A DNA stretch of 56,774 nt from Reyranella massiliensis 521 (GTDB lineage Bacteria > Pseudomonadota > Alphaproteobacteria > Reyranellales > Reyranellaceae). The DNA is taken from positions 1-56,774 of the forward strand of contig CAMAYC010000016.1 in assembly GCA_945862125.1 (NCBI GenBank). The letters are read 5' to 3'. A program made the position numbers and the translations under genes. The notes beneath the pieces were generated by a model. The model worked only from the letters and a program-made list of their open reading frames with translations. It was not told where the DNA came from and made no database searches. Positions 1 to 56,774 of the stretch are shown in pieces (the first letter of the stretch is position 1; the number at the start of each line of letters is the position of its first letter).

Positions 1-254
1 TGATGGACGACCGCTTCCTCGAGGCGATCGAGGAGTCGGCCGGGACGCACGCGCCCGACCTGCACGTCCGCATGCCGTCCGGCGCCGGCCACGATGCGCA
101 GGTGATCGGCCTCAAGATCCCTGCCGCCATGATGTTCGTGCCCTCGATCGGCGGCATCTCGCATCATTTCACCGAGAACACCGCCGACGAGGACATCGTG
201 CTGGGCTGCCAGGTTTTCGCCGACGCCGCGGCGAAGATCCTGAAAGGGAACTAG
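1..254 (+). CDS. M20-family amidase/hydantoinase (N-carbamoyl amino acid hydrolase type), C-terminal fragment
   Basis: Only the last 80 or so residues are inside the window; the 5' part lies upstream of base 1. The fragment has PSGAGHDA, the metal-site motif of the AllC/HyuC branch of M20 peptidases (allantoate amidohydrolase, N-carbamoyl-L-amino-acid hydrolase), followed by GGISHHFTEN and an EDIVLGCQVF segment matching the conserved C-terminal end of that branch. The family hydrolyses N-carbamoyl or ureido amides using two metal ions. The exact substrate cannot be told from this fragment. Confidence 0.8.
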   Translation, partial: MDDRFLEAIEESAGTHAPDLHVRMPSGAGHDAQVIGLKIPAAMMFVPSIGGISHHFTENTADEDIVLGCQVFADAAAKILKGN

Positions 255-274
255 AGACCTCGGCACGCGAGTCA

Positions 275-310
275 GGAGTCACGCATTTCACGTCGCGCCG
301 GGAGTCACGC
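275..310. repeat. Short direct repeat GGAGTCACGC
   Basis: The 10-mer GGAGTCACGC occurs at 275-284 and again at 301-310, 26 bases apart. It sits in the short gap between the amidase stop and the end of the oppositely oriented HTH gene; the second copy covers that gene's stop codon. No function is evident. Confidence 0.4.
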
Positions 311-994
311 GGCGGCCGGTAACCCCAGGTCCTCGCTGCACATTTCCCGTGCGGCCAGCGTCGCGACGGGAGTCGCCGATTGACTCGATTCAGGACTCCG
401 TCCGGCCAGCTCGGCCTGTAACAGCAGCAGCTCGCGCCGCTCGGCGCGGTCCTCGGCACGGCGGCGGTCGGTGTCCAGGCGGCTCTGCACATGCATGAGA
501 AGCCGCGTGTTGACCTTCCGCTTCTCGCCGATCTTCTGGCCGCGATAGAATACCGGCTGCACCTCGATCACGTTGGCCTGCAGGGGGATGTCGTCGCCGA
601 CCTCCTCGGCACGGCGGCGGATGGCCTCTGCCCAGCGCCCGGCGAACTCGGGGTCCTTCTTATTCCAGCGATAGACCGTGCCGCGGTTCACGCCGGCGCG
701 AAGCGCTGCTTCCTGGACCGAGCCGCAGCGCGCGAGCTGTTCCAGGAACGCGGCGCGCTGGCGGGCGGGCGTTCGCCGCCGCCGCGGATTGGCAATCGCC
801 CGCTCCAGCAAACCGGGCGGCGCGACCGCCGGCACCTGCAACGCCGGGGTCAGAGGATTGTTGATGGGATTGTAGGACAGCGGCTGGCGCGCCCACCGTT
901 CGAGCGCCTCCTCGGCGCGGCGGCGCGCCGATTCCTCGGCCAGCTCGGCGGGATCGCGCTCGGGGGTCCCGAAGTGCCAGGCTTGTTTCGACAT
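305..994 (-). CDS. HTH protein of unknown function (terminase-small-subunit-like HTH)
   Basis: 229 aa from the ATG at 994, chosen because AGGAAGGAG lies about 9 bases upstream; a longer frame reaches 1051 without a better site. Residues about 80-120 form a helix-turn-helix of the type seen in small terminase subunits and Tc3-like DNA binders: L..CGSVQEAALRAGVNRGTVYRW followed by K.DPEFA. The rest is Arg/Glu-rich and probably helical, with a low-complexity Ala/Pro tail. No phage genes flank it. It is preceded by a promoter overlapped by ATAGG repeats, so it may regulate itself. A DNA-binding role is inferred; nothing specific is recognised. Confidence 0.6.
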   Translation of the reverse strand: MSKQAWHFGTPERDPAELAEESARRRAEEALERWARQPLSYNPINNPLTPALQVPAVAPPGLLERAIANPRRRRTPARQRAAFLEQLARCGSVQEAALRAGVNRGTVYRWNKKDPEFAGRWAEAIRRRAEEVGDDIPLQANVIEVQPVFYRGQKIGEKRKVNTRLLMHVQSRLDTDRRRAEDRAERRELLLLQAELAGRSPESSQSATPVATLAAREMCSEDLGLPAAA

Positions 995-1031
995 TGCTCC
1001 ATTCTCCTTCCTCCGGAGAATCACCGGATTA

Positions 1032-1073
1032 ATAGGAAATATAGGAATCAAAAATAGGAGTCAATAGGCCTAT
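1032..1073. repeat. Four ATAGG repeats ending in palindrome ATAGGCCTAT
   Basis: ATAGGAA occurs at 1032-1038 and 1041-1047, ATAGGAG at 1054-1060, and ATAGGCC at 1064-1070. The last is part of the perfect 10-bp palindrome ATAGGCCTAT at 1064-1073. The repeats overlap the -35 and -10 boxes proposed for the HTH gene. They could be an operator array; this is inference from position and repetition. Confidence 0.5.
1036..1064 (-). promoter_or_regulatory. Probable sigma70-type promoter of the HTH gene
   Basis: Read on the minus strand, TTGACT (1064-1059) is followed after 17 bases by TATTTC (1041-1036). The AT-rich TATATT/TATTAA stretch just downstream gives alternative -10 boxes. The HTH start codon is about 42 bases further on. 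Confidence 0.45.
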
Positions 1074-1176
1074 CCCAGAGCAGCTCATCCGTTCTTTTCA
1101 GCATCGTGACAGCACGGTGAAACTTGCCGGTCGCGCCCTGCGACGCCATCGCCGTACACGCGGAGGTACTTTTTCA

Positions 1177-1205
1177 TTGACGTTTTCGCCCCTACATTTG
1201 ATAAA
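1177..1205 (+). promoter_or_regulatory. Strong sigma70-type promoter upstream of the DJ-1/PfpI gene
   Basis: TTGACG at 1177-1182, a 17-base spacer, and GATAAA at 1200-1205. The predicted transcript start, about 7 bases past the -10 box, falls at or near the ATG at 1212. The rest of the 995-1390 gap is lower in GC than the surroundings and holds the ATAGG array, this promoter and the doubtful small ORF below; nothing else was seen in it. Confidence 0.55.
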
Positions 1206-1211
1206 AACTGC

Positions 1212-1394
1212 ATGGAAACTGCGAATAGCAGAAAGCGTCCCGAAGCCATTTGGTGCGTCTGGATCGTGTCGATCGCCTCGCTCGACAGGAAGAATGTGTC
1301 GGCGGCTTGGTTCCGCTCGGAACCCGCCCGCCGGGCAGATTTCGCACCAATCCATGAGTCCGTCCGAGCAATGTCGCTGCAAAGGAGACAATGA
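1212..1394 (+). CDS. Doubtful 60-aa leader ORF, possibly leaderless
   Basis: A 60-codon frame starts at the ATG that coincides with the predicted transcription start and ends with a TGA overlapping the start codon of the DJ-1/PfpI gene (ATGATG). There is no Shine-Dalgarno sequence, so it would have to be translated as a leaderless message. The product (METANSRKRPEAIW...) has no recognisable domain. The alternative is an untranslated 180-base leader. It is listed for the unusual start and stop geometry. Confidence 0.2.
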   Translation: METANSRKRPEAIWCVWIVSIASLDRKNVSAAWFRSEPARRADFAPIHESVRAMSLQRRQ

Positions 1395-2128
1395 TGACCA
1401 ATCAAATGAAAGACCTGAATATCGCGCTCGTCATGTTCGATGGCGCGGAGGAACAGGACGTTGTCGGACCCTGGGAGATGTTCTGGTGGGCGACGACGTT
1501 CGACAGCCACCCGGAAGCCAAGGACATGACGGAAGCGGATTTTGGCTACACGTTCAACACGTCCGGGAACACCTCCAGAAGGCTGCCGAACATTTTCACG
1601 GTGGCGCCAACGACAGACCCGATAACGATGTCATCCGGCATGAGATTCCTGGCTGACTACAGCTTCGGCAATGTTCCGAGTGCCAACGTCGTTGTCGTTC
1701 CGGGAGGCGAAGGCGCGAGGGCGACCGAAGCGTTGAAGGCAAACGGAACGCTCGATTACATCCATAAGCTGGGAACTCAAAAAGACTGCAAGTACGTCAT
1801 GTCGGTCTGCACGGGTTCGTTCGTTCTGGGACATGCCGGTCTTCTCGACGGCGTTCACTGCACGACGTACATGAATCAATACAATCGATTCGCGCATGAA
1901 CTTCCCGCGGCGAAGCTGGTCAGGAATACGGAGATCAATTTCGTGCAGGATGGAAAGCACCTGACGAGCAATGGCCCTTGTTCCGGGTTGGCCACCTCTC
2001 TGAGGCTTGTCGAGGACCATGTCGGGACGAGAAAAAAGGACAAGCTCAGGGAATTGCTGTCGTTCGTATATCCGACAGCAAAAGGTCTCATTTTGGAAAA
2101 TGGTTCTCTAACTGAACACAATGTCTGA
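1391..2128 (+). CDS. DJ-1/PfpI (class I glutamine amidotransferase-like) family protein
   Basis: About 245 aa. The N-terminal FDGAEEQDVVGPWEMF carries the conserved acidic residue, and SVCTGSFVLGHAGLLDG carries the nucleophile-elbow Cys, about residue 140. The frame then runs through the HLTSNGPCSGLATSLRLVE segment. This places it in the ThiJ/PfpI branch related to isonitrile hydratases and to the sensor half of GlxA-type AraC regulators, but no AraC DNA-binding domain follows. The catalytic role is unknown. GGAG lies 3 bases before the first ATG and 6 before the second (1394), so the second may be the real start. Base composition is visibly lower in GC than its neighbours, suggesting acquisition by transfer. 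Confidence 0.8.
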   Translation: MMTNQMKDLNIALVMFDGAEEQDVVGPWEMFWWATTFDSHPEAKDMTEADFGYTFNTSGNTSRRLPNIFTVAPTTDPITMSSGMRFLADYSFGNVPSANVVVVPGGEGARATEALKANGTLDYIHKLGTQKDCKYVMSVCTGSFVLGHAGLLDGVHCTTYMNQYNRFAHELPAAKLVRNTEINFVQDGKHLTSNGPCSGLATSLRLVEDHVGTRKKDKLRELLSFVYPTAKGLILENGSLTEHNV

Positions 2129-2167
2129 GTTGAAAACCCGCAGATAGCGCGGTGTTGCAAGTGACAG

Positions 2168-2188
2168 GGGAGGCGCCCGGCGCCTCCC
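2168..2188. other. GC-rich hairpin between DJ-1/PfpI gene and mdcA
   Basis: GGGAGGCGC-CCG-GCGCCTCCC forms a perfect 9-bp stem with a 3-base loop, 40 bases after the DJ-1/PfpI stop. No T-run follows on the plus strand, so it is at best an atypical terminator. It may separate the acquired gene from the mdc operon. Confidence 0.4.
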
Positions 2189-2248
2189 GCATCTGCTCGA
2201 AGACATTGGGTCGCCCGGCACGGGCCGCCCCTTGGGAACGGTTGACGG

Positions 2249-2267
2249 TTCTCTAGTTCTAAGAGAA
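2249..2267. promoter_or_regulatory. Inverted repeat upstream of mdcA, possible operator
   Basis: TTCTCT at 2249-2254 and AGAGAA at 2262-2267 form a 6-bp dyad with a 7-base centre, ending 8 bases before the mdcA ATG. TTGACG at 2242-2247 just upstream resembles a -35 box, but no good -10 is correctly spaced. A regulator-binding site is plausible; malonate operons are usually controlled by a LysR- or GntR-type regulator, which is not in this window. Confidence 0.3.
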
Positions 2268-2275
2268 AAGACCTC

Positions 2276-3925
2276 ATGGGAACTGCAGAAATTGCCGTGC
2301 GTCGCAAGAACAAGGCGCAGCGCATCGATCGTGTCGGCCGGCTTGCGCGCGGCAAGTTCGTGTCTCCGAACAATGTGCCCGCCCTGCTGAAGCGGATCAT
2401 CGAGCCGGGCGACATCCTCTGCCTCGAGGGCGACAACCAGAAGCAGGCCGACTTCCTGGCCAACGCGCTGGCCTCGCTCGACAGGAAGGACCTGCGCGAC
2501 ATCCATCTCGTGATGTCCTGCATCACGCTTCCGGCCCATATCGAGCTCTTCAAGAAGGGCATGATCCGGCAGGTCGACTTCTGCTTCGCGGGCCCGCAGG
2601 GCACAGCCGTCGCGGACCTGGTGAAGGCCAAGAAGTTCCCGGTCGGGGCAATCCATACCTACAACGAGCTCTATGCCCGCTATTACGTCGACCTTACGCC
2701 TAGGGTGGCGCTGATCGCGGCGGCCAAGGCCGATCGCAAGGGCAACCTGTTCCTGGCGGCCAATACCGAGGAAACCCCGGCCATCGTCGAGCCGACGGCC
2801 TTTTCCGACGGCATCGTGTTCGCGCAAGTGAATGAGATTGTCGACAAGCTGCCGCGCATCGACATTCCGGCCGACCAGGTCGATTTCGTGGTCGAAGCGC
2901 CTTACCCCATGCATCTGCAGGCGCTGTTCACGCGCGATCCCGCGGCGATCACCGATGTGCAGATCCTGATGGCGATGGTGGCGCTCCGCGGCATCTACGA
3001 GAAGTACGAAGTCCAGTCGCTCAACCACGGCGTTGGCTTCAACACCGCCGCCATCGAGCTCCTGCTGCCGACCTATGGCGAGCGGCTCGGCCTGAAAGGC
3101 AAGATCTGCAAGTACTGGATGGTCAATCCGCTGCCGACCATGATCCCGGCCATCGAGTCGGGCTGGATCGAACGGGTGTTCTCGGTCGGCGGCGAAGTCG
3201 GCATGGAGCGCTATACCGCCGCTCGGTCCGATGTCTTCTCCACCGGCCGCGACGGCAGCTTCCATTCCAACCGCGCCATGGGCCAGCTTGCCGGACACTA
3301 TGCCGTCGACATGTTCATCGGCGCGTCGCTGCAGATCGACGTCAACGGCAATTCCTCGACCGTGTCGAAGGACCGGATCACCGGCTTCGGCGGCGCACCC
3401 AACATGGGCTGCCAGCCGACGGGGCGACGGCATCCGACCAAGGCCTGGCTGAAAGCCGGCGCCGAGGCCAATCCCGGCCCGGGCTCGCTGCCCGGCCGCA
3501 AGCTGGTGGTGCAGCTCGTGGAGACGTTCCAGGCCGGCCGCGTGCCGACCTTCGTCGAGGAACTCGACGCGCAGGATCCCAGCATCAAGAAGGCGCTGCA
3601 TGGCGTTGCGCCGGTGATGATCTATGGCGACGACGTCACCCATATCGTGACCGAAGAAGGCATTGCCAACGTAGGCGCCTGCCGCTCGGTCGCCGAACGC
3701 CAGGCCGCGATCCGCGCGGTCGCGGGCTACACGCCTGTCGGGCTGAAGCGCAAGAAGCGCGAGACCGAGGAGCTGCGCCGGCGTGGCATCGTCCAGTTGC
3801 CCGAGGATGTCGGTGTCCGCCCGTCGGAGGCGACCCGCAGCCTGCTGGCCACGCAGGACATCAAGGGCCTCGTCCGGTGGTCCAAGGGTCTCTATGACCC
3901 ACCCGCGCAATTCGTCGACTGGTAG
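2276..3925 (+). CDS. mdcA: Malonate decarboxylase subunit alpha (acetyl-S-ACP:malonate ACP transferase)
   Basis: 549 aa, the usual MdcA length. It swaps acetate for malonate on the thiol of the MdcC carrier, the first step of the biotin-independent decarboxylation of malonate to acetate and CO2. The sequence shows the CoA-transferase-like fold typical of MdcA: an EPGDILCLEGDNQKQADF segment near residue 45, FSVGGEVGMERY, DRITGFGGAPNMGCQPTGRRHPTKAW, and TEEGIANV near residue 460. It starts a tightly spaced operon with mdcC, D, E, G and B. The Shine-Dalgarno sequence is weak (AAGAGAAAAG). Confidence 0.95.
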   Translation: MGTAEIAVRRKNKAQRIDRVGRLARGKFVSPNNVPALLKRIIEPGDILCLEGDNQKQADFLANALASLDRKDLRDIHLVMSCITLPAHIELFKKGMIRQVDFCFAGPQGTAVADLVKAKKFPVGAIHTYNELYARYYVDLTPRVALIAAAKADRKGNLFLAANTEETPAIVEPTAFSDGIVFAQVNEIVDKLPRIDIPADQVDFVVEAPYPMHLQALFTRDPAAITDVQILMAMVALRGIYEKYEVQSLNHGVGFNTAAIELLLPTYGERLGLKGKICKYWMVNPLPTMIPAIESGWIERVFSVGGEVGMERYTAARSDVFSTGRDGSFHSNRAMGQLAGHYAVDMFIGASLQIDVNGNSSTVSKDRITGFGGAPNMGCQPTGRRHPTKAWLKAGAEANPGPGSLPGRKLVVQLVETFQAGRVPTFVEELDAQDPSIKKALHGVAPVMIYGDDVTHIVTEEGIANVGACRSVAERQAAIRAVAGYTPVGLKRKKRETEELRRRGIVQLPEDVGVRPSEATRSLLATQDIKGLVRWSKGLYDPPAQFVDW

Positions 3926-3936
3926 GACCCGAGAGA

Positions 3937-4260
3937 ATGGAAAAGTTCGCCAAGGCTTTCCCGTCCAAGCCGCTGAAGACCACGGCCGGCAAGCCGTGGG
4001 CGCTCGCAGGCGTTGTCGGATCGGGCAATCTCGAAGTGCTGGTCGAGCGTGGCAGCCGGCCGTCCGACGCGATGGAATGTCATATCGAGACCTCGATCCC
4101 CGGCTACAAGGCGTCGTGGCTCGCGGCCCTCGCCGATTTCGCCCACCATTATCCGGCTGGCGGCACCAAGGTGACGATCAACGACCAGGGCGCGCCGCCG
4201 GTCCTCGTCACCCTGCGGCTGCGCCAGGCCTACGATCACCTGACGAAGGGCGAGAAGTGA
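3937..4260 (+). CDS. mdcC: Malonate decarboxylase acyl carrier protein (delta subunit)
   Basis: 107 aa, starting 11 bases after mdcA. It carries the 2'-(5''-phosphoribosyl)-3'-dephospho-CoA prosthetic group on which acetyl and malonyl residues are bound. The segment VVGSGNLEV contains the Ser (about residue 29) expected to be the attachment site. The adjacent mdcG and mdcB supply and attach this group. Confidence 0.93.
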   Translation: MEKFAKAFPSKPLKTTAGKPWALAGVVGSGNLEVLVERGSRPSDAMECHIETSIPGYKASWLAALADFAHHYPAGGTKVTINDQGAPPVLVTLRLRQAYDHLTKGEK

Positions 4261-4270
4261 GGGGCGAGAA

Positions 4271-5152
4271 ATGACCGGCACTTCCCTGTTCCATGAGCAG
4301 ACGGCGCGCCAGCGAATCGCGGCGGTCGTCGATGCCGGCTCGTTCGTCGAGCTGCTGCCGCCGCCGGAGCGCCTGACCAGCCCCTACCTTGCCCAGCTCG
4401 GCATCCCGGTCTCCTTCGACGACGGCATCGTGATCGGCAAAGCCAAGATTGGCGGCAAGAAGCTCTATATTGCGGCCCAGGTCGGCCAGTTCGTTGGCGG
4501 CGCGGTGGGCGAGATCCATGGCGCCAAGCTCACCGGATTGTTCAAGGCTGCGGCGCGCGACCGTGTGCCCTGCGCCCTGATCATCGAGAGCGGCGGCGTG
4601 CGGCTGCACGAAGGCTCGTCCGGCGAAATCGCCATCACCGAAACGATGCGCGCCATTTTCGAATGCCGCGCGAAGAAGGTGCCGACGATCGCCGTCATCG
4701 CCACCGACATCGGCGCCTATGGCGGCATCGGCATCCTGTCGACTTGCTGCGACTTTCGCGTGATGACCGAGCATGGACGCCTGGGCATCTCGGGTCCGAT
4801 CGTGATCGAGAAGTGGATGGGCAAGAAGGCCTACGACTCGTCAAATCGCGCGCTGGTCTGGAAGACCAGCGGCGGCAAGACGAAATATCTCCTGGGCGAC
4901 GCCGATGCGCTGGTCCACGACGATGCCGCCGCCGTGCGCGAGGCGATCGCCAAGCTCCTCGCCAAATCGAGCCCCGTTACGCTTAAGAATGCGAAGGCGC
5001 GTCAGGCGGTGCTGGCCAAGAGGCTGAAGCGTTTCGGCAAGACAGAAAATCCGGACGACGTCTGGAAGGGCATGGGCGTGCGCGATATCGCTGCTGCGTC
5101 GCTGGCTTCCGGTCCGGAATTCGTGGCGCTCGCCAAAACGGGAAGGAAGTAG
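4271..5152 (+). CDS. mdcD: Malonate decarboxylase subunit beta
   Basis: 293 aa. With MdcE it forms the carboxyltransferase-like (crotonase-fold) malonyl-S-ACP decarboxylase. Key segments are QVGQFVGGAVGEIHGAKL, IESGGVRLHEGSSGEIAI and ATDIGAYGGIGILSTCCDF. The start lies 10 bases past the mdcC stop behind GAGGGGCGAG. Confidence 0.95.
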   Translation: MTGTSLFHEQTARQRIAAVVDAGSFVELLPPPERLTSPYLAQLGIPVSFDDGIVIGKAKIGGKKLYIAAQVGQFVGGAVGEIHGAKLTGLFKAAARDRVPCALIIESGGVRLHEGSSGEIAITETMRAIFECRAKKVPTIAVIATDIGAYGGIGILSTCCDFRVMTEHGRLGISGPIVIEKWMGKKAYDSSNRALVWKTSGGKTKYLLGDADALVHDDAAAVREAIAKLLAKSSPVTLKNAKARQAVLAKRLKRFGKTENPDDVWKGMGVRDIAAASLASGPEFVALAKTGRK

Positions 5153-5155
5153 GCG

Positions 5156-5881
5156 ATGAAGCAGCCATCGCCCCGCGCCCTCCTGGGCAAGCTCTTCGGC
5201 GGATCGGCCAAGGGCATCGCCGTCGAGAAATCCCTGATCACCGGTTACGCCCAGGTGGGCGGCAAGGCCGTCTGCGTCATCGGCACCTGCAACGGCACCT
5301 ATATCGGCAACGAAGCGGCCCTCGTGCTGGCGGCGCATGTGATCGACTGCATCGAGCGCCATCCCAAGACGCCGATCGTGATGCTGGTCGACAGCGCCGG
5401 GCAGGAGCCCAACCGCCTCGACGAGATGCTGGGACTCGCCAGCTACTTCGGCCATCTGCTGAGCTGCCTCGAAGTGGCGCGGCGCAAGGGCCACAAGCTC
5501 ATCACCATCGCCACCGGCAAGGCCATCGGCGGCGCCTTCATCTGCTACGGCATGTTCGCGGACCGCATTTACGCGCTCGATTCGGCCAGCGTCGGCCTGA
5601 TGCCGATCGCGGCGATGTCGGCAGTGACCAAGATCCCGGCTGCCGTGCTGCAGAAGCTCTCCAAGACCATGCCGTCGCTCGAGTTCGGCGCGGCTCCCTT
5701 CGCGCTGCTGGGTGGCGTCGAGGAAGTGTGGCCGAGCAAGGGCGACCTGCAGGCCCGGCTCGCCAAGGCGATCGCCACGGCCGCGACCGACGACAATCGG
5801 GCGGCGCTGGGCAAAAAGCGCGGCGGTCGCAAACTCGCCCTGGATATCCGCAACAGGGTGCTCGCCGCCTCGGCAAAATGA
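5156..5881 (+). CDS. mdcE: Malonate decarboxylase subunit gamma
   Basis: 241 aa. It is the partner of MdcD in decarboxylating malonyl-S-ACP. It has the crotonase-like segments VDSAGQEPNRLDEMLGLASY and TGKAIGGAFICYGMFADRIY, typical of MdcE. It begins 3 bases after mdcD and its TGA overlaps the mdcG ATG. Some bacteria place MdcE shortly after MdcD with the same tight spacing, so co-translation is expected. Confidence 0.95.
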   Translation: MKQPSPRALLGKLFGGSAKGIAVEKSLITGYAQVGGKAVCVIGTCNGTYIGNEAALVLAAHVIDCIERHPKTPIVMLVDSAGQEPNRLDEMLGLASYFGHLLSCLEVARRKGHKLITIATGKAIGGAFICYGMFADRIYALDSASVGLMPIAAMSAVTKIPAAVLQKLSKTMPSLEFGAAPFALLGGVEEVWPSKGDLQARLAKAIATAATDDNRAALGKKRGGRKLALDIRNRVLAASAK

Positions 5882-6513
5882 CCGGCCTGCGCCGTCACGC
5901 GCTGGTCTGGCTGTCGGATGCACCGCAGGCCGACGAAGCATCGGATAGCGCGCTGGCGGCGAAATGGCACGCAGAGGGTCGGCCCTTCGTGATTTGCCGC
6001 CGTCGCAGCGAACGCGACGAGGTGTCGTTGGGCTTCTGCGTCGTCCATGAGAAATCTCCCGAAATTCGTCCGCGCCGCGTCGGCGCCCGGACGCACGCGG
6101 CCCATATCGTCCGGACGGCGCGGCCACCCACCCTGGCGGAGGTGGCGCGCTGCGGTCCGGCCCTCGACCATGCGGCCTCGTTCCGGGGACTGGCCGACGA
6201 GGCGGCGCGCGCCGGGTTGGACCTCCGCGTCTATGGCAGCTGGATGTGGCAGACGCTGACGGGCGAGGGACATGTCCGGACGACGTCGGACCTCGATCTG
6301 CTCGTGGATGTCGCGGGCCCACGTGAAGCCGAGGCGGCGGCGGCGTTTCTCGCGCGCCAGGAGCCAGGCCTGTCCTTCAAGCTCGACGGTGAACTCTCCT
6401 TTCCCGGCCGGGGCGAGGTGCAATGGCGCGAGTTTCTGCTGAGCGCGCCGGAGGTTCTGCTGAAGGCCGTCGATAGTGTGCGGATGGTCCGGCGCGAGGA
6501 TCTGCAGCCGTGA
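5878..6513 (+). CDS. mdcG: Phosphoribosyl-dephospho-CoA transferase (malonate decarboxylase holo-ACP synthase)
   Basis: 211 aa from the ATG overlapping the mdcE stop (ATGA). A longer open frame to 5728 lies inside mdcE and is not used. MdcG is a nucleotidyltransferase-fold enzyme that attaches the prosthetic group to MdcC. The active-site signature is visible as GSWMWQTL (residue 120 on) followed by TSDLDLLVD, with the metal-binding pair D138 and D140. Confidence 0.92.
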   Translation: MTGLRRHALVWLSDAPQADEASDSALAAKWHAEGRPFVICRRRSERDEVSLGFCVVHEKSPEIRPRRVGARTHAAHIVRTARPPTLAEVARCGPALDHAASFRGLADEAARAGLDLRVYGSWMWQTLTGEGHVRTTSDLDLLVDVAGPREAEAAAAFLARQEPGLSFKLDGELSFPGRGEVQWREFLLSAPEVLLKAVDSVRMVRREDLQP

Positions 6514-7373
6514 TCTCGGCGATGGCCACCGACGATGCCGTCTCCGCGGATGACCTGGCTCTGGCCGGGGCGGCGGTCGCTTCCATGCACGACGAGCTTA
6601 AGGTCTATCCCAAGCCGGGGCTCGTCAGTCCTGTCGATTCGGGCGCCCACGCCGACATGGATTTCGATCTCATGTGCCGGTCGGCCGATTCGCTGCTTCA
6701 GCCCTTCGCGGCCCTGGCGGCGGCGGGGCGGCAGGCGCTCTCTTTCGATGGCAGCCTGGCCCCCTTGGGTGTCGAGGCGGAACGACAGATGCTGCGCGCG
6801 ACCGGCGGGGTCAACACGCATCGCGGGGCAATCTTCTCCATCGGGCTCGTGGTCGCTGCCATTGCGCGGGCTCGTCACGCCGCGATGCCGGTTTCTGCCG
6901 AGGTGATCCAGACGGTGCTACGGCGCGAATGGGGCAGTGCGCTGGAGGCGCATGCTCTGGGTGGCGAGGTTGCCTCGAGCCATGGTGCGCTCGTGCGGCG
7001 GAAGACCGGGGCGGGAGGTGCGCGCGACGAAGCCGCTCGCGGTTTTCCCAGCATCTTCGAGGTCGGCGTGCCGGCCTGTCGGCAAGCGATGGCGTCGGGC
7101 CTCGAAGCGAACGCGGTCAACGTGCATACGCTCTTCGCCCTCATGGAGGCAGTCGACGACACGACCGTTCTTTATAGAGGCGGTGCCGATGCCGGCTCGT
7201 TCGTGCGCGGCGCCGCGGCGGAATTCCTCGCCGCGGGTGGATGCTATCGCGAGGGTTGGTTCGATCGGGCCGAACAGCTGCACCGGACCTTCATCGCGCG
7301 CAATCTCTCGCCGGGTGGTTGCGCTGACCTGCTGGCCGCGACCCTGCTCGTGGTCCGCTGCTCCGATCGCTAG
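6510..7373 (+). CDS. mdcB: Triphosphoribosyl-dephospho-CoA synthase
   Basis: 287 aa from GTG 6510 (GTGA overlap with mdcG) or 283 aa from ATG 6522; the overlap favours GTG. It makes 2'-(5''-triphosphoribosyl)-3'-dephospho-CoA from ATP and dephospho-CoA, the precursor used by MdcG. CitG/MdcB-family motifs include EVYPKPGLV-like KVYPKPGLVSPVDSGAH, ATGGVNTHRGAIFS and SPGGCADLLAATLL near the end. In many species mdcB lies between mdcA and mdcC; here it closes the operon. Confidence 0.93.
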   Translation: MISAMATDDAVSADDLALAGAAVASMHDELKVYPKPGLVSPVDSGAHADMDFDLMCRSADSLLQPFAALAAAGRQALSFDGSLAPLGVEAERQMLRATGGVNTHRGAIFSIGLVVAAIARARHAAMPVSAEVIQTVLRREWGSALEAHALGGEVASSHGALVRRKTGAGGARDEAARGFPSIFEVGVPACRQAMASGLEANAVNVHTLFALMEAVDDTTVLYRGGADAGSFVRGAAAEFLAAGGCYREGWFDRAEQLHRTFIARNLSPGGCADLLAATLLVVRCSDR

Positions 7374-7490
7374 GCTGAACAATACGGAGCGGCGCCGGCA
7401 ACCTTTGGCGATGGCAGCCGTTGTGCCCGGTAGCCGTCGACGAGGAACAGCATAGAGTATCTGAGTTCGAGGCAGAGGAAGGCGTATCCG

Positions 7491-7928
7491 ATGTCTCAGT
7501 GGTTCGACCAGCAGGCGGGGACGCCTCACGATGTCCGCCGCTTTGAGCGGTTCTGGTTTCTCGCCATGTTCCTGAGCGCGATGGTCGCCATCGAGATGTA
7601 TGACCATACGGTCATGATCATCGGTCCCTACCTGGCGCTGCTGTCGAATGCCGCCTTTTTTGTCGCTTCGCTGCTCCTGGTGATCTATGCCAGCCGCCGC
7701 CGGAGCAACCTCGCGCGGCTGCTGACAATCCCCTTCCTGATCCTGATCCTCTTCTACGATCTCGCGCATCTCGGCGCGATGGTCGGCAGTGAATCGCTAT
7801 ATCTCCTCGTCGGTACCCTTTGCCGGCTCGGGTTCATCGTGGTGGCGATCCACGCGCTCTTCACGCCCAGTTCGCGGGCGTGGTTTGCGGGACGACCGCT
7901 TGCGAGTGTCGGAGACTACGAGGACTGA
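7491..7928 (+). CDS. Small four-helix membrane protein, unknown function
   Basis: 145 aa with four hydrophobic segments at about residues 22-40, 43-66, 75-95 and 98-125. The ends are polar and the C-terminus acidic (GDYED). No family is recognised. AGGAAGG lies 9 bases before the ATG. It follows mdcB by 117 bases and need not belong to that operon, although membrane proteins that follow mdc genes are often transporters; at four helices it does not resemble MdcF, MdcL or MdcM. Confidence 0.6.
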   Translation: MSQWFDQQAGTPHDVRRFERFWFLAMFLSAMVAIEMYDHTVMIIGPYLALLSNAAFFVASLLLVIYASRRRSNLARLLTIPFLILILFYDLAHLGAMVGSESLYLLVGTLCRLGFIVVAIHALFTPSSRAWFAGRPLASVGDYED

Positions 7929-7949
7929 GAGGATGTAGGTGCCGATGCC

Positions 7950-8975
7950 CTAGCGACAGGCCTCAACCCCTTTCGTCAGGCATTTCGCGATCGCTTCGGC
8001 GGCCAGCGCATGGCCGCGTGCATTCCAGTGTCCGTCGTTGGCGAAGTGATATCCAAGCGGCGTGCCGCCGGCTTCCATCAGCGGCCGCAGGTCGAGCACC
8101 GCGATGCCGCGGCTGGCGAGCGCGGCCACCAACGCCGTGTGGACGCGGTCTTCCTCGGCGCGGTTGTTGCCGATCCACAGGGCGCGCGAGGGGACCAGCA
8201 CCACCAGCGTGGGATAGCGCTTCGACAGCGCCTGCAGTTGATCGGCCGACGCATCGATCATCCTGGCGTCGTAGGTGTTGAGCCCCATGCCGTCGAAGTT
8301 GGGCACGATGACGCCGGCGCCGACGGCCAGCGCCTTCAGGGCAGGCGTCTGCTGGATCATGGTCGTCAGCAACACATAGGCCGCCGACCGCGCTGTCAGC
8401 CATCCCTTCCAGTCCCATCCCGTCGAGTTCATCGTCGGGTCGTCCGGCGGGCCGTCGACGGAGTCGTAGAGGCTGAGATCGTTCTCCATGCACAGGGCCA
8501 CCACGACCTCGCCGATCCGGGCGCCGAGCGACTGGGCATAGTCGAGCAGTGCTGCATAGCCCGCGATGTCGGTGGGGGTGGCGAGGTTGAAGACGCGCCG
8601 TCCGGTCAGCGCCTGTACGCGATCCGAAAACCGCTCCATGGCCTCGACGCCCCAGCCCCAGGTGAACGAATCGCCCACGAACACCAGATCGCCCGAAGTG
8701 GCCCCCGCAATGTCCTTGTCGTCGCGCAGGCCATGGTGATTGAAGCGGACAGCGACGTCGTAGTCGCCGGTGTTCTTCACTTGCCGCGCGCTGGTGCCGG
8801 GTGTTCCCAGGGTGAGCGATCCCACCGGATGGCCAAGGTCGAACCGGCCCGAAGGATCGAAGGCCGGGAAAAAGAGACGTGTCAGGCCTTCGAGAAGGCC
8901 CAGCCCGACGACAATCGCCACCGCGACGGTAAGGACCGCCAGGAAGACGCGGCGTGCCGGTCCGGCAAGTGTCAT
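7950..8975 (-). CDS. Membrane-anchored SGNH-hydrolase-like protein
   Basis: 341 aa from ATG 8975; a TTG at 9011 would add 12 residues without better support. An N-terminal helix (about residues 10-30) anchors a periplasmic domain. SGNH blocks are visible: GDSFTWG with the nucleophile Ser near residue 100, an Asn in CMENDLS, and DGHWNARGH near the C-terminus supplying the Asp-His pair. Families with this layout act as esterases or as polysaccharide O-acetyl transferases (AlgX/AlgJ-like). The substrate is unknown. Confidence 0.75.
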   Translation of the reverse strand: MTLAGPARRVFLAVLTVAVAIVVGLGLLEGLTRLFFPAFDPSGRFDLGHPVGSLTLGTPGTSARQVKNTGDYDVAVRFNHHGLRDDKDIAGATSGDLVFVGDSFTWGWGVEAMERFSDRVQALTGRRVFNLATPTDIAGYAALLDYAQSLGARIGEVVVALCMENDLSLYDSVDGPPDDPTMNSTGWDWKGWLTARSAAYVLLTTMIQQTPALKALAVGAGVIVPNFDGMGLNTYDARMIDASADQLQALSKRYPTLVVLVPSRALWIGNNRAEEDRVHTALVAALASRGIAVLDLRPLMEAGGTPLGYHFANDGHWNARGHALAAEAIAKCLTKGVEACR

Positions 8976-9122
8976 GTCAATCCGATCCTGGTCAATTCGA
9001 TCCCGGGCCAAACCCGTTGCGTCGGAAGTGCAACTTACAAAATGTCGTGAACATGTGATAGCTCTCGAAGGTCAGGCTATGGTGACGGTCAGAAACGTCG
9101 TCGACTACAACCCCGGGAACCC

Positions 9123-9509
9123 ATGCCAATCCATATCGAAATCTCCGACCTCGACCGGCTCGTGATCGCCGTCGCTCTCGGTGAGATCACGCCCGACGAC
9201 ATTACGGAAGTGGCGCGTGAGTTCGTGAAGACCGGGCGCCAGCACTACGGCAAGATCATCGACACGACGGCCGGCAGCGCGATCATGGACGAGAGCCGGC
9301 TGGCGGCCATCGCTGCCTTCATGCGCGCCGATCCCCGGGCCGGCGCGCGCGGCCCGCTGGCCTTCGTCGTCGATCCCAAGCGGGGCGAGATCGCCCAGAA
9401 GTTCGCCGAGATGACCGCCGACGAGCGGCCGGTGAAGGTCTTCCACAGTCTCCGCGCCGCCCGCGCGTGGGTGCGCGAGAACACGAAGGTCGATTCCAAC
9501 CTCGCGTGA
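9123..9509 (+). CDS. STAS/SpoIIAA-like domain protein
   Basis: 128 aa, cytoplasmic, without signal or membrane helix. The pattern (short beta strands, GEITPDDI, KIIDTTAGSAI, FVVDPKRGEIAQKFAEM, VKVFHSLRAARAWV) fits the SpoIIAA-like/STAS-like family often found as single-domain proteins in alphaproteobacteria. These are thought to bind small ligands or partner proteins; the role here is unknown. The 147-base gap upstream, shared with the divergent SGNH gene, should contain both promoters, but no convincing boxes were seen. Confidence 0.6.
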   Translation: MPIHIEISDLDRLVIAVALGEITPDDITEVAREFVKTGRQHYGKIIDTTAGSAIMDESRLAAIAAFMRADPRAGARGPLAFVVDPKRGEIAQKFAEMTADERPVKVFHSLRAARAWVRENTKVDSNLA

Positions 9510-9539
9510 CGACCTCGAGCTTTGGCCTCAGTGGGGGCC

Positions 9540-10283
9540 TTAGCGGGGCGTGTGCTTCTCCAGGAATGCGCGCACGCGCTTGATCGATTCGGCCAGGAAC
9601 TCGGGGCCGCGCCAGTCCTTCTGGATCTCGATGTTGGGTGCGAGGGCGGCGATCTCGTCGCTGGTCGGGCCGGGATGCGGCTTGTCGTTGCCGGGCTGGA
9701 GAAACAGCGGCGTCCTGCAGGCCTTCACGAAGTCGCGGCTGACCGAGAAGACGAAATCGTTGCCGAACATGTTGCGGCCGAAGGAGTCGATCGCCGACTG
9801 CGGAATGGACGGATCGCGGGCGCGCACCGTCTCGCCATAGCCCTTCACCGCGGCATCCCAGGTGTCGCGGTTGTCGTGCAGGCCGATCGGATTCTGCAGC
9901 ACCGCCGAGGCGACGCGGCCGGGCGCCTGTTCGATCGCCTCGAAGTCGTAGCTGCCGCCGATGCAGCCGCCCATGACGTGGAACTTCCCGAACCCGAGGT
10001 GATCGATCAGCGCCAGGTGGTCGGCGGCGAAAGTGTGCCAGCCATGATCGGGCTTCACGTCGGCCACCGACCTGCCGGCGTTGCGCTGGTCCATCGATAT
10101 CACGGTGAATTTGTCGGCCAGGGCAACACGCGGGTCCATCCAGCTGCGTGGCGCGCCATCGGCTCCGGGTCCCCAGAACTCGATGTTCGATTTCAGGCCG
10201 CCCGGTGCGTACAGCAGAATGGGGAAGCCCTTGCCGTGAACTTCGTAATAGATCTCGGCATCGGGGCGCTTCAGCAACGGCAT
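9540..10283 (-). CDS. Alpha/beta-hydrolase with Cys at the nucleophile elbow
   Basis: 247 aa, single domain. The fold is indicated by the oxyanion-hole region LLYAPGG, the strand FTVISMDQRNAGRS, and the elbow HVMGGCIGGSYDF, where Cys107 stands in place of the usual Ser. Near the C-terminus, where the catalytic His normally follows a small residue and Gly, the sequence reads DWRGPEFLAESI with no His. It may be a Cys hydrolase or a non-classical enzyme. It lies 28 bases downstream of the APH-like gene on the same strand. Confidence 0.75.
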   Translation of the reverse strand: MPLLKRPDAEIYYEVHGKGFPILLYAPGGLKSNIEFWGPGADGAPRSWMDPRVALADKFTVISMDQRNAGRSVADVKPDHGWHTFAADHLALIDHLGFGKFHVMGGCIGGSYDFEAIEQAPGRVASAVLQNPIGLHDNRDTWDAAVKGYGETVRARDPSIPQSAIDSFGRNMFGNDFVFSVSRDFVKACRTPLFLQPGNDKPHPGPTSDEIAALAPNIEIQKDWRGPEFLAESIKRVRAFLEKHTPR

Positions 10284-10311
10284 GGTTTGTCTTTCGTGAA
10301 AGGGCAGAACT

Positions 10312-11367
10312 CTAGGATACCAGACTCCACGCCAGCTCGGCGCGTTCGCGGGCTGACCGGCTCATCTTGATGGAGTCGGGGTTGGCTGCGTTGCCGTCGA
10401 GGCCGCGGCGGTAGACGCCCTGCGCGATGGCGGCGAGGCGAAACAGGGAAAAGGCGAGATAGAAGTTCCAGTCCGGGATCGAGCGGCGGCCGGTGCGGCG
10501 GCAGTAGGCCTCGACATAGGCGTTCTCGGCGGGCAGGCCGAGCTTCTCGAAATCGACGGTGGCGTAGCCGTGCGGCGGCTCGGTCAGGTGATAGCCCAGG
10601 CAGTTGTAGGCGATGTCGCAAAGCGGGTGGCCGAGCGTCGAGAGTTCCCAGTCGAGCACCGCCACGATGCGCGGCTCGGTCGGATGGACGACGAGATTGC
10701 CGAGGCGGTAATCGCCATGGACGATGGTGGTGGGATCGCCGTCGTCGGGAATGTTCTCCGGCAGCCAGGCGGCGAGCCTGTCCATCGCGGGGATGTCCTC
10801 GGTCTTGAGCTCGGCATATTGCCGGCTCCAGCGCGAGACCTGGCGGGCGACATACTGGCCGGTGCGGCCATAGTCGCCGAGCCCCACCTTGGCCGGATCG
10901 ACCCTGTGCAGGCGCGCCAGCACGTCGTTCATGGAATCGAAGATCGCCGCGCGCTCGGCCGGAGTCTGGTCGGGCATGGCCGGGTTGACCAGGATGCGCC
11001 CTTCGACGGCATCCATGAGATAGAACATCTGGCCGATCACGGAATCGTCGGCACAGAGCAGACGCGCCGGGGCCACGGGCACGTCGGTTTTCGCCAGCGC
11101 CGAGATGACGCGGAATTCGCGGTCGACCTGGTGGGCCGAGGCCACGAGCTTGCCCGGCGGCTTCTTGCGCAGCACGAAGTCGCGCCGTTTGCCGCTTTCC
11201 ATCTGGGCCGAGATAAAGAAGGTGGGGTTGGAGTGGCCTGAATCGAACTGCCGGATTTCCAGATCGCCGCGGTAGCCCGCGAGATGATCCCGCAGATAGC
11301 GATCGAGCGACGCCGCGTCGAAACGGTGTCGCTCCATCACATCGACAGTGTTTGCGTAAGTCGGCAT
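10312..11367 (-). CDS. Aminoglycoside-phosphotransferase-fold kinase (ACAD10/11-N-terminal type)
   Basis: 351 aa from ATG 11367. The kinase motifs are FVLRKKPPG (nucleotide-binding Lys), VHGDYRLGN (catalytic loop) and VLDWELSTLGHP (metal-binding Asp). The LRKKPPG and DWELSTLGHPLCD wording matches the branch found with acyl-CoA dehydrogenases (ACAD10/11 N-terminal domain), thought to phosphorylate hydroxyacyl substrates, rather than resistance enzymes. It probably shares an operon with the following alpha/beta-hydrolase. Confidence 0.85.
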   Translation of the reverse strand: MPTYANTVDVMERHRFDAASLDRYLRDHLAGYRGDLEIRQFDSGHSNPTFFISAQMESGKRRDFVLRKKPPGKLVASAHQVDREFRVISALAKTDVPVAPARLLCADDSVIGQMFYLMDAVEGRILVNPAMPDQTPAERAAIFDSMNDVLARLHRVDPAKVGLGDYGRTGQYVARQVSRWSRQYAELKTEDIPAMDRLAAWLPENIPDDGDPTTIVHGDYRLGNLVVHPTEPRIVAVLDWELSTLGHPLCDIAYNCLGYHLTEPPHGYATVDFEKLGLPAENAYVEAYCRRTGRRSIPDWNFYLAFSLFRLAAIAQGVYRRGLDGNAANPDSIKMSRSARERAELAWSLVS

Positions 11368-11441
11368 CAAGGGAGCCTAGGGCTCTCGCCAACCTCGCGG
11401 CAAACGCCCGGTCCCGCAGAGAGGAACCGGGCGTTGAGCTG

Positions 11442-11852
11442 CTAGAAGGCGATCAGGACGCTGCGAGTGAGCGGCTCCGGCATGCCGGTCGAGGCGCGCA
11501 CGATCGGGCCGGTGTCGTCGCGACCGACCAGGGCGATCTGGGTCGGCAACACGCCCTGGAGAACCAGCGCGTCCTTTACCGCCTTGGCACGGTCGGCACT
11601 GCCGACGATGCGGATGACCTTGGCCTTGTTCGCCCGCGCGGAGTCGGCAGCCAGGCGAATCGTGTCGGTCGCCGTCGGCGAAAGCTGCGTGCTGTTCTGC
11701 TCGAAGAACACGACGTAACCGGGCCGGGGCTTGGCGACCGCGTCCCTGGACGGGGCCGCCGCCGCCAGGTTCTGGGCATTGGCGGGCGCCAGCAGGGCGA
11801 CGGAGCCGGCCAGAAGGGCCGAGGCGATCACGGTGCGCTTGAGAATGTTCAT
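11442..11852 (-). CDS. Small secreted OmpA-C-like protein
   Basis: 136 aa from ATG 11852, which has a near-perfect AGGAGG six bases upstream; longer readings to 12044 are not needed. Residues 1-27 form a signal peptide ending APANAQ. The remainder resembles an OmpA C-terminal domain: VVFFEQNSTQLSPTA, then IRIVGSADRAKAVKDALVLQGV and IALVGRDD. The peptidoglycan-binding Asp/Arg pattern is only partly kept. Such proteins are periplasmic. Confidence 0.7.
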   Translation of the reverse strand: MNILKRTVIASALLAGSVALLAPANAQNLAAAAPSRDAVAKPRPGYVVFFEQNSTQLSPTATDTIRLAADSARANKAKVIRIVGSADRAKAVKDALVLQGVLPTQIALVGRDDTGPIVRASTGMPEPLTRSVLIAF

Positions 11853-11985
11853 GTACTGCCTCCTTCGATGCATGGATGCATGCCGAAACAACGCCCGGGC
11901 CGGGGTCCAAGTTTCAGGCGAATTCCCGCTTATCCCCGGCAACGATTCGCCCGGACGGCCGTTACTGCCGATCAACGAGGTTTGG

Positions 11986-13179
11986 GTGGCCGAAAAACCG
12001 ACACTGCGAGTGCCCACCGTCCATCTGCGCGGTGGTTCGGCCATACGTCGTCCGCTGATCGTGCTCGCGGTCTGCGCCGTGGGCGTCGTGGGCTACCTCG
12101 CGCGCGATTTCCTGGTCCCGACCGCCGGCGCGATCGTGCTGGCTCTCATGCTGATGCCTGTTGCCAACGTGCTCGAGCGTGGCCACCTGCCGAAGACATT
12201 GGCCGCGGCCGTCTCGGTTTCGCTGCTGGCGTTGGTGCTGGCCGGCGTTCTGGCGTTGGCCATTCCCTCGATCGCCGGCTGGATCGCCGATGCCCCGACG
12301 CTTACCTACCGGCTGGAGAAAAAACTCGCGGGCGTGCGCGAGTCGATTGCCGCTGTCCAGAAAGTCACCAAGCAGGTCGAGGACGCAACGACGCCGGCGG
12401 CGCCGGCCGGTCCCAGTGCGCCAACCGTCGAGAAGGTGGTTGTGCAGGACGGCCAGACTTTGCTGGGTCAGCTTGCCAGCACCACGCCGGGGGTCGTGCT
12501 GCAACTCGGCTACGCCGCCGTGCTGGCTTTCATGTTGCTGGTTCATCGCAACGATCACCGACGGCAGATGCTGCGCGTGACGACAACCTTCGCCACGCGG
12601 GTCCGGCTGGCGCGGGTGATGCGCGACATCAACGAGCGGGTCGGCGACTACCTCTTCGCGCTGGCCGTCATCTATTCCTGCGTGGCGGCGATTTCGGCGG
12701 CGGCGCTGGCCTTGCTCGGCCTGCCCAATGCCATCATCTGGGGCGTCCTGATGGGGCTGGCCTCCTTCGTGCCGTTCGTCGGCGCGCCGGTGATGGTGAT
12801 GCTGGTGAGCGCGGCGGCCCTGGTAACCTTCGACGGATGGGCGCTCATCCTGGCAGCGCCCGCCGCCCTCACGATCATTCATATCGTCGAATCGCAGTTC
12901 ATCACGCCCTTCTTCGTGAGCCGCCGCTGCGCGCTCAATACCGTGGCGGTGTTCGTGAGCATCGCCCTACTCGGCTGGATGTGGGGCGTCATCGGCGCCA
13001 TCGTGGCGGTGCCGCTGCTGATCCTGGTCAGCACCATCGCGGCCCATCTGCCGTCGCTGCGTTGGCTGGAAGTGATGTTGTCGGACGAACGGCCGGTGAG
13101 CGAGCGCCTGGCGGTCAAGCCATCGCTCGCGTCGGTAAAGCGTCAGATGCCGCGGCGCCGCCGTGTAGCCGCCAAATAG
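11986..13179 (+). CDS. AI-2E family (PerM/TqsA-type) membrane transporter
   Basis: 397 aa from GTG 11986, with ACGAGG a few bases upstream. Earlier ATGs (for example 11872) would add a non-homologous-looking tail into the divergent promoter region. Helices cover about residues 22-60, 75-100, and several between 165 and 365, with the family's large soluble segment between helix groups (about 105-160). PxNPxxWG-like LPNAIIWGVLMGLASFVPFVG matches the conserved AI-2E core. Substrates in this family vary (autoinducer-2, ions), so none is assigned. Confidence 0.85.
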   Translation: MAEKPTLRVPTVHLRGGSAIRRPLIVLAVCAVGVVGYLARDFLVPTAGAIVLALMLMPVANVLERGHLPKTLAAAVSVSLLALVLAGVLALAIPSIAGWIADAPTLTYRLEKKLAGVRESIAAVQKVTKQVEDATTPAAPAGPSAPTVEKVVVQDGQTLLGQLASTTPGVVLQLGYAAVLAFMLLVHRNDHRRQMLRVTTTFATRVRLARVMRDINERVGDYLFALAVIYSCVAAISAAALALLGLPNAIIWGVLMGLASFVPFVGAPVMVMLVSAAALVTFDGWALILAAPAALTIIHIVESQFITPFFVSRRCALNTVAVFVSIALLGWMWGVIGAIVAVPLLILVSTIAAHLPSLRWLEVMLSDERPVSERLAVKPSLASVKRQMPRRRRVAAK

Positions 13180-13412
13180 AGCACGAGGCCGGCCACGGCA
13201 TAGAGCCCACCCATGATGCCCCATGCCTCGGCAGGATCGAGATGGCGCTGCAGGATGGTGAGGCCGGCGTAGCTGAAGCACATCACGCCGATCGCGCCGG
13301 CAATGACGGCGCCGAGGGTGAGTGCGAGACGGACCGCGATGTCGCCGGCGGCGTTGCGCATGGTGCGCGCGGCCGCCGATGCGGCCGCGAGGCGAAGCAG
13401 GGGGGCGATCAA
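13143..13412 (-). CDS. Phage-holin-like/YqjE-type small membrane protein (DUF1469-like)
   Basis: 89 aa with two helices (about 28-52 and 64-82) and a basic C-terminus. Its 3' end overlaps the convergent AI-2E gene by 37 bases. The upstream gene on the same strand encodes a YqjD/ElaB-type protein, the usual partner of YqjE; that pairing supports the call more than the sequence itself. Confidence 0.6.
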   Translation of the reverse strand: MIAPLLRLAAASAAARTMRNAAGDIAVRLALTLGAVIAGAIGVMCFSYAGLTILQRHLDPAEAWGIMGGLYAVAGLVLYLAATRRRRGI

Positions 13413-13464
13413 GGCAGTTACTCCTGCTCCGCTGGGGCTGGTCTTCTTCGCGGTTGCCGGGCGG

Positions 13465-13842
13465 CTAGCTCCGACGACAAAGGTACCCCGCGAGGAAGCC
13501 GATGCCGATCACCGTCGCCAGCGTGGCGATCGGGCGTTCCTTGACGGTCTCGATCAGGGTATCGGTTGCGTCGTCCCGCAGCTTCGCCGACTTCTGCATC
13601 AGGGCCTTGGTGGTTTCCTTGGCGCCGTCGGAATAGTCGTCGATGATGGCCTGGGCCGTTTCGAGCACCTCGTCGATGGCTTCCTTGCTCTTGGTCTGGA
13701 TCTCGCTCAGGGCGCCGCCGATACCGTTGGTGGCGTCCTTCTCGATCGAGGTCGAGAGCTTCTTGAGCTGGGCCTTGAGGACCGAGATCTCCTTGACCAG
13801 TTCCTTGGTGCTGTTGGCCGTGGCCGTACCGTTGGCGCGCAT
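13465..13842 (-). CDS. YqjD/ElaB/YgaM-type (DUF883) membrane-anchored protein
   Basis: 125 aa. A long amphipathic, probably coiled-coil region (about 10-95) ends in ERPIATLATVIGIGFLAGYLCRRS, the single C-terminal helix with glycine-rich face and terminal Arg pair typical of DUF883 proteins. In enterobacteria these tail-anchored inner-membrane proteins bind ribosomes in stationary phase. That role is known for YqjD and only inferred here. Confidence 0.8.
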   Translation of the reverse strand: MRANGTATANSTKELVKEISVLKAQLKKLSTSIEKDATNGIGGALSEIQTKSKEAIDEVLETAQAIIDDYSDGAKETTKALMQKSAKLRDDATDTLIETVKERPIATLATVIGIGFLAGYLCRRS

Positions 13843-13923
13843 GATCGTTCTCCGCTCCGGGGTGAAATTCCTGGGCAGTAAACGCAGCGCGCGGCGGAAG
13901 GTTTCCTGGGACTTTGTGGGGTC

Positions 13924-14673
13924 CTAGCCGTCCCATACGTTTTGCGGCATCGGCAGGCGGGCGAAGTCCGCCTCGACCAGCGGCCTGGAATGGGCCTGGC
14001 CCTCGCGTTCGAGCAGCATCATGTATTGCCGGACGTGCTGGCCGGAATGCCAGGTCGTGCGCTCCAGCAGTTCGTGCAGGCTTTGCGGGCCATAGTAGGT
14101 GTCGAGGCAGCGCGTGCCCGAGGTATCGCCAGCTGCCCACCAGTCGCGGAAGCGCTGGTGGACCTTGGTGCCATAGGTCACGAGATCGGCGGTCCCGGCG
14201 TCGGCGGCAGGTTCCTCGCGGAACATCGCCTGCACGAGGGTGATGCCCTGGTTGGCATCGAGAAAGGCGTCGACGACGCGGAAAAGATGGAACCCCAGCG
14301 CGCGATAGCTGCGTGGCCGGCCCGGCACATGGGTGTCTAGCCGGTCATGGGGCATCAGGGGGAGCAGCTCGAGTGCCGCGGTCATGAACTTGTCGAGTCG
14401 CGCGTATAGCTCGGCCGGCGAAAGCTCGGGCCCGGACTTCTCGTCGATGCCGAGGAAGTCGACGATCTGCTTGGTGCTCTGGCCGAAGGTGAATTTGTCG
14501 CCGCGCGACAGCACCGGGACCGAGCGCGCGCCAAGCTTCTGCAGCTCGGCCAGGCCGGCCGGATCTTCAAGGACGTTGACGGAAACGAAGTCGATCCCAC
14601 GGACCGATAGAAACTCTTTGAGTCTCAGGCAGCTGGTTCAACCGGGCTGCCAGAACACCTTGAATGGCGGCAT
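13924..14673 (-). CDS. Candidate selenoprotein: glutaredoxin-like domain (UxxC) fused to DinB-like domain
   Basis: Starts at ATG 14673 behind AAGGAG with six-base spacing. Codons 1-11 read MPPFKVFWQPG, codon 12 is TGA (14640-14638), codons 13-15 are TSC, and the frame then stays open to 13924, giving 249 residues if TGA is read as selenocysteine. The N-terminal part is a thioredoxin-fold domain: beta strand FKVFW, redox motif U-T-S-C, helix CLRLKEFLSVRG, then LGARSVPVLSRGDKF with the cis-Pro. The C-terminal part (about 75-249) is helical and DinB-like with WHSGQHVRQ. Two hairpins follow the TGA. If TGA is a plain stop, only a fragment from GTG 14514, lacking a ribosome site and the redox motif, would remain. 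Alternatives are a nonsense mutation or a sequencing error. Confidence 0.72.
14591..14637 (-). promoter_or_regulatory. Candidate bacterial SECIS element downstream of the TGA codon
   Basis: On the minus strand two non-overlapping hairpins follow TGA 14640-14638. Hairpin 1 is GAGACTC-AAA-GAGTTTC (14626-14610), 7 bp with one G-U pair, its loop starting after 18 bases. Hairpin 2 is TCGGTCC-GTG-GGATCGA (14607-14591), 7 bp with one G-U pair, loop after 37 bases and beginning with G. Bacterial SECIS elements are described as a short stem with loop about 16-37 bases past the UGA and a G early in the loop. Hairpin 2 meets the loop rule at the distance limit; hairpin 1 meets distance but lacks the G. 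Confidence 0.5.
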
Positions 14674-14695
14674 GCGGTACTCCTTTTGGTGAGAC

Positions 14696-15679
14696 TCAGT
14701 TGACGGGCTTGACGCCCAGCAAGTCAAGGGTCGCCTTCCATCCCTTGAAATCCGAGGCGAGCCGCGCCGCCATCTCGGCCGGCGTCGAGGTCTCGACGCT
14801 GAGGCCCAGTTGCTGAAGCTGCTCGGAGACTTCGCGCGACTGGAGAACCGCCCGCAGTTCGGCGGTCCAGACCGCGACCAGCGCTGCCGGCATGTCGGGA
14901 GGCGCGAAGAAGGCATACCAGTTGGTCTGCACCAGCTTGGGGTACCCCAGCTCGACCACGGTCGGCACCCTGGGCGCAATCGGGCCGCGCTTGGCGGCGG
15001 AAGTCATCAGAATTCTCAGGCGGCCGCCGCGCTGGGGCACGAGGAAAGAGGTGATGCCGCCAGTGCCGGCGGGGATGCGGCCCGTCTCGAGGTCGGCGAC
15101 CAGTGGCCGCGCCCCATTATAAGGCATGGCCTCGAGCGGCACGCCGATTTCGCGCCCCACCAGGGTGCCGAAATACTGGGTGAAGGAATCCGGAGTCGTG
15201 GTGCCGAACCGGGCGCGGGTTGCATCGCCCGCCTTCAGCCAGGCGACATACTCGGCAAGCGTCGTGACGTCGATTTTCGGCGAGACGGCGAAGGTCGTCG
15301 GATAGGTGCCGGCGAGCGTCAGCGGCAGGAGGTCGGTCAAGGGATCGAACGGGAAGTTTTTCTTGACCAGTCTCCCGACCATGGTCGCGCTCGGCATGAA
15401 GGCAATGACGCTGCCGTCCGTCGGCGCCTTCTTGAGGACCTCGCCGGCCGCCACACCTGAAGGGCCGGGTTTGTAGTCGACGGTGACGCTGCGCGAGAGC
15501 TGGGTTTGCAGGGCACCGGAGATGACATGCACCAGGGAGTCCGAACCGCCGCTCGAAGGAAAACCGACCAGGATGCGGATCGGTTTGTGCGGCAGGCCCG
15601 ACTGGGCGCGGACGATCGCAGGTGCCGCGAGGGCGGCGCCGGTCGCGATCAGCCAGCGGCGGGTGAGGGGCGCGTTCAT
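14696..15679 (-). CDS. Tripartite tricarboxylate transporter (TctC/Bug-type) substrate-binding protein
   Basis: 327 aa from ATG 15679. The N-terminus has a Tat-like signal (TRRWLIATGAALAAPAIVRAQ). The mature part follows the Bug pattern: KPIRILVGFPSSGGSD, VTVDYKPGPSGVAAGEVLKKAP, and late VPTVVELGYP. These periplasmic proteins bind carboxylates for TctAB membrane partners; no tctA or tctB is in the window, which is common for orphan Bug proteins. It ends 22 bases before the candidate selenoprotein gene on the same strand, so the two may be co-transcribed. Confidence 0.87.
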   Translation of the reverse strand: MNAPLTRRWLIATGAALAAPAIVRAQSGLPHKPIRILVGFPSSGGSDSLVHVISGALQTQLSRSVTVDYKPGPSGVAAGEVLKKAPTDGSVIAFMPSATMVGRLVKKNFPFDPLTDLLPLTLAGTYPTTFAVSPKIDVTTLAEYVAWLKAGDATRARFGTTTPDSFTQYFGTLVGREIGVPLEAMPYNGARPLVADLETGRIPAGTGGITSFLVPQRGGRLRILMTSAAKRGPIAPRVPTVVELGYPKLVQTNWYAFFAPPDMPAALVAVWTAELRAVLQSREVSEQLQQLGLSVETSTPAEMAARLASDFKGWKATLDLLGVKPVN

Positions 15680-15734
15680 GTGCTTTGTATGCCGAAGACA
15701 ACGCCGCGGATGGGCAAAAGTGCCAACGGCTGCC

Positions 15735-16121
15735 TCAGGCCGGCGGCTTGTGGCAGACGATGCAGACCTTGTTGCCGTCGGGGTCGCGCAGATAGGCGCC
15801 ATAGTAGTTGGGGTGATAGTGCGCCCGGATACCCGGTGCACCCTCGTCCTTGCCGCCGGCCGCCATGCCGGCCTTGTAGGCGGCGTCGACGGCGGCGTGG
15901 GTCGCGGCCTCCAGGCCGACCGTGATGCCGTTGCCCACCGTGGCGGGTTTCCTGTCGACCGGCTTCAGGATCCAGAGCTGCGGCCGTCCGCCGGCCGGTC
16001 CGTAACCGGCGGCGTTGGGATAGTCGGCATGGCGCACGAGGCCCAGCGGATCGAGCAGGCTTTCGTAGAAGCCCTTGGCCTTGCCGATGTCGTTGCTGCC
16101 GATGGTGACGTGGCTGAACAT
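15735..16121 (-). CDS. VOC (glyoxalase/bleomycin-resistance) family protein
   Basis: 128 aa, one vicinal-oxygen-chelate domain. It begins MFSHVTIGSNDIGKAKGFYESLLDPLG, with the metal-ligand His near residue 4, and ends HPNYYGAYLRDPDGNKVCIVCH, with the usual Glu position near the end occupied by other residues (NKVCIV). The role is likely lyase or isomerase-like; substrate unknown. Confidence 0.85.
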   Translation of the reverse strand: MFSHVTIGSNDIGKAKGFYESLLDPLGLVRHADYPNAAGYGPAGGRPQLWILKPVDRKPATVGNGITVGLEAATHAAVDAAYKAGMAAGGKDEGAPGIRAHYHPNYYGAYLRDPDGNKVCIVCHKPPA

Positions 16122-16157
16122 ACTTCTTCCTCCCCGGACTTTCGTCCGGGCGGAAGG

Positions 16158-17483
16158 TTAGGGCCTGCCCTTGGGCCGCGCGAGGCCGAAATGGTCCCGC
16201 AACGTGCGGCCTTCATAGGCGGTCCGGAAGAGCCCGCGTTTCTGGAGGAGTGGGATCACCTCGGCCACGAAAACGTCGAGCATCGAGGGCAGGAGCGGCG
16301 GCATCAGGTTGAATCCGTCGGCGGCGCCGTCGTTGAACCAGTCTTCGATGAGATCCGCGATCTGTTCCGGCGTGCCGGCCGTGGTGAAATGGCCACGCGC
16401 GCCGGCGAGATAGGCGAGCAGCTGCCGCAAGGTCGGCTTCTCTCGGCGCACCAGGCCCACGATCACCTCGGTGCGGCTGCGTGCGGCCTGCACCGTGCCG
16501 GGATCAGGGAAGTCCTCCGGCACCAGAGGCTTGTCGAGCGGCAGATGGGAGAAGGCGTGGCCGCCGAAACGGCCGCTCAGCCGCTTGCGGCCGACCTCGG
16601 GGTCAGTGAGGTCGTTGAGATCGCGGGCGAGCCGCTGTGCCTCGGTCTCGGTGGCCGCGATCACCGGGCTGAGGCCGGGCAGGATCAGCGCCTGGTCGGG
16701 CGCGCGGCCCTCCGCCACCACCAGTCGCTTCAGGTCGGAATAGAATTCCTGCGCCGTCGCCTTTTCCATCTGGGCGGTGAATACCGCCTCGGCGTGGCGG
16801 GCGGCGAAGCGGCGGCCGGTCTCGGACGAGCCCGCCTGCACGAACACCGGCCTTCCTTGCGGCCCGCGCGGCATGTTGAGCGGTCCGGCGACCTTGTAGA
16901 ATTTGCCGGCGTGGTCGATCGGGCGGATACGCTCGGCGCGCGCGTAGTGGCCGCTGGCGCGGTCGTCGAGCACGGCATCGTCGGCCCAGCTGTCCCACAG
17001 CGCCTTGGCGACCTGGACGAACTCTTCGCCGCGTTCGTAGCGTTCGTCGTGGCTGACCAGGCTCTCGCCGCCGTAGTTGCGCGCGGCGGCGGCCAGCCAT
17101 GAGGTCACGATGTTCCAGCCGACGCGGCCGCCGCTGATATGATCGAGCGAGCCGAACTGGCGCGCGAGATTGAACGGCTCGGAATAGGTGGTCGAGGCCG
17201 TGGCGATCAGGCCGATGTGCGTGGTCGAGCCGGCGAGCGCGCCGAGCGTCGTGATCGGCTCCAGCCAGGTGCTGGCGGCATGCGCCACGGTGTCCATCAG
17301 CGCCAGCGTATCGGCCAGGAAGATCGAATCGAAGAGGCCGGCCTCGGCGCGGCGCGCGACGTCGCGGAAGTATTCTATGTCGGTCAGCGCCAGCGGCGAG
17401 GAGTCCTTATGCCGCCACGATGCCTCGTGATGGCCTCTGCTCTGGATGAAGAGATTGAGGTGGAGCTGGCGTGGTCGCGTCAT
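16158..17483 (-). CDS. LLM-class flavin-dependent monooxygenase (NtaA/SnaA/DszA type)
   Basis: 441 aa from ATG 17483; longer forms lie over the ABC transporter end. Conserved parts include the N-terminal LHLNLFIQSRGHHEASWR, LEPITTLGALAGSTTHIGL, GRVGWNIVTSW and GRPVFVQAGSSETGRRFAARHAEAVFT. This subgroup uses FMNH2 from a partner reductase to oxidise aminopolycarboxylates, sulfur compounds or similar xenobiotics. No reductase is adjacent. Four bases separate it from the ABC gene upstream, implying co-transcription. Confidence 0.9.
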   Translation of the reverse strand: MTRPRQLHLNLFIQSRGHHEASWRHKDSSPLALTDIEYFRDVARRAEAGLFDSIFLADTLALMDTVAHAASTWLEPITTLGALAGSTTHIGLIATASTTYSEPFNLARQFGSLDHISGGRVGWNIVTSWLAAAARNYGGESLVSHDERYERGEEFVQVAKALWDSWADDAVLDDRASGHYARAERIRPIDHAGKFYKVAGPLNMPRGPQGRPVFVQAGSSETGRRFAARHAEAVFTAQMEKATAQEFYSDLKRLVVAEGRAPDQALILPGLSPVIAATETEAQRLARDLNDLTDPEVGRKRLSGRFGGHAFSHLPLDKPLVPEDFPDPGTVQAARSRTEVIVGLVRREKPTLRQLLAYLAGARGHFTTAGTPEQIADLIEDWFNDGAADGFNLMPPLLPSMLDVFVAEVIPLLQKRGLFRTAYEGRTLRDHFGLARPKGRP

Positions 17484-17487
17484 GCCC

Positions 17488-20400
17488 TCATTGTGCGGCG
17501 GGCGCATAGACCGCCGCAAGCTGGCGCGACACCAATCGTGCGTAGAGTCCGCCACGCGCGAGCAGCAGCGCATGCGTGCCGCTTTCCGCTACGCGGCCCT
17601 CGTCGAGCACCACGATCAGGTCGGCGTCGCGTACGGTCGACAGGCGATGGGCGATGACGATGGTCGTGCGATCGGCTTTCAGCACGTCGAGCGCGCGGCG
17701 CACCGCCTGCTCGTTCACCGCGTCGAGATGCGAGGTCGCCTCGTCGAGGATCAGGATCGGCGCGTCCTTCAGGAAGGCGCGCGCGATGGCGACGCGCTGG
17801 CGCTGGCCGCCGCTGAGGCTGGTGCCGCGCTCGCCGACCGGCGAATCGAGGCCCTGCGGCAGGGCTGCCACGAGTTCGGTGAGCGAGGCATGCTCGATGG
17901 CGGCTGTCAGCTCGCCCTCGGTGGCGTCGGGCCGGGCAATCAGGATGTTGGCGCGCAGCGTGTCGTTGAACAGGTAGGTGTCCTGCGCCACCAGCGCCAC
18001 CAGGCCGCGCAACTCGTCGAGCTTGTAGCCGCGGAGGTCGGCGCCGTTCAGGGTGATGCGGCCGGAGTCGGGATCCCAGAAGCGCATCAGCAGCTGCGCC
18101 GTCGTGGTCTTGCCGGCGCCCGACGTGCCGACCAGCGCCACCGTCTTGCCGGCGGGAATGCCGAACGTGACATCGGAGAGCGCTCGACGCGATTGACCGG
18201 GATAGGTGAAGTTCACCTTCTCGAGCGAGAGCGCGGCGGCGCCCTTGCGCGCCGGCACGCCCTTGCCGTCGCGCACCGGGATCGGCTCGTTGGCGAGCGC
18301 ATAGACTCGCCGCGTAGCACCTAAGGTGTCCGCGAGCTGGCGGCCGATCTGGGCGATTTCAGAGACTGGCAGGAAGGCCGCCATCGCCAGCACGGTCATG
18401 AGCGGCAGCAGGCCGGCGTCGAGCATGCCGCGCGACGACAGGATCGCACCGGTGACGACCACGGCGAGGCCGCCGAGGCCTGTCAGCACTTCCAGGATCG
18501 CGTGCTGGAGCGTGAGTTCGCTGAAGAAAGGCAGGCGCAGCGAGATGTGGCGCTGCGAAAGCTCGTCGAGCTTGTCGCCGCGCGAACGCTCCTGCTGGAA
18601 GGCCACGATCTCGCCCAGGCCCTGCACCGAATCGACGGCGAAGGCGCCGAGTTCACCCGCCGCTTCGCGCGCCTTGGAGCCCAGCGTGTCGACGCGCTTC
18701 CGCATCAGGAAGGGGCTGAGGCCGACGGCCAGCAGGAACGGCACCAGCGCCAGCGCCAGCCAGCCGTTGGCCGAGGCGAGCGCGATGACGACGGCGGCCG
18801 GCACCAGGATGGCCACGAACGCCGGCGCCACGGTGTGGGCGAAAAAATACTCGACCAGCTCGATGTCGTGCGTGGCCAGCGCCATCAAGTCGCCGGTGCG
18901 GCGGCGCGTCAGGTAAGCCGGTGCCAGCGCGTCGAGCTTGCGGAAGGCGTCGATGCGCATCTCGGCCAGCAGGCGGAAGGCCATGTCGTGCGCCATCCAT
19001 GATTCGAACCAATGGAGCACGCCCGAGACCGGCGCCAGTACGGCGAGCGCGATGGCGAGGCCGGCATAGGGCTGGCCGTCCTTCAGCGCGAGCACGATCA
19101 GCGCCGACAGCACGCCGATGCCAATGAACGACATCACGCGCAGCACGCCCAATATGAAAGTGCCGGTGAGCTTGCCCTTCCAGGGCATGATCACCTTCAT
19201 CAGGGCCATCACCACCTGGTACCAGGTCAAGCCTTCGGCCTTGATGATGCCTTCGGTCACGGCCTTGATCGCGCCGCCCGGCGTGTCGGAGACGGACTCC
19301 GCGCGTACCGGCGCCTCGATGAGGTCGGCCGTGTCGCCGGCCTGCTGCTCGCGCGCCTGCTCCGCCATCAGCGTCGCATAGACGCCGCCGCGGGCCATCA
19401 GCTCGGCATGGCGGCCTTCTTCGGCCACCTTGCCGCCGTCGAGGACGAGAATGCGGTCGCAGTCGATCACGCTCGAGAGGCGATGCGCCAGGATCACCGT
19501 CGTGCGGCCGCGCATCAACCGGTCGAGCGCCTCCTGGATCACCGCCTCGTTTTCGGCGTCGACGGCACTGAGCGCCTCGTCGAGCACCAGGATCGGTGTA
19601 TCGCGCAGCAGCGCGCGGGCGATGGCAACGCGCTGACGCTGGCCGCCCGAGAGCTTGATGCCTTTCTCGCCGATGATCGTCCGGTAGCCCTGCGGCATGT
19701 TGCGGATGAAGTCGTGGATGTTGGCGGCGCGGGCGGCGGCCTCCAGCTCCTGTTGCGAGGCATCGGGCCGGCCAAGCCGGATGTTCTCCTCGACCGTGCC
19801 GTGAAAAAGGAAAGTGTCCTGGTTCACCACCGAGATCAGGGACCGGATCTGCTCGAAGCTCAGCGCCCGCAGGTCGTGGCCGCCGAGCGTGATGCGGCCG
19901 GTATCGGGATCGTAGAAGCGCAACAGGAGGCGGACGATCGACGACTTGCCGCCGCCGGAGGAGCCGACCAGTCCCAGCCGCTCGCCCGCCGCCGCGGTGA
20001 AGGTGAGGCCGTCATGCACCGTGCGGCGTGTGCCCGGATAGGAGAAGCGTACACTCTCGAAGGCGATCGTCGGGCTGAGCGCCGCGCCAAGCTTCGCCGG
20101 CGCGGCATCGGCCACCGACGGCGCGTCGTCGAGGATGCGGTAGATGCCTTGCGCCGCGGACAGACCGACCATGCCCTGGTGCAGCACGGTTCTGAGTTCG
20201 CGCATCGGCCGGAAGATTTCGATGCCCAGCATCATGATGATCAGCAGCGAGGTGAGCGACATGGCGCCGGCCTCGACCCGCGAGGCGCCGTAGATGAGCG
20301 CCGCCGCGGCGCCGCCGGCGATCGAGGCGTCGGTGATGCCGCGCGCCAGCGAGTTGGTGCCCAGCACCCACATGGTGCGGCGGAAGAGATCGCGTGCTTC

Positions 20401-21069
20401 GACTTCGAGCTTGTCGGCGCGCGCCTTGCCCTGGCCGAATGCTTTCAGTGTCGCGAGGCCCTGGATCGAATCGAGGAACTCGGCGGCGAACGACTTGTAG
20501 GCGTTCATGCGGCCGATCGAGGCGCGCACGTCCCACTTGTGCCAGAGCGCGGGCGCAAACAGCGCCAGCAGCGCGAAGCCCAGCATGACCAGGGCCACCG
20601 GCAGGTCGATGAAGGAAACGACCGCGAAGATCAGCAGCGGCGAGAGCAGCGCGATCAGGAACTGCGGCAGGAACTGGCCGAAGTAGGTTTCGAGCTGTTC
20701 GACGCCATCGATCATGGAGAGCGTGAGGCCGCCCGAGCGCTGGCGGCCGACCGTGCCCGGTCCCAGCGACGCCACTTTTTCGTAGAGGGTGCGGCGGAGC
20801 GCCTTTTGCACCCGCGCTGCCGTCTCGTGCGCCACCACGGCCCGCCAGTGCTCGGCGGCGCCGCGCAGCACCATGACGAAGGCGATCAGGACGACCGGCA
20901 ACACAAGCTCCGGGAGGGGCCGGCCCGTAAAGACCTGGCCGATCAGCCAGCCCAGCAGGCCGAGGCGGGCGATGCCCAGGCCGACGGCGAAAAGGCCGAT
21001 GGCGACGGCACCGGCGATGCGCAGGCGCACACCTTTTGTGAAGACGAGGAGGCGAGGTTCGATATGCAT
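17488..21069 (-). CDS. Fused double ABC exporter (TMD-NBD-TMD-NBD), CydDC-like layout
   Basis: 1193 aa. First half: membrane domain about 15-320, then a nucleotide-binding domain with Walker A GSSGGGKSS (about 369-377), LSGGQRQRVAIARALL (about 473) and ILVLDEAL. Second half: membrane domain about 625-905, then Walker A GTSGAGKTT (about 983), LSGGQRQRVAIARAFL and ILILDEAT. Both sites look complete. Each half alone resembles type-I exporters such as CydD/CydC, but here they are one polypeptide. Substrate unknown. It is divergent from a LysR gene 65 bases away and precedes the flavin monooxygenase. Confidence 0.88.
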   Translation of the reverse strand: MHIEPRLLVFTKGVRLRIAGAVAIGLFAVGLGIARLGLLGWLIGQVFTGRPLPELVLPVVLIAFVMVLRGAAEHWRAVVAHETAARVQKALRRTLYEKVASLGPGTVGRQRSGGLTLSMIDGVEQLETYFGQFLPQFLIALLSPLLIFAVVSFIDLPVALVMLGFALLALFAPALWHKWDVRASIGRMNAYKSFAAEFLDSIQGLATLKAFGQGKARADKLEVEARDLFRRTMWVLGTNSLARGITDASIAGGAAAALIYGASRVEAGAMSLTSLLIIMMLGIEIFRPMRELRTVLHQGMVGLSAAQGIYRILDDAPSVADAAPAKLGAALSPTIAFESVRFSYPGTRRTVHDGLTFTAAAGERLGLVGSSGGGKSSIVRLLLRFYDPDTGRITLGGHDLRALSFEQIRSLISVVNQDTFLFHGTVEENIRLGRPDASQQELEAAARAANIHDFIRNMPQGYRTIIGEKGIKLSGGQRQRVAIARALLRDTPILVLDEALSAVDAENEAVIQEALDRLMRGRTTVILAHRLSSVIDCDRILVLDGGKVAEEGRHAELMARGGVYATLMAEQAREQQAGDTADLIEAPVRAESVSDTPGGAIKAVTEGIIKAEGLTWYQVVMALMKVIMPWKGKLTGTFILGVLRVMSFIGIGVLSALIVLALKDGQPYAGLAIALAVLAPVSGVLHWFESWMAHDMAFRLLAEMRIDAFRKLDALAPAYLTRRRTGDLMALATHDIELVEYFFAHTVAPAFVAILVPAAVVIALASANGWLALALVPFLLAVGLSPFLMRKRVDTLGSKAREAAGELGAFAVDSVQGLGEIVAFQQERSRGDKLDELSQRHISLRLPFFSELTLQHAILEVLTGLGGLAVVVTGAILSSRGMLDAGLLPLMTVLAMAAFLPVSEIAQIGRQLADTLGATRRVYALANEPIPVRDGKGVPARKGAAALSLEKVNFTYPGQSRRALSDVTFGIPAGKTVALVGTSGAGKTTTAQLLMRFWDPDSGRITLNGADLRGYKLDELRGLVALVAQDTYLFNDTLRANILIARPDATEGELTAAIEHASLTELVAALPQGLDSPVGERGTSLSGGQRQRVAIARAFLKDAPILILDEATSHLDAVNEQAVRRALDVLKADRTTIVIAHRLSTVRDADLIVVLDEGRVAESGTHALLLARGGLYARLVSRQLAAVYAPAAQ

Positions 21070-21134
21070 GAGGGGATGCTAGGCCGAACGCCCACATTCG
21101 TCAGTCCACAAATTGGAAAAACCCCTGTACATTT

Positions 21135-22031
21135 ATGAACGTGGATATGAATGCCAATTGGGACGATCTCCGCGTGTTCCTGACGCTCGCCCGCGAGGGC
21201 ACGCTGACGACGGCGGCCAAGGCGCTGGGCGTCAGCCATCCCACGGTGGCGCGCCGCGTGCAGGCGCTGGAGAAGCAGATCGGCGCGCGCCTGTTCGAGC
21301 GCCTGCCCGATCGATTCGCGCCGACCAGTGCCGGCGAGCAGCTGCTGGCCGACACCGAGGCGATGGAGAAGGCGGCCCTCTCGATCCATCGCCGCAGCGC
21401 CGGCCTCAGCGACGCCGTCAGCGGCGTCGTGCGGCTGTCGGCCGGCGAGGCCATGGCCGTGCTGGTGGCGCGTCATCTCCCGTGGCTGCGCGCCCGGCTG
21501 CAACGGATCGAGTTCGAGGTGGTCACAAGCCACACGCTCGCCAACCTGTCGCGGCGCGAAGCCGACCTGCTGATCCGCGATCAGGTGCCGGAGCTCGCCG
21601 GCATCGTCACGCGCAAGCTCTGCCACGTCGCCTATGCAGTCTATGCAGCGCGCAAGCTGGCGCTCAAGCACACCAGCATGCCGGCACTGGTCGACCAGCC
21701 GTGGATCGGCTTCGACGACGACCACAGCTACATGCCGGGTCAGCCCTGGCTGCAGGAGCAACTCGGCCGCCGGCCGGAGATTCGGGTCAACAACTGGCTC
21801 GTCCTGCACGAGGCGGTGCGCGTCGGATCGGGCCTTGCGGTGCTGCCTTGCTATCTCGGCGACCAGGACCCGGCGCTGCGCCGCGTGGGCGGCGTGATTG
21901 CCGAGGTTTCCACCGACCAGTGGCTGCTGGTCCATCGCGACCTCAGGGCCCTGCCTCGGGTGCGTGCGGTCATGGAGGCGCTGGTCGAGCTTTTCCAGCG
22001 TCATCGCTCCCTTCTGGAAGGCCGCCGATAA
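21135..22031 (+). CDS. LysR-family transcriptional regulator
   Basis: 298 aa. The N-terminal winged HTH is WDDLRVFLTLAREGTLTTAAKALGVSHPTVARRVQALE, residues about 9-45. The effector domain continues to the end. It is transcribed divergently from the fused ABC exporter, so it may control that operon. ATG 21135 lacks a ribosome site; ATG 21147, four codons later and behind GTGGAT, is an alternative start. Confidence 0.9.
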   Translation: MNVDMNANWDDLRVFLTLAREGTLTTAAKALGVSHPTVARRVQALEKQIGARLFERLPDRFAPTSAGEQLLADTEAMEKAALSIHRRSAGLSDAVSGVVRLSAGEAMAVLVARHLPWLRARLQRIEFEVVTSHTLANLSRREADLLIRDQVPELAGIVTRKLCHVAYAVYAARKLALKHTSMPALVDQPWIGFDDDHSYMPGQPWLQEQLGRRPEIRVNNWLVLHEAVRVGSGLAVLPCYLGDQDPALRRVGGVIAEVSTDQWLLVHRDLRALPRVRAVMEALVELFQRHRSLLEGRR

Positions 22032-22052
22032 CGCTGGGGCGCGCAGCAAGGA

Positions 22053-22739
22053 TCAAGTGGCGCGGCGCAGCGCCGCCCGCGCGAGCAGCCGGGTGGAATC
22101 GAGCGTCGGCAGCGGCGAATTTCCGTCGTTCATGATCAGCGGGATCTCTGTGCAGCCCAGCACGACGGCGTCGCAACCCGCGTGCTTCATGCGGCCGAAC
22201 AGCCGCTGATACGTCGCGATCGCCTCGGGCCTGAAGATGCCCATGACCAGCTCGTCCATGATGATGCGGTTGGTGTCGTCCCGTTCGGCGTCGGTCGGCC
22301 GCAGATATTCCAGGCCGCGCTCTGAGAGCTTCTCCGGGTAGACCTCGCTGTCGACCAGCCAGCGCGTGCCGGCGATGCCGATGCGCTTGAAACCCCGGGC
22401 GGCGGCTTCGGCCGCGACGACCTCAGCGATGTGCAGCCAAGGCAGCGGCGAGCGCGGCAGGACATGGGGCAGTGCCTGATGAATGGTGTTGTCCGGGCAG
22501 ATCAGGAAATCGGCGCCGGCTTTCGCGAGCTTTTCGGCCGACGCCAGCATCAGCCCGGCCACGCCTGGCCAGTCGTTGCGATAGATGCAGGCCATGTAGT
22601 CGGCCAGCGACGGCGTGTGCATCGAAATCTCGGGATGGGCGTGGGCGCCCAGCAGAGCCGCGCCCTCTGTGCAGATCGTCCGATAGCAGAGGGCGGCGCC
22701 TTCTGCCGAGCAGGCGACGATGCCAATGTGTCGAGGCAT
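22053..22739 (-). CDS. Aspartate/glutamate racemase family protein
   Basis: 228 aa from ATG 22739. Two catalytic Cys are visible: FLICPDNTIHQ (about residue 83) and VLGCTEIPLI (about residue 192), the hallmark of PLP-independent Asp/Glu/hydantoin racemases. IGIVACSAEGAALCYRTI is the N-terminal strand-loop. It lies 7 bases downstream of the TauD-like gene, in one operon. The substrate could be an amino acid or arylmalonate-type acid. Confidence 0.87.
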   Translation of the reverse strand: MPRHIGIVACSAEGAALCYRTICTEGAALLGAHAHPEISMHTPSLADYMACIYRNDWPGVAGLMLASAEKLAKAGADFLICPDNTIHQALPHVLPRSPLPWLHIAEVVAAEAAARGFKRIGIAGTRWLVDSEVYPEKLSERGLEYLRPTDAERDDTNRIIMDELVMGIFRPEAIATYQRLFGRMKHAGCDAVVLGCTEIPLIMNDGNSPLPTLDSTRLLARAALRRAT

Positions 22740-22746
22740 TACCGTC

Positions 22747-23820
22747 CTAGAGGGCGACCTGGCGGATGCCGCCGCGCGGGCGGCCTGCCTCGATCTCCTG
22801 CCACAATATCTCGTGGCCCTCGGGCAGCGCGCGGTTGTTGCGCATGGTGAGCCAGAGCCGCAGCAGCATGCGGTCGTGGCCGCTCGACGCGTCGTCCTCG
22901 AACGGCGTGCGGCCGTGGTAGGTGACGTGGCTGTTGATGAGCTGCAGGTCACCGGGCTGCAGGGTCATCTCGAAGCAGAGCTCCTCGGCCGTCTGCATCA
23001 AGAGATCGATCGCCTCGCGCTGGGCCTCGGTGAGCTTGGGCACGTCGGGCGCCATCTGGGCCGCCTCGATGAAGGTGAGCGAATAATGCGACGTGAGCTT
23101 GCCGTCGCGCAGTCCGAAGATCGGAAGCGGATAGGCGGTCTCGCGTGTGGTCGCTTCGCCGTCCTTCTTGGTGCCTTCCTCGCCGAAGCGGCTGCGCCAG
23201 TAATCCTGGAACAGGACTTCAAGGAGGTCGGGCCGCTTCGCCAGGATCGCGTTGTGGATGGCGGGCGTGCTGGCAAGCTTGCTGACGCCGCCGGCGCGCG
23301 CCTGGCGCACGCAGAGCAGGCCTACCACGTCGGTGCGGTCGGTGTGGAAACGAAGACCGCCGTTGGTGAGTGTGCGGGCGTAAGAGGAGAGGAAAGTCGA
23401 GCCGTTCTCGTCCCTGGTCTCGCCGTAAGTGCGGCCGACATGGGCGCCTTCGTCGCGGATGGCGCGCATCAGTTCGCCGCTGCGATTCTGGAACACCGGA
23501 GTGCCGATATGGGTGCCGAGCCCGAAATACATCTGGCGCAGCTCGTCCTCGCTGTAGCGATCGACCGGAATACCGCGCAGCTTCATGATGCCGCTGCCGT
23601 TCTCGAGCTCGTCGGCGACGTCGTCGAGCAGGTCGCTGATGGTCGGCAGCGCGAAATCCTCGCGCGTTATCTCCTGCCACGGCATGCCGCGCACCGACTT
23701 GACCGCGGCGTCGAGTTCGTCGAGCGCCTCGACCGGCAGGTCGCGAATCCAGCGACGGGAGTCCTTGATGTCCTTGCCCTGCCAGACAACGGGGCCGGTG
23801 AGCGGTGTGCGTGTGGTCAT
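22747..23820 (-). CDS. TauD/TfdA-family Fe(II)/2-oxoglutarate dioxygenase
   Basis: 357 aa from ATG 23820. The iron ligands are seen as H159-T-D161 in LRFHTDRTD and a distal His in VTYHGRTPF; an Arg for 2-oxoglutarate follows in LLRLWLTMR. It is longer than taurine dioxygenase (about 280 aa) and resembles the gamma-butyrobetaine-hydroxylase-like and TfdA-like group. Substrate unknown; the co-transcribed racemase suggests an amino acid-like compound. Confidence 0.87.
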   Translation of the reverse strand: MTTRTPLTGPVVWQGKDIKDSRRWIRDLPVEALDELDAAVKSVRGMPWQEITREDFALPTISDLLDDVADELENGSGIMKLRGIPVDRYSEDELRQMYFGLGTHIGTPVFQNRSGELMRAIRDEGAHVGRTYGETRDENGSTFLSSYARTLTNGGLRFHTDRTDVVGLLCVRQARAGGVSKLASTPAIHNAILAKRPDLLEVLFQDYWRSRFGEEGTKKDGEATTRETAYPLPIFGLRDGKLTSHYSLTFIEAAQMAPDVPKLTEAQREAIDLLMQTAEELCFEMTLQPGDLQLINSHVTYHGRTPFEDDASSGHDRMLLRLWLTMRNNRALPEGHEILWQEIEAGRPRGGIRQVAL

Positions 23821-23933
23821 GGCACGATATTTGGCGCGAGGTCGCGCTGGGCGCAAGGGCTTGTGCACATTGATCGAGGCTGGGACTGCGCTACCGTACG
23901 GCATCGCGCCGCAGCGTGGGTCCGGAGGTAAAG

Positions 23934-25477
23934 ATGCAGACGGTAGTGTTAAATCCCGGCGCCGTCCCGCTTTCTGCATGGCGCGAGATTTATAGGGGCG
24001 CCGCCGCCGCCATCGATCCTGCCGCCTATCCCGTCATCGAAGCCTCGGCCAGGGCCGTCGCCGAGATCCTCGCGAAAGGCGCGCCGGTCTACGGAATCAA
24101 TACCGGCTTCGGCAAACTGGCCAGTGTCCGGATCGACGCCGCGGACCTTGGAACATTGCAGCGAAACATCGTGCTGTCGCATGCCGCCGGCGTCGGCCGT
24201 CCCATGCCGGTATCGGTCGTCCGGCTGATGATGGCGCTCAAGCTCGGCAGCCTGGCGCAGGGCGCTTCGGGCGTGCGGGTCGAGACCGTGAAATTGCTCG
24301 AAGCGCTGCTGGCCAAGGGGCTGACGCCGGTGATCCCCTGCCAGGGCTCGGTCGGCGCCTCCGGCGATCTCGCGCCGCTCGCGCACATGGCGGCGGCGAT
24401 GATCGGCGTTGGCGACATGCTGGTCGGCGATATCCGCGTGCCGGCGGCGACGGCACTGGCCGATGCCAGCCTGAAGCCGCTGGTGCTGGGCGCGAAGGAA
24501 GGCCTGGCGTTGCTGAACGGCACGCAATTCTCGACAGCCTATGCGCTGGCCGGACTCTTCGAAGCGGAAAACCTCCACCACGCTGCACTGGTGACCGGCG
24601 CGCTGTCGACCGACGCGGCGCGCGGCTCCGACGCCCCATTCGATCCGCGCATCCATCTGCTGCGCCGTCATCAAGGCCAGATCGATTCGGCCGATGCGCT
24701 GCGCCGCCTGATGATGGGGTCCGCCATCCGCGCTTCGCATCTGATCGGCGACGAGCGCGTGCAGGATCCCTATTGTTTGCGCTGCCAGCCGCAGGTCATG
24801 GGCGCCGCGCTCGACATATTGCGCCAGGCGGCGGAGACGCTCTCGACCGAGGCCAACGGCGTCACCGACAATCCGCTGATCTTCCCGGAAACGAACGAGG
24901 CGCTGTCGGGCGGCAACTTCCACGCCGAGCCGGTGGCCTTCGCCGCCGACATCATCGCGCTCGCGATCTGCGAGATCGGCTCGCTGGCCGAGCGGCGGAT
25001 TGCCATGCTGGTCGATCCCGCCCTGTCCGGCCTGCCGGCCTTCCTGACGCCGCATCCGGGCCTCGGCTCGGGCTTCATGATCCCGCAGGTGACGGCGGCC
25101 GCACTCGTCTCGGAGAACAAGCAGCGCGCCCATCCGGCCAGCGTCGATTCGATCCCGACCTCGGCCAATCAGGAAGATCATGTCTCGATGGCGGCCCACG
25201 GCGCACGACGCCTGCTGGAAATGGTCGAGAATGCCTGTGGCGTGATCGGCATCGAGCTGCTGGCCGCGGCGCAAGGCTGCGACTTCCATCGCCCGCTCGC
25301 CACCAGCCCGCCGCTGGAAGCCGTGCGCGGCCTGGTGCGTCGCGCCGTGCCGCATCTCGACGAGGATCGCTATTTCCATCCGGATCTCGAGAAGGCCATC
25401 GCCCTGGTCACCAGTGGCGCGATCGTCGAAGCCGTCGGGCGTGATGTGCTGCCCGGAATTGAGGGGAGAACACAGTC

Positions 25478-25481
<4 letters not shown>
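23934..25481 (+). CDS. hutH: Histidine ammonia-lyase
   Basis: 515 aa from ATG 23934, behind a clear GGAGG. It converts L-histidine to urocanate and ammonia, the first step of the Hut pathway. The self-forming MIO cofactor motif is [12 protein letters not shown] with A142-S143-G144, the numbering usual for Hut[12 protein letters not shown] (about 53-63) and NPLIFP are also conserved, as are [18 protein letters not shown] and FHRP near the end. The TGA overlaps the hutU ATG. Confidence 0.95.
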
Positions 25482-27138
<1,657 letters not shown>

Positions 27139-27142
<4 letters not shown>

Positions 27143-27813
27143 CCTTTTCCCTCGTGGGGCGCTGTGCCAGGACCGGCATGCTGGGCGCGGTCGTCACGAC
27201 GTCGGCAATTTCGGTCGGCGCGCGATGTGCCTCGGCTCGTGCTGGTATTGGCGCGGCGTTGACCCAGCATCGCACCGATCCCCGGTTGGGCCCGCTCGCG
27301 CTGGATCTGCTGGCCAAAGGTCTGACGGCGGCGGAGGCGATGCAGTCCGTCGTGGCCGCCACGCCTCATCGGCATTGGCGCCAGCTCGCGCTGATCGATG
27401 CCGCGGGCCGCACCGCCGTCTATTCCGGCGCCAACGTCCGTGGCGAAAGGGGCGAGGCCGAGGGAAGGGATTGTGCCTCCATCGCCAACATCGTCCGCTC
27501 GGCCGCCCTTCCGGGCGCCATGGTGGCGGCCTTCGAGAAGTCACCTGAACTGCCGTTGGCCCGCCGACTTCTCGATGCGCTGGAGGCCGGCGAAGCAGCA
27601 GGTGGCGAGCGGCAGCCGGTCGTCTCGGCGGCGCTGCTCGTCGTTCACAAGGAATCGTTCGCCTATGTCGACCTTCGCGTCGACGATCACGCGACGCCGA
27701 TCGCGGAGCTTTGCCGCCTGTGGTCGATGTACGAGCCGGAGGCCGAGGCCTATGTGGTGCGCGCCGTCGATCCCGAGCAGGCGGTGCCACCGCCCGGCAT
27801 GAAGCTCGCCTGA
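27139..27813 (+). CDS. DUF1028 protein (Ntn-hydrolase-like)
   Basis: 224 aa from GTG 27139, overlapping the hutU stop. The opening [22 protein letters not shown] and [11 protein letters not shown] match the DUF1028 family, which has an Ntn-hydrolase-like fold and is common in amino acid catabolic operons; the function is not established. It probably acts with the histidine or a related degradation route because of the overlap. Confidence 0.82.
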
Positions 27814-28290
27814 TTAGAGCGGCTTGCGCATGTTGATCGAGGTCGGGTGGTCGAAGCCGGGATGGGCCTCGCGCGAGATTTCGCGATAGCCGAGGGAATT
27901 GAACAGGCGCTGGTTGGCCTCCAGCGCGATGCGCACGCCGAGACGGACGCCCGTCAGGCCGCGGCGGCGGGCCTCGTCCTCGACTGCGCCGATCAGGCGC
28001 TTCGCCAGGCCAGCTCCGCGCGCCTCGGGCAGCACGGCGAGGCGGCCGAAGTAGAGATCGCCTTCGAGCACTTCGGTCACCACGCAGCCGATCATCGTGC
28101 CGTTCCGCTCGGCCACGATCACGCTCGAGCCGGCGGCGAGCTGGGTGGTGATTGCCTCCGGCGTCTCGCGGAAAGCGCTCGACTCGGGCACCAGTATGCC
28201 ACGGTACTGCGCGAAGGCGGTGGCGATGGTCGCGGCGATGGCGGGCGCGTCGGCAAGCGTCGCGGCGCGCAGGGCAAGAGTATCGCTCAT
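27814..28290 (-). CDS. GNAT-family N-acetyltransferase
   Basis: 158 aa. The acetyl-CoA binding motif is LPEARGAGLAKRLIGAVE (R-x-x-G-x-G form), preceded by the beta-bulge strand LYFGRLAV and followed by FNSLGYRE. Substrate unknown. It converges on the DUF1028 gene with no gap and is divergent from the TauD operon start 42 bases away. Confidence 0.85.
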   Translation of the reverse strand: MSDTLALRAATLADAPAIAATIATAFAQYRGILVPESSAFRETPEAITTQLAAGSSVIVAERNGTMIGCVVTEVLEGDLYFGRLAVLPEARGAGLAKRLIGAVEDEARRRGLTGVRLGVRIALEANQRLFNSLGYREISREAHPGFDHPTSINMRKPL

Positions 28291-28331
28291 AGGCTTTTTC
28301 TGGCGTAGGCTCGCCCAAAAGGCGAGAGGAA

Positions 28332-29171
28332 ATGCAGATGGGCCAGCAGACGATCACCGTGCGCAAGCTTACGCCCGGCATCGGCGCGGAAATTTCCGGC
28401 GTCGACCTTGCCCTGCCGCTGGGCAACCAGGCCTTCCAGGAGATCCATGACGCATTGATGGAGAACCTGGTGGTCTTCTTCCGCGACCAGGAGCTGACGC
28501 ACGAGCAGCACAAGGCGTTCGGCCGCCGTTTCGGCGAACTGCACCTCCATCCCTCGTCGCTGGCCGTCCTCGCCGACCATCCCGAGGTGCTGATCATCAA
28601 GGCCGACGAGAAGTCGAAGTACGTGGCGGGCGAGGAGTGGCACTCCGACGTGAGCTGCGATCCCGAACCGCCGATGGGCAGTATCCTGTACCTCAAGGAA
28701 GTGCCGCCCGACGGCGGCGGCGACACGCTGTTCGCCAACATGTACCGTGCTTTCGAGACGCTCTCGGCCCCGATTCAGAAGCTTTGCGAAGGGCTGACGG
28801 CAATCCATGACGGCGCCCAGGTCTATGGCGGCCGCTTCGGCCAAGCGCCGCCGGCGGGCGGTTTCCCCCGCAACGAGCATCCGGTCGTGCGCACGCATCC
28901 GGTGACTGGCCGCAAAGCGCTCTACGTCAACAGCAACTTCACGACCCGCATCGTCGGTCTCCGGAAGCCCGAGAGCGACGCCCTGCTCGAGATGCTGTAC
29001 CGCCACAGCGAGACGCCGGAATTCCAGTGTCGCTTCGCCTGGCGACCCAACTCCATCGCCTTCTGGGACAACCGTGCCGCCATGCATCATGCCATGTGGG
29101 ACTACTTCCCGCACAAGCGGCTTGGCTACCGGGTGACCGTCAAGGGCGACAAACCGTTTCATCACGCTTAG
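28332..29171 (+). CDS. TauD/TfdA-family dioxygenase
   Basis: 279 aa from ATG 28332, or 277 from ATG 28338, which sits better relative to GAGAGG. Iron ligands: H104-S-D106 in EEWHSDVSC and the distal His in AAMHHAMWDYFP (about 252); the 2-oxoglutarate Arg is in LGYRVTV. Length and motifs fit taurine/alkylsulfonate and 2,4-D dioxygenases. It opens an operon that also carries an iron alcohol dehydrogenase and a TauE-type exporter, so a sulfonate-releasing role is a reasonable guess. Confidence 0.9.
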   Translation: MQMGQQTITVRKLTPGIGAEISGVDLALPLGNQAFQEIHDALMENLVVFFRDQELTHEQHKAFGRRFGELHLHPSSLAVLADHPEVLIIKADEKSKYVAGEEWHSDVSCDPEPPMGSILYLKEVPPDGGGDTLFANMYRAFETLSAPIQKLCEGLTAIHDGAQVYGGRFGQAPPAGGFPRNEHPVVRTHPVTGRKALYVNSNFTTRIVGLRKPESDALLEMLYRHSETPEFQCRFAWRPNSIAFWDNRAAMHHAMWDYFPHKRLGYRVTVKGDKPFHHA

Positions 29172-29179
29172 AGGATTCA

Positions 29180-30328
29180 ATGGCACTGATCACTTATCTC
29201 ACGCGCATCCAGATCGATTTCGGTGCGCTCAAGCTGCTCGATGCCGAGTTGCAGCTGCTCGGCATGCGCCGGCCGCTGATCGTCACCGACAAGGGCGTGA
29301 TCGCCGCCGGCCTGTGGGCCAAGGTGAAGGAGCAGCTGCCCGGCAACATGCCGATCACGCTCTACGACGGCACGCCGGAGAATCCGACCGAATCCGCGAT
29401 GCGCGAGGCACTGAAGATCTACAGGGACGAGGGCTGCGACGGCATCATCGCCATCGGCGGCGGCTCGCCCATGGATCTCGCCAAGGCCGTCGGCCTGATG
29501 GCGACTCATCCCGGCGATTCGCTACAAGCCTATTCCTTCGTCGAGGGCGGTGCGCCCAAGATTACGGCGAAGGTGGCGCCAATCGTGGCCATCCCGACGA
29601 CCTCGGGCACCGGCAGCGAGGTCAGCCGGGGCGGCGTCATCATCATGGATTCCGGCCGCAAGCTCGCCATCGGCAGCCCGCATCTGATCCCCAGGCTGGC
29701 TCTGATCGATCCGGAGCTCACGCTCAGCCTGCCGCCGCATCTCACCGCCGGCACCGGCATGGATGCCTTCACGCACAACATCGAATGCTATCTCTCCAAT
29801 GTCTTCAATCCGCCGGCCGATGCGATCGCACTCGACGGGCTGGAAAAGGCGTGGAGGTACGTCGAGCGCGCGACCAAAGACGGCCAGGATCGCGAGGCGC
29901 GCTACAATATGGCGGTGGCCGCGATGGAGGGAGCCATGGTCTTCCAGAAGGGCCTGGGCGCGGTTCATGCGCTCAGCCATCCGACCGGTGGCCTGAAAGG
30001 CTATCGCACGCATCACGGCACGCTGAATGCTGTTTACCTGCCGGCAGTGCTGCGCTTCAACGCCCCGGCGGTCGGTGACAAATTCAGACGCGTGGCGCAG
30101 GTCATGGGCCTGCCGGAGGGCGAGGGCAGCGCCGAGGGTGTGGCCAGTGCCGTGAGTGCGCTCAACGAGCGCCTCGGCATTCCCAAGGGATTGGCCGCAA
30201 TGGGACTGAAGCAGGAGGTGGTCGAGGCCATCGCCGACGGCGCGCTGGGCGATCACTGTCACCAGTCGACGCCGCGCCAGCCGACCAAGGCCGAGTATGT
30301 TCAGCTGATCCAGGAGTCATGGGCATGA
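29180..30328 (+). CDS. Iron-containing (group III) alcohol dehydrogenase
   Basis: 382 aa from ATG 29180 with GAGG five bases before. NAD-binding GGGSPMDLAKAVGL and metal site residues in HALSHPTGG and GDHCHQSTPRQPT identify the Fe-ADH family (also including maleylacetate reductases and lactaldehyde reductases). It probably reduces or oxidises an aldehyde made by the preceding dioxygenase. It overlaps the SDR gene by 10 bases. Confidence 0.9.
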   Translation: MALITYLTRIQIDFGALKLLDAELQLLGMRRPLIVTDKGVIAAGLWAKVKEQLPGNMPITLYDGTPENPTESAMREALKIYRDEGCDGIIAIGGGSPMDLAKAVGLMATHPGDSLQAYSFVEGGAPKITAKVAPIVAIPTTSGTGSEVSRGGVIIMDSGRKLAIGSPHLIPRLALIDPELTLSLPPHLTAGTGMDAFTHNIECYLSNVFNPPADAIALDGLEKAWRYVERATKDGQDREARYNMAVAAMEGAMVFQKGLGAVHALSHPTGGLKGYRTHHGTLNAVYLPAVLRFNAPAVGDKFRRVAQVMGLPEGEGSAEGVASAVSALNERLGIPKGLAAMGLKQEVVEAIADGALGDHCHQSTPRQPTKAEYVQLIQESWA

Positions 30329-31098
30329 AGGTCAAGGACAAGGTCTGCGTTGTCACCGGCGCGGCGGGCGGCATTGGCGAGGCGATCGCGCGGCGCTTCG
30401 CGCGGGAAGGCGCCAGGGGCGTCGTCGTGGCCGACATGGACGCAGGCCGCCTGGAAAAGGTTGCCAAGGACATCGGTGGGCTCGCGGTCGCGGGCGACAT
30501 CGGCAAGGAATCCGAGGTCAAGCGACTGATCGCCGAGGCCGAAAAGAAGTACGGCCCGGTCGACGTCTTCTTCTCCAACGCCGGCATCGGCCGTGGCGGT
30601 CATGAGGACGCGACCGACAAGGACTGGGCCGACAGCTGGGCAATCCATGTGATGGCGCATGTCTATGCCGCCCGCGCGCTGGTGCCCGGCATGCTGGCGC
30701 GCAACTCGGGCTATCTGCTGAACACGGCGAGCGCAGCCGGTCTGCTGGCCTCGATGGGATCGGCGCCGTACGGCGTCACCAAGCATGCCGGCGTCGCGCT
30801 GGCCGAGCATCTCTCCATCCAGTACGGCGACCGCGGGATCGCGGTCTCGGTGCTCTGCCCGCAGGCGGTCGACACCAACATGCTGCGCATGGCCGGCGCC
30901 ACCGCGGCGTCGGTCGACGGCGTGCTCAACACCGACGCGGTGGCACAGACAGTGATCGAGGCGATGGACGAGGAGCGCTTCCTCATCCTGACGCATCCCG
31001 AGGTGAAGGACTACATGGCCCGCAAGCTCGACCGCGACCGTTGGCTGCGCGGCATGCGCCGGCTGCGCGACAAGACCGGCGAGAAGGCGCGGGCCTAG
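30319..31098 (+). CDS. Short-chain dehydrogenase/reductase
   Basis: 259 aa. Classical SDR motifs: TGAAGGIG (NAD(P) binding, about 14-21), NAGIGRGG (about 89), catalytic Ser in NTASAAGLL and YGVTK (Tyr and Lys about 154-158). VADMD after strand 2 suggests NAD preference. Substrate unknown; it is in the TauD operon. Confidence 0.9.
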   Translation: MGMKVKDKVCVVTGAAGGIGEAIARRFAREGARGVVVADMDAGRLEKVAKDIGGLAVAGDIGKESEVKRLIAEAEKKYGPVDVFFSNAGIGRGGHEDATDKDWADSWAIHVMAHVYAARALVPGMLARNSGYLLNTASAAGLLASMGSAPYGVTKHAGVALAEHLSIQYGDRGIAVSVLCPQAVDTNMLRMAGATAASVDGVLNTDAVAQTVIEAMDEERFLILTHPEVKDYMARKLDRDRWLRGMRRLRDKTGEKARA

Positions 31099-31102
31099 AC
31101 TC

Positions 31103-31690
31103 GTGGGCAAGACCATCGATCTCTGGCTCGACCTCAGGAGCCCGTACTCCTTCCTCGCAAAGGATCCGGCCTATGCCCTGGAGAAGGAGTTCGGGGTGGC
31201 GCTCAACCTGCGACCCTTCGCCCTCGAGATCGGCGCCGCGGTCAATCTCAACGACCCGCAGTCCGTCGCGCGTGGTTTGCGCAGGATCAAGTACCTCTAT
31301 GCCGACGCCCGCCGCTTCGCCACGCCGCGCGGCCTCACCATCCTGGGACCGAAGAAGATCTTCGACCAGAAACTCGCTCATCTGGCCTGGCTCTATGCCG
31401 ACAAGAGCGGCAAGGGCCGCACGCTGGTCGACCTCGCCTACGCGCGCTTCTTCAAGCGCGAACTCGACTACGAGGATCGCGGCGCGATCGACGCGCTCCT
31501 GAAGGAGTCGGGGGTCGATCCCGCGGGCTTCCAGGCTTTCGTGGCGGGCGAGGGGCCGGGCGAGCTCGCGGCCCATCAGGCCGAGGCCGAGAAGCAGGGC
31601 GTGTTCGCGGTGCCGACCTTCGTCGTCGACGGCGAGCTGTTCTGGGGCCAGGACCGCATCGACTTCGTGCGCGCCAAGCTTTCCGCGTGA
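31103..31690 (+). CDS. DsbA-family protein, 2-hydroxychromene-2-carboxylate isomerase-like
   Basis: 195 aa from GTG 31103. LDLRSPYSFLAKDPA is the N-terminal glutathione-binding/active segment of HCCA isomerases (kappa GST-like), with Ser in place of the DsbA CxxC. QGVFAVPTFVVDGELFWGQDRIDFV contains the cis-Pro and the typical C-terminal end. It may isomerise an aromatic or related ring-cleavage intermediate, or conjugate with glutathione. Confidence 0.82.
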   Translation: MGKTIDLWLDLRSPYSFLAKDPAYALEKEFGVALNLRPFALEIGAAVNLNDPQSVARGLRRIKYLYADARRFATPRGLTILGPKKIFDQKLAHLAWLYADKSGKGRTLVDLAYARFFKRELDYEDRGAIDALLKESGVDPAGFQAFVAGEGPGELAAHQAEAEKQGVFAVPTFVVDGELFWGQDRIDFVRAKLSA

Positions 31691-32451
31691 TCCCCTACAT
31701 CTCCACCCTGTTCGCAGGCGTCGGCCTGTGGACGGCGATCGGCGTCACCCTGGTGGCTGGCCTGATGCGCGGCTTCGCGGGCTTCGGCTCGGCCATGCTG
31801 ATGGCACCGATCTTCGCCATCCTGTTCGGCTCGGCCGACATGGTGGTGACGGTGGTGGCCATCGAGCTGGTCGTCTCGCTGCAACTTTTCCCCCAGGTCC
31901 GCCGCCATGCCGACTGGAAGGTGCTGACGCCGATGAGCATCGCCGCCTGCGCCGCGATGCCGTTGGGCGTCTGGCTGCTGGCGAGCGTCGACAAGAACAC
32001 CATCGTGACGGCGGTCTCGGCCGTCATTGTGGCCTTCGTGGTGCTGATGTGGACGGGCTGGAAATACACCGGCCGGCGTTCGACCCTGGCGACCTTGAGC
32101 GTCGGTGCCGTGTCGGGCGCCATGATGGCCACGACCAGCGTCGGCGGCCCGCCGGTGCTGCTCTACCTGCTCTCGGGCAACGATCCGCCCGAGGTCAACC
32201 GGGCCAATATCGTCACCTATTACTTCCTGACCCAGTTCCTGCTGATCGTGATCGTGCTAGCGACCGGCGTCGCCGGCTGGGAGGCGCTGGCCCGCGCCGT
32301 CGTGCTGTTTCCCGTCATGGTGTTGGGCGCCTGGGCCGGCGGCCGGCTGTTCCACGGCCTGGCCAGCGAGCGGATCTACCGCAATGTGGCGCTGGCCATC
32401 CTGTTCGCCACGGGCATGTTCGGATTGCTGCGCGAGTGGCTCCTGACCTGA
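31687..32451 (+). CDS. TauE/SafE (TSUP) family membrane exporter
   Basis: 254 aa from GTG 31687, overlapping the preceding stop (GTGA). About seven or eight helices; GFAGFGSAMLMAPIFAILFG and TTSVGGPPVLLYLL are the two TSUP repeats. TSUP proteins move sulfite, sulfoacetate or other small sulfur or carbon anions. In this operon, export of sulfite released by a TauD-type enzyme would be consistent. Confidence 0.9.
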   Translation: MIPYISTLFAGVGLWTAIGVTLVAGLMRGFAGFGSAMLMAPIFAILFGSADMVVTVVAIELVVSLQLFPQVRRHADWKVLTPMSIAACAAMPLGVWLLASVDKNTIVTAVSAVIVAFVVLMWTGWKYTGRRSTLATLSVGAVSGAMMATTSVGGPPVLLYLLSGNDPPEVNRANIVTYYFLTQFLLIVIVLATGVAGWEALARAVVLFPVMVLGAWAGGRLFHGLASERIYRNVALAILFATGMFGLLREWLLT

Positions 32452-32489
32452 TATCATCCGCCCGGACGCGCCACCTCCTGGAGAAACGC

Positions 32490-32789
32490 ATGCGTATGTT
32501 TTGCCGCGGCCTCGCCGCCACCAGCCTCGTATTTCTCGCGCTCGCCGTGCCGGCCACCGCCCAGAATGACGAGTTCATGAAGGAGTGCCTGGTCACCGCC
32601 TCCCAGAGGATGTGCACCTGCATCAGTGGCCGGATTCCGGCCGACCAGCGCGCCAACGCCATCCTTGGCCTGCGCAAGTCGAATGCCTCGGTCTCCGTCA
32701 GCGGCAACCTGCTCGATCCCGCGACTCTCAACCAGAACGAGATGCTGGGCCTCAACGCCGTGGTCGCCGCCCAGGCCTATTGCATGTAG
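32490..32789 (+). CDS. Small secreted Cys-containing protein, unknown
   Basis: 99 aa from ATG 32490 with GGAG six bases before. Signal peptide about 1-24 (ends PATAQ). The mature part has four Cys (about 33, 42, 44 and 98; CTC motif), so disulfides in the periplasm are likely. No family recognised. It stands alone between the TauE gene and the ABC importer. Confidence 0.6.
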   Translation: MRMFCRGLAATSLVFLALAVPATAQNDEFMKECLVTASQRMCTCISGRIPADQRANAILGLRKSNASVSVSGNLLDPATLNQNEMLGLNAVVAAQAYCM

Positions 32790-32863
32790 CGGCGACAGTT
32801 CCGCCACGATAATCTCGCGGCCATCAGCGATGCCGGTAAACGGCGCGATTTAGGGAGGATATA

Positions 32864-34402
32864 ATGAGCGTGATTTCCCGCAGGTTCGGTTTGGTTGCGG
32901 CGTTGGTGGCCGGTCTGGCCACGGTGCCCGCCTTGGCGCAGGCACCCGCGGCGGCGCCCGTGAAGGGCGGCACGCTGACCATCGGTGTCGAAAGCGACTT
33001 CGAGGGCTTCGACCCGGTCAGGGCCGGTGTCTATTCCAACTCCACGGTCACGGCCGCGTCGCTGTTCTACGAAACGCTGATGCGGCTCGACGACAAGGGC
33101 AATCTCCTGCCGGCGCTCGCTCTGTCAATGACACCCAACGAGGACGGCAGCGTCTGGACCGCCAAGATCCGGCCCGGCGTCAAGTGGCACGACGGCATGC
33201 CGTTCAACGCACAGGCAGTGGCCGACCACTTCAACCGTCTGCTCGATCCGGCGAGCCGTTTCGCCGGCCGCGCCTATCTCGCGATCGAGAAGGTCGAGGC
33301 GCCCGACGAGCTGACCGCGGTATTCAAGATGCGCGGCCCCAATGCGGCGCTGCCCAAGACGCTGGCGCAGCCGACCGTCACGACGCTGATTATCCCCGTG
33401 AAGCAGGCGACGGAAAAGGGTGCCGACTATAACCGCAATCCGATCGGCACCGGCCCGTTCGTATTCAAGGAATGGCGCGCCGCCGACCGGCTGATCGCCG
33501 AGCGCAATCCCAACTACTGGGACAAGGACAAGCCCTATCTCGACCGGGTGATCGTGCGTCCGCTGCCCGATTCCGACGCCCGCTATGCCAGCCTCGTGAA
33601 GGGCGATGTGCAGGTGATCTGGGAAGACCGTGCCGAGAACATCCTGAAGGCCAAGAAGGACAAGAACCTCGTGGTGCAGCAGTGGGTCGGCAGCGGTGCG
33701 CTGGTCATCCCGCTCAACACCGTCAAGGAGCCGCTGAACGACAAGCGCGTGCGGCAGGCGATCTCGATGGGTCTCAACCGCAAGGGCAATGCCGCGGTGC
33801 TGAGCCAGGGCCTGCGCCCGGTCTACGACGATCCGTACGGCCCAGCCTCGGGCATCGAGTGCAAGGACAACGGCTCGCTCGGCTACGATCCTGAGAAGGC
33901 CAAGAAGCTGGTGGCCGACTACGGCAAGCCGATCAAGCTGGTCCACACCGTGACGGCGACGCCGCGCGGCCGCGAGGGCGCGCAGGTCTTCCAGGCCGAC
34001 ATGAAGAAGATCGGCATCGATGTCGAGATCAAGCCGGTCGACCAGACCCAGCTCGTCAAGGAGACGCTGAGCCGCGATTTCCTGGTCTCGGGCTGGCGCA
34101 TCATCGACCTGGCCGACGTCGATCCGCAGATGTTCGCCAATTTCCACTCCAAGAGCCCGATCAACTTCTCCGGCTACAACAATGCCGAAGTCGACCGGTT
34201 GCTCCTGATCGGCCGTACCAGCCTCGACGAAAACAAGCGCAAGGCCGCCTACTGCGACCTGATCAAGATCATGAACGACGACGTGGTGTGGCTGTGGACC
34301 GGCTCGAACATCGACTTCACCATCACCCGGGCCAACGTGCGCGGCATTCCCGCATTGCGCGGCGGTGCCGTGCAGGTTGAAGCGGCGTGGCTGGTCAAGT
34401 AG
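32864..34402 (+). CDS. ABC importer periplasmic binding protein (SBP family 5, dipeptide/oligopeptide/opine type)
   Basis: 512 aa, signal peptide about 1-26 (ends PALAQ), AGGAGG-like site upstream. Family-5 hallmarks: GGTLTIGVESDFEGFDP at the mature N-terminus and AALALSMTPNEDGSVWTAKIRPGVKWHDGMPF. It delivers peptides or similar compounds to the two permeases that follow. Five genes (SBP, two permeases, two ATPases) form a complete importer. Confidence 0.93.
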   Translation: MSVISRRFGLVAALVAGLATVPALAQAPAAAPVKGGTLTIGVESDFEGFDPVRAGVYSNSTVTAASLFYETLMRLDDKGNLLPALALSMTPNEDGSVWTAKIRPGVKWHDGMPFNAQAVADHFNRLLDPASRFAGRAYLAIEKVEAPDELTAVFKMRGPNAALPKTLAQPTVTTLIIPVKQATEKGADYNRNPIGTGPFVFKEWRAADRLIAERNPNYWDKDKPYLDRVIVRPLPDSDARYASLVKGDVQVIWEDRAENILKAKKDKNLVVQQWVGSGALVIPLNTVKEPLNDKRVRQAISMGLNRKGNAAVLSQGLRPVYDDPYGPASGIECKDNGSLGYDPEKAKKLVADYGKPIKLVHTVTATPRGREGAQVFQADMKKIGIDVEIKPVDQTQLVKETLSRDFLVSGWRIIDLADVDPQMFANFHSKSPINFSGYNNAEVDRLLLIGRTSLDENKRKAAYCDLIKIMNDDVVWLWTGSNIDFTITRANVRGIPALRGGAVQVEAAWLVK

Positions 34403-34443
34403 CCAGCCGCCAGGCGTTGAGTAGCGTGACGTAGGACGGCCCC

Positions 34444-35397
34444 GTGCACTGGCTTGCACGCCAACTGCTGCGGCTCGGGGTCGTGCTGTTCTGCGTCACG
34501 CTGCTGACCTACCTGATCGTCAACATCCTGCCCGGCGATGTGGCGATCGTGATCCTGGGATCTCTCGCCACGCCCCAGGATATCGCGGGACTGCGTGCCG
34601 ATCTCGGCCTCGATCGACCGATGCTGGTGCGCTACTTCGACTGGCTGGGCTCGGCCCTGTCGGGCGACCTCGGTCGCTCCTACCGCAACGGCGAGCCGGT
34701 GGCGCAGGCCATCGCCGACCGACTGCCGGTGTCCCTGCAGCTCATGGTGATGGCCCAGCTCATCGCGCTCGGGATCGCCGTGCCGGTCGCGCTGCTCTCG
34801 GTGCGCCGGCCGGGCGGCGTCTTCGACCGGTTCTCGGCATCGACGGCGTTCGGTTTCCTGGCGATGCCCAATTTCATGCTCGGCATCGTGCTGATCTACC
34901 TGTTCTCGGTGACCTTCGACCTGCTGCCGGCGACCGGCTTCACGCCGATGTCGGAAGGCCTGTGGGACAACATCGTGTCGATGACCCTGCCGGCGCTGAC
35001 CCTGGGGCTGATCGAATGGACCGTGCTGATGCGGGTGCTGCGCTCGGACCTGCTGACCACGCTCAAGGAGGACTTCATCCTGCTTGCCCGCGCCAAGGGC
35101 CTGCCGCCGTGGCGCGTCCTGCTGCAGCACGCGCTGCGTCCGTCCTCGTTCACCCTGATTACCGTGCTTGGCCTCAACATCGGCGGGTTGATCGGCGGCG
35201 CGGTGATCGTCGAGCAGATCTTCGCGCTGCCCGGCGTCGGCCGCCTGCTGCTGGGCGGCATCTTCAACCGCGACCTGATTCTGGTGCAGGGCACGGTGTC
35301 GTTCATCGCCGCGGGCTTCGTGCTCATCAATTTCCTGGTCGACATGCTCTACGCCGTGCTCGACCCAAGGGTGCGCTATGCACGCTTCCGCAGCTAA
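34444..35397 (+). CDS. ABC importer permease (DppB type)
   Basis: 317 aa from GTG 34444, six helices. N-terminal VNILPGDVAIVILG and the EAA-like loop LARAKGLPPWRVLLQHALRPSSF identify the DppB/OppB family. The 3' end overlaps the next permease by 20 bases. Confidence 0.92.
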   Translation: MHWLARQLLRLGVVLFCVTLLTYLIVNILPGDVAIVILGSLATPQDIAGLRADLGLDRPMLVRYFDWLGSALSGDLGRSYRNGEPVAQAIADRLPVSLQLMVMAQLIALGIAVPVALLSVRRPGGVFDRFSASTAFGFLAMPNFMLGIVLIYLFSVTFDLLPATGFTPMSEGLWDNIVSMTLPALTLGLIEWTVLMRVLRSDLLTTLKEDFILLARAKGLPPWRVLLQHALRPSSFTLITVLGLNIGGLIGGAVIVEQIFALPGVGRLLLGGIFNRDLILVQGTVSFIAAGFVLINFLVDMLYAVLDPRVRYARFRS

Positions 35398-36241
35398 GGG
35401 CGCCACCATCTCCGCGCCGCGGCCGCGGCGACGCTGGCGTTGGGCGCTCGCCTTGCCGCTGGGCTGGCTGATGCTGGTGGTCTTCCTGGCGGTGACCGCC
35501 GACTGGATCGGCCTGCCCGACCCCGCAGCTCAAGAGCTCATCCTGCGCCGCAAGCCACCGTCGATGGAGTACCTGCTGGGCACCGACAATCTCGGGCGCG
35601 ACATGCTCTCCCGCATCATCTATGGAGCTCGCACGTCGCTGATCGTCGGCATCTGCGCGCCGTTCCTGGGATTCCTGATCGGCGGCGCGATCGGCATGAG
35701 CGCCGGCTACTTCCGCGGCAAGGTCGACCTGCTGGCCGTTGGTTTCATCGACGTCCTGCTGGCCTTCCCGGCGCTGGTGCTGGCGCTCACCTTCACCGCC
35801 TACCTCGGGCAAAGCCTGTTCAACGTCACCCTGGCGCTCGGCATCCTGTCCATTCCCGCCGCGGCGCGGGTCTCGCGCGCCAACACGCTGGCCTGGGCCA
35901 ACCGCGACTTCGTGCTGGCCGCCCGCACCATCGGCGCCAGCAACTGGCGCATCCTGACGCGCGAGATCCTGCCCAACCTGTTGCCGCCCATGTTCGCCTT
36001 CTGGCTGGTGGCGATCAGCGTCATCATCGTGGCCGAGGGTGCGCTTTCCTTCCTCGGCCTCGGTATCCCGGCGCCGCAGCCGAGCTGGGGCGGCATGATC
36101 GCCGACGGCCGCGAGGCGCTCGACGTCGCGCCGCACACCGCGCTGATCCCGGCGGCGGTGATGTTCGCCACCGTGCTGTCGCTCAATTTCGTGGGCGACA
36201 TGGTGCGCAATATGGTCGACCCGCGGAGGTCGGCGCTGTGA
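35378..36241 (+). CDS. ABC importer permease (DppC type)
   Basis: 287 aa, six helices, with LGTDNLGRDMLSRIIYGARTSL near the N-terminus and the EAA loop AARTIGASNWRILTREILPN, both typical of DppC/OppC. It partners the preceding permease. The TGA overlaps the GTG of the ATPase gene. Confidence 0.93.
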   Translation: MHASAAKGATISAPRPRRRWRWALALPLGWLMLVVFLAVTADWIGLPDPAAQELILRRKPPSMEYLLGTDNLGRDMLSRIIYGARTSLIVGICAPFLGFLIGGAIGMSAGYFRGKVDLLAVGFIDVLLAFPALVLALTFTAYLGQSLFNVTLALGILSIPAAARVSRANTLAWANRDFVLAARTIGASNWRILTREILPNLLPPMFAFWLVAISVIIVAEGALSFLGLGIPAPQPSWGGMIADGREALDVAPHTALIPAAVMFATVLSLNFVGDMVRNMVDPRRSAL

Positions 36242-37233
36242 GCGATACTCCGTTCCTGTCGGTGCGCGACGCGCGCGTGGGCTTCGCCACGGCGCGCGGG
36301 CCGCTCCGCGCCGTCGACGGCGTGTCGTTCGACCTCCAGGCGGGCCGCACCCTCGGCATCGTGGGCGAATCGGGATCGGGCAAGTCTGTCCTCGTGCGCT
36401 CGCTGATCGGCCTGGTGGGCGAGGCGTCGGGCGCCCTGGTCGCAGGCCAGGTGCTGCTCGACGGTCGCGACCTGCGATCGCTGTCGCCCGCCGAGATGCG
36501 CGCCGTGCTGGGCCGTGAGATCGGCATCGTGTTCCAGGACCCGATGACCTCGCTCAATCCGGTGATGAAGATCGGCCGCCAGATCGGCGAGGGCCTGAGG
36601 CTGAACCGCGGGATGGATGCCGCCGCCGCCGCCCGCCGCGCGGTCGAGTTGCTGGCCGAGGTCGGTATCCCGGAGCCGGAACGTCGCGCGGCCCAGTATC
36701 CCCATGAGATGTCGGGTGGCATGCGCCAGCGCGTGGCCATCGCCATCGCCATCGCCTGCGAGCCAAAACTCCTGATCGCCGACGAGCCGACGACGGCGCT
36801 CGACGTCACCGTGCAGCGCCAGATCCTCGACCTGCTCCAGCGCGAACAGCGCCAGCGCGGCATGGCGATGATCCTGATCACCCACGATCTCGGCGTCGCC
36901 GCCGGCCGCGCCGACGACATCATGGTGATGTATGCCGGCCGCGCCGTCGAAATGGCGACGACGCGCGAGATCTTCCGGTCGCCCCGCATGCCCTACACCG
37001 AGGCGTTGCTGCGCTCGCTGCCACGGCTGAGCGATCCCACGCACACAAGGCTCTCGGCCATTCCCGGCCGCCCGCCCGATCTTGCGCGGCGCACCGGCGG
37101 TTGCTCCTTCGCGCCGCGCTGCCGCTATCGTGACACGCGATGCGACGAGGAGCAGCCGGTGGAGACCCGCGAGGAGACCAGCGGGGGTGGGCGCGGCTAC
37201 GCCTGTTTCCATCCGATAGGGGCGGGCGCTTGA
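36238..37233 (+). CDS. ABC importer ATPase (DppD type)
   Basis: 331 aa from GTG 36238. Walker A GESGSGKSV, Q-loop FQDPMTSLNP, signature MSGGMRQRVAIA, Walker B LLIADEPTTALD and switch His ITHDLG. The C-terminal CSFAPRCRYRDTRC is the oligopeptide-transporter domain with cysteines that bind an iron-sulfur cluster in homologues. It hydrolyses ATP to power import. Confidence 0.93.
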   Translation: MSDTPFLSVRDARVGFATARGPLRAVDGVSFDLQAGRTLGIVGESGSGKSVLVRSLIGLVGEASGALVAGQVLLDGRDLRSLSPAEMRAVLGREIGIVFQDPMTSLNPVMKIGRQIGEGLRLNRGMDAAAAARRAVELLAEVGIPEPERRAAQYPHEMSGGMRQRVAIAIAIACEPKLLIADEPTTALDVTVQRQILDLLQREQRQRGMAMILITHDLGVAAGRADDIMVMYAGRAVEMATTREIFRSPRMPYTEALLRSLPRLSDPTHTRLSAIPGRPPDLARRTGGCSFAPRCRYRDTRCDEEQPVETREETSGGGRGYACFHPIGAGA

Positions 37234-38189
37234 GCGATCTCCTCAGCATCACCGGCCTGACGGTCGAATATCCGGTCGGCGGCGGTCGCCACGTCCATGC
37301 CGTCAGCGACGTCACGCTCGCCGTCCGCGCCGGCGAGACGCTCGGGCTGGTGGGCGAATCCGGTTCGGGCAAGTCGTCGTTGGCGCGGGCGCTCCTGCAG
37401 CTGCCGCCGCCCAAGGCCGGCAGCGTGTTGTTCGACGGCAACGAACTGACGCAGATGCGCGGCGAGGCGCTGCGCGCGGTGCGACCGCGCCTGCAGATGA
37501 TTTTCCAGGACCCGATTGCCTCGCTCAATCCGCGACGCCGGGTGGCCGAGATCGTGGCCGAGCCGCTGGTCGTGTCCGGCGTGCGCGATCCGGCCGAGCG
37601 CACGCGGCGGGTGCGCGCCGTCATGGAGGCGGTCGGCCTCGATCCCGATGTCGTGTGGAGCCGCCGGCCGCATGAATTCTCGGGCGGCCAATGCCAGCGC
37701 ATCGCCATCGCCCGCGCGCTGGTGCTGGAACCCAAGCTGATCGTCTGCGACGAGCCGGTCTCGGCGCTCGATGTCTCGATCCGTGCCCAGATCCTCAACC
37801 TGCTCGACGACATGAAGGCGCGCTTCGGGCTCACGCTGCTGTTCATCGCCCACGACCTCGCGGTGGTGAAGTCGGTGTCCGACCGCGTGGCGGTGATGTA
37901 TCTCGGCAAGCTGTGCGAGGTGGCGGACTCGGCGTCGCTGTTCGCCACGCCGGCGCACCCCTACACGGCGGCCCTGATGGCGGCGATCCCCGAGCCTGAC
38001 CCCGACATCCCGCTGGGCGACACCATGCTCAAGCCCGGCGATCCGCCGTCGCCGCTCGATCCACCCTCGGGCTGCCGCTTCCGCACCCGCTGCCCGCACG
38101 CGGAGGCGAAATGCGCCGCCGAGGTGCCGCCGCTGCGCGAGATCGCGGCCGGCCGTGAAGTCGCGTGTCACTTTCCGCTGATCGGCTGA
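37230..38189 (+). CDS. ABC importer ATPase (DppF type)
   Basis: 319 aa from TTG 37230, chosen for the TTGA overlap with the previous stop. Walker A GESGSGKSS, Q-loop FQDPIASLNP, signature FSGGQCQRIAIARAL, Walker [21 protein letters not shown]. The C-terminal CRFRTRCPHAEAKC is again the Cys-rich oligopeptide domain. It pairs with the preceding ATPase; a terminator follows 20 bases later. Confidence 0.92.
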   Translation: MSDLLSITGLTVEYPVGGGRHVHAVSDVTLAVRAGETLGLVGESGSGKSSLARALLQLPPPKAGSVLFDGNELTQMRGEALRAVRPRLQMIFQDPIASLNPRRRVAEIVAEPLVVSGVRDPAERTRRVRAVMEAVGLDPDVVWSRRPHEFSGGQCQRIAIARALVLEPKLIVCDEPVSALDVSIRAQILNLLDDMKARFGLTLLFIAHDLAVVKSVSDRVAVMYLGKLCEVADSASLFATPAHPYTAALMAAIPEPDPDIPLGDTMLKPGDPPSPLDPPSGCRFRTRCPHAEAKCAAEVPPLREIAAGREVACHFPLIG

Positions 38190-38206
38190 TCGGGAATGGC
38201 TGAACG

Positions 38207-38240
38207 AAAAACGGCGCGCATCGCTGCGCGCCGTTCTTTC
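38207..38240. terminator. Bidirectional intrinsic terminator between ABC operon and tRNA-Pro
   Basis: A perfect 11-bp stem around TCGC: AACGGCGCGCA (38210-38220) and TGCGCGCCGTT (38225-38235). On the minus strand it is followed by TTTT, serving the tRNA gene; on the plus strand by TCTTTC, serving the ABC operon. Confidence 0.8.
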
Positions 38241-38246
38241 GCCAAA

Positions 38247-38323
38247 TGGTCGGAGCGAGAGGATTCGAACCTCCGGCCCCTAGCTCCCGAAGCTAGTGCT
38301 CTACCAGGCTGAGCTACGCTCCG
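38247..38323 (-). tRNA. tRNA-Pro (anticodon CGG)
   Basis: 77 bases including an encoded CCA. The acceptor stem CGGAGCG pairs with CGCTCCG. The D arm begins GCTCAGCCTGGTAGAGC. The anticodon stem CTAGC/GCTAG holds loop TTCGGGA, anticodon CGG. The T arm has GGTTCGAATCC. Discriminator base A. Confidence 0.97.
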
Positions 38324-38359
38324 TCAGGTGTGCGGACTCCGGCCCGCTGGCGAGGCGGG

Positions 38360-38388
38360 GTTATAGCCGTGGCCTTCCGGGGTCGCAA
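38360..38388 (-). promoter_or_regulatory. Promoter of tRNA-Pro
   Basis: On the minus strand TTGCGA (38388-38383), a 17-base spacer, TATAAC (38365-38360). The transcript would start about 30 bases before the mature tRNA. Spacing and boxes are close to consensus. Confidence 0.65.
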
Positions 38389-38452
38389 GTATGGTCGCGG
38401 GGACGGTGGCCGGCCGCTATAGTCCCGCCAATCGGGGATTTGCGGGGATCAC

Positions 38453-39277
38453 ATGGCGAAGAAGAGGCGGCTGAAAATCGCGCTGATCGGCTACGGCGCC
38501 ATCAGCCAGACCCTGTTCGACCTTTTCGCCGCCAAGAAGCCGCCGATCGACATTGTCGGCGTGCTGGTGCGGGAAGGCCGCGTCAAAGCCACCCAGAAGA
38601 AGCTCGGGCCCAAGGTTGCGGTGGTCGATTCGCTAAAAGCGCTGCTCAAGCTCAAGCCCGATGTCGTGGTCGAGGCGGCGAGCCAGCAGGCGGTGCGCGA
38701 CTGGGGCGAGACGATCCTGAAAAAGGGCTTCGATTTCATGGTGATCGCCACCGGCGCCTACGGCGATCCCAAGCTCTGGAAGAGCCATGTGAGGGCCGCT
38801 GAAAAGAGCGGCGCGCGGCTGCGCCTGCCGTCCGGCGCGATCGCCGGGCTCGACGGGCTGCTGGCGATGCGGCTCGGCACCCTCACCAAGGTGAAATACG
38901 TGTCGATCAAGCCGCCGCACGCCTGGACCGGCACGCCGGCCGAGACCGAATTCGACCTGCCGTCGATCAAGGAGCCGACGGTGATCTTCCGCGGCAAGCC
39001 GGCCGATGCCGGGAGGCTCTATCCGAAGAACGCCAATCTCGCGGTGACGGTGGCGCTGTGCGGCGCCGGGCTCGAGCATACCGAGATCGAGCTGGTGGCC
39101 GATCCGACCCTGCCGCCCGGCACCAATGCGAGCCGTCTCGAGGTCGTGTCCGACTCGGGCGAGATGACGATGCAGCGGCTGGGCCGGGCCATGCCGGACA
39201 ATCCCAAGACCGGCGTGTTGACGGCGCTCACCATGGCGGACGATCTCCTGAAGATCGTCCGCTCGAGCGACTGGTAG
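38453..39277 (+). CDS. nadX: L-aspartate dehydrogenase (NadX-like)
   Basis: 274 aa. Rossmann motif GYGAIS (about 13-18), LPSGAIAGLDGL, YPKNANLAVTVAL, and the closing NPKTGVLTALTMADDLL are those of the aspartate dehydrogenase (DUF108) family. It oxidises aspartate to iminoaspartate for NAD synthesis, replacing or backing up NadB, or serves in aspartate catabolism. No nadA or nadC is next to it, so the NAD role is inferred from family. Confidence 0.82.
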   Translation: MAKKRRLKIALIGYGAISQTLFDLFAAKKPPIDIVGVLVREGRVKATQKKLGPKVAVVDSLKALLKLKPDVVVEAASQQAVRDWGETILKKGFDFMVIATGAYGDPKLWKSHVRAAEKSGARLRLPSGAIAGLDGLLAMRLGTLTKVKYVSIKPPHAWTGTPAETEFDLPSIKEPTVIFRGKPADAGRLYPKNANLAVTVALCGAGLEHTEIELVADPTLPPGTNASRLEVVSDSGEMTMQRLGRAMPDNPKTGVLTALTMADDLLKIVRSSDW

Positions 39278-39283
39278 AGAGCC

Positions 39284-39805
39284 CTAGCGCGGGCCGCCGT
39301 GCTTGTGCATCTCGCGGCCACCCGGGCCGCCGGCCATGCGCGGCTTGTCGAGGATTGCCTTCTGCTCCGGGCTCAGCACGGCATAAAGCGCCGTGAGGGT
39401 GGGCTTCACCGCCTCGATCGAGGCGACGCGGGCCTTCATCGCATCCTCTTCCATCGACAGGCGGTCGACGTAGTTGGGACGCTCCTTCATTTCGGCCGGC
39501 AGCGCCGCGCAGCGGGCGTTGGACTTGGCGTTGGCCTCGTCGGAGGCCTTCTCGAAGGCGTTCCAGGCGGACATCTGCTCCGGCTTCAGCTCCAGCCGGG
39601 CCTTGATGTAGGCGCGGTTGCCGATACGGCGGGCCAGCATGTCCTGGCACATGGACTTGGGCGAGAAAGTGCGGCCGGCCGCGGCGGCCGGCGGGGCCGC
39701 CTGGGCGATCTCGAGCATGTCGTCGCTGTCGTTGTCGAGGGCAAGTGCAGGGCTGGCGAAGGCAAGGCCTGCCGCGGTGACCAGAAGCAGGAAACGGAAG
39801 GACAT
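39284..39805 (-). CDS. Spy/CpxP-like LTxxQ-repeat periplasmic protein
   Basis: 173 aa from ATG 39805, with GAGG six bases before; a GTG at 39817 is in frame. Signal peptide about 1-23. Two LTxxQ-type motifs: LELKPEQMSAW and VLSPEQKAIL, within a helical region. Two Cys (in MCQDML and NARCAAL) may form a disulfide. Such proteins act as periplasmic chaperones or envelope stress sensors. Confidence 0.8.
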   Translation of the reverse strand: MSFRFLLLVTAAGLAFASPALALDNDSDDMLEIAQAAPPAAAAGRTFSPKSMCQDMLARRIGNRAYIKARLELKPEQMSAWNAFEKASDEANAKSNARCAALPAEMKERPNYVDRLSMEEDAMKARVASIEAVKPTLTALYAVLSPEQKAILDKPRMAGGPGGREMHKHGGPR

Positions 39806-39884
39806 CGAATACCTCACCGGAATGAAAGGGTTGCCTCGATGATACGGACGCTGTCGGCCGGACGTGCCCGCCGCGAAGGTTAAG

Positions 39885-41435
39885 TTATGTAAAGTTTGCG
39901 CCCAGGGAGTTTGTGCGCAGCTCGGCCATCCAGCGCGCGAACGCCTCGCGCTCGGCAGGCGTCATGTGCAGGCCTTCCTTGGTCCGCCGCCACAGCACGT
40001 CTTCGGCCTCGACCGCCCATTCGTCGCGGATCAGGTGACGGACCTCGACCTCGTAGAGATGGCCGCCGAAATGCCGGCCGAGATCGGCCACGGTCTTCAC
40101 ATGGTCCAGCAACTCGCCCAGCCCCGAGCCATGCCGGCGCGCCAGCACGCGGACCAACTCCCTGGGCAGGCCGGGCTTGGTCTGGGCCGCGCCATCGACG
40201 AAGCGGTCGAAAGCTTCCTCGAAGGTCGGCGCGTCGGCCAGCTCGCCGTCGAACACCGCCCGCGTCGCTGTCCACGGGCCACCCATGCTCGGAAAATAGG
40301 GTTTCAGGTCCGCCAGCGCATGCTCGGCGAGGCGGCGGTAGGTCGTGATCTTGCCGCCGAACACCGAGAGCAGCGGTGCGGTTCCCACAGCGCCATCCAC
40401 TTCCAGGTGATAGTCGCGCGTCACCGCCGAAGGATTGTCATCGCCGTCGTCGAACAGAGGGCGCACGCCGGAATAGGTCCAGACTACGTCGGCTGGGGTC
40501 ACCGGCTTCTGCATGTAGTGGCCGGCGATCTCGCAGAGGTAGGCGATCTCCTCCGGTGTGCAGACCGGCTTCTCGCCGAACTCGACGGGGATGTCGGTGG
40601 TGCCGATGACCGTGAAGTCGCGCTCGTAGGGAATGATGAAGACGATGCGGTTGTCGCTGTTCTGCAGGATGAAGGCGTGGTCGCCTTCGTACAGGCGCGG
40701 CACGATGATGTGGCTGCCCTTGATCAGGCGCACGCGCTTGGTGGTACGGATGGGCGTCTGCTCGTCGAGGAAGTGTTTTACCCAGGGGCCGGCGGCGTTG
40801 ACGAGGCCGCGCGCCTTGAGATGCACAGCCGTGCCGTCAGGCGCGGCGAGCTCGATGTGCCAGAGCTTGCCATCATCGCTCCGCTTGGCCGAGACACAGC
40901 GGTGGCGGGCATAGATGCGCGCACCCATCTCGCGCGCCGACTTCATGTTGGCGATCACCAGGCGGGCATCGTCGACCCAGGCGTCGGAATAGACGAAGCC
41001 CTTCTTGAACGACGGCTTCAACCCGGCGCCGTACTTCGAGCCTGGCAGGTCGATCGCCTCGGACTTGGGCAGGGTCATGTGCCAGTCGAGATGGTCGTAG
41101 AGGAAGAGGCCGAGCCGAAGCATCCAGCGCGGGCGCAGGTGCGGCTCGTGCGGCAGGACGAAGCGCATGGGGAAGGCCAGGTGCGGCGCCTTGGCCAGCA
41201 GCACCTCGCGCTCCATCAGGGCCTCGCGGACCAGCCGGAACTCGTATTGCTCTAGGTAGCGCAGGCCGCCGTGGATCAGCTTGCTCGAGGCCGAGGAGGT
41301 GGCGCTGGCGAAATCGTTCATCTCGCAGAGCCCGACCTTCAGCGACCGTCCCACCGCGTCGCAGGCGATTCCCGCGCCATTGATCCCGCCACCGACCACG
41401 AACAGGTCGAGCGGGGCGTCCTCCCTCACTTCCAT
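39885..41435 (-). CDS. glpD: Glycerol-3-phosphate dehydrogenase, FAD-dependent
   Basis: 516 aa. FAD-binding VVGGGINGAGIA (about 13-24), SSKLIHGGLRYLE and TYSGVRPLFDDG are conserved in GlpD. It oxidises sn-glycerol-3-phosphate to dihydroxyacetone phosphate at the inner membrane and passes electrons to quinone. No glpK or glpF neighbours; it is divergent from the zinc-ribbon gene. Confidence 0.95.
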   Translation of the reverse strand: MEVREDAPLDLFVVGGGINGAGIACDAVGRSLKVGLCEMNDFASATSSASSKLIHGGLRYLEQYEFRLVREALMEREVLLAKAPHLAFPMRFVLPHEPHLRPRWMLRLGLFLYDHLDWHMTLPKSEAIDLPGSKYGAGLKPSFKKGFVYSDAWVDDARLVIANMKSAREMGARIYARHRCVSAKRSDDGKLWHIELAAPDGTAVHLKARGLVNAAGPWVKHFLDEQTPIRTTKRVRLIKGSHIIVPRLYEGDHAFILQNSDNRIVFIIPYERDFTVIGTTDIPVEFGEKPVCTPEEIAYLCEIAGHYMQKPVTPADVVWTYSGVRPLFDDGDDNPSAVTRDYHLEVDGAVGTAPLLSVFGGKITTYRRLAEHALADLKPYFPSMGGPWTATRAVFDGELADAPTFEEAFDRFVDGAAQTKPGLPRELVRVLARRHGSGLGELLDHVKTVADLGRHFGGHLYEVEVRHLIRDEWAVEAEDVLWRRTKEGLHMTPAEREAFARWMAELRTNSLGANFT

Positions 41436-41515
41436 GCCCGATCCTATAGCGGGGGCTGGCGCGAGAGGCGAGCGGACTGCTTGACCGGACTGCAGGGTGT
41501 GCGCACAAGCGACCC

Positions 41516-41791
41516 ATGGGTCTGCTGCTCAAACTCGCGCTGCTCGGGGTCGCGCTCTACGCCGCCTACAAAACCTTCTCCCGCTGGAAGGGCCTGTATG
41601 ACCGGTTCGTCGGCCCGCCGCCGGCACCGCCGCGGCCGGAGCCGCCGCGTGCGCCTGAGCCTGCCCCCACGGCCCAAACCGCCCAGGCCAAGCCCAAAGT
41701 GATCGAGGAAACCGTCCAATGTGCGGGTTGCGGTGCCTATGTTTCGACCGCTGCCGCAAAATGCGGCCATTGCGGCCGTCCCCTGCCATAA
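41516..41791 (+). CDS. Small membrane protein with C-terminal zinc ribbon
   Basis: 91 aa: one N-terminal helix (about 3-19), a Pro/Ala-rich linker (about 33-60) and a CAGC-x(9)-CGHC rubredoxin-like zinc ribbon. This layout resembles the PP0621-type proteins of proteobacteria. Function unknown. It ends 118 bases before glyQ. Confidence 0.7.
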   Translation: MGLLLKLALLGVALYAAYKTFSRWKGLYDRFVGPPPAPPRPEPPRAPEPAPTAQTAQAKPKVIEETVQCAGCGAYVSTAAAKCGHCGRPLP

Positions 41792-41815
41792 GGCCGCAGC
41801 AGGCTGCCGGCGTGC

Positions 41816-41844
41816 TTGACCGGGGTAGGGGTCGCACCTATTTT
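41816..41844 (+). promoter_or_regulatory. Promoter of the glyQS-ppdK-meaB-HIT operon
   Basis: TTGACC (41816-41821), a 17-base spacer, TATTTT (41839-41844). Transcript start would be about 41851, leaving a leader near 59 bases before the GTG of glyQ. Confidence 0.65.
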
Positions 41845-41909
41845 GCCGCACCGCAAAAACGGCCTTAAGTCACGGAAATACAAGGCCTTCTGAGCTTCGG
41901 GGAATACCG

Positions 41910-42799
<890 letters not shown>

Positions 42800-42800
<1 letters not shown>

Positions 42801-44851
42801 TGGCCGAGCTGCTTCTCGAACTCCTGTCGGAAGAGATTCCCGCACGCATGCAGGCGCGCGCCTCCGAAGACCTGAAGCGGCTGGTCGGCGACGGGCTGAA
42901 GGCCGCGGGCCTTTCGTTCACCGGCGCGCGTGCCTTCGCCACGCCGCGGCGGCTGGCGCTGGTGGTCGAGGGGCTGCCGGTGGCCCGAGAGGACGTGAGC
43001 GAGGAGCGGCGCGGGCCGCGCGTCGGTGCGCCGGACCAGGCGGTCCAGGGATTCCTGAAGGGTGCGGGTCTTGCGTCGCTCGACCAGGCCGAGAAGCGCG
43101 ACACCGGCAAGGGTGAGTTCTGGTTCGCCGTTGTGACCAAGAAGGGCGGGCCGACGGCCGAGGCCCTGCCGGCGATCATCGATGCCGCCATGAAGGCGCT
43201 GCCCTGGCCCAAGTCGATGAAGTGGGGCAGCGGCACCATGCTCTGGGTGCGCCCGCTGCAGTCGATCGTGGCGCTGTTCGACGGCAAGGTGCTGGCGGGC
43301 GAAGTGGCGCCCGGCGGCGCGATGAAGCCGATCGCGTTCGGCGACACCACGCGCGGGCATCGCTTCCTCAGCAAGGGTGAATTGAAAGTCGCGGACTTCG
43401 CCGACTACACGGCCAAGCTTCGCGACGCGCATGTCGTGCTCGATCCCGCTGAGCGCAAGAAGATCATCGTCGAGGCGGCACAGAAGCTCGCCACCGGTGC
43501 GCAAGTGACGCTGAAGGCGGACGAAGGCCTGCTCGACGAGGTGGCCGGCCTGGTCGAGTGGCCGGTGCCGCTGCTCGGCACCATCGACGCGCAGTTCATG
43601 GACGTGCCGCCCGAGGTGCTGATCGTCTCGATGAAGACGCATCAACGTTATTTCGTGACGACCAAGACCGATGGCACGCTCGCCAACCGCTTCGTCGTCG
43701 TGGCCAACAATGTGGCGCGTGATGGCGGCAAGGTGATCGCCGACGGCAACGAGCGCGTGCTGCGCGCGCGCCTCTCCGACGCCAAATTCTTCTGGGACCA
43801 GGATCGCAAGACGACACTGGAAAGCCGGTTGCCGTCGCTGAAGGGCATCGTCTTCCACGCCAAGCTCGGCACGCAGGCCGAGCGCGTCGAGCGGATCGTC
43901 AAGCTCGCGGGCGAAATCGCGAAATTCGTGCCGGGCGCCGACGCCAAACAGGTCGAGCAGGCGGCGCGCCTCGCCAAGGCCGATCTCGTGACCGGCATGG
44001 TGGGCGAGTTCCCCGAACTGCAGGGCATCATGGGTCGCTACTATGCGCTCGGCGAAAAGCTGCCTGTGCCGGTGGCCGATGCGATCGGCGATCACTATGC
44101 GCCGGCCGGTCCGCACGACCGCTGCCCCGAGGCGCCGGTGTCCATCGTGGTGGCGCTCGCCGACAAGCTCGATGCGCTCACCAGCTTCTGGGCGATCGGC
44201 GAGAAGCCGACCGGCTCGCGCGATCCCTTTGCGCTCCGCCGCGCGGCGCTCGGCATCATCCGCATCGTGGTCGAGAACAAGATCCGCCTGCCGTTCGGCA
44301 CGTTCTTCAAGTCGGGCGACCTGATGGACTTCTTCGCCGACCGCCTGAAAGTCCAGGTGCGTGAGAAGGGCGGGCGGCACGATGTGGTCGATGCCGTGTT
44401 TGCACTGGGCAATGAAGACGATCTCGTGCGCCTGTTGGCTCGTGTCGAGGCGTTGCAGTCGTTCCTGGGAACCGAAGCCGGCAAGAACCTGCTCACGGCC
44501 TATGGCCGCGCGGCCAACATCGTTCGTGCCGAGGAAAAGAAGGACAAGGCGCTGGCCGCCAGGATCGCCGTTGCACCGGATACGGCGCTGCTGGAACAGG
44601 CCGAGGAGAAGGCCGTGGCGGCCTCCCTGGCGGAGGTCGAGCGCGCGCTCGGACCGGCGTTGAAGGCCGAGGACTTCGCCGGTGCGATGGCTGCGTTTGC
44701 GGGGCTTCGGGCGCCGCTGGACGCTTTCTTCGACAAAGTCACGGTGAACGTCACCGATAAGCCTGAATTGCGCCTGAACAGGCTCAAACTGCTGAACCAG
44801 ATTCGTGCCACCATGGACCAGGTGGCGGATTTTTCGAAGATCGAGGGCTGA
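42800..44851 (+). CDS. glyS: Glycine--tRNA ligase beta subunit
   Basis: 683 aa from ATG 42800 (TGATG junction with glyQ). Begins [17 protein letters not shown], has the HD-like and tRNA-binding regions, with MKTHQRYF and [32 protein letters not shown] typical of GlyS. It binds tRNA-Gly and is needed for activity. Confidence 0.97.
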
Positions 44852-44853
44852 GA

Positions 44854-47525
<2,672 letters not shown>

Positions 47526-47529
<4 letters not shown>

Positions 47530-48458
47530 CCCTCGCCGCGCTCCGTGACGGTGGCAAGCGGGCCCTGGCGGCCGCGCTTGTCGACCTCGAACGCGACGGC
47601 GACAGTGCCGGGGCCCTGGCCCTGCTCGACGAGGCCTGGCGCGCCTCGAAGGCCCACGTGGTCGGTATCACCGGCCCGCCCGGCGTCGGCAAATCCTCCC
47701 TTTGCGCGGCCCTGGTCGCGGCCTGGCGCCAGGGCGGCAAGAGCGTCGGGGTGATCGCGGTCGATCCTTCCTCCAAGGCCAGCGGTGGCGCCCTGCTCGG
47801 CGACCGCGTGCGCATCGTCCACGACGCTCTAGATGACGGCGTGTTCGTGCGCTCGATGGCGGCGCGCGAGCGGCTGGGCGGGCTCGCCGACCAGACCTTG
47901 CCGGCCATGGTGCTGATGCGCGCGCTGTTCGACCGCGTGCTGATCGAGACCGTGGGCGTCGGCCAGTCCGAGACCGACGTGGCGGGCTTTGCCGACACGG
48001 TGGTGTTCTGCGTCCAGCCCGGCTCCGGCGATTCGCTGCAGTTCATGAAGGCCGGCATCGTCGAGATCCCGCATGTCGTGGCGGTCACCAAGGCCGATCT
48101 CGGTGGCGTGGCGGAGCGGGCGCGGGCCGACGTGGCCGGCGCGCTGTCGCTGGCGTCGGCGGATCAGCACGGTTGGCCGCTCCGGACACTGGCTGTCTCG
48201 GCCCGCAGCGGCACCGGCATCGAGGCGCTGATGGCTTCGCTGGAGGAACACCGGCAGCACATGGCGGGGGAGGGCCGCCTGGACGCAGCCCGCCGCCGCC
48301 AGAGCGAGCGCTGGGTCGTGGAAGCCTTTCGTGAGCGGTTCGGCCAGCGCGGGCTGCAGCGCCTGCGGGGCGTTGCCATGGACGGTATCGTGTCGTCCGA
48401 TGCCTCGCCCTTCGAGCGCCTGCGTCAACTGACGGAAATCCTGGAGAGTCCGCGATGA
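47526..48458 (+). CDS. meaB: MeaB/ArgK-family GTPase (methylmalonyl-CoA mutase chaperone)
   Basis: 310 aa from ATG 47526 (ATGA overlap with ppdK). Walker [39 protein letters not shown] and TKAD motifs are those of G3E GTPases of the MeaB group, which load or protect B12-dependent mutases. The C-terminal dimerisation arm is present. No mutase gene is in the window. Confidence 0.92.
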
Positions 48459-48880
48459 GCCATCCCACCGACGGAAGCTGCATCTTCTGCAAGATCGTCG
48501 CGGGCCAGATCCCGTGCTTCAAGCTCCTGGAAGACGAGGCGACGATCGCCTTCATGGACATCAACCCGGTCAACCCTGGCCATGCGCTGGCGGTGGCCAA
48601 GGGCCATTGGCCGACGGTCGACGTCATTCCGGCCGAGGTGCTGGGGGCGGTCGCCAGGACCGCGCAGAAGGTGGCCAGGGCTGTCATCGGCGAGCTGAAG
48701 CCGCACGGGGTGAACCTGCTGCAGGCCAACGGCGAGGGGGCCGGGCAGAGCGTGCCGCACCTGCATATCCACATCATGCCGCGCCGTCCCAACGACGGCG
48801 TCACGCTCAACTGGGGTTACAAGCCCGGCGACAAGGCCGAGATCGAGGCGATCTACAAGCGGTTGAAGGCCGCGCTGTAG
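48455..48880 (+). CDS. HIT-family (histidine triad) hydrolase
   Basis: 141 aa, ATGA overlap with meaB. CIFCKIVAGQIPC and the triad VPHLHIHIMPR are characteristic of HinT-like nucleotide phosphoramidases/AMP hydrolases. End of the glyQ operon; the stop is one base from the convergent LysR gene. Confidence 0.94.
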   Translation: MSHPTDGSCIFCKIVAGQIPCFKLLEDEATIAFMDINPVNPGHALAVAKGHWPTVDVIPAEVLGAVARTAQKVARAVIGELKPHGVNLLQANGEGAGQSVPHLHIHIMPRRPNDGVTLNWGYKPGDKAEIEAIYKRLKAAL

Positions 48881-48881
48881 A

Positions 48882-49844
48882 TCAGGATGCGACCAGCGCC
48901 GCCGTGCGGTGCTGCGAGAGGCTGAACCACTCGCGCTCGTCCTGGTGGAATCTCTCGCGGATGTAGTCGATCACGGCGCGGATGCGGGCGCCCTTGTTGG
49001 TTTCCTCGTGGCTCACCAGCCAGATATCGCGGGTGATGTTGAGGTCGATGGGCGCCTCGATGAGATTCTCGCCCTTGCGGCTATAGCTCGGGAAGACCGA
49101 CAGTCCCCACGACGCCTTCACCGCTTCCATCGCCGAGTGCGATGAGTTGGTGCGCAGCACGACGCTGGCGCTGCGCTCGACGACTTCCGTCCACGCCTTC
49201 ATCGCCGGCAGGCTGTGCAGCGTGGTGTGGTCGACGATGTGATGCTCGTTGAGGTCTTCCAGACGCTGCGGCAGGCCGTACTGCTCGATGTAGGCCGGGG
49301 CGGCGAAGATCGACATGTTGAACTGGCCGACCCTTGCCGCAACGAGCTGGTTGGACGTCGGGCGGAAGAAGCGGATGGCGAGGTCGGCCTGGCGGGTGGC
49401 GAGGTCGAGCACCTGATCACCCACGATCACCTGGACGACGATGTCGGAATGGAGCCGGCGCAACTCGGACAGCCGCGGCACGAGCCACTGCGCAGCCAGG
49501 CCCTCGGTGGCGGCCACGCGGACGATGCCGGCCATCTCGCGGTCGAGGCCGGCCAGATGCCGCTCGATCGAGGTGGCGTTCGACATCATCGATTCGGCCT
49601 GCATGAGCACGCCACGAGCAGCTGGCGTCACTTCCATGCCGTGACGGTGGCGGTCGAACAGCTTGGCGCCCAGCCGGCGCTCCAGCGCCTGGATGCGGCG
49701 ACCTACGGTTGTCTGCTTGGTATTGAGCTGGGTGGCGGCGGCGCTGAAGCTTCCGGTCTTTGCAACTGCCAGGAAAAACCGCACGTCGTCCCAATCGCCG
49801 AGAATGTTCGGAGCTTTGTTTTTGCGTGGGGGAGTCGTGACCAT
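48882..49844 (-). CDS. LysR-family transcriptional regulator
   Basis: 320 aa. HTH about residues 18-75: DWDDVRFFLAVAKTGSFSAAATQLNTKQTTVGRRIQALERR. Effector domain follows. Its start is 236 bases from the divergent nucleotidyltransferase-GNAT cassette, so it is the obvious candidate regulator of the cassette; this is inference from layout. Confidence 0.9.
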   Translation of the reverse strand: MVTTPPRKNKAPNILGDWDDVRFFLAVAKTGSFSAAATQLNTKQTTVGRRIQALERRLGAKLFDRHRHGMEVTPAARGVLMQAESMMSNATSIERHLAGLDREMAGIVRVAATEGLAAQWLVPRLSELRRLHSDIVVQVIVGDQVLDLATRQADLAIRFFRPTSNQLVAARVGQFNMSIFAAPAYIEQYGLPQRLEDLNEHHIVDHTTLHSLPAMKAWTEVVERSASVVLRTNSSHSAMEAVKASWGLSVFPSYSRKGENLIEAPIDLNITRDIWLVSHEETNKGARIRAVIDYIRERFHQDEREWFSLSQHRTAALVAS

Positions 49845-49961
49845 CGTAACAATCGATACAATAAGGTTGTCGGCCCAAAGTTTACTTGGCAGAGGCCTCG
49901 TGGTTTATCTTACATCATTGCGGATGAAACGTCGTTTTCTGTCTCAATCGTAGGGTATTAG

Positions 49962-49982
49962 ACGGCTTTTTTCACCAGCCGT
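49962..49982. other. Hairpin in the LysR/cassette intergenic region
   Basis: ACGGCT (49962-49967) and AGCCGT (49977-49982) form a 6-bp dyad around a T-rich 9-base centre. It lies mid-way in the 236-base gap, which is lower in GC than the coding parts. No clear -35/-10 pair was found in the gap. Confidence 0.3.
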
Positions 49983-50021
49983 ATAGGCCCGTAAGCGCTT
50001 ATTTAGCCCTCGTATTCGTTA

Positions 50022-50054
50022 GTCAATCTATCTGTTGTGGATATCCCGATTGAC
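50022..50054. promoter_or_regulatory. Long-spaced inverted repeat upstream of the cassette, possible LysR operator
   Basis: GTCAATC (50022-50028) and GATTGAC (50048-50054) are perfect inverted repeats separated by 19 bases, ending 26 bases before the GTG at 50081. They could be a regulator site or could cause a leader hairpin. Confidence 0.35.
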
Positions 50055-50080
50055 GGGTCGTAACGGGCGAGGGTGCTTCT

Positions 50081-51370
50081 GTGGCCGTCATTGGCTCAGA
50101 CAGTGAGACGACGAAGCTGTCGATCGACAGGCTTCTCCGCTACGTGCGCAGTCCCTCGACGCGCATGGCGGCGTTTGCCGCCCTTCTTTCATACCTGAGC
50201 TATGCATACGCGCACGGCAGTTGGGCTAACCCGGCCCTGATCGGCGTGTCAGTCTTCACCGGGATGTTCATGCCGAGCTACGCCAAGCTCAGCAACAAGG
50301 CTGACTTGTGGGCCAACAATCAGTTTGGATTTATTACGGCCGGTCGGCTTGGGCGGTTCATCCCGCAGTACGCGTTCAACCTGGCGGTGTTCGGGATCAT
50401 GCTGTGGGGAGGGGCCCTGAATCGCGACGGCGTCGCATCGGTGGGCGGGTTCGCGTCAGCCGCACTCTTCACCACGCTCGCCTCACAGGGCACCCAGTAT
50501 CTCGGCCTGTACCTGGTCGCTCGCGGCATCGGCGACGCCAACCGCAACGTGCTGGCCGGCCTCTCGGTCAACATTGTCCTGGCATCGTTCGGCACGGCTG
50601 GTGTTCCCGTGGCGCGAGAGGCCTTCCTGATCCTGGGCTTCGGCTTCGGCACGGTCCTGTTCGGCATCGGCCTGTTGTCCGATCTCCGCTCGGTGATGGC
50701 GCCCAAGGGCGGCATCGGCCTCTACTTCGGCACGTTCAATCCCTTCCACAATACCCATCTGGCGCTGATACGGCGCGCCCTCGACGAGCGCGGCCTCGAC
50801 AAGATCATCATTCATCCGACCCTCGTGCCCAGGATCTACGCCGATGCCCTGCGTAAGGGCGAGATCCGGGTCGGGCGGCTGGAGAATGGTTTCCAGATCT
50901 ACGAGAAGACCGACAAGGCCGATTCGAACGTCGACTACTTCCCTACCGGCCGGATGTTCCTGCCGCCGGAAACGCGGAAGGTGCTGATCGATCTCGCGGT
51001 GGCCGAGGCCGGCATGCAGGACCGCGTCGAAGTTGTCTTCTTCCGCGAGACCTACAACAAGAAGGGCTTCCCGGGCGTCATCGCCGAGATCAAGAAGGCA
51101 TATCCAGGGGTGCGTCTGCACGGCCTGCACGGCACCGACAACGGCGGCATGTACGTGCGCCAGATCTGCGACGAATGCGGCTGGATCTATCCGTGGCGCG
51201 TGCTGCGCCGCGACAACGTGTCGGCGACGGCGATCCGCGCCGGTGCCAAGGGCATGACAGCAGCTGTCGTGACCGACGTACTCGCGCAACTGACGGCAAA
51301 TGTTCCGGTGGTGACGGCTGGGGGCCGCCGCTTCCGGAATGACAACGGAGTACTGACCGAGGGGGACTAA
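50081..51370 (+). CDS. Membrane domain fused to NadD-like nucleotidyltransferase
   Basis: 429 aa from GTG 50081 with GAGGG seven bases before. Residues about 29-205 hold about six hydrophobic helices. Residues about 210-400 are a cytidylyltransferase-like domain: GLYFGTFNPFHNTHLAL (217-226 is the GxFNPxHxxH motif) and SATAIRAG (381-386, the ISSTxIR counterpart). Soluble NadD/CoaD/TagD proteins adenylylate or cytidylylate phosphate groups; here the same fold is tethered to the membrane. CDECGW (about 364) may bind a metal. The substrate is unknown. It is followed at one base by a GNAT gene. Confidence 0.75.
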   Translation: MAVIGSDSETTKLSIDRLLRYVRSPSTRMAAFAALLSYLSYAYAHGSWANPALIGVSVFTGMFMPSYAKLSNKADLWANNQFGFITAGRLGRFIPQYAFNLAVFGIMLWGGALNRDGVASVGGFASAALFTTLASQGTQYLGLYLVARGIGDANRNVLAGLSVNIVLASFGTAGVPVAREAFLILGFGFGTVLFGIGLLSDLRSVMAPKGGIGLYFGTFNPFHNTHLALIRRALDERGLDKIIIHPTLVPRIYADALRKGEIRVGRLENGFQIYEKTDKADSNVDYFPTGRMFLPPETRKVLIDLAVAEAGMQDRVEVVFFRETYNKKGFPGVIAEIKKAYPGVRLHGLHGTDNGGMYVRQICDECGWIYPWRVLRRDNVSATAIRAGAKGMTAAVVTDVLAQLTANVPVVTAGGRRFRNDNGVLTEGD

Positions 51371-51371
51371 C

Positions 51372-51989
51372 ATGACCGTGCAAACGCCGGTCGGGGTGGG
51401 CAACCGCCCCGTCGTGACCATCAAGCTTGCATCTACGTCAGATGAACTCATGCAGTGCTACATGCTGCGCGCCGCCGTCTTCATGGGCGAACAGGCCTGC
51501 CCTTATGGCGAGGAGTTCGACGGCAACGACTACACCGCCTCGCACGTCATCATGTACGTCGACGGCGAGCCGGCCGGATCCATGCGCCTCCGCTGGTTCC
51601 AGTCGTTCTGCAAGTTCGAGCGCTGCGTCGTGCTGCGGCCGTTCCGTGGCCTCGGCATCCACCACGAGATCAATGCCTGGTGCAAGGAGTTCGCCCGGCG
51701 CAAGGGCTACACCAAGGTCTATCTCCACCTTCAGCGCCGGCACATGCCGATGATGGAGAAGGAAGGTTTCCGTCGCGTCGACGACCGGGTCTTCAACTTC
51801 TCCGACCACGAATACTACGCCGTCTATTGCGAACTGGAGCCGGTCGCCGGTGCCGTGAAGCTCGACACCGAGCCGATGGTCATGAACCGGCCGGAAGACC
51901 GCCTGGATGCGCTGGGCATCCTCGAGAAGTCGGCAGCGCGCGGCGCTTCCAACCCACACGCCCCGCGGCCCGAAAGACGCGTGAATTGA
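51372..51989 (+). CDS. GNAT-family acyltransferase 1 of tandem pair
   Basis: 205 aa, starting one base after the preceding stop. LRAAVFMGEQACPYGEEFDGND and GSMRLRWFQSF open the fold; the CoA loop is RPFRGLGIHHEIN, complete in R-G-x-G form. The C-terminal extension (about 155-205) is polar and Arg-rich. It resembles ElaA/YjcF-type GNATs. It is homologous to the next gene (shared EEFDG-D and RWFQSF), so the pair arose by duplication. Confidence 0.78.
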   Translation: MTVQTPVGVGNRPVVTIKLASTSDELMQCYMLRAAVFMGEQACPYGEEFDGNDYTASHVIMYVDGEPAGSMRLRWFQSFCKFERCVVLRPFRGLGIHHEINAWCKEFARRKGYTKVYLHLQRRHMPMMEKEGFRRVDDRVFNFSDHEYYAVYCELEPVAGAVKLDTEPMVMNRPEDRLDALGILEKSAARGASNPHAPRPERRVN

Positions 51990-52000
51990 GGAGATGTGAG

Positions 52001-52567
52001 ATGAACACAATCGCGCAATCGATCGGCGGCGAGGCCATCACCACCAGGCTCGCCATGAAGATGGAAGACTCGCTGCATGCCTTCGCGGTGCGGGCGGCCT
52101 GCTTCATCGGCGAACTCGACATGCCGTACTCCGAGGAGTTCGACGGCCACGACTTCGGCGCCACCCATGTCATCGCCTATGTCGGCGACGAGCCGGTCGG
52201 CACCGTCCGTGTCCGCTGGTTCCAGTCGTTCGCCATGCCGGAGCGTCTGGCCGTCATCCAGCGCTTCCGCGGCCACAATATCGGGCAGATGCTGCTCGAG
52301 CGCTGCCGCAAGCTGGCCGAGGGCCGTGGCTCCAATACGCTCTACGTCCAGGCGCTGCCGGGCGACGTGAAGTACTGGGAGAAGCAGGGCTGGCGCCGGC
52401 TGGTTTCCGAGGAGTCGAGCTCGGGCGTGAAGCGGATCGTGGGCATGGTCAAGGCCGTCGATCCGAGCAAGCCGCTGCCCGAGGTCGAGGCGCCGGAGTC
52501 CGCCGTGCTGGGTGTCGAGCTGCAACTCGACTCCACCGGCCTCCCGCGTGGAACCGCCTCGAACTGA
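52001..52567 (+). CDS. GNAT-family acyltransferase 2 of tandem pair
   Basis: 188 aa from ATG 52001, GGAG seven bases before. VRAACFIGELDMPYSEEFDGHD and GTVRVRWFQSF parallel the first GNAT. The CoA loop reads QRFRGHNIGQMLLE: the second glycine is Asn, a departure from the R-x-x-G-x-G/A pattern. So it may bind CoA differently or serve as partner subunit. The following 165-base gap to the next gene shows nothing convincing. Confidence 0.75.
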   Translation: MNTIAQSIGGEAITTRLAMKMEDSLHAFAVRAACFIGELDMPYSEEFDGHDFGATHVIAYVGDEPVGTVRVRWFQSFAMPERLAVIQRFRGHNIGQMLLERCRKLAEGRGSNTLYVQALPGDVKYWEKQGWRRLVSEESSSGVKRIVGMVKAVDPSKPLPEVEAPESAVLGVELQLDSTGLPRGTASN

Positions 52568-52732
52568 GCCTATAGAGGGAAAGGACGTCGCAGGGGGGCC
52601 TTGTCTTCGGCCAGGTAGCTTCTCGGGGGAGAGCGGCCGGCGGGAGGAGGGTCACTTGGGGACATATGCGACGTCGCCTGCCCGTCCGCGTGCCGGGGAT
52701 ACCCGGTGCGCGGACGTGGCATCGGCTTTCCC

Positions 52733-53617
52733 TCAGCGGTGCCGGGGGTCGAGTGCGTCGCGCAGGCCGTCGCCCAGCAGGTTGAACGACAACACCGCCA
52801 GGAAGATCGCGAAGCCCGGCCAGAAGGCCATCCACGGTGCCTGGGCGATGAAGCGCTGCGAGGAATTGAGCATGCTCCCCCAGGACGGAGAGGGCGGCTG
52901 CTGGCCGAGGCCGAGGAACGACAGCGCTGCCTCGGCGATGATGGCGCCGGCAACGGCGAGCGAAGCCTGCACCAACAGCGGCGGCACGATGTTGGGCAGG
53001 ATGTGGCGCAGCGCAATGCGCCAGCGCGGGTTGCCGACGGCACGCGCCGCCTCGACATAGTCCTCGACCCGGGCGGCCAGGGTCTGGCCGCGCGTCAGGC
53101 GCACGATGATTGGCGTCGCCGTGACGCCGATGGCGATCATGGCGTTGGACAGGCTCGGCCCCAGGAAGGCCGCGAGCGCGATGGCCAGGATCAGGAACGG
53201 CACCGCCAGCATGGCATCGACGACGCGCGACAGCAGCGCATCGATCCAGCCGCCGGCATAGCCAGCGAGCAGGCCGAGCGGCACACCGATGCCGACGGCG
53301 ATGCCGACCGAGACCACGCCGGCGCTGAGCGAGGCGCGGGCGCCGAAGATGATGCGACTCAGGATGTCGCGGCCGACCTCGTCGGTGCCCAGCCAATGGG
53401 CCCAGGATGGCGCCTTGCGCACCGCGCTCCAGCTCGTGGCGATGGGGTCGTAGGGCGCGATCAGCGGCGCGAAGACGGCGACCACGACGAAGAGCGCCAC
53501 GATGGCGAGGCCGAGCATGGCGCCCTTGCGCCGGCGCAGGCGCCGCCAGGCCCGCGCCCACGGGTTCTCTTCGCTGGCGGCGACGGCTGCAGTGGCGGGC
53601 AGGGTGGCGGACGTCAT
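52733..53617 (-). CDS. ABC importer permease (DppC type), second importer
   Basis: 294 aa from ATG 53617, six helices. N-terminal RRRKGAMLGL and LGTDEVGRDILSRIIFGARASL, EAA loop AARAVGNPRWRIALRHILPN. It pairs with the DppB-type gene upstream (gap 2 bases). Confidence 0.93.
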   Translation of the reverse strand: MTSATLPATAAVAASEENPWARAWRRLRRRKGAMLGLAIVALFVVVAVFAPLIAPYDPIATSWSAVRKAPSWAHWLGTDEVGRDILSRIIFGARASLSAGVVSVGIAVGIGVPLGLLAGYAGGWIDALLSRVVDAMLAVPFLILAIALAAFLGPSLSNAMIAIGVTATPIIVRLTRGQTLAARVEDYVEAARAVGNPRWRIALRHILPNIVPPLLVQASLAVAGAIIAEAALSFLGLGQQPPSPSWGSMLNSSQRFIAQAPWMAFWPGFAIFLAVLSFNLLGDGLRDALDPRHR

Positions 53618-53619
53618 CG

Positions 53620-54561
53620 TCAGCCCCGCAGCCTTGGATTGACCAGCACGTAGGCAATGTCGGCCAGCAGGTTCAATGTGATGTGGGTGGTGGCGGTCAC
53701 CAGCACGACGCCCTGCACCACGGCGTAGTCGCGGTTGAACACCGAATCGACGATCAGCTTGCCGAAGCCCGGAATGGTGAAGATCTGCTCGGTCAGCACA
53801 GCTCCCGACAGCAGCGTGCCGAACTCGAGCGCTCCCAGGGTGATCACGGGCGTCATGGCGTTGCGCAGCGCATGTTTCAGCACGACGCGCTTCTCGTAGA
53901 GACCCTTGGCGCGGGCAGTGCGGACATAGTCGGCGCCCATCGCCTGCAGCATGGCGCTCCGCGTATGGCGCATCAGGATGGCGGCGATGGCATTGCCCAG
54001 CACGAAGGCCGGCATCACGGTGGTGGCCAGGCTCGCCCGCCAATCCTCGCCCAGCCGCACGTAACCGGAGGCAGGAAGCCAGCCCAGCGTCACCGAGAAC
54101 AGGAAGATCATCAGGATGCCCAGCCAGAAGTTGGGCGTGCTGATGCCCCACAGCGCGAAGAGGTTGGCGCCATAGTCCCAGGCGGTGTCCTTCTTCACGG
54201 CCGAGATGATGCCGGCTGGAATGCCGATGCCCAGCGCCACGATGAGGGCCATGGCGGCGAGCTGCAGCGTTACCGGCAGCTTCTCGGCCACCAGCGAGCT
54301 CACGGAGCTTTTCAGCCGCATGGATTCGCCCAGGTTCCCCGACAGCACACCCTTGATCCAGTAGAGGTACTGGACCGGGATCGGCTCATCGAGGCGGTAC
54401 TGCTGGCGGATATCCGCGAGTACCTGCGGATCGCGCTCCTCGCCCGCCATGATCAGCGCCGGGTCGCCCGGCAGCAGCTGCTGCAGGCCGAAGATCAGCA
54501 TCGACACCAGGATCAGTGTCGGGATGATCTGCAGCAGCCGCTGGGTAAGGAAGGCGAGCAC
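53620..54561 (-). CDS. ABC importer permease (DppB type), second importer
   Basis: 313 aa from GTG 54561. FGLQQLLPGDPALIMAG and TARAKGLYEKRVVLKHALRNAMTP identify the DppB family; six helices. One base separates it from the binding protein gene. Confidence 0.93.
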   Translation of the reverse strand: MLAFLTQRLLQIIPTLILVSMLIFGLQQLLPGDPALIMAGEERDPQVLADIRQQYRLDEPIPVQYLYWIKGVLSGNLGESMRLKSSVSSLVAEKLPVTLQLAAMALIVALGIGIPAGIISAVKKDTAWDYGANLFALWGISTPNFWLGILMIFLFSVTLGWLPASGYVRLGEDWRASLATTVMPAFVLGNAIAAILMRHTRSAMLQAMGADYVRTARAKGLYEKRVVLKHALRNAMTPVITLGALEFGTLLSGAVLTEQIFTIPGFGKLIVDSVFNRDYAVVQGVVLVTATTHITLNLLADIAYVLVNPRLRG

Positions 54562-54562
54562 G

Positions 54563-56086
54563 CTATTTGAGCTTGATGCCGATCACGCGCACCAGCCCAT
54601 CGGGCATCTGCTTGTAACCCTCGACCTTGTCGGTGTGCGCGACCAGAACCTGCGTGTGATAGAGGTAGACGATCGAGCCTTCGGTCAGGAACTTGGCCGC
54701 GACCTTCTCATAGGCCTTCTTGCGCTCGGCCGGGTCGCTCTTGGTCCGCGCCTCCTGGTGCGCGGCATCGACGTCCTTGTCGCAATACTTCGCATTGTTC
54801 TGCGGCGAGCCGCAGGTCTGGAACGAGAAGGAGTTGCCGTCGGGGTCGCTGCGGCCGCTCCAGCCGATCAGGTAGATCTGGTAGGCGCCGTCCTCGCCCT
54901 GCTTCAGCGACGTGGCGAATTCGGTGACGCGGATTTTCAGGTCGAAGCCGGCTTCCGCCGCCATCGACTGCACGACCTCGGCGACGGCGCGCGTTTCGGG
55001 GCCGTTGGGCACCATGAAGTCGAGGGTGAGCGGGCCGGTGACGCCGGCTTCCTTCATCAGCGCTTTGGCCTTGGCAATGTCGCGCTTGGGCACGGGGAAG
55101 GCCTGCTGATAGTACGGATTCTGCGGGCTGACCCACTGGTTGCCCGGCACGAACTCGCCGTTGAACACCACCTGGTTCAGCGCTTCGCGATCGATGCTGA
55201 GCTCGAGCGCGCGGCGGACGCGCGGATCCTTGGCGAGCGGCGTGTTGGCCTTGTCGCCGTTGGCAAGATTGATGGTGAGCCCGAGATAGCCCAGCGACGT
55301 CGCTTTGCTGAGCTTCAGCTTGGGATTGTCTCGCACCGTCTTGATGTCGGTGGCGAGCACCCGCTCGATCAGGTCGAGGCCGCCGGAGCGCAGGTTGGCC
55401 AGGCGCACCGTGCCGTCGACGATCGGCAGATAGGTGATCTTGTCGACGAAGACATTGTCCTTGTTCCAGTAGTCGGCAAACTTCTCGACCACGATGCGGT
55501 CCTGCTGGACGCGCTCGACGAACTTGTAGGGACCGGCGCAGACTGGCTTGAGGCCAAATTTGTCGCCGGCCGCTTCGGCCGCCTTGGGCGAGACCATCAT
55601 GCCGGCGCGGTCGGTGAGCTGGGCCAGCAGCGGCGAAAAGGGCGCCTTGAGGTTCAGTTTGATGGTTGCCGGATCGACCACGTTGATGCTGTCGATGGCG
55701 GAGATCTCGGGCTTGCGGAACGAGCCCTTCATGTTGAGGTGGCGCTCGAGGCTGTACTTGGCCGCCGCGGCGTCGAAGATCTCGCCGTCGTGAAACTTCA
55801 CACCGGGGCGTAGCTTGATGGTGACGGTCTTGCCGTCGGCCGAGGTCTCGTGGCTGAGGGCAAGCTGCGGCACGACGGCGAGCTTCTCGTCGATGTCGAA
55901 CAGCTTGTCGCAGATCGAGGCGAAGACGATGCGACCAACATAGGTGCGCGCCAGCGACGGGTCGAGCACGTCGGGATCCTCGGCCAGGCCGATGCGCAGG
56001 TTGGTCTGGGCCAGCGCGCCGCCGGCTGAAAGTGCAATGGTCGAGAGCGCGACGGCCAGTGCGGCGCGCCGGATGGTCTGTCTCAT
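54563..56086 (-). CDS. ABC importer periplasmic binding protein (SBP family 5), second importer
   Basis: 507 aa, signal peptide about 1-26 (ends GALAQ). Mature part begins [21 protein letters not shown] and has [30 protein letters not shown], typical of dipeptide/glutathione-type binding proteins. The 3' neighbours are the permeases; the start overlaps the ATPase stop (ATGA). Confidence 0.93.
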
Positions 56087-56774
56087 GATGCCTCCCTATG
56101 AGTAGAAACGAATGCCGCCTGCAGGCGCGCCAACCGGGCCCGATCCTGGGCTGTCCCGCCCTGCGCGATCAAGGGTGGTGCGGCCGGAAGTTCGGGCCAC
56201 CACGGGCAGGCCGTAGCATGTCCCGTGCCGTCGTCGAGGAGCACTGGCACGTCGACGCGGCAGGACTCGCGGACGAACGGGCAGCGGGTATTGAAGCGGC
56301 AGCCCGGCGGTGGCCGGGTCGCGCTGGGAATATCGCCTTCCAGAAGCGTGCGGTCGCGCGTCAATCCGGGATCGGGCACCGGCACGGCCGACAGCAGCGC
56401 CCGCGTGTAGGGATGGCGCGGGTTGCGGAAGAGCTCGTCGGTGCTTGCCGTCTCCACGATCTTGCCGAGGTACATGACGGCGATGCGGTCGGCGATGTGC
56501 TTCACGACCGCGAGATCGTGGCTGATGAAGATATAGGAGAGGCCGAAGCGCTTCTGCAACTCGCCCATCAGGTTGATGACCTGCGCCTGGATCGACACGT
56601 CGAGTGCCGATACCGGTTCGTCGGCGACGATCAGCCTGGGCTCGACCGCGAGCGCGCGCGCGATGGCCAGGCGCTGGCGCTGGCCGCCGGAGAATTCGTG
56701 CGGATATCGCCGGATATGGTCGGGCCGCAACCCCACCAGTTCCAGCAGTTCGGCGACGCGTGCTCGCGCGGCCT
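56083..56774 (-). CDS. ABC importer ATPase (DppF type), C-terminal part, cut by window end
   Basis: The 3' 230 codons only; the frame is open past 56774. Signature [15 protein letters not shown], Walker [15 protein letters not shown], switch ISHDLAVV and the C-terminal [14 protein letters not shown] oligopeptide domain are present; Walker A would lie beyond the window. It is upstream of the binding protein gene in the same operon. Confidence 0.93.

What the first reader, a model, noticed from the sequence alone, without database searches (positions are those of the whole stretch)
13924..14673. Candidate selenoprotein: glutaredoxin-DinB fusion with TGA at the first redox position (U-T-S-C)
A strong AAGGAG site precedes ATG 14673. 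The codons read MPPFKVFWQPG, then TGA, then TSC, and the frame stays open for about 237 codons with thioredoxin-fold features (cis-Pro SVPV) and a DinB-like domain. Glutaredoxins carry Cys at exactly this place in CxxC, and natural selenoproteins often replace one redox Cys by Sec. A TGA-as-stop annotation would yield a truncated protein without its active site. A single base change (TGC or TGT to TGA) would also produce this, so mutation must be excluded.
Basis: partly seen in the sequence, partly recalled or inferred. Interest (0 to 1): 0.93.

Follow-up and report, generated by a model that had tools for sequence, protein, structure and literature searches.

The report
Selenocysteine glutaredoxin fused to DinB
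A gene found in most of the searched genomes of one bacterial family (Reyranella and its kin) carries a conserved TGA "stop" exactly where relatives carry cysteine, followed by a predicted RNA hairpin that the cysteine relatives lack, so it likely makes a selenium-containing redox enzyme fused to a predicted metal-binding, thiol-transferase-like domain; the database records that were read begin after that codon and lack the active site.

Summary
Observation confirmed; selenoprotein reading strongly supported. ATG 14673 to TAG 13924 (minus strand) is one 249-residue frame interrupted only by TGA at codon 12 (U-T-S-C). The genome has tRNA-Sec, selA, selB, selD and a formate dehydrogenase gene with its own in-frame TGA. 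A form with one in-frame TGA is in 68 of 76 genomes of the order. In 385 sampled genomes of the class, 32 hold the family: TGA form in 19, stop-free only in 13. In 81 distinct genes codon 12 is TGA (70), TGC (8) or TGT (3). After the TGA, codons 16-29 are almost frozen at synonymous sites in close kin. A 6-bp hairpin with invariant CGUG in its loop, 36 nt from the UGA, pairs in all 39 distinct TGA sequences, two pairs with double changes, and is absent from all 11 cysteine homologues examined. It fits the published bacterial SECIS geometry. The predicted structure (pLDDT 94) is a glutaredoxin plus a DinB/YfiT domain with three invariant histidines. No such fusion is in the 119-family inventory of PMC13188914, and the window protein reaches no NCBIfam cut-off. 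Selenium insertion and the reaction are untested. Best functional guess: a selenol glutaredoxin working with a metal-dependent glutathione-transferase-like domain.

The parts
13924..14673 (-). Sec-glutaredoxin/DinB fusion gene, 249 residues plus TAG stop
   Evidence: frame read with TGA=Sec
14680..14685 (-). Ribosome-binding site AAGGAG, 6 nt before the ATG
   Evidence: Read directly
14638..14640 (-). In-frame TGA, codon 12, predicted selenocysteine of the UTSC motif
   Evidence: TGA in 70 and TGC/TGT in 11 of 81 distinct genes
14587..14628 (-). Codons 16-29, almost frozen at synonymous sites in close kin; SECIS footprint
   Evidence: in 56 distinct close relatives mean synonymous entropy 0.117 against 0.883 elsewhere; below all 179 other 14-codon windows (lowest 0.37)
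14591..14607 (-). Predicted bacterial SECIS hairpin, 6 bp with CGUG in the apical loop
   Evidence: 234 of 234 cells paired in 39 distinct sequences, 2 pairs with double changes; absent from 11 of 11 Cys homologues
14610..14626 (-). Second, nearer hairpin; predicted in the window but poorly kept in distant relatives, role unclear
   Evidence: 83.9% of cells paired, weak covariation
14440..14673 (-). Glutaredoxin domain, residues 1-78 (W8, U/C12, S14, C15, K19, P53 invariant)
13966..14430 (-). DinB/YfiT four-helix domain, residues 82-236 (H129, H209, H213 invariant)
14696..15841 (-). Context: TctC-type transporter receptor gene, 22 nt upstream
   Evidence: TctC relative within 300 nt upstream in 21 of 45 loci, the window counted
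15735..16121 (-). Context: glyoxalase (VOC) family gene, the most conserved upstream neighbour in close kin
   Evidence: upstream on the same strand in 41 of 45 loci (window counted), within 300 nt in 14

Best explanation
The TGA at codon 12, conserved in place of cysteine and followed by a predicted, conserved RNA hairpin, is likely read as selenocysteine, so this gene would make a 249-residue selenoprotein in which a glutaredoxin with a U-T-S-C active site is fused to a DinB/YfiT-type domain predicted to bind a metal. Mechanism, step by step: (1) SelB carrying Sec-tRNA would bind the hairpin 36 nt downstream of the UGA and insert Sec (machinery genes and hairpin conservation shown; insertion inferred). 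(2) The Sec selenol, with Cys15 as resolving thiol, would attack glutathione mixed disulfides or similar oxidised thiols, as other UxxC/CxxC glutaredoxins do (inferred from family and invariant residues). (3) The DinB domain, with H129, H209 and H213 in the order seen in bacillithiol transferases, would hold a divalent metal that activates a low-molecular-weight thiol, probably glutathione in these bacteria, for transfer to an electrophile (inferred from fold and residues). (4) The fusion would couple the two, so that a thiol adduct or mixed disulfide made or held by the DinB domain is reduced by the selenol: a selenium-boosted detoxification or repair enzyme (speculative). My confidence is about 0.97 for Sec decoding, 0.75 for a metal-binding thiol-transferase-like second domain, and 0.4 for step 4.
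Against: No selenium labelling, mass spectrometry or read coverage. TGA-form genomes in which machinery was not found: G086 (77% complete), G016 (89%) and G032 (60%) gave neither tRNA-Sec nor SelB; G437, G024 and G029 gave SelB but no tRNA-Sec. If the tRNA-Sec gathering score of 47 bits alone were used, 8 of the 13 stop-free-only genomes would also count as having a match; five of those lie at 47.7-52.5 bits, where the window genome's lower matches are tRNA-Ser, and none of the five has SelB over cut-off. Seven of 75 genomes of the family lack the gene yet keep tRNA-Sec, six of them SelB too, so it is dispensable. The fold energy of the first 51 nt is not unusual (z -1.32); the hairpin alone reaches the model's -7.5 kcal/mol in 23 of 39 sequences (the window's exactly), the 51 nt after the UGA in 39 of 39; Rfam reports nothing. 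The DinB_2 score of the window protein is just under Pfam's cut-off. No neighbour is conserved across lineages, so the substrate is a guess.
Confidence: 0.75

Rival explanations
1. The TGA is a genuine stop; a separate downstream protein starts inside the frame (the public records read start at codon 16 or at codons 32-34) and is a DinB protein with a decayed glutaredoxin remnant.
For: This is how the public records read it: the seven TGA-type records that I read start after the TGA, for example MRLKEFLS in Reyranella soli, 234 aa.
Against: Codons 5-11 before the TGA are invariant as protein in 57 of 57 close relatives and codons 13-23 after it in at least 56 of 57; the TGA never drifts to TAA or TAG; the alternative start at codon 16 is CTG in 56 of 57; Cys15 and the cis-Pro P53 are invariant in 51 of 51.
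Confidence: 0.02
2. The TGA is read through as another amino acid (Trp, Cys or other) by a suppressor or a reassigned code.
For: The frame is open beyond the TGA, so some residue must be inserted if it is translated.
Against: The genome uses TGA as a stop elsewhere, as in the TctC gene just upstream that ends in TGA. Homologues have Cys, never Trp, and a complete set of Sec genes and a hairpin tied to the TGA form are present.
Confidence: 0.01
3. It is a selenoprotein, but the DinB domain is only a structural or sensing module: the protein works as an ordinary thiol reductant for partners such as MsrA or peroxiredoxin.
For: In one relative the gene lies about 50 nt downstream of an msrA gene (L140). 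PMC13188914 cites a paper whose title says that a Sec glutaredoxin reduces a Sec MsrA (reference title only). CxxC glutaredoxins are general reductants (family knowledge).
Against: All three presumed metal-ligand histidines and seven further residues of the DinB domain are invariant in 51 sequences, which argues for an active site, not a spacer.
Confidence: 0.3

Closest known systems
Sec-containing glutaredoxin (PF00462, UxxC), listed as experimentally verified in PMC13188914 Table 1
   Same: Same domain, same Sec position, UxxC motif, cis-Pro. Best PDB relatives by profile are Grx chains 7c10 and 7c12, titled cGrx1; that cGrx1 is the clostridial native selenoprotein is recalled.
   Different: That review describes glutaredoxins as small oxidoreductases; here a DinB domain of about 150 residues follows. 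This one occurs in Reyranellaceae and other genomes of the class.
DinB/YfiT (S-transferase-like) superfamily: bacillithiol transferases BstA-H, mycothiol S-transferase, maleylpyruvate isomerase
   Different: Fused behind a glutaredoxin; the thiol cofactor is unknown; identity to the listed DinB-type structures is at most 20%.
Uxx-star family glutaredoxin-like (seleno)proteins (NCBIfam NF041212 and kin)
   Same: Glutaredoxin-like selenoprotein domain; all 51 members of A2 match at E <= 0.001.
   Different: Window protein scores 33.6 against a cut-off of 66; the model covers 70 positions, without a DinB part.
GST-like selenoprotein (PF13409) of the Sargasso Sea set (PMC1088965, PMC13188914)
   Same: Thioredoxin-fold N-terminal domain; in GSTs a helical C-terminal domain follows, as here.

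Membership tests
Bacterial selenoprotein (Sec-decoded gene) | In-frame UGA aligned with Cys of homologues | tested here: met
   Codon 12: TGA 70, TGC 8, TGT 3 of 81 distinct genes
Bacterial selenoprotein (Sec-decoded gene) | bSECIS geometry: loop 3-9 nt, stem 4-16 bp, G in first two loop positions, 16-37 nt from UGA | tested here: met
   Conserved form: 6 bp, 5-nt loop CGUGN, G second, 36 nt from UGA; the window's own optimum is 7 bp with loop GUG, 37 nt. Model from PMC13188914
Bacterial selenoprotein (Sec-decoded gene) | bSECIS energy: MFE at most -7.5 kcal/mol | tested here: inconclusive
   51 nt after UGA: 39 of 39 pass; hairpin alone: 23 of 39 pass, the window's at exactly -7.5; which stretch the model means was not checked
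Bacterial selenoprotein (Sec-decoded gene) | selA, selB, selC, selD in the genome | tested here: met
Bacterial selenoprotein (Sec-decoded gene) | Selenium shown in the protein | not testable with these tools
   Needs 75Se labelling or mass spectrometry
Glutaredoxin (PF00462) | Profile match above the curated cut-off, CxxC/UxxC, cis-Pro | tested here: met
   40.5 bits against 22.9; U/C12, C15, P53 invariant in 51 of 51
Glutaredoxin (PF00462) | Glutathione-dependent reductase activity | not testable with these tools
   Needs purified protein
DinB/YfiT S-transferase-like superfamily | Four-helix fold | tested here: met
DinB/YfiT S-transferase-like superfamily | Three conserved metal-ligand histidines | tested here: met
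   H129, H209, H213 invariant in 51 of 51; geometry in the model not measured
DinB/YfiT S-transferase-like superfamily | Pfam DinB_2 above gathering score | tested here: inconclusive
   Window protein 22.1 against 24.8 (not reached); 48 of 51 members match at E <= 0.01, best 1e-8
DinB/YfiT S-transferase-like superfamily | Metal-dependent thiol transferase activity | not testable with these tools
   Needs assay, for example monochlorobimane with glutathione
Uxx-star (NF041212) | Score above the curated cut-off | tested here: not met
   33.6 against 66
Glutathione S-transferase | GST_C domain after the thioredoxin fold | tested here: not met
   No GST_C match at E <= 1 for the window protein, nor among the families listed for 51 members at E <= 0.01

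The most novel reading that the evidence does not exclude
This is the founding member of a selenoprotein family in which a selenol glutaredoxin and a metal-dependent DinB glutathione transferase form one bifunctional enzyme: the metal site makes or holds glutathione adducts of electrophiles and the selenol reduces them, giving Alphaproteobacteria a reason besides formate dehydrogenase to keep selenocysteine.
Probability: 0.35. Interest if true: 0.82.

Novelty: new variant of a known kind. Interest (0 to 1): 0.66.

Why it matters
It adds a second predicted selenoprotein besides formate dehydrogenase to a family of Alphaproteobacteria; Mukai 2021 (PMC8124441, passages) names formate dehydrogenase as the primary use of Sec in such bacteria. 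The seven TGA-type public records that were read are cut after the TGA and lack the redox centre. The natural Sec/Cys pairs with the hairpin present or absent make a clean set for testing how Sec is gained or lost, and the fusion makes a link between selenium, glutathione and DinB metalloenzymes directly testable.

Tried and rejected
Sequencing error, recent mutation or pseudogene: rejected, since the TGA recurs in independently assembled genomes and isolates. True stop with restart: rejected. Recoding as Trp or a different code: rejected. Rfam gave no match in 14500-14750. The nearer hairpin at 14610-14626 looked attractive in the window's own sequence but is paired in only 83.9% of cells across relatives with weak covariation, so I do not call it part of the conserved element. 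Conserved operon: no neighbour cluster spans more than 4 of 21 regions; within close kin a VOC gene is upstream in 41 of 45 loci but in 27 of these more than 300 nt away, so it is only a hint. Polarity of Sec and Cys: the tree needs 3 changes, only 1 is forced by well-supported branches, it is drawn from the midpoint and its bootstrap had not settled; I do not claim a direction. tRNA-Sec matches at 47-53 bits were not counted for the genomes although several pass the gathering score (they lie in the range of the window genome's tRNA-Ser, where two were named); the 59 genomes include four at 52-55 bits, none of which holds the family. Codon 12 was read in the fetched loci only: the two stop-free copies in G058 and G063, and G438, G408 and the second copy in G378, are stop-free by the search listing alone, and for the unfetched matches the listing gives one TGA without its place. 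Rows dropped: matches spanning under about 230 residues; one search used the window and 50 of the 60 candidate sequences, to leave out near-copies.

Papers: PMC13188914: section 7 parts 1-2 (the whole of Table 1) plus passages; PMC9312934, PMC1088965, PMC1794560, PMC12013277, PMC5029168, PMC8124441, PMC5815605, PMC10950700: passages only; PMC12013261 (Haft and Tolstoy 2025) and PMC3062254 are not held, so not read. That I found no DinB selenoprotein in print rests on the searches (open-licence papers only) and those passages; families of Haft and Tolstoy are entered in Table 1 of PMC13188914, but their text was not seen, nor was that of the groundwater survey that the review says holds further candidates.

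Full report
What is there. The minus strand of the window holds one frame from ATG 14673 to TAG 13924, broken only by TGA at codon 12 (14638-14640), with AAGGAG six bases before the start. Read through, it is a 249-residue protein with a glutaredoxin profile match at residues 6-60 and a DinB_2 match, just under cut-off, at 129-216.

Can the cell make selenocysteine? Yes as far as genes go. The genome (5.2 Mb, 271 contigs, 97.6% complete) has a tRNA-Sec of 71.4 bits, called SeC with anticodon tca by ARAGORN, on contig C155, selA at 573 bits and selB at 444 bits on the same contig and selD at 300 bits on C48. C155 also holds a formate dehydrogenase alpha gene of 1405 bits with one in-frame TGA, followed by HGP as in the UHxP motif that PMC13188914 lists for this enzyme, so the organism looks like a working Sec user.

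Is the TGA conserved? The protein was sought in 76 genomes of the order: 69 had some match; without G026, which has only a weak glutaredoxin match, 68 hold the family, every one with a match that has one in-frame TGA (in G054 and G059 on one of two contig pieces, in G047 on a truncated one). The other eight are G018, G026, G042, G048, G050, G004, G073 and G001. Two of the 68 also hold a stop-free paralogue (G058 44%, G063 39% identity). In GTDB genome contigs, 50 loci were found, mostly titled Reyranella, Enhydrobacter aerosaccus, Rhodospirillales, Alphaproteobacteria or Proteobacteria, with a few MAGs titled Asaia or Rhizobium; 49 of the 50 cover codon 12 and all 49 have TGA; several of these are the same genomes as. 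In a draw of 385 genomes of the class, 32 hold the family: 19 with the TGA form (one, G378, with a stop-free copy as well) and 13 with only the stop-free form. After removing identical sequences and partial matches, 81 fetched genes have TGA 70, TGC 8, TGT 3 at codon 12 and nothing else.

Does the TGA follow the machinery? SelB is over its cut-off in 72 of 76 and tRNA-Sec found in 71 of 76 genomes of the order; the one genome outside the family (G001) lacks SelB, tRNA-Sec and the gene. Against a perfect link, G016 (89% complete) and G032 (60%) have the TGA form with neither found, and G024 and G029 have SelB but no tRNA-Sec found. In the class draw tRNA-Sec was found at E <= 1e-9 in 59 of 385 genomes. 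Of the 19 TGA genomes 17 have it; G437 has SelB only, and G086 (77% complete) has neither. Of the 13 genomes with only the stop-free form, 3 have tRNA-Sec and SelB over cut-off (G131, G132, G269). By the bare gathering score five more (G361, G155, G438, G408, G231; 47.7-52.5 bits) would have a tRNA-Sec match, but none has SelB over cut-off. Fisher's exact p is 4e-5 for 18 of 19 against 3 of 13, and 2e-4 for 17 of 19; related genomes are not independent, so these values are generous.

The RNA element. In 57 distinct close relatives (56 in the full-gene set) the bases after the TGA hardly change even at synonymous sites, and several codons kept are rare in the rest of the gene: Phe TTT 56 of 56 against 4.2%, Arg AGA 53 of 56 against 0.1%, Leu CTA 55 of 56 against 1.2%, Arg CGT 56 of 56 against 7.4%. 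Mean synonymous entropy over codons 16-29 is 0.117 bits against 0.883 elsewhere, lower than all 179 other 14-codon windows, the lowest of which is 0.37. In 14 distant TGA genes the drop is milder (0.749 against 1.208) and in 11 Cys genes there is none (1.14 against 1.09, from few codons). An alignment of 39 distinct 54-nt stretches gives one consensus hairpin, columns 34-39 with 45-50: 234 of 234 cells pair, two pairs have double changes (U-A to C-G in 4 sequences, U-A to G-C in 1), and sliding the strands destroys it. The bases CGUG of the loop are invariant. In 11 of 11 Cys homologues the same place does not form it (25 of 66 cells pair, none with all six) and none has CGUG there; in 13 of 13 distant TGA genes all six pairs and CGUG are kept. 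The distance from the UGA to the loop is 36 nt. The bSECIS constraints printed in PMC13188914 (loop 3-9 nt, stem 4-16 bp, G in the first two loop positions, spacing 16-37 nt, MFE at most -7.5) are met in geometry; the energy limit is met by the 51 nt after the UGA in 39 of 39 sequences, by the hairpin alone in 23 of 39, the window's lying exactly at -7.5. Against the element, the fold energy of the whole stretch is not exceptional (z -1.32), and the second, nearer hairpin of the window is not well conserved (83.9% of cells).

Surroundings. In 45 loci of close kin (44 of the loci and the window) a relative of the window's VOC (glyoxalase family, PF00903) gene lies upstream on the same strand in 41 (within 300 nt in 14, farther in 27), a TctC gene directly upstream in 21, and a relative of the window's DUF883-like gene directly downstream in 24. 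In other lineages the nearest same-strand gene is a flavin oxidoreductase of the Oxidored_FMN family (L143; similar genes in L144 and L145), MsrA (L140), a GST (L141), a metallo-beta-lactamase-fold protein (L150, a Cys-type locus), a chromate transporter (L136; similar in L135) or a ferric-reductase-like protein (L137; L139 looks alike by eye), but also a PEP-utilising enzyme (L131) and a TauD dioxygenase (L148). The drift is towards redox and detoxification, but nothing is fixed.

Public records. The 120 best-listed of 1,933 homologous proteins are at most 239 residues long. Of the seven TGA-type records I read, all begin after the TGA: five at codon 16, two at codons 32-34. The search tool says that records bearing U are not found by identity, so a correctly annotated record may exist that I could not see.

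Known or new? Table 1 of PMC13188914 (119 families or subfamilies) lists Sec glutaredoxin with UxxC as verified, and no DinB protein or fusion of this kind. For the window protein NCBIfam's nearest models score far below cut-off (TIGR02196 40.6 against 88.55, NF041212 33.6 against 66). Literature searches with DinB, Reyranella, Enhydrobacter, deep-Sep, groundwater, Uxx-star and fusion terms found no report in the open-licence library. The chemistry of the first domain is therefore known; the domain partnership, and Sec use in this family of proteins, I found nowhere. Verdict: a new variant of a known kind, decoding very likely, function open.

Noticed in passing
L151 (G000:C155:1-10724): Sec cluster with fdhA (own in-frame TGA), selA, selB and selC on one contig; other open frames lie between fdhA and selA and between selA and selB.
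   Followed up: partly
L152 (G000:C48:15000-24000): selD lies in a 763-codon frame with an N-terminal part that looks NADH-dehydrogenase-like (recalled, not scanned) and a Cys-type (CGGCGAK) active site.
   Followed up: partly
L140 (G128:C48:58000-74000): In this relative the gene follows msrA by about 50 nt and lies about 7 kb from tRNA-Sec on the same contig.
   Followed up: no
G131, G132, G269; G378: Genomes with a stop-free form although tRNA-Sec and SelB are present, and one (G378) with both forms: natural cases for Sec/Cys exchange.
   Followed up: partly
L143, L144, L145: A flavin oxidoreductase gene (PF00724 in L143, similar frames in the others) ends 15-30 nt upstream on the same strand in three related genomes.
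   Followed up: partly
17488-21069: A 1193-residue protein with two ABC transporter membrane-plus-ATPase units fused in one chain.
   Followed up: no
G018, G026, G048, G050, G073, G004, G042: Members of the same family in which the gene was not found but tRNA-Sec was (and, except G042, SelB).
   Followed up: no
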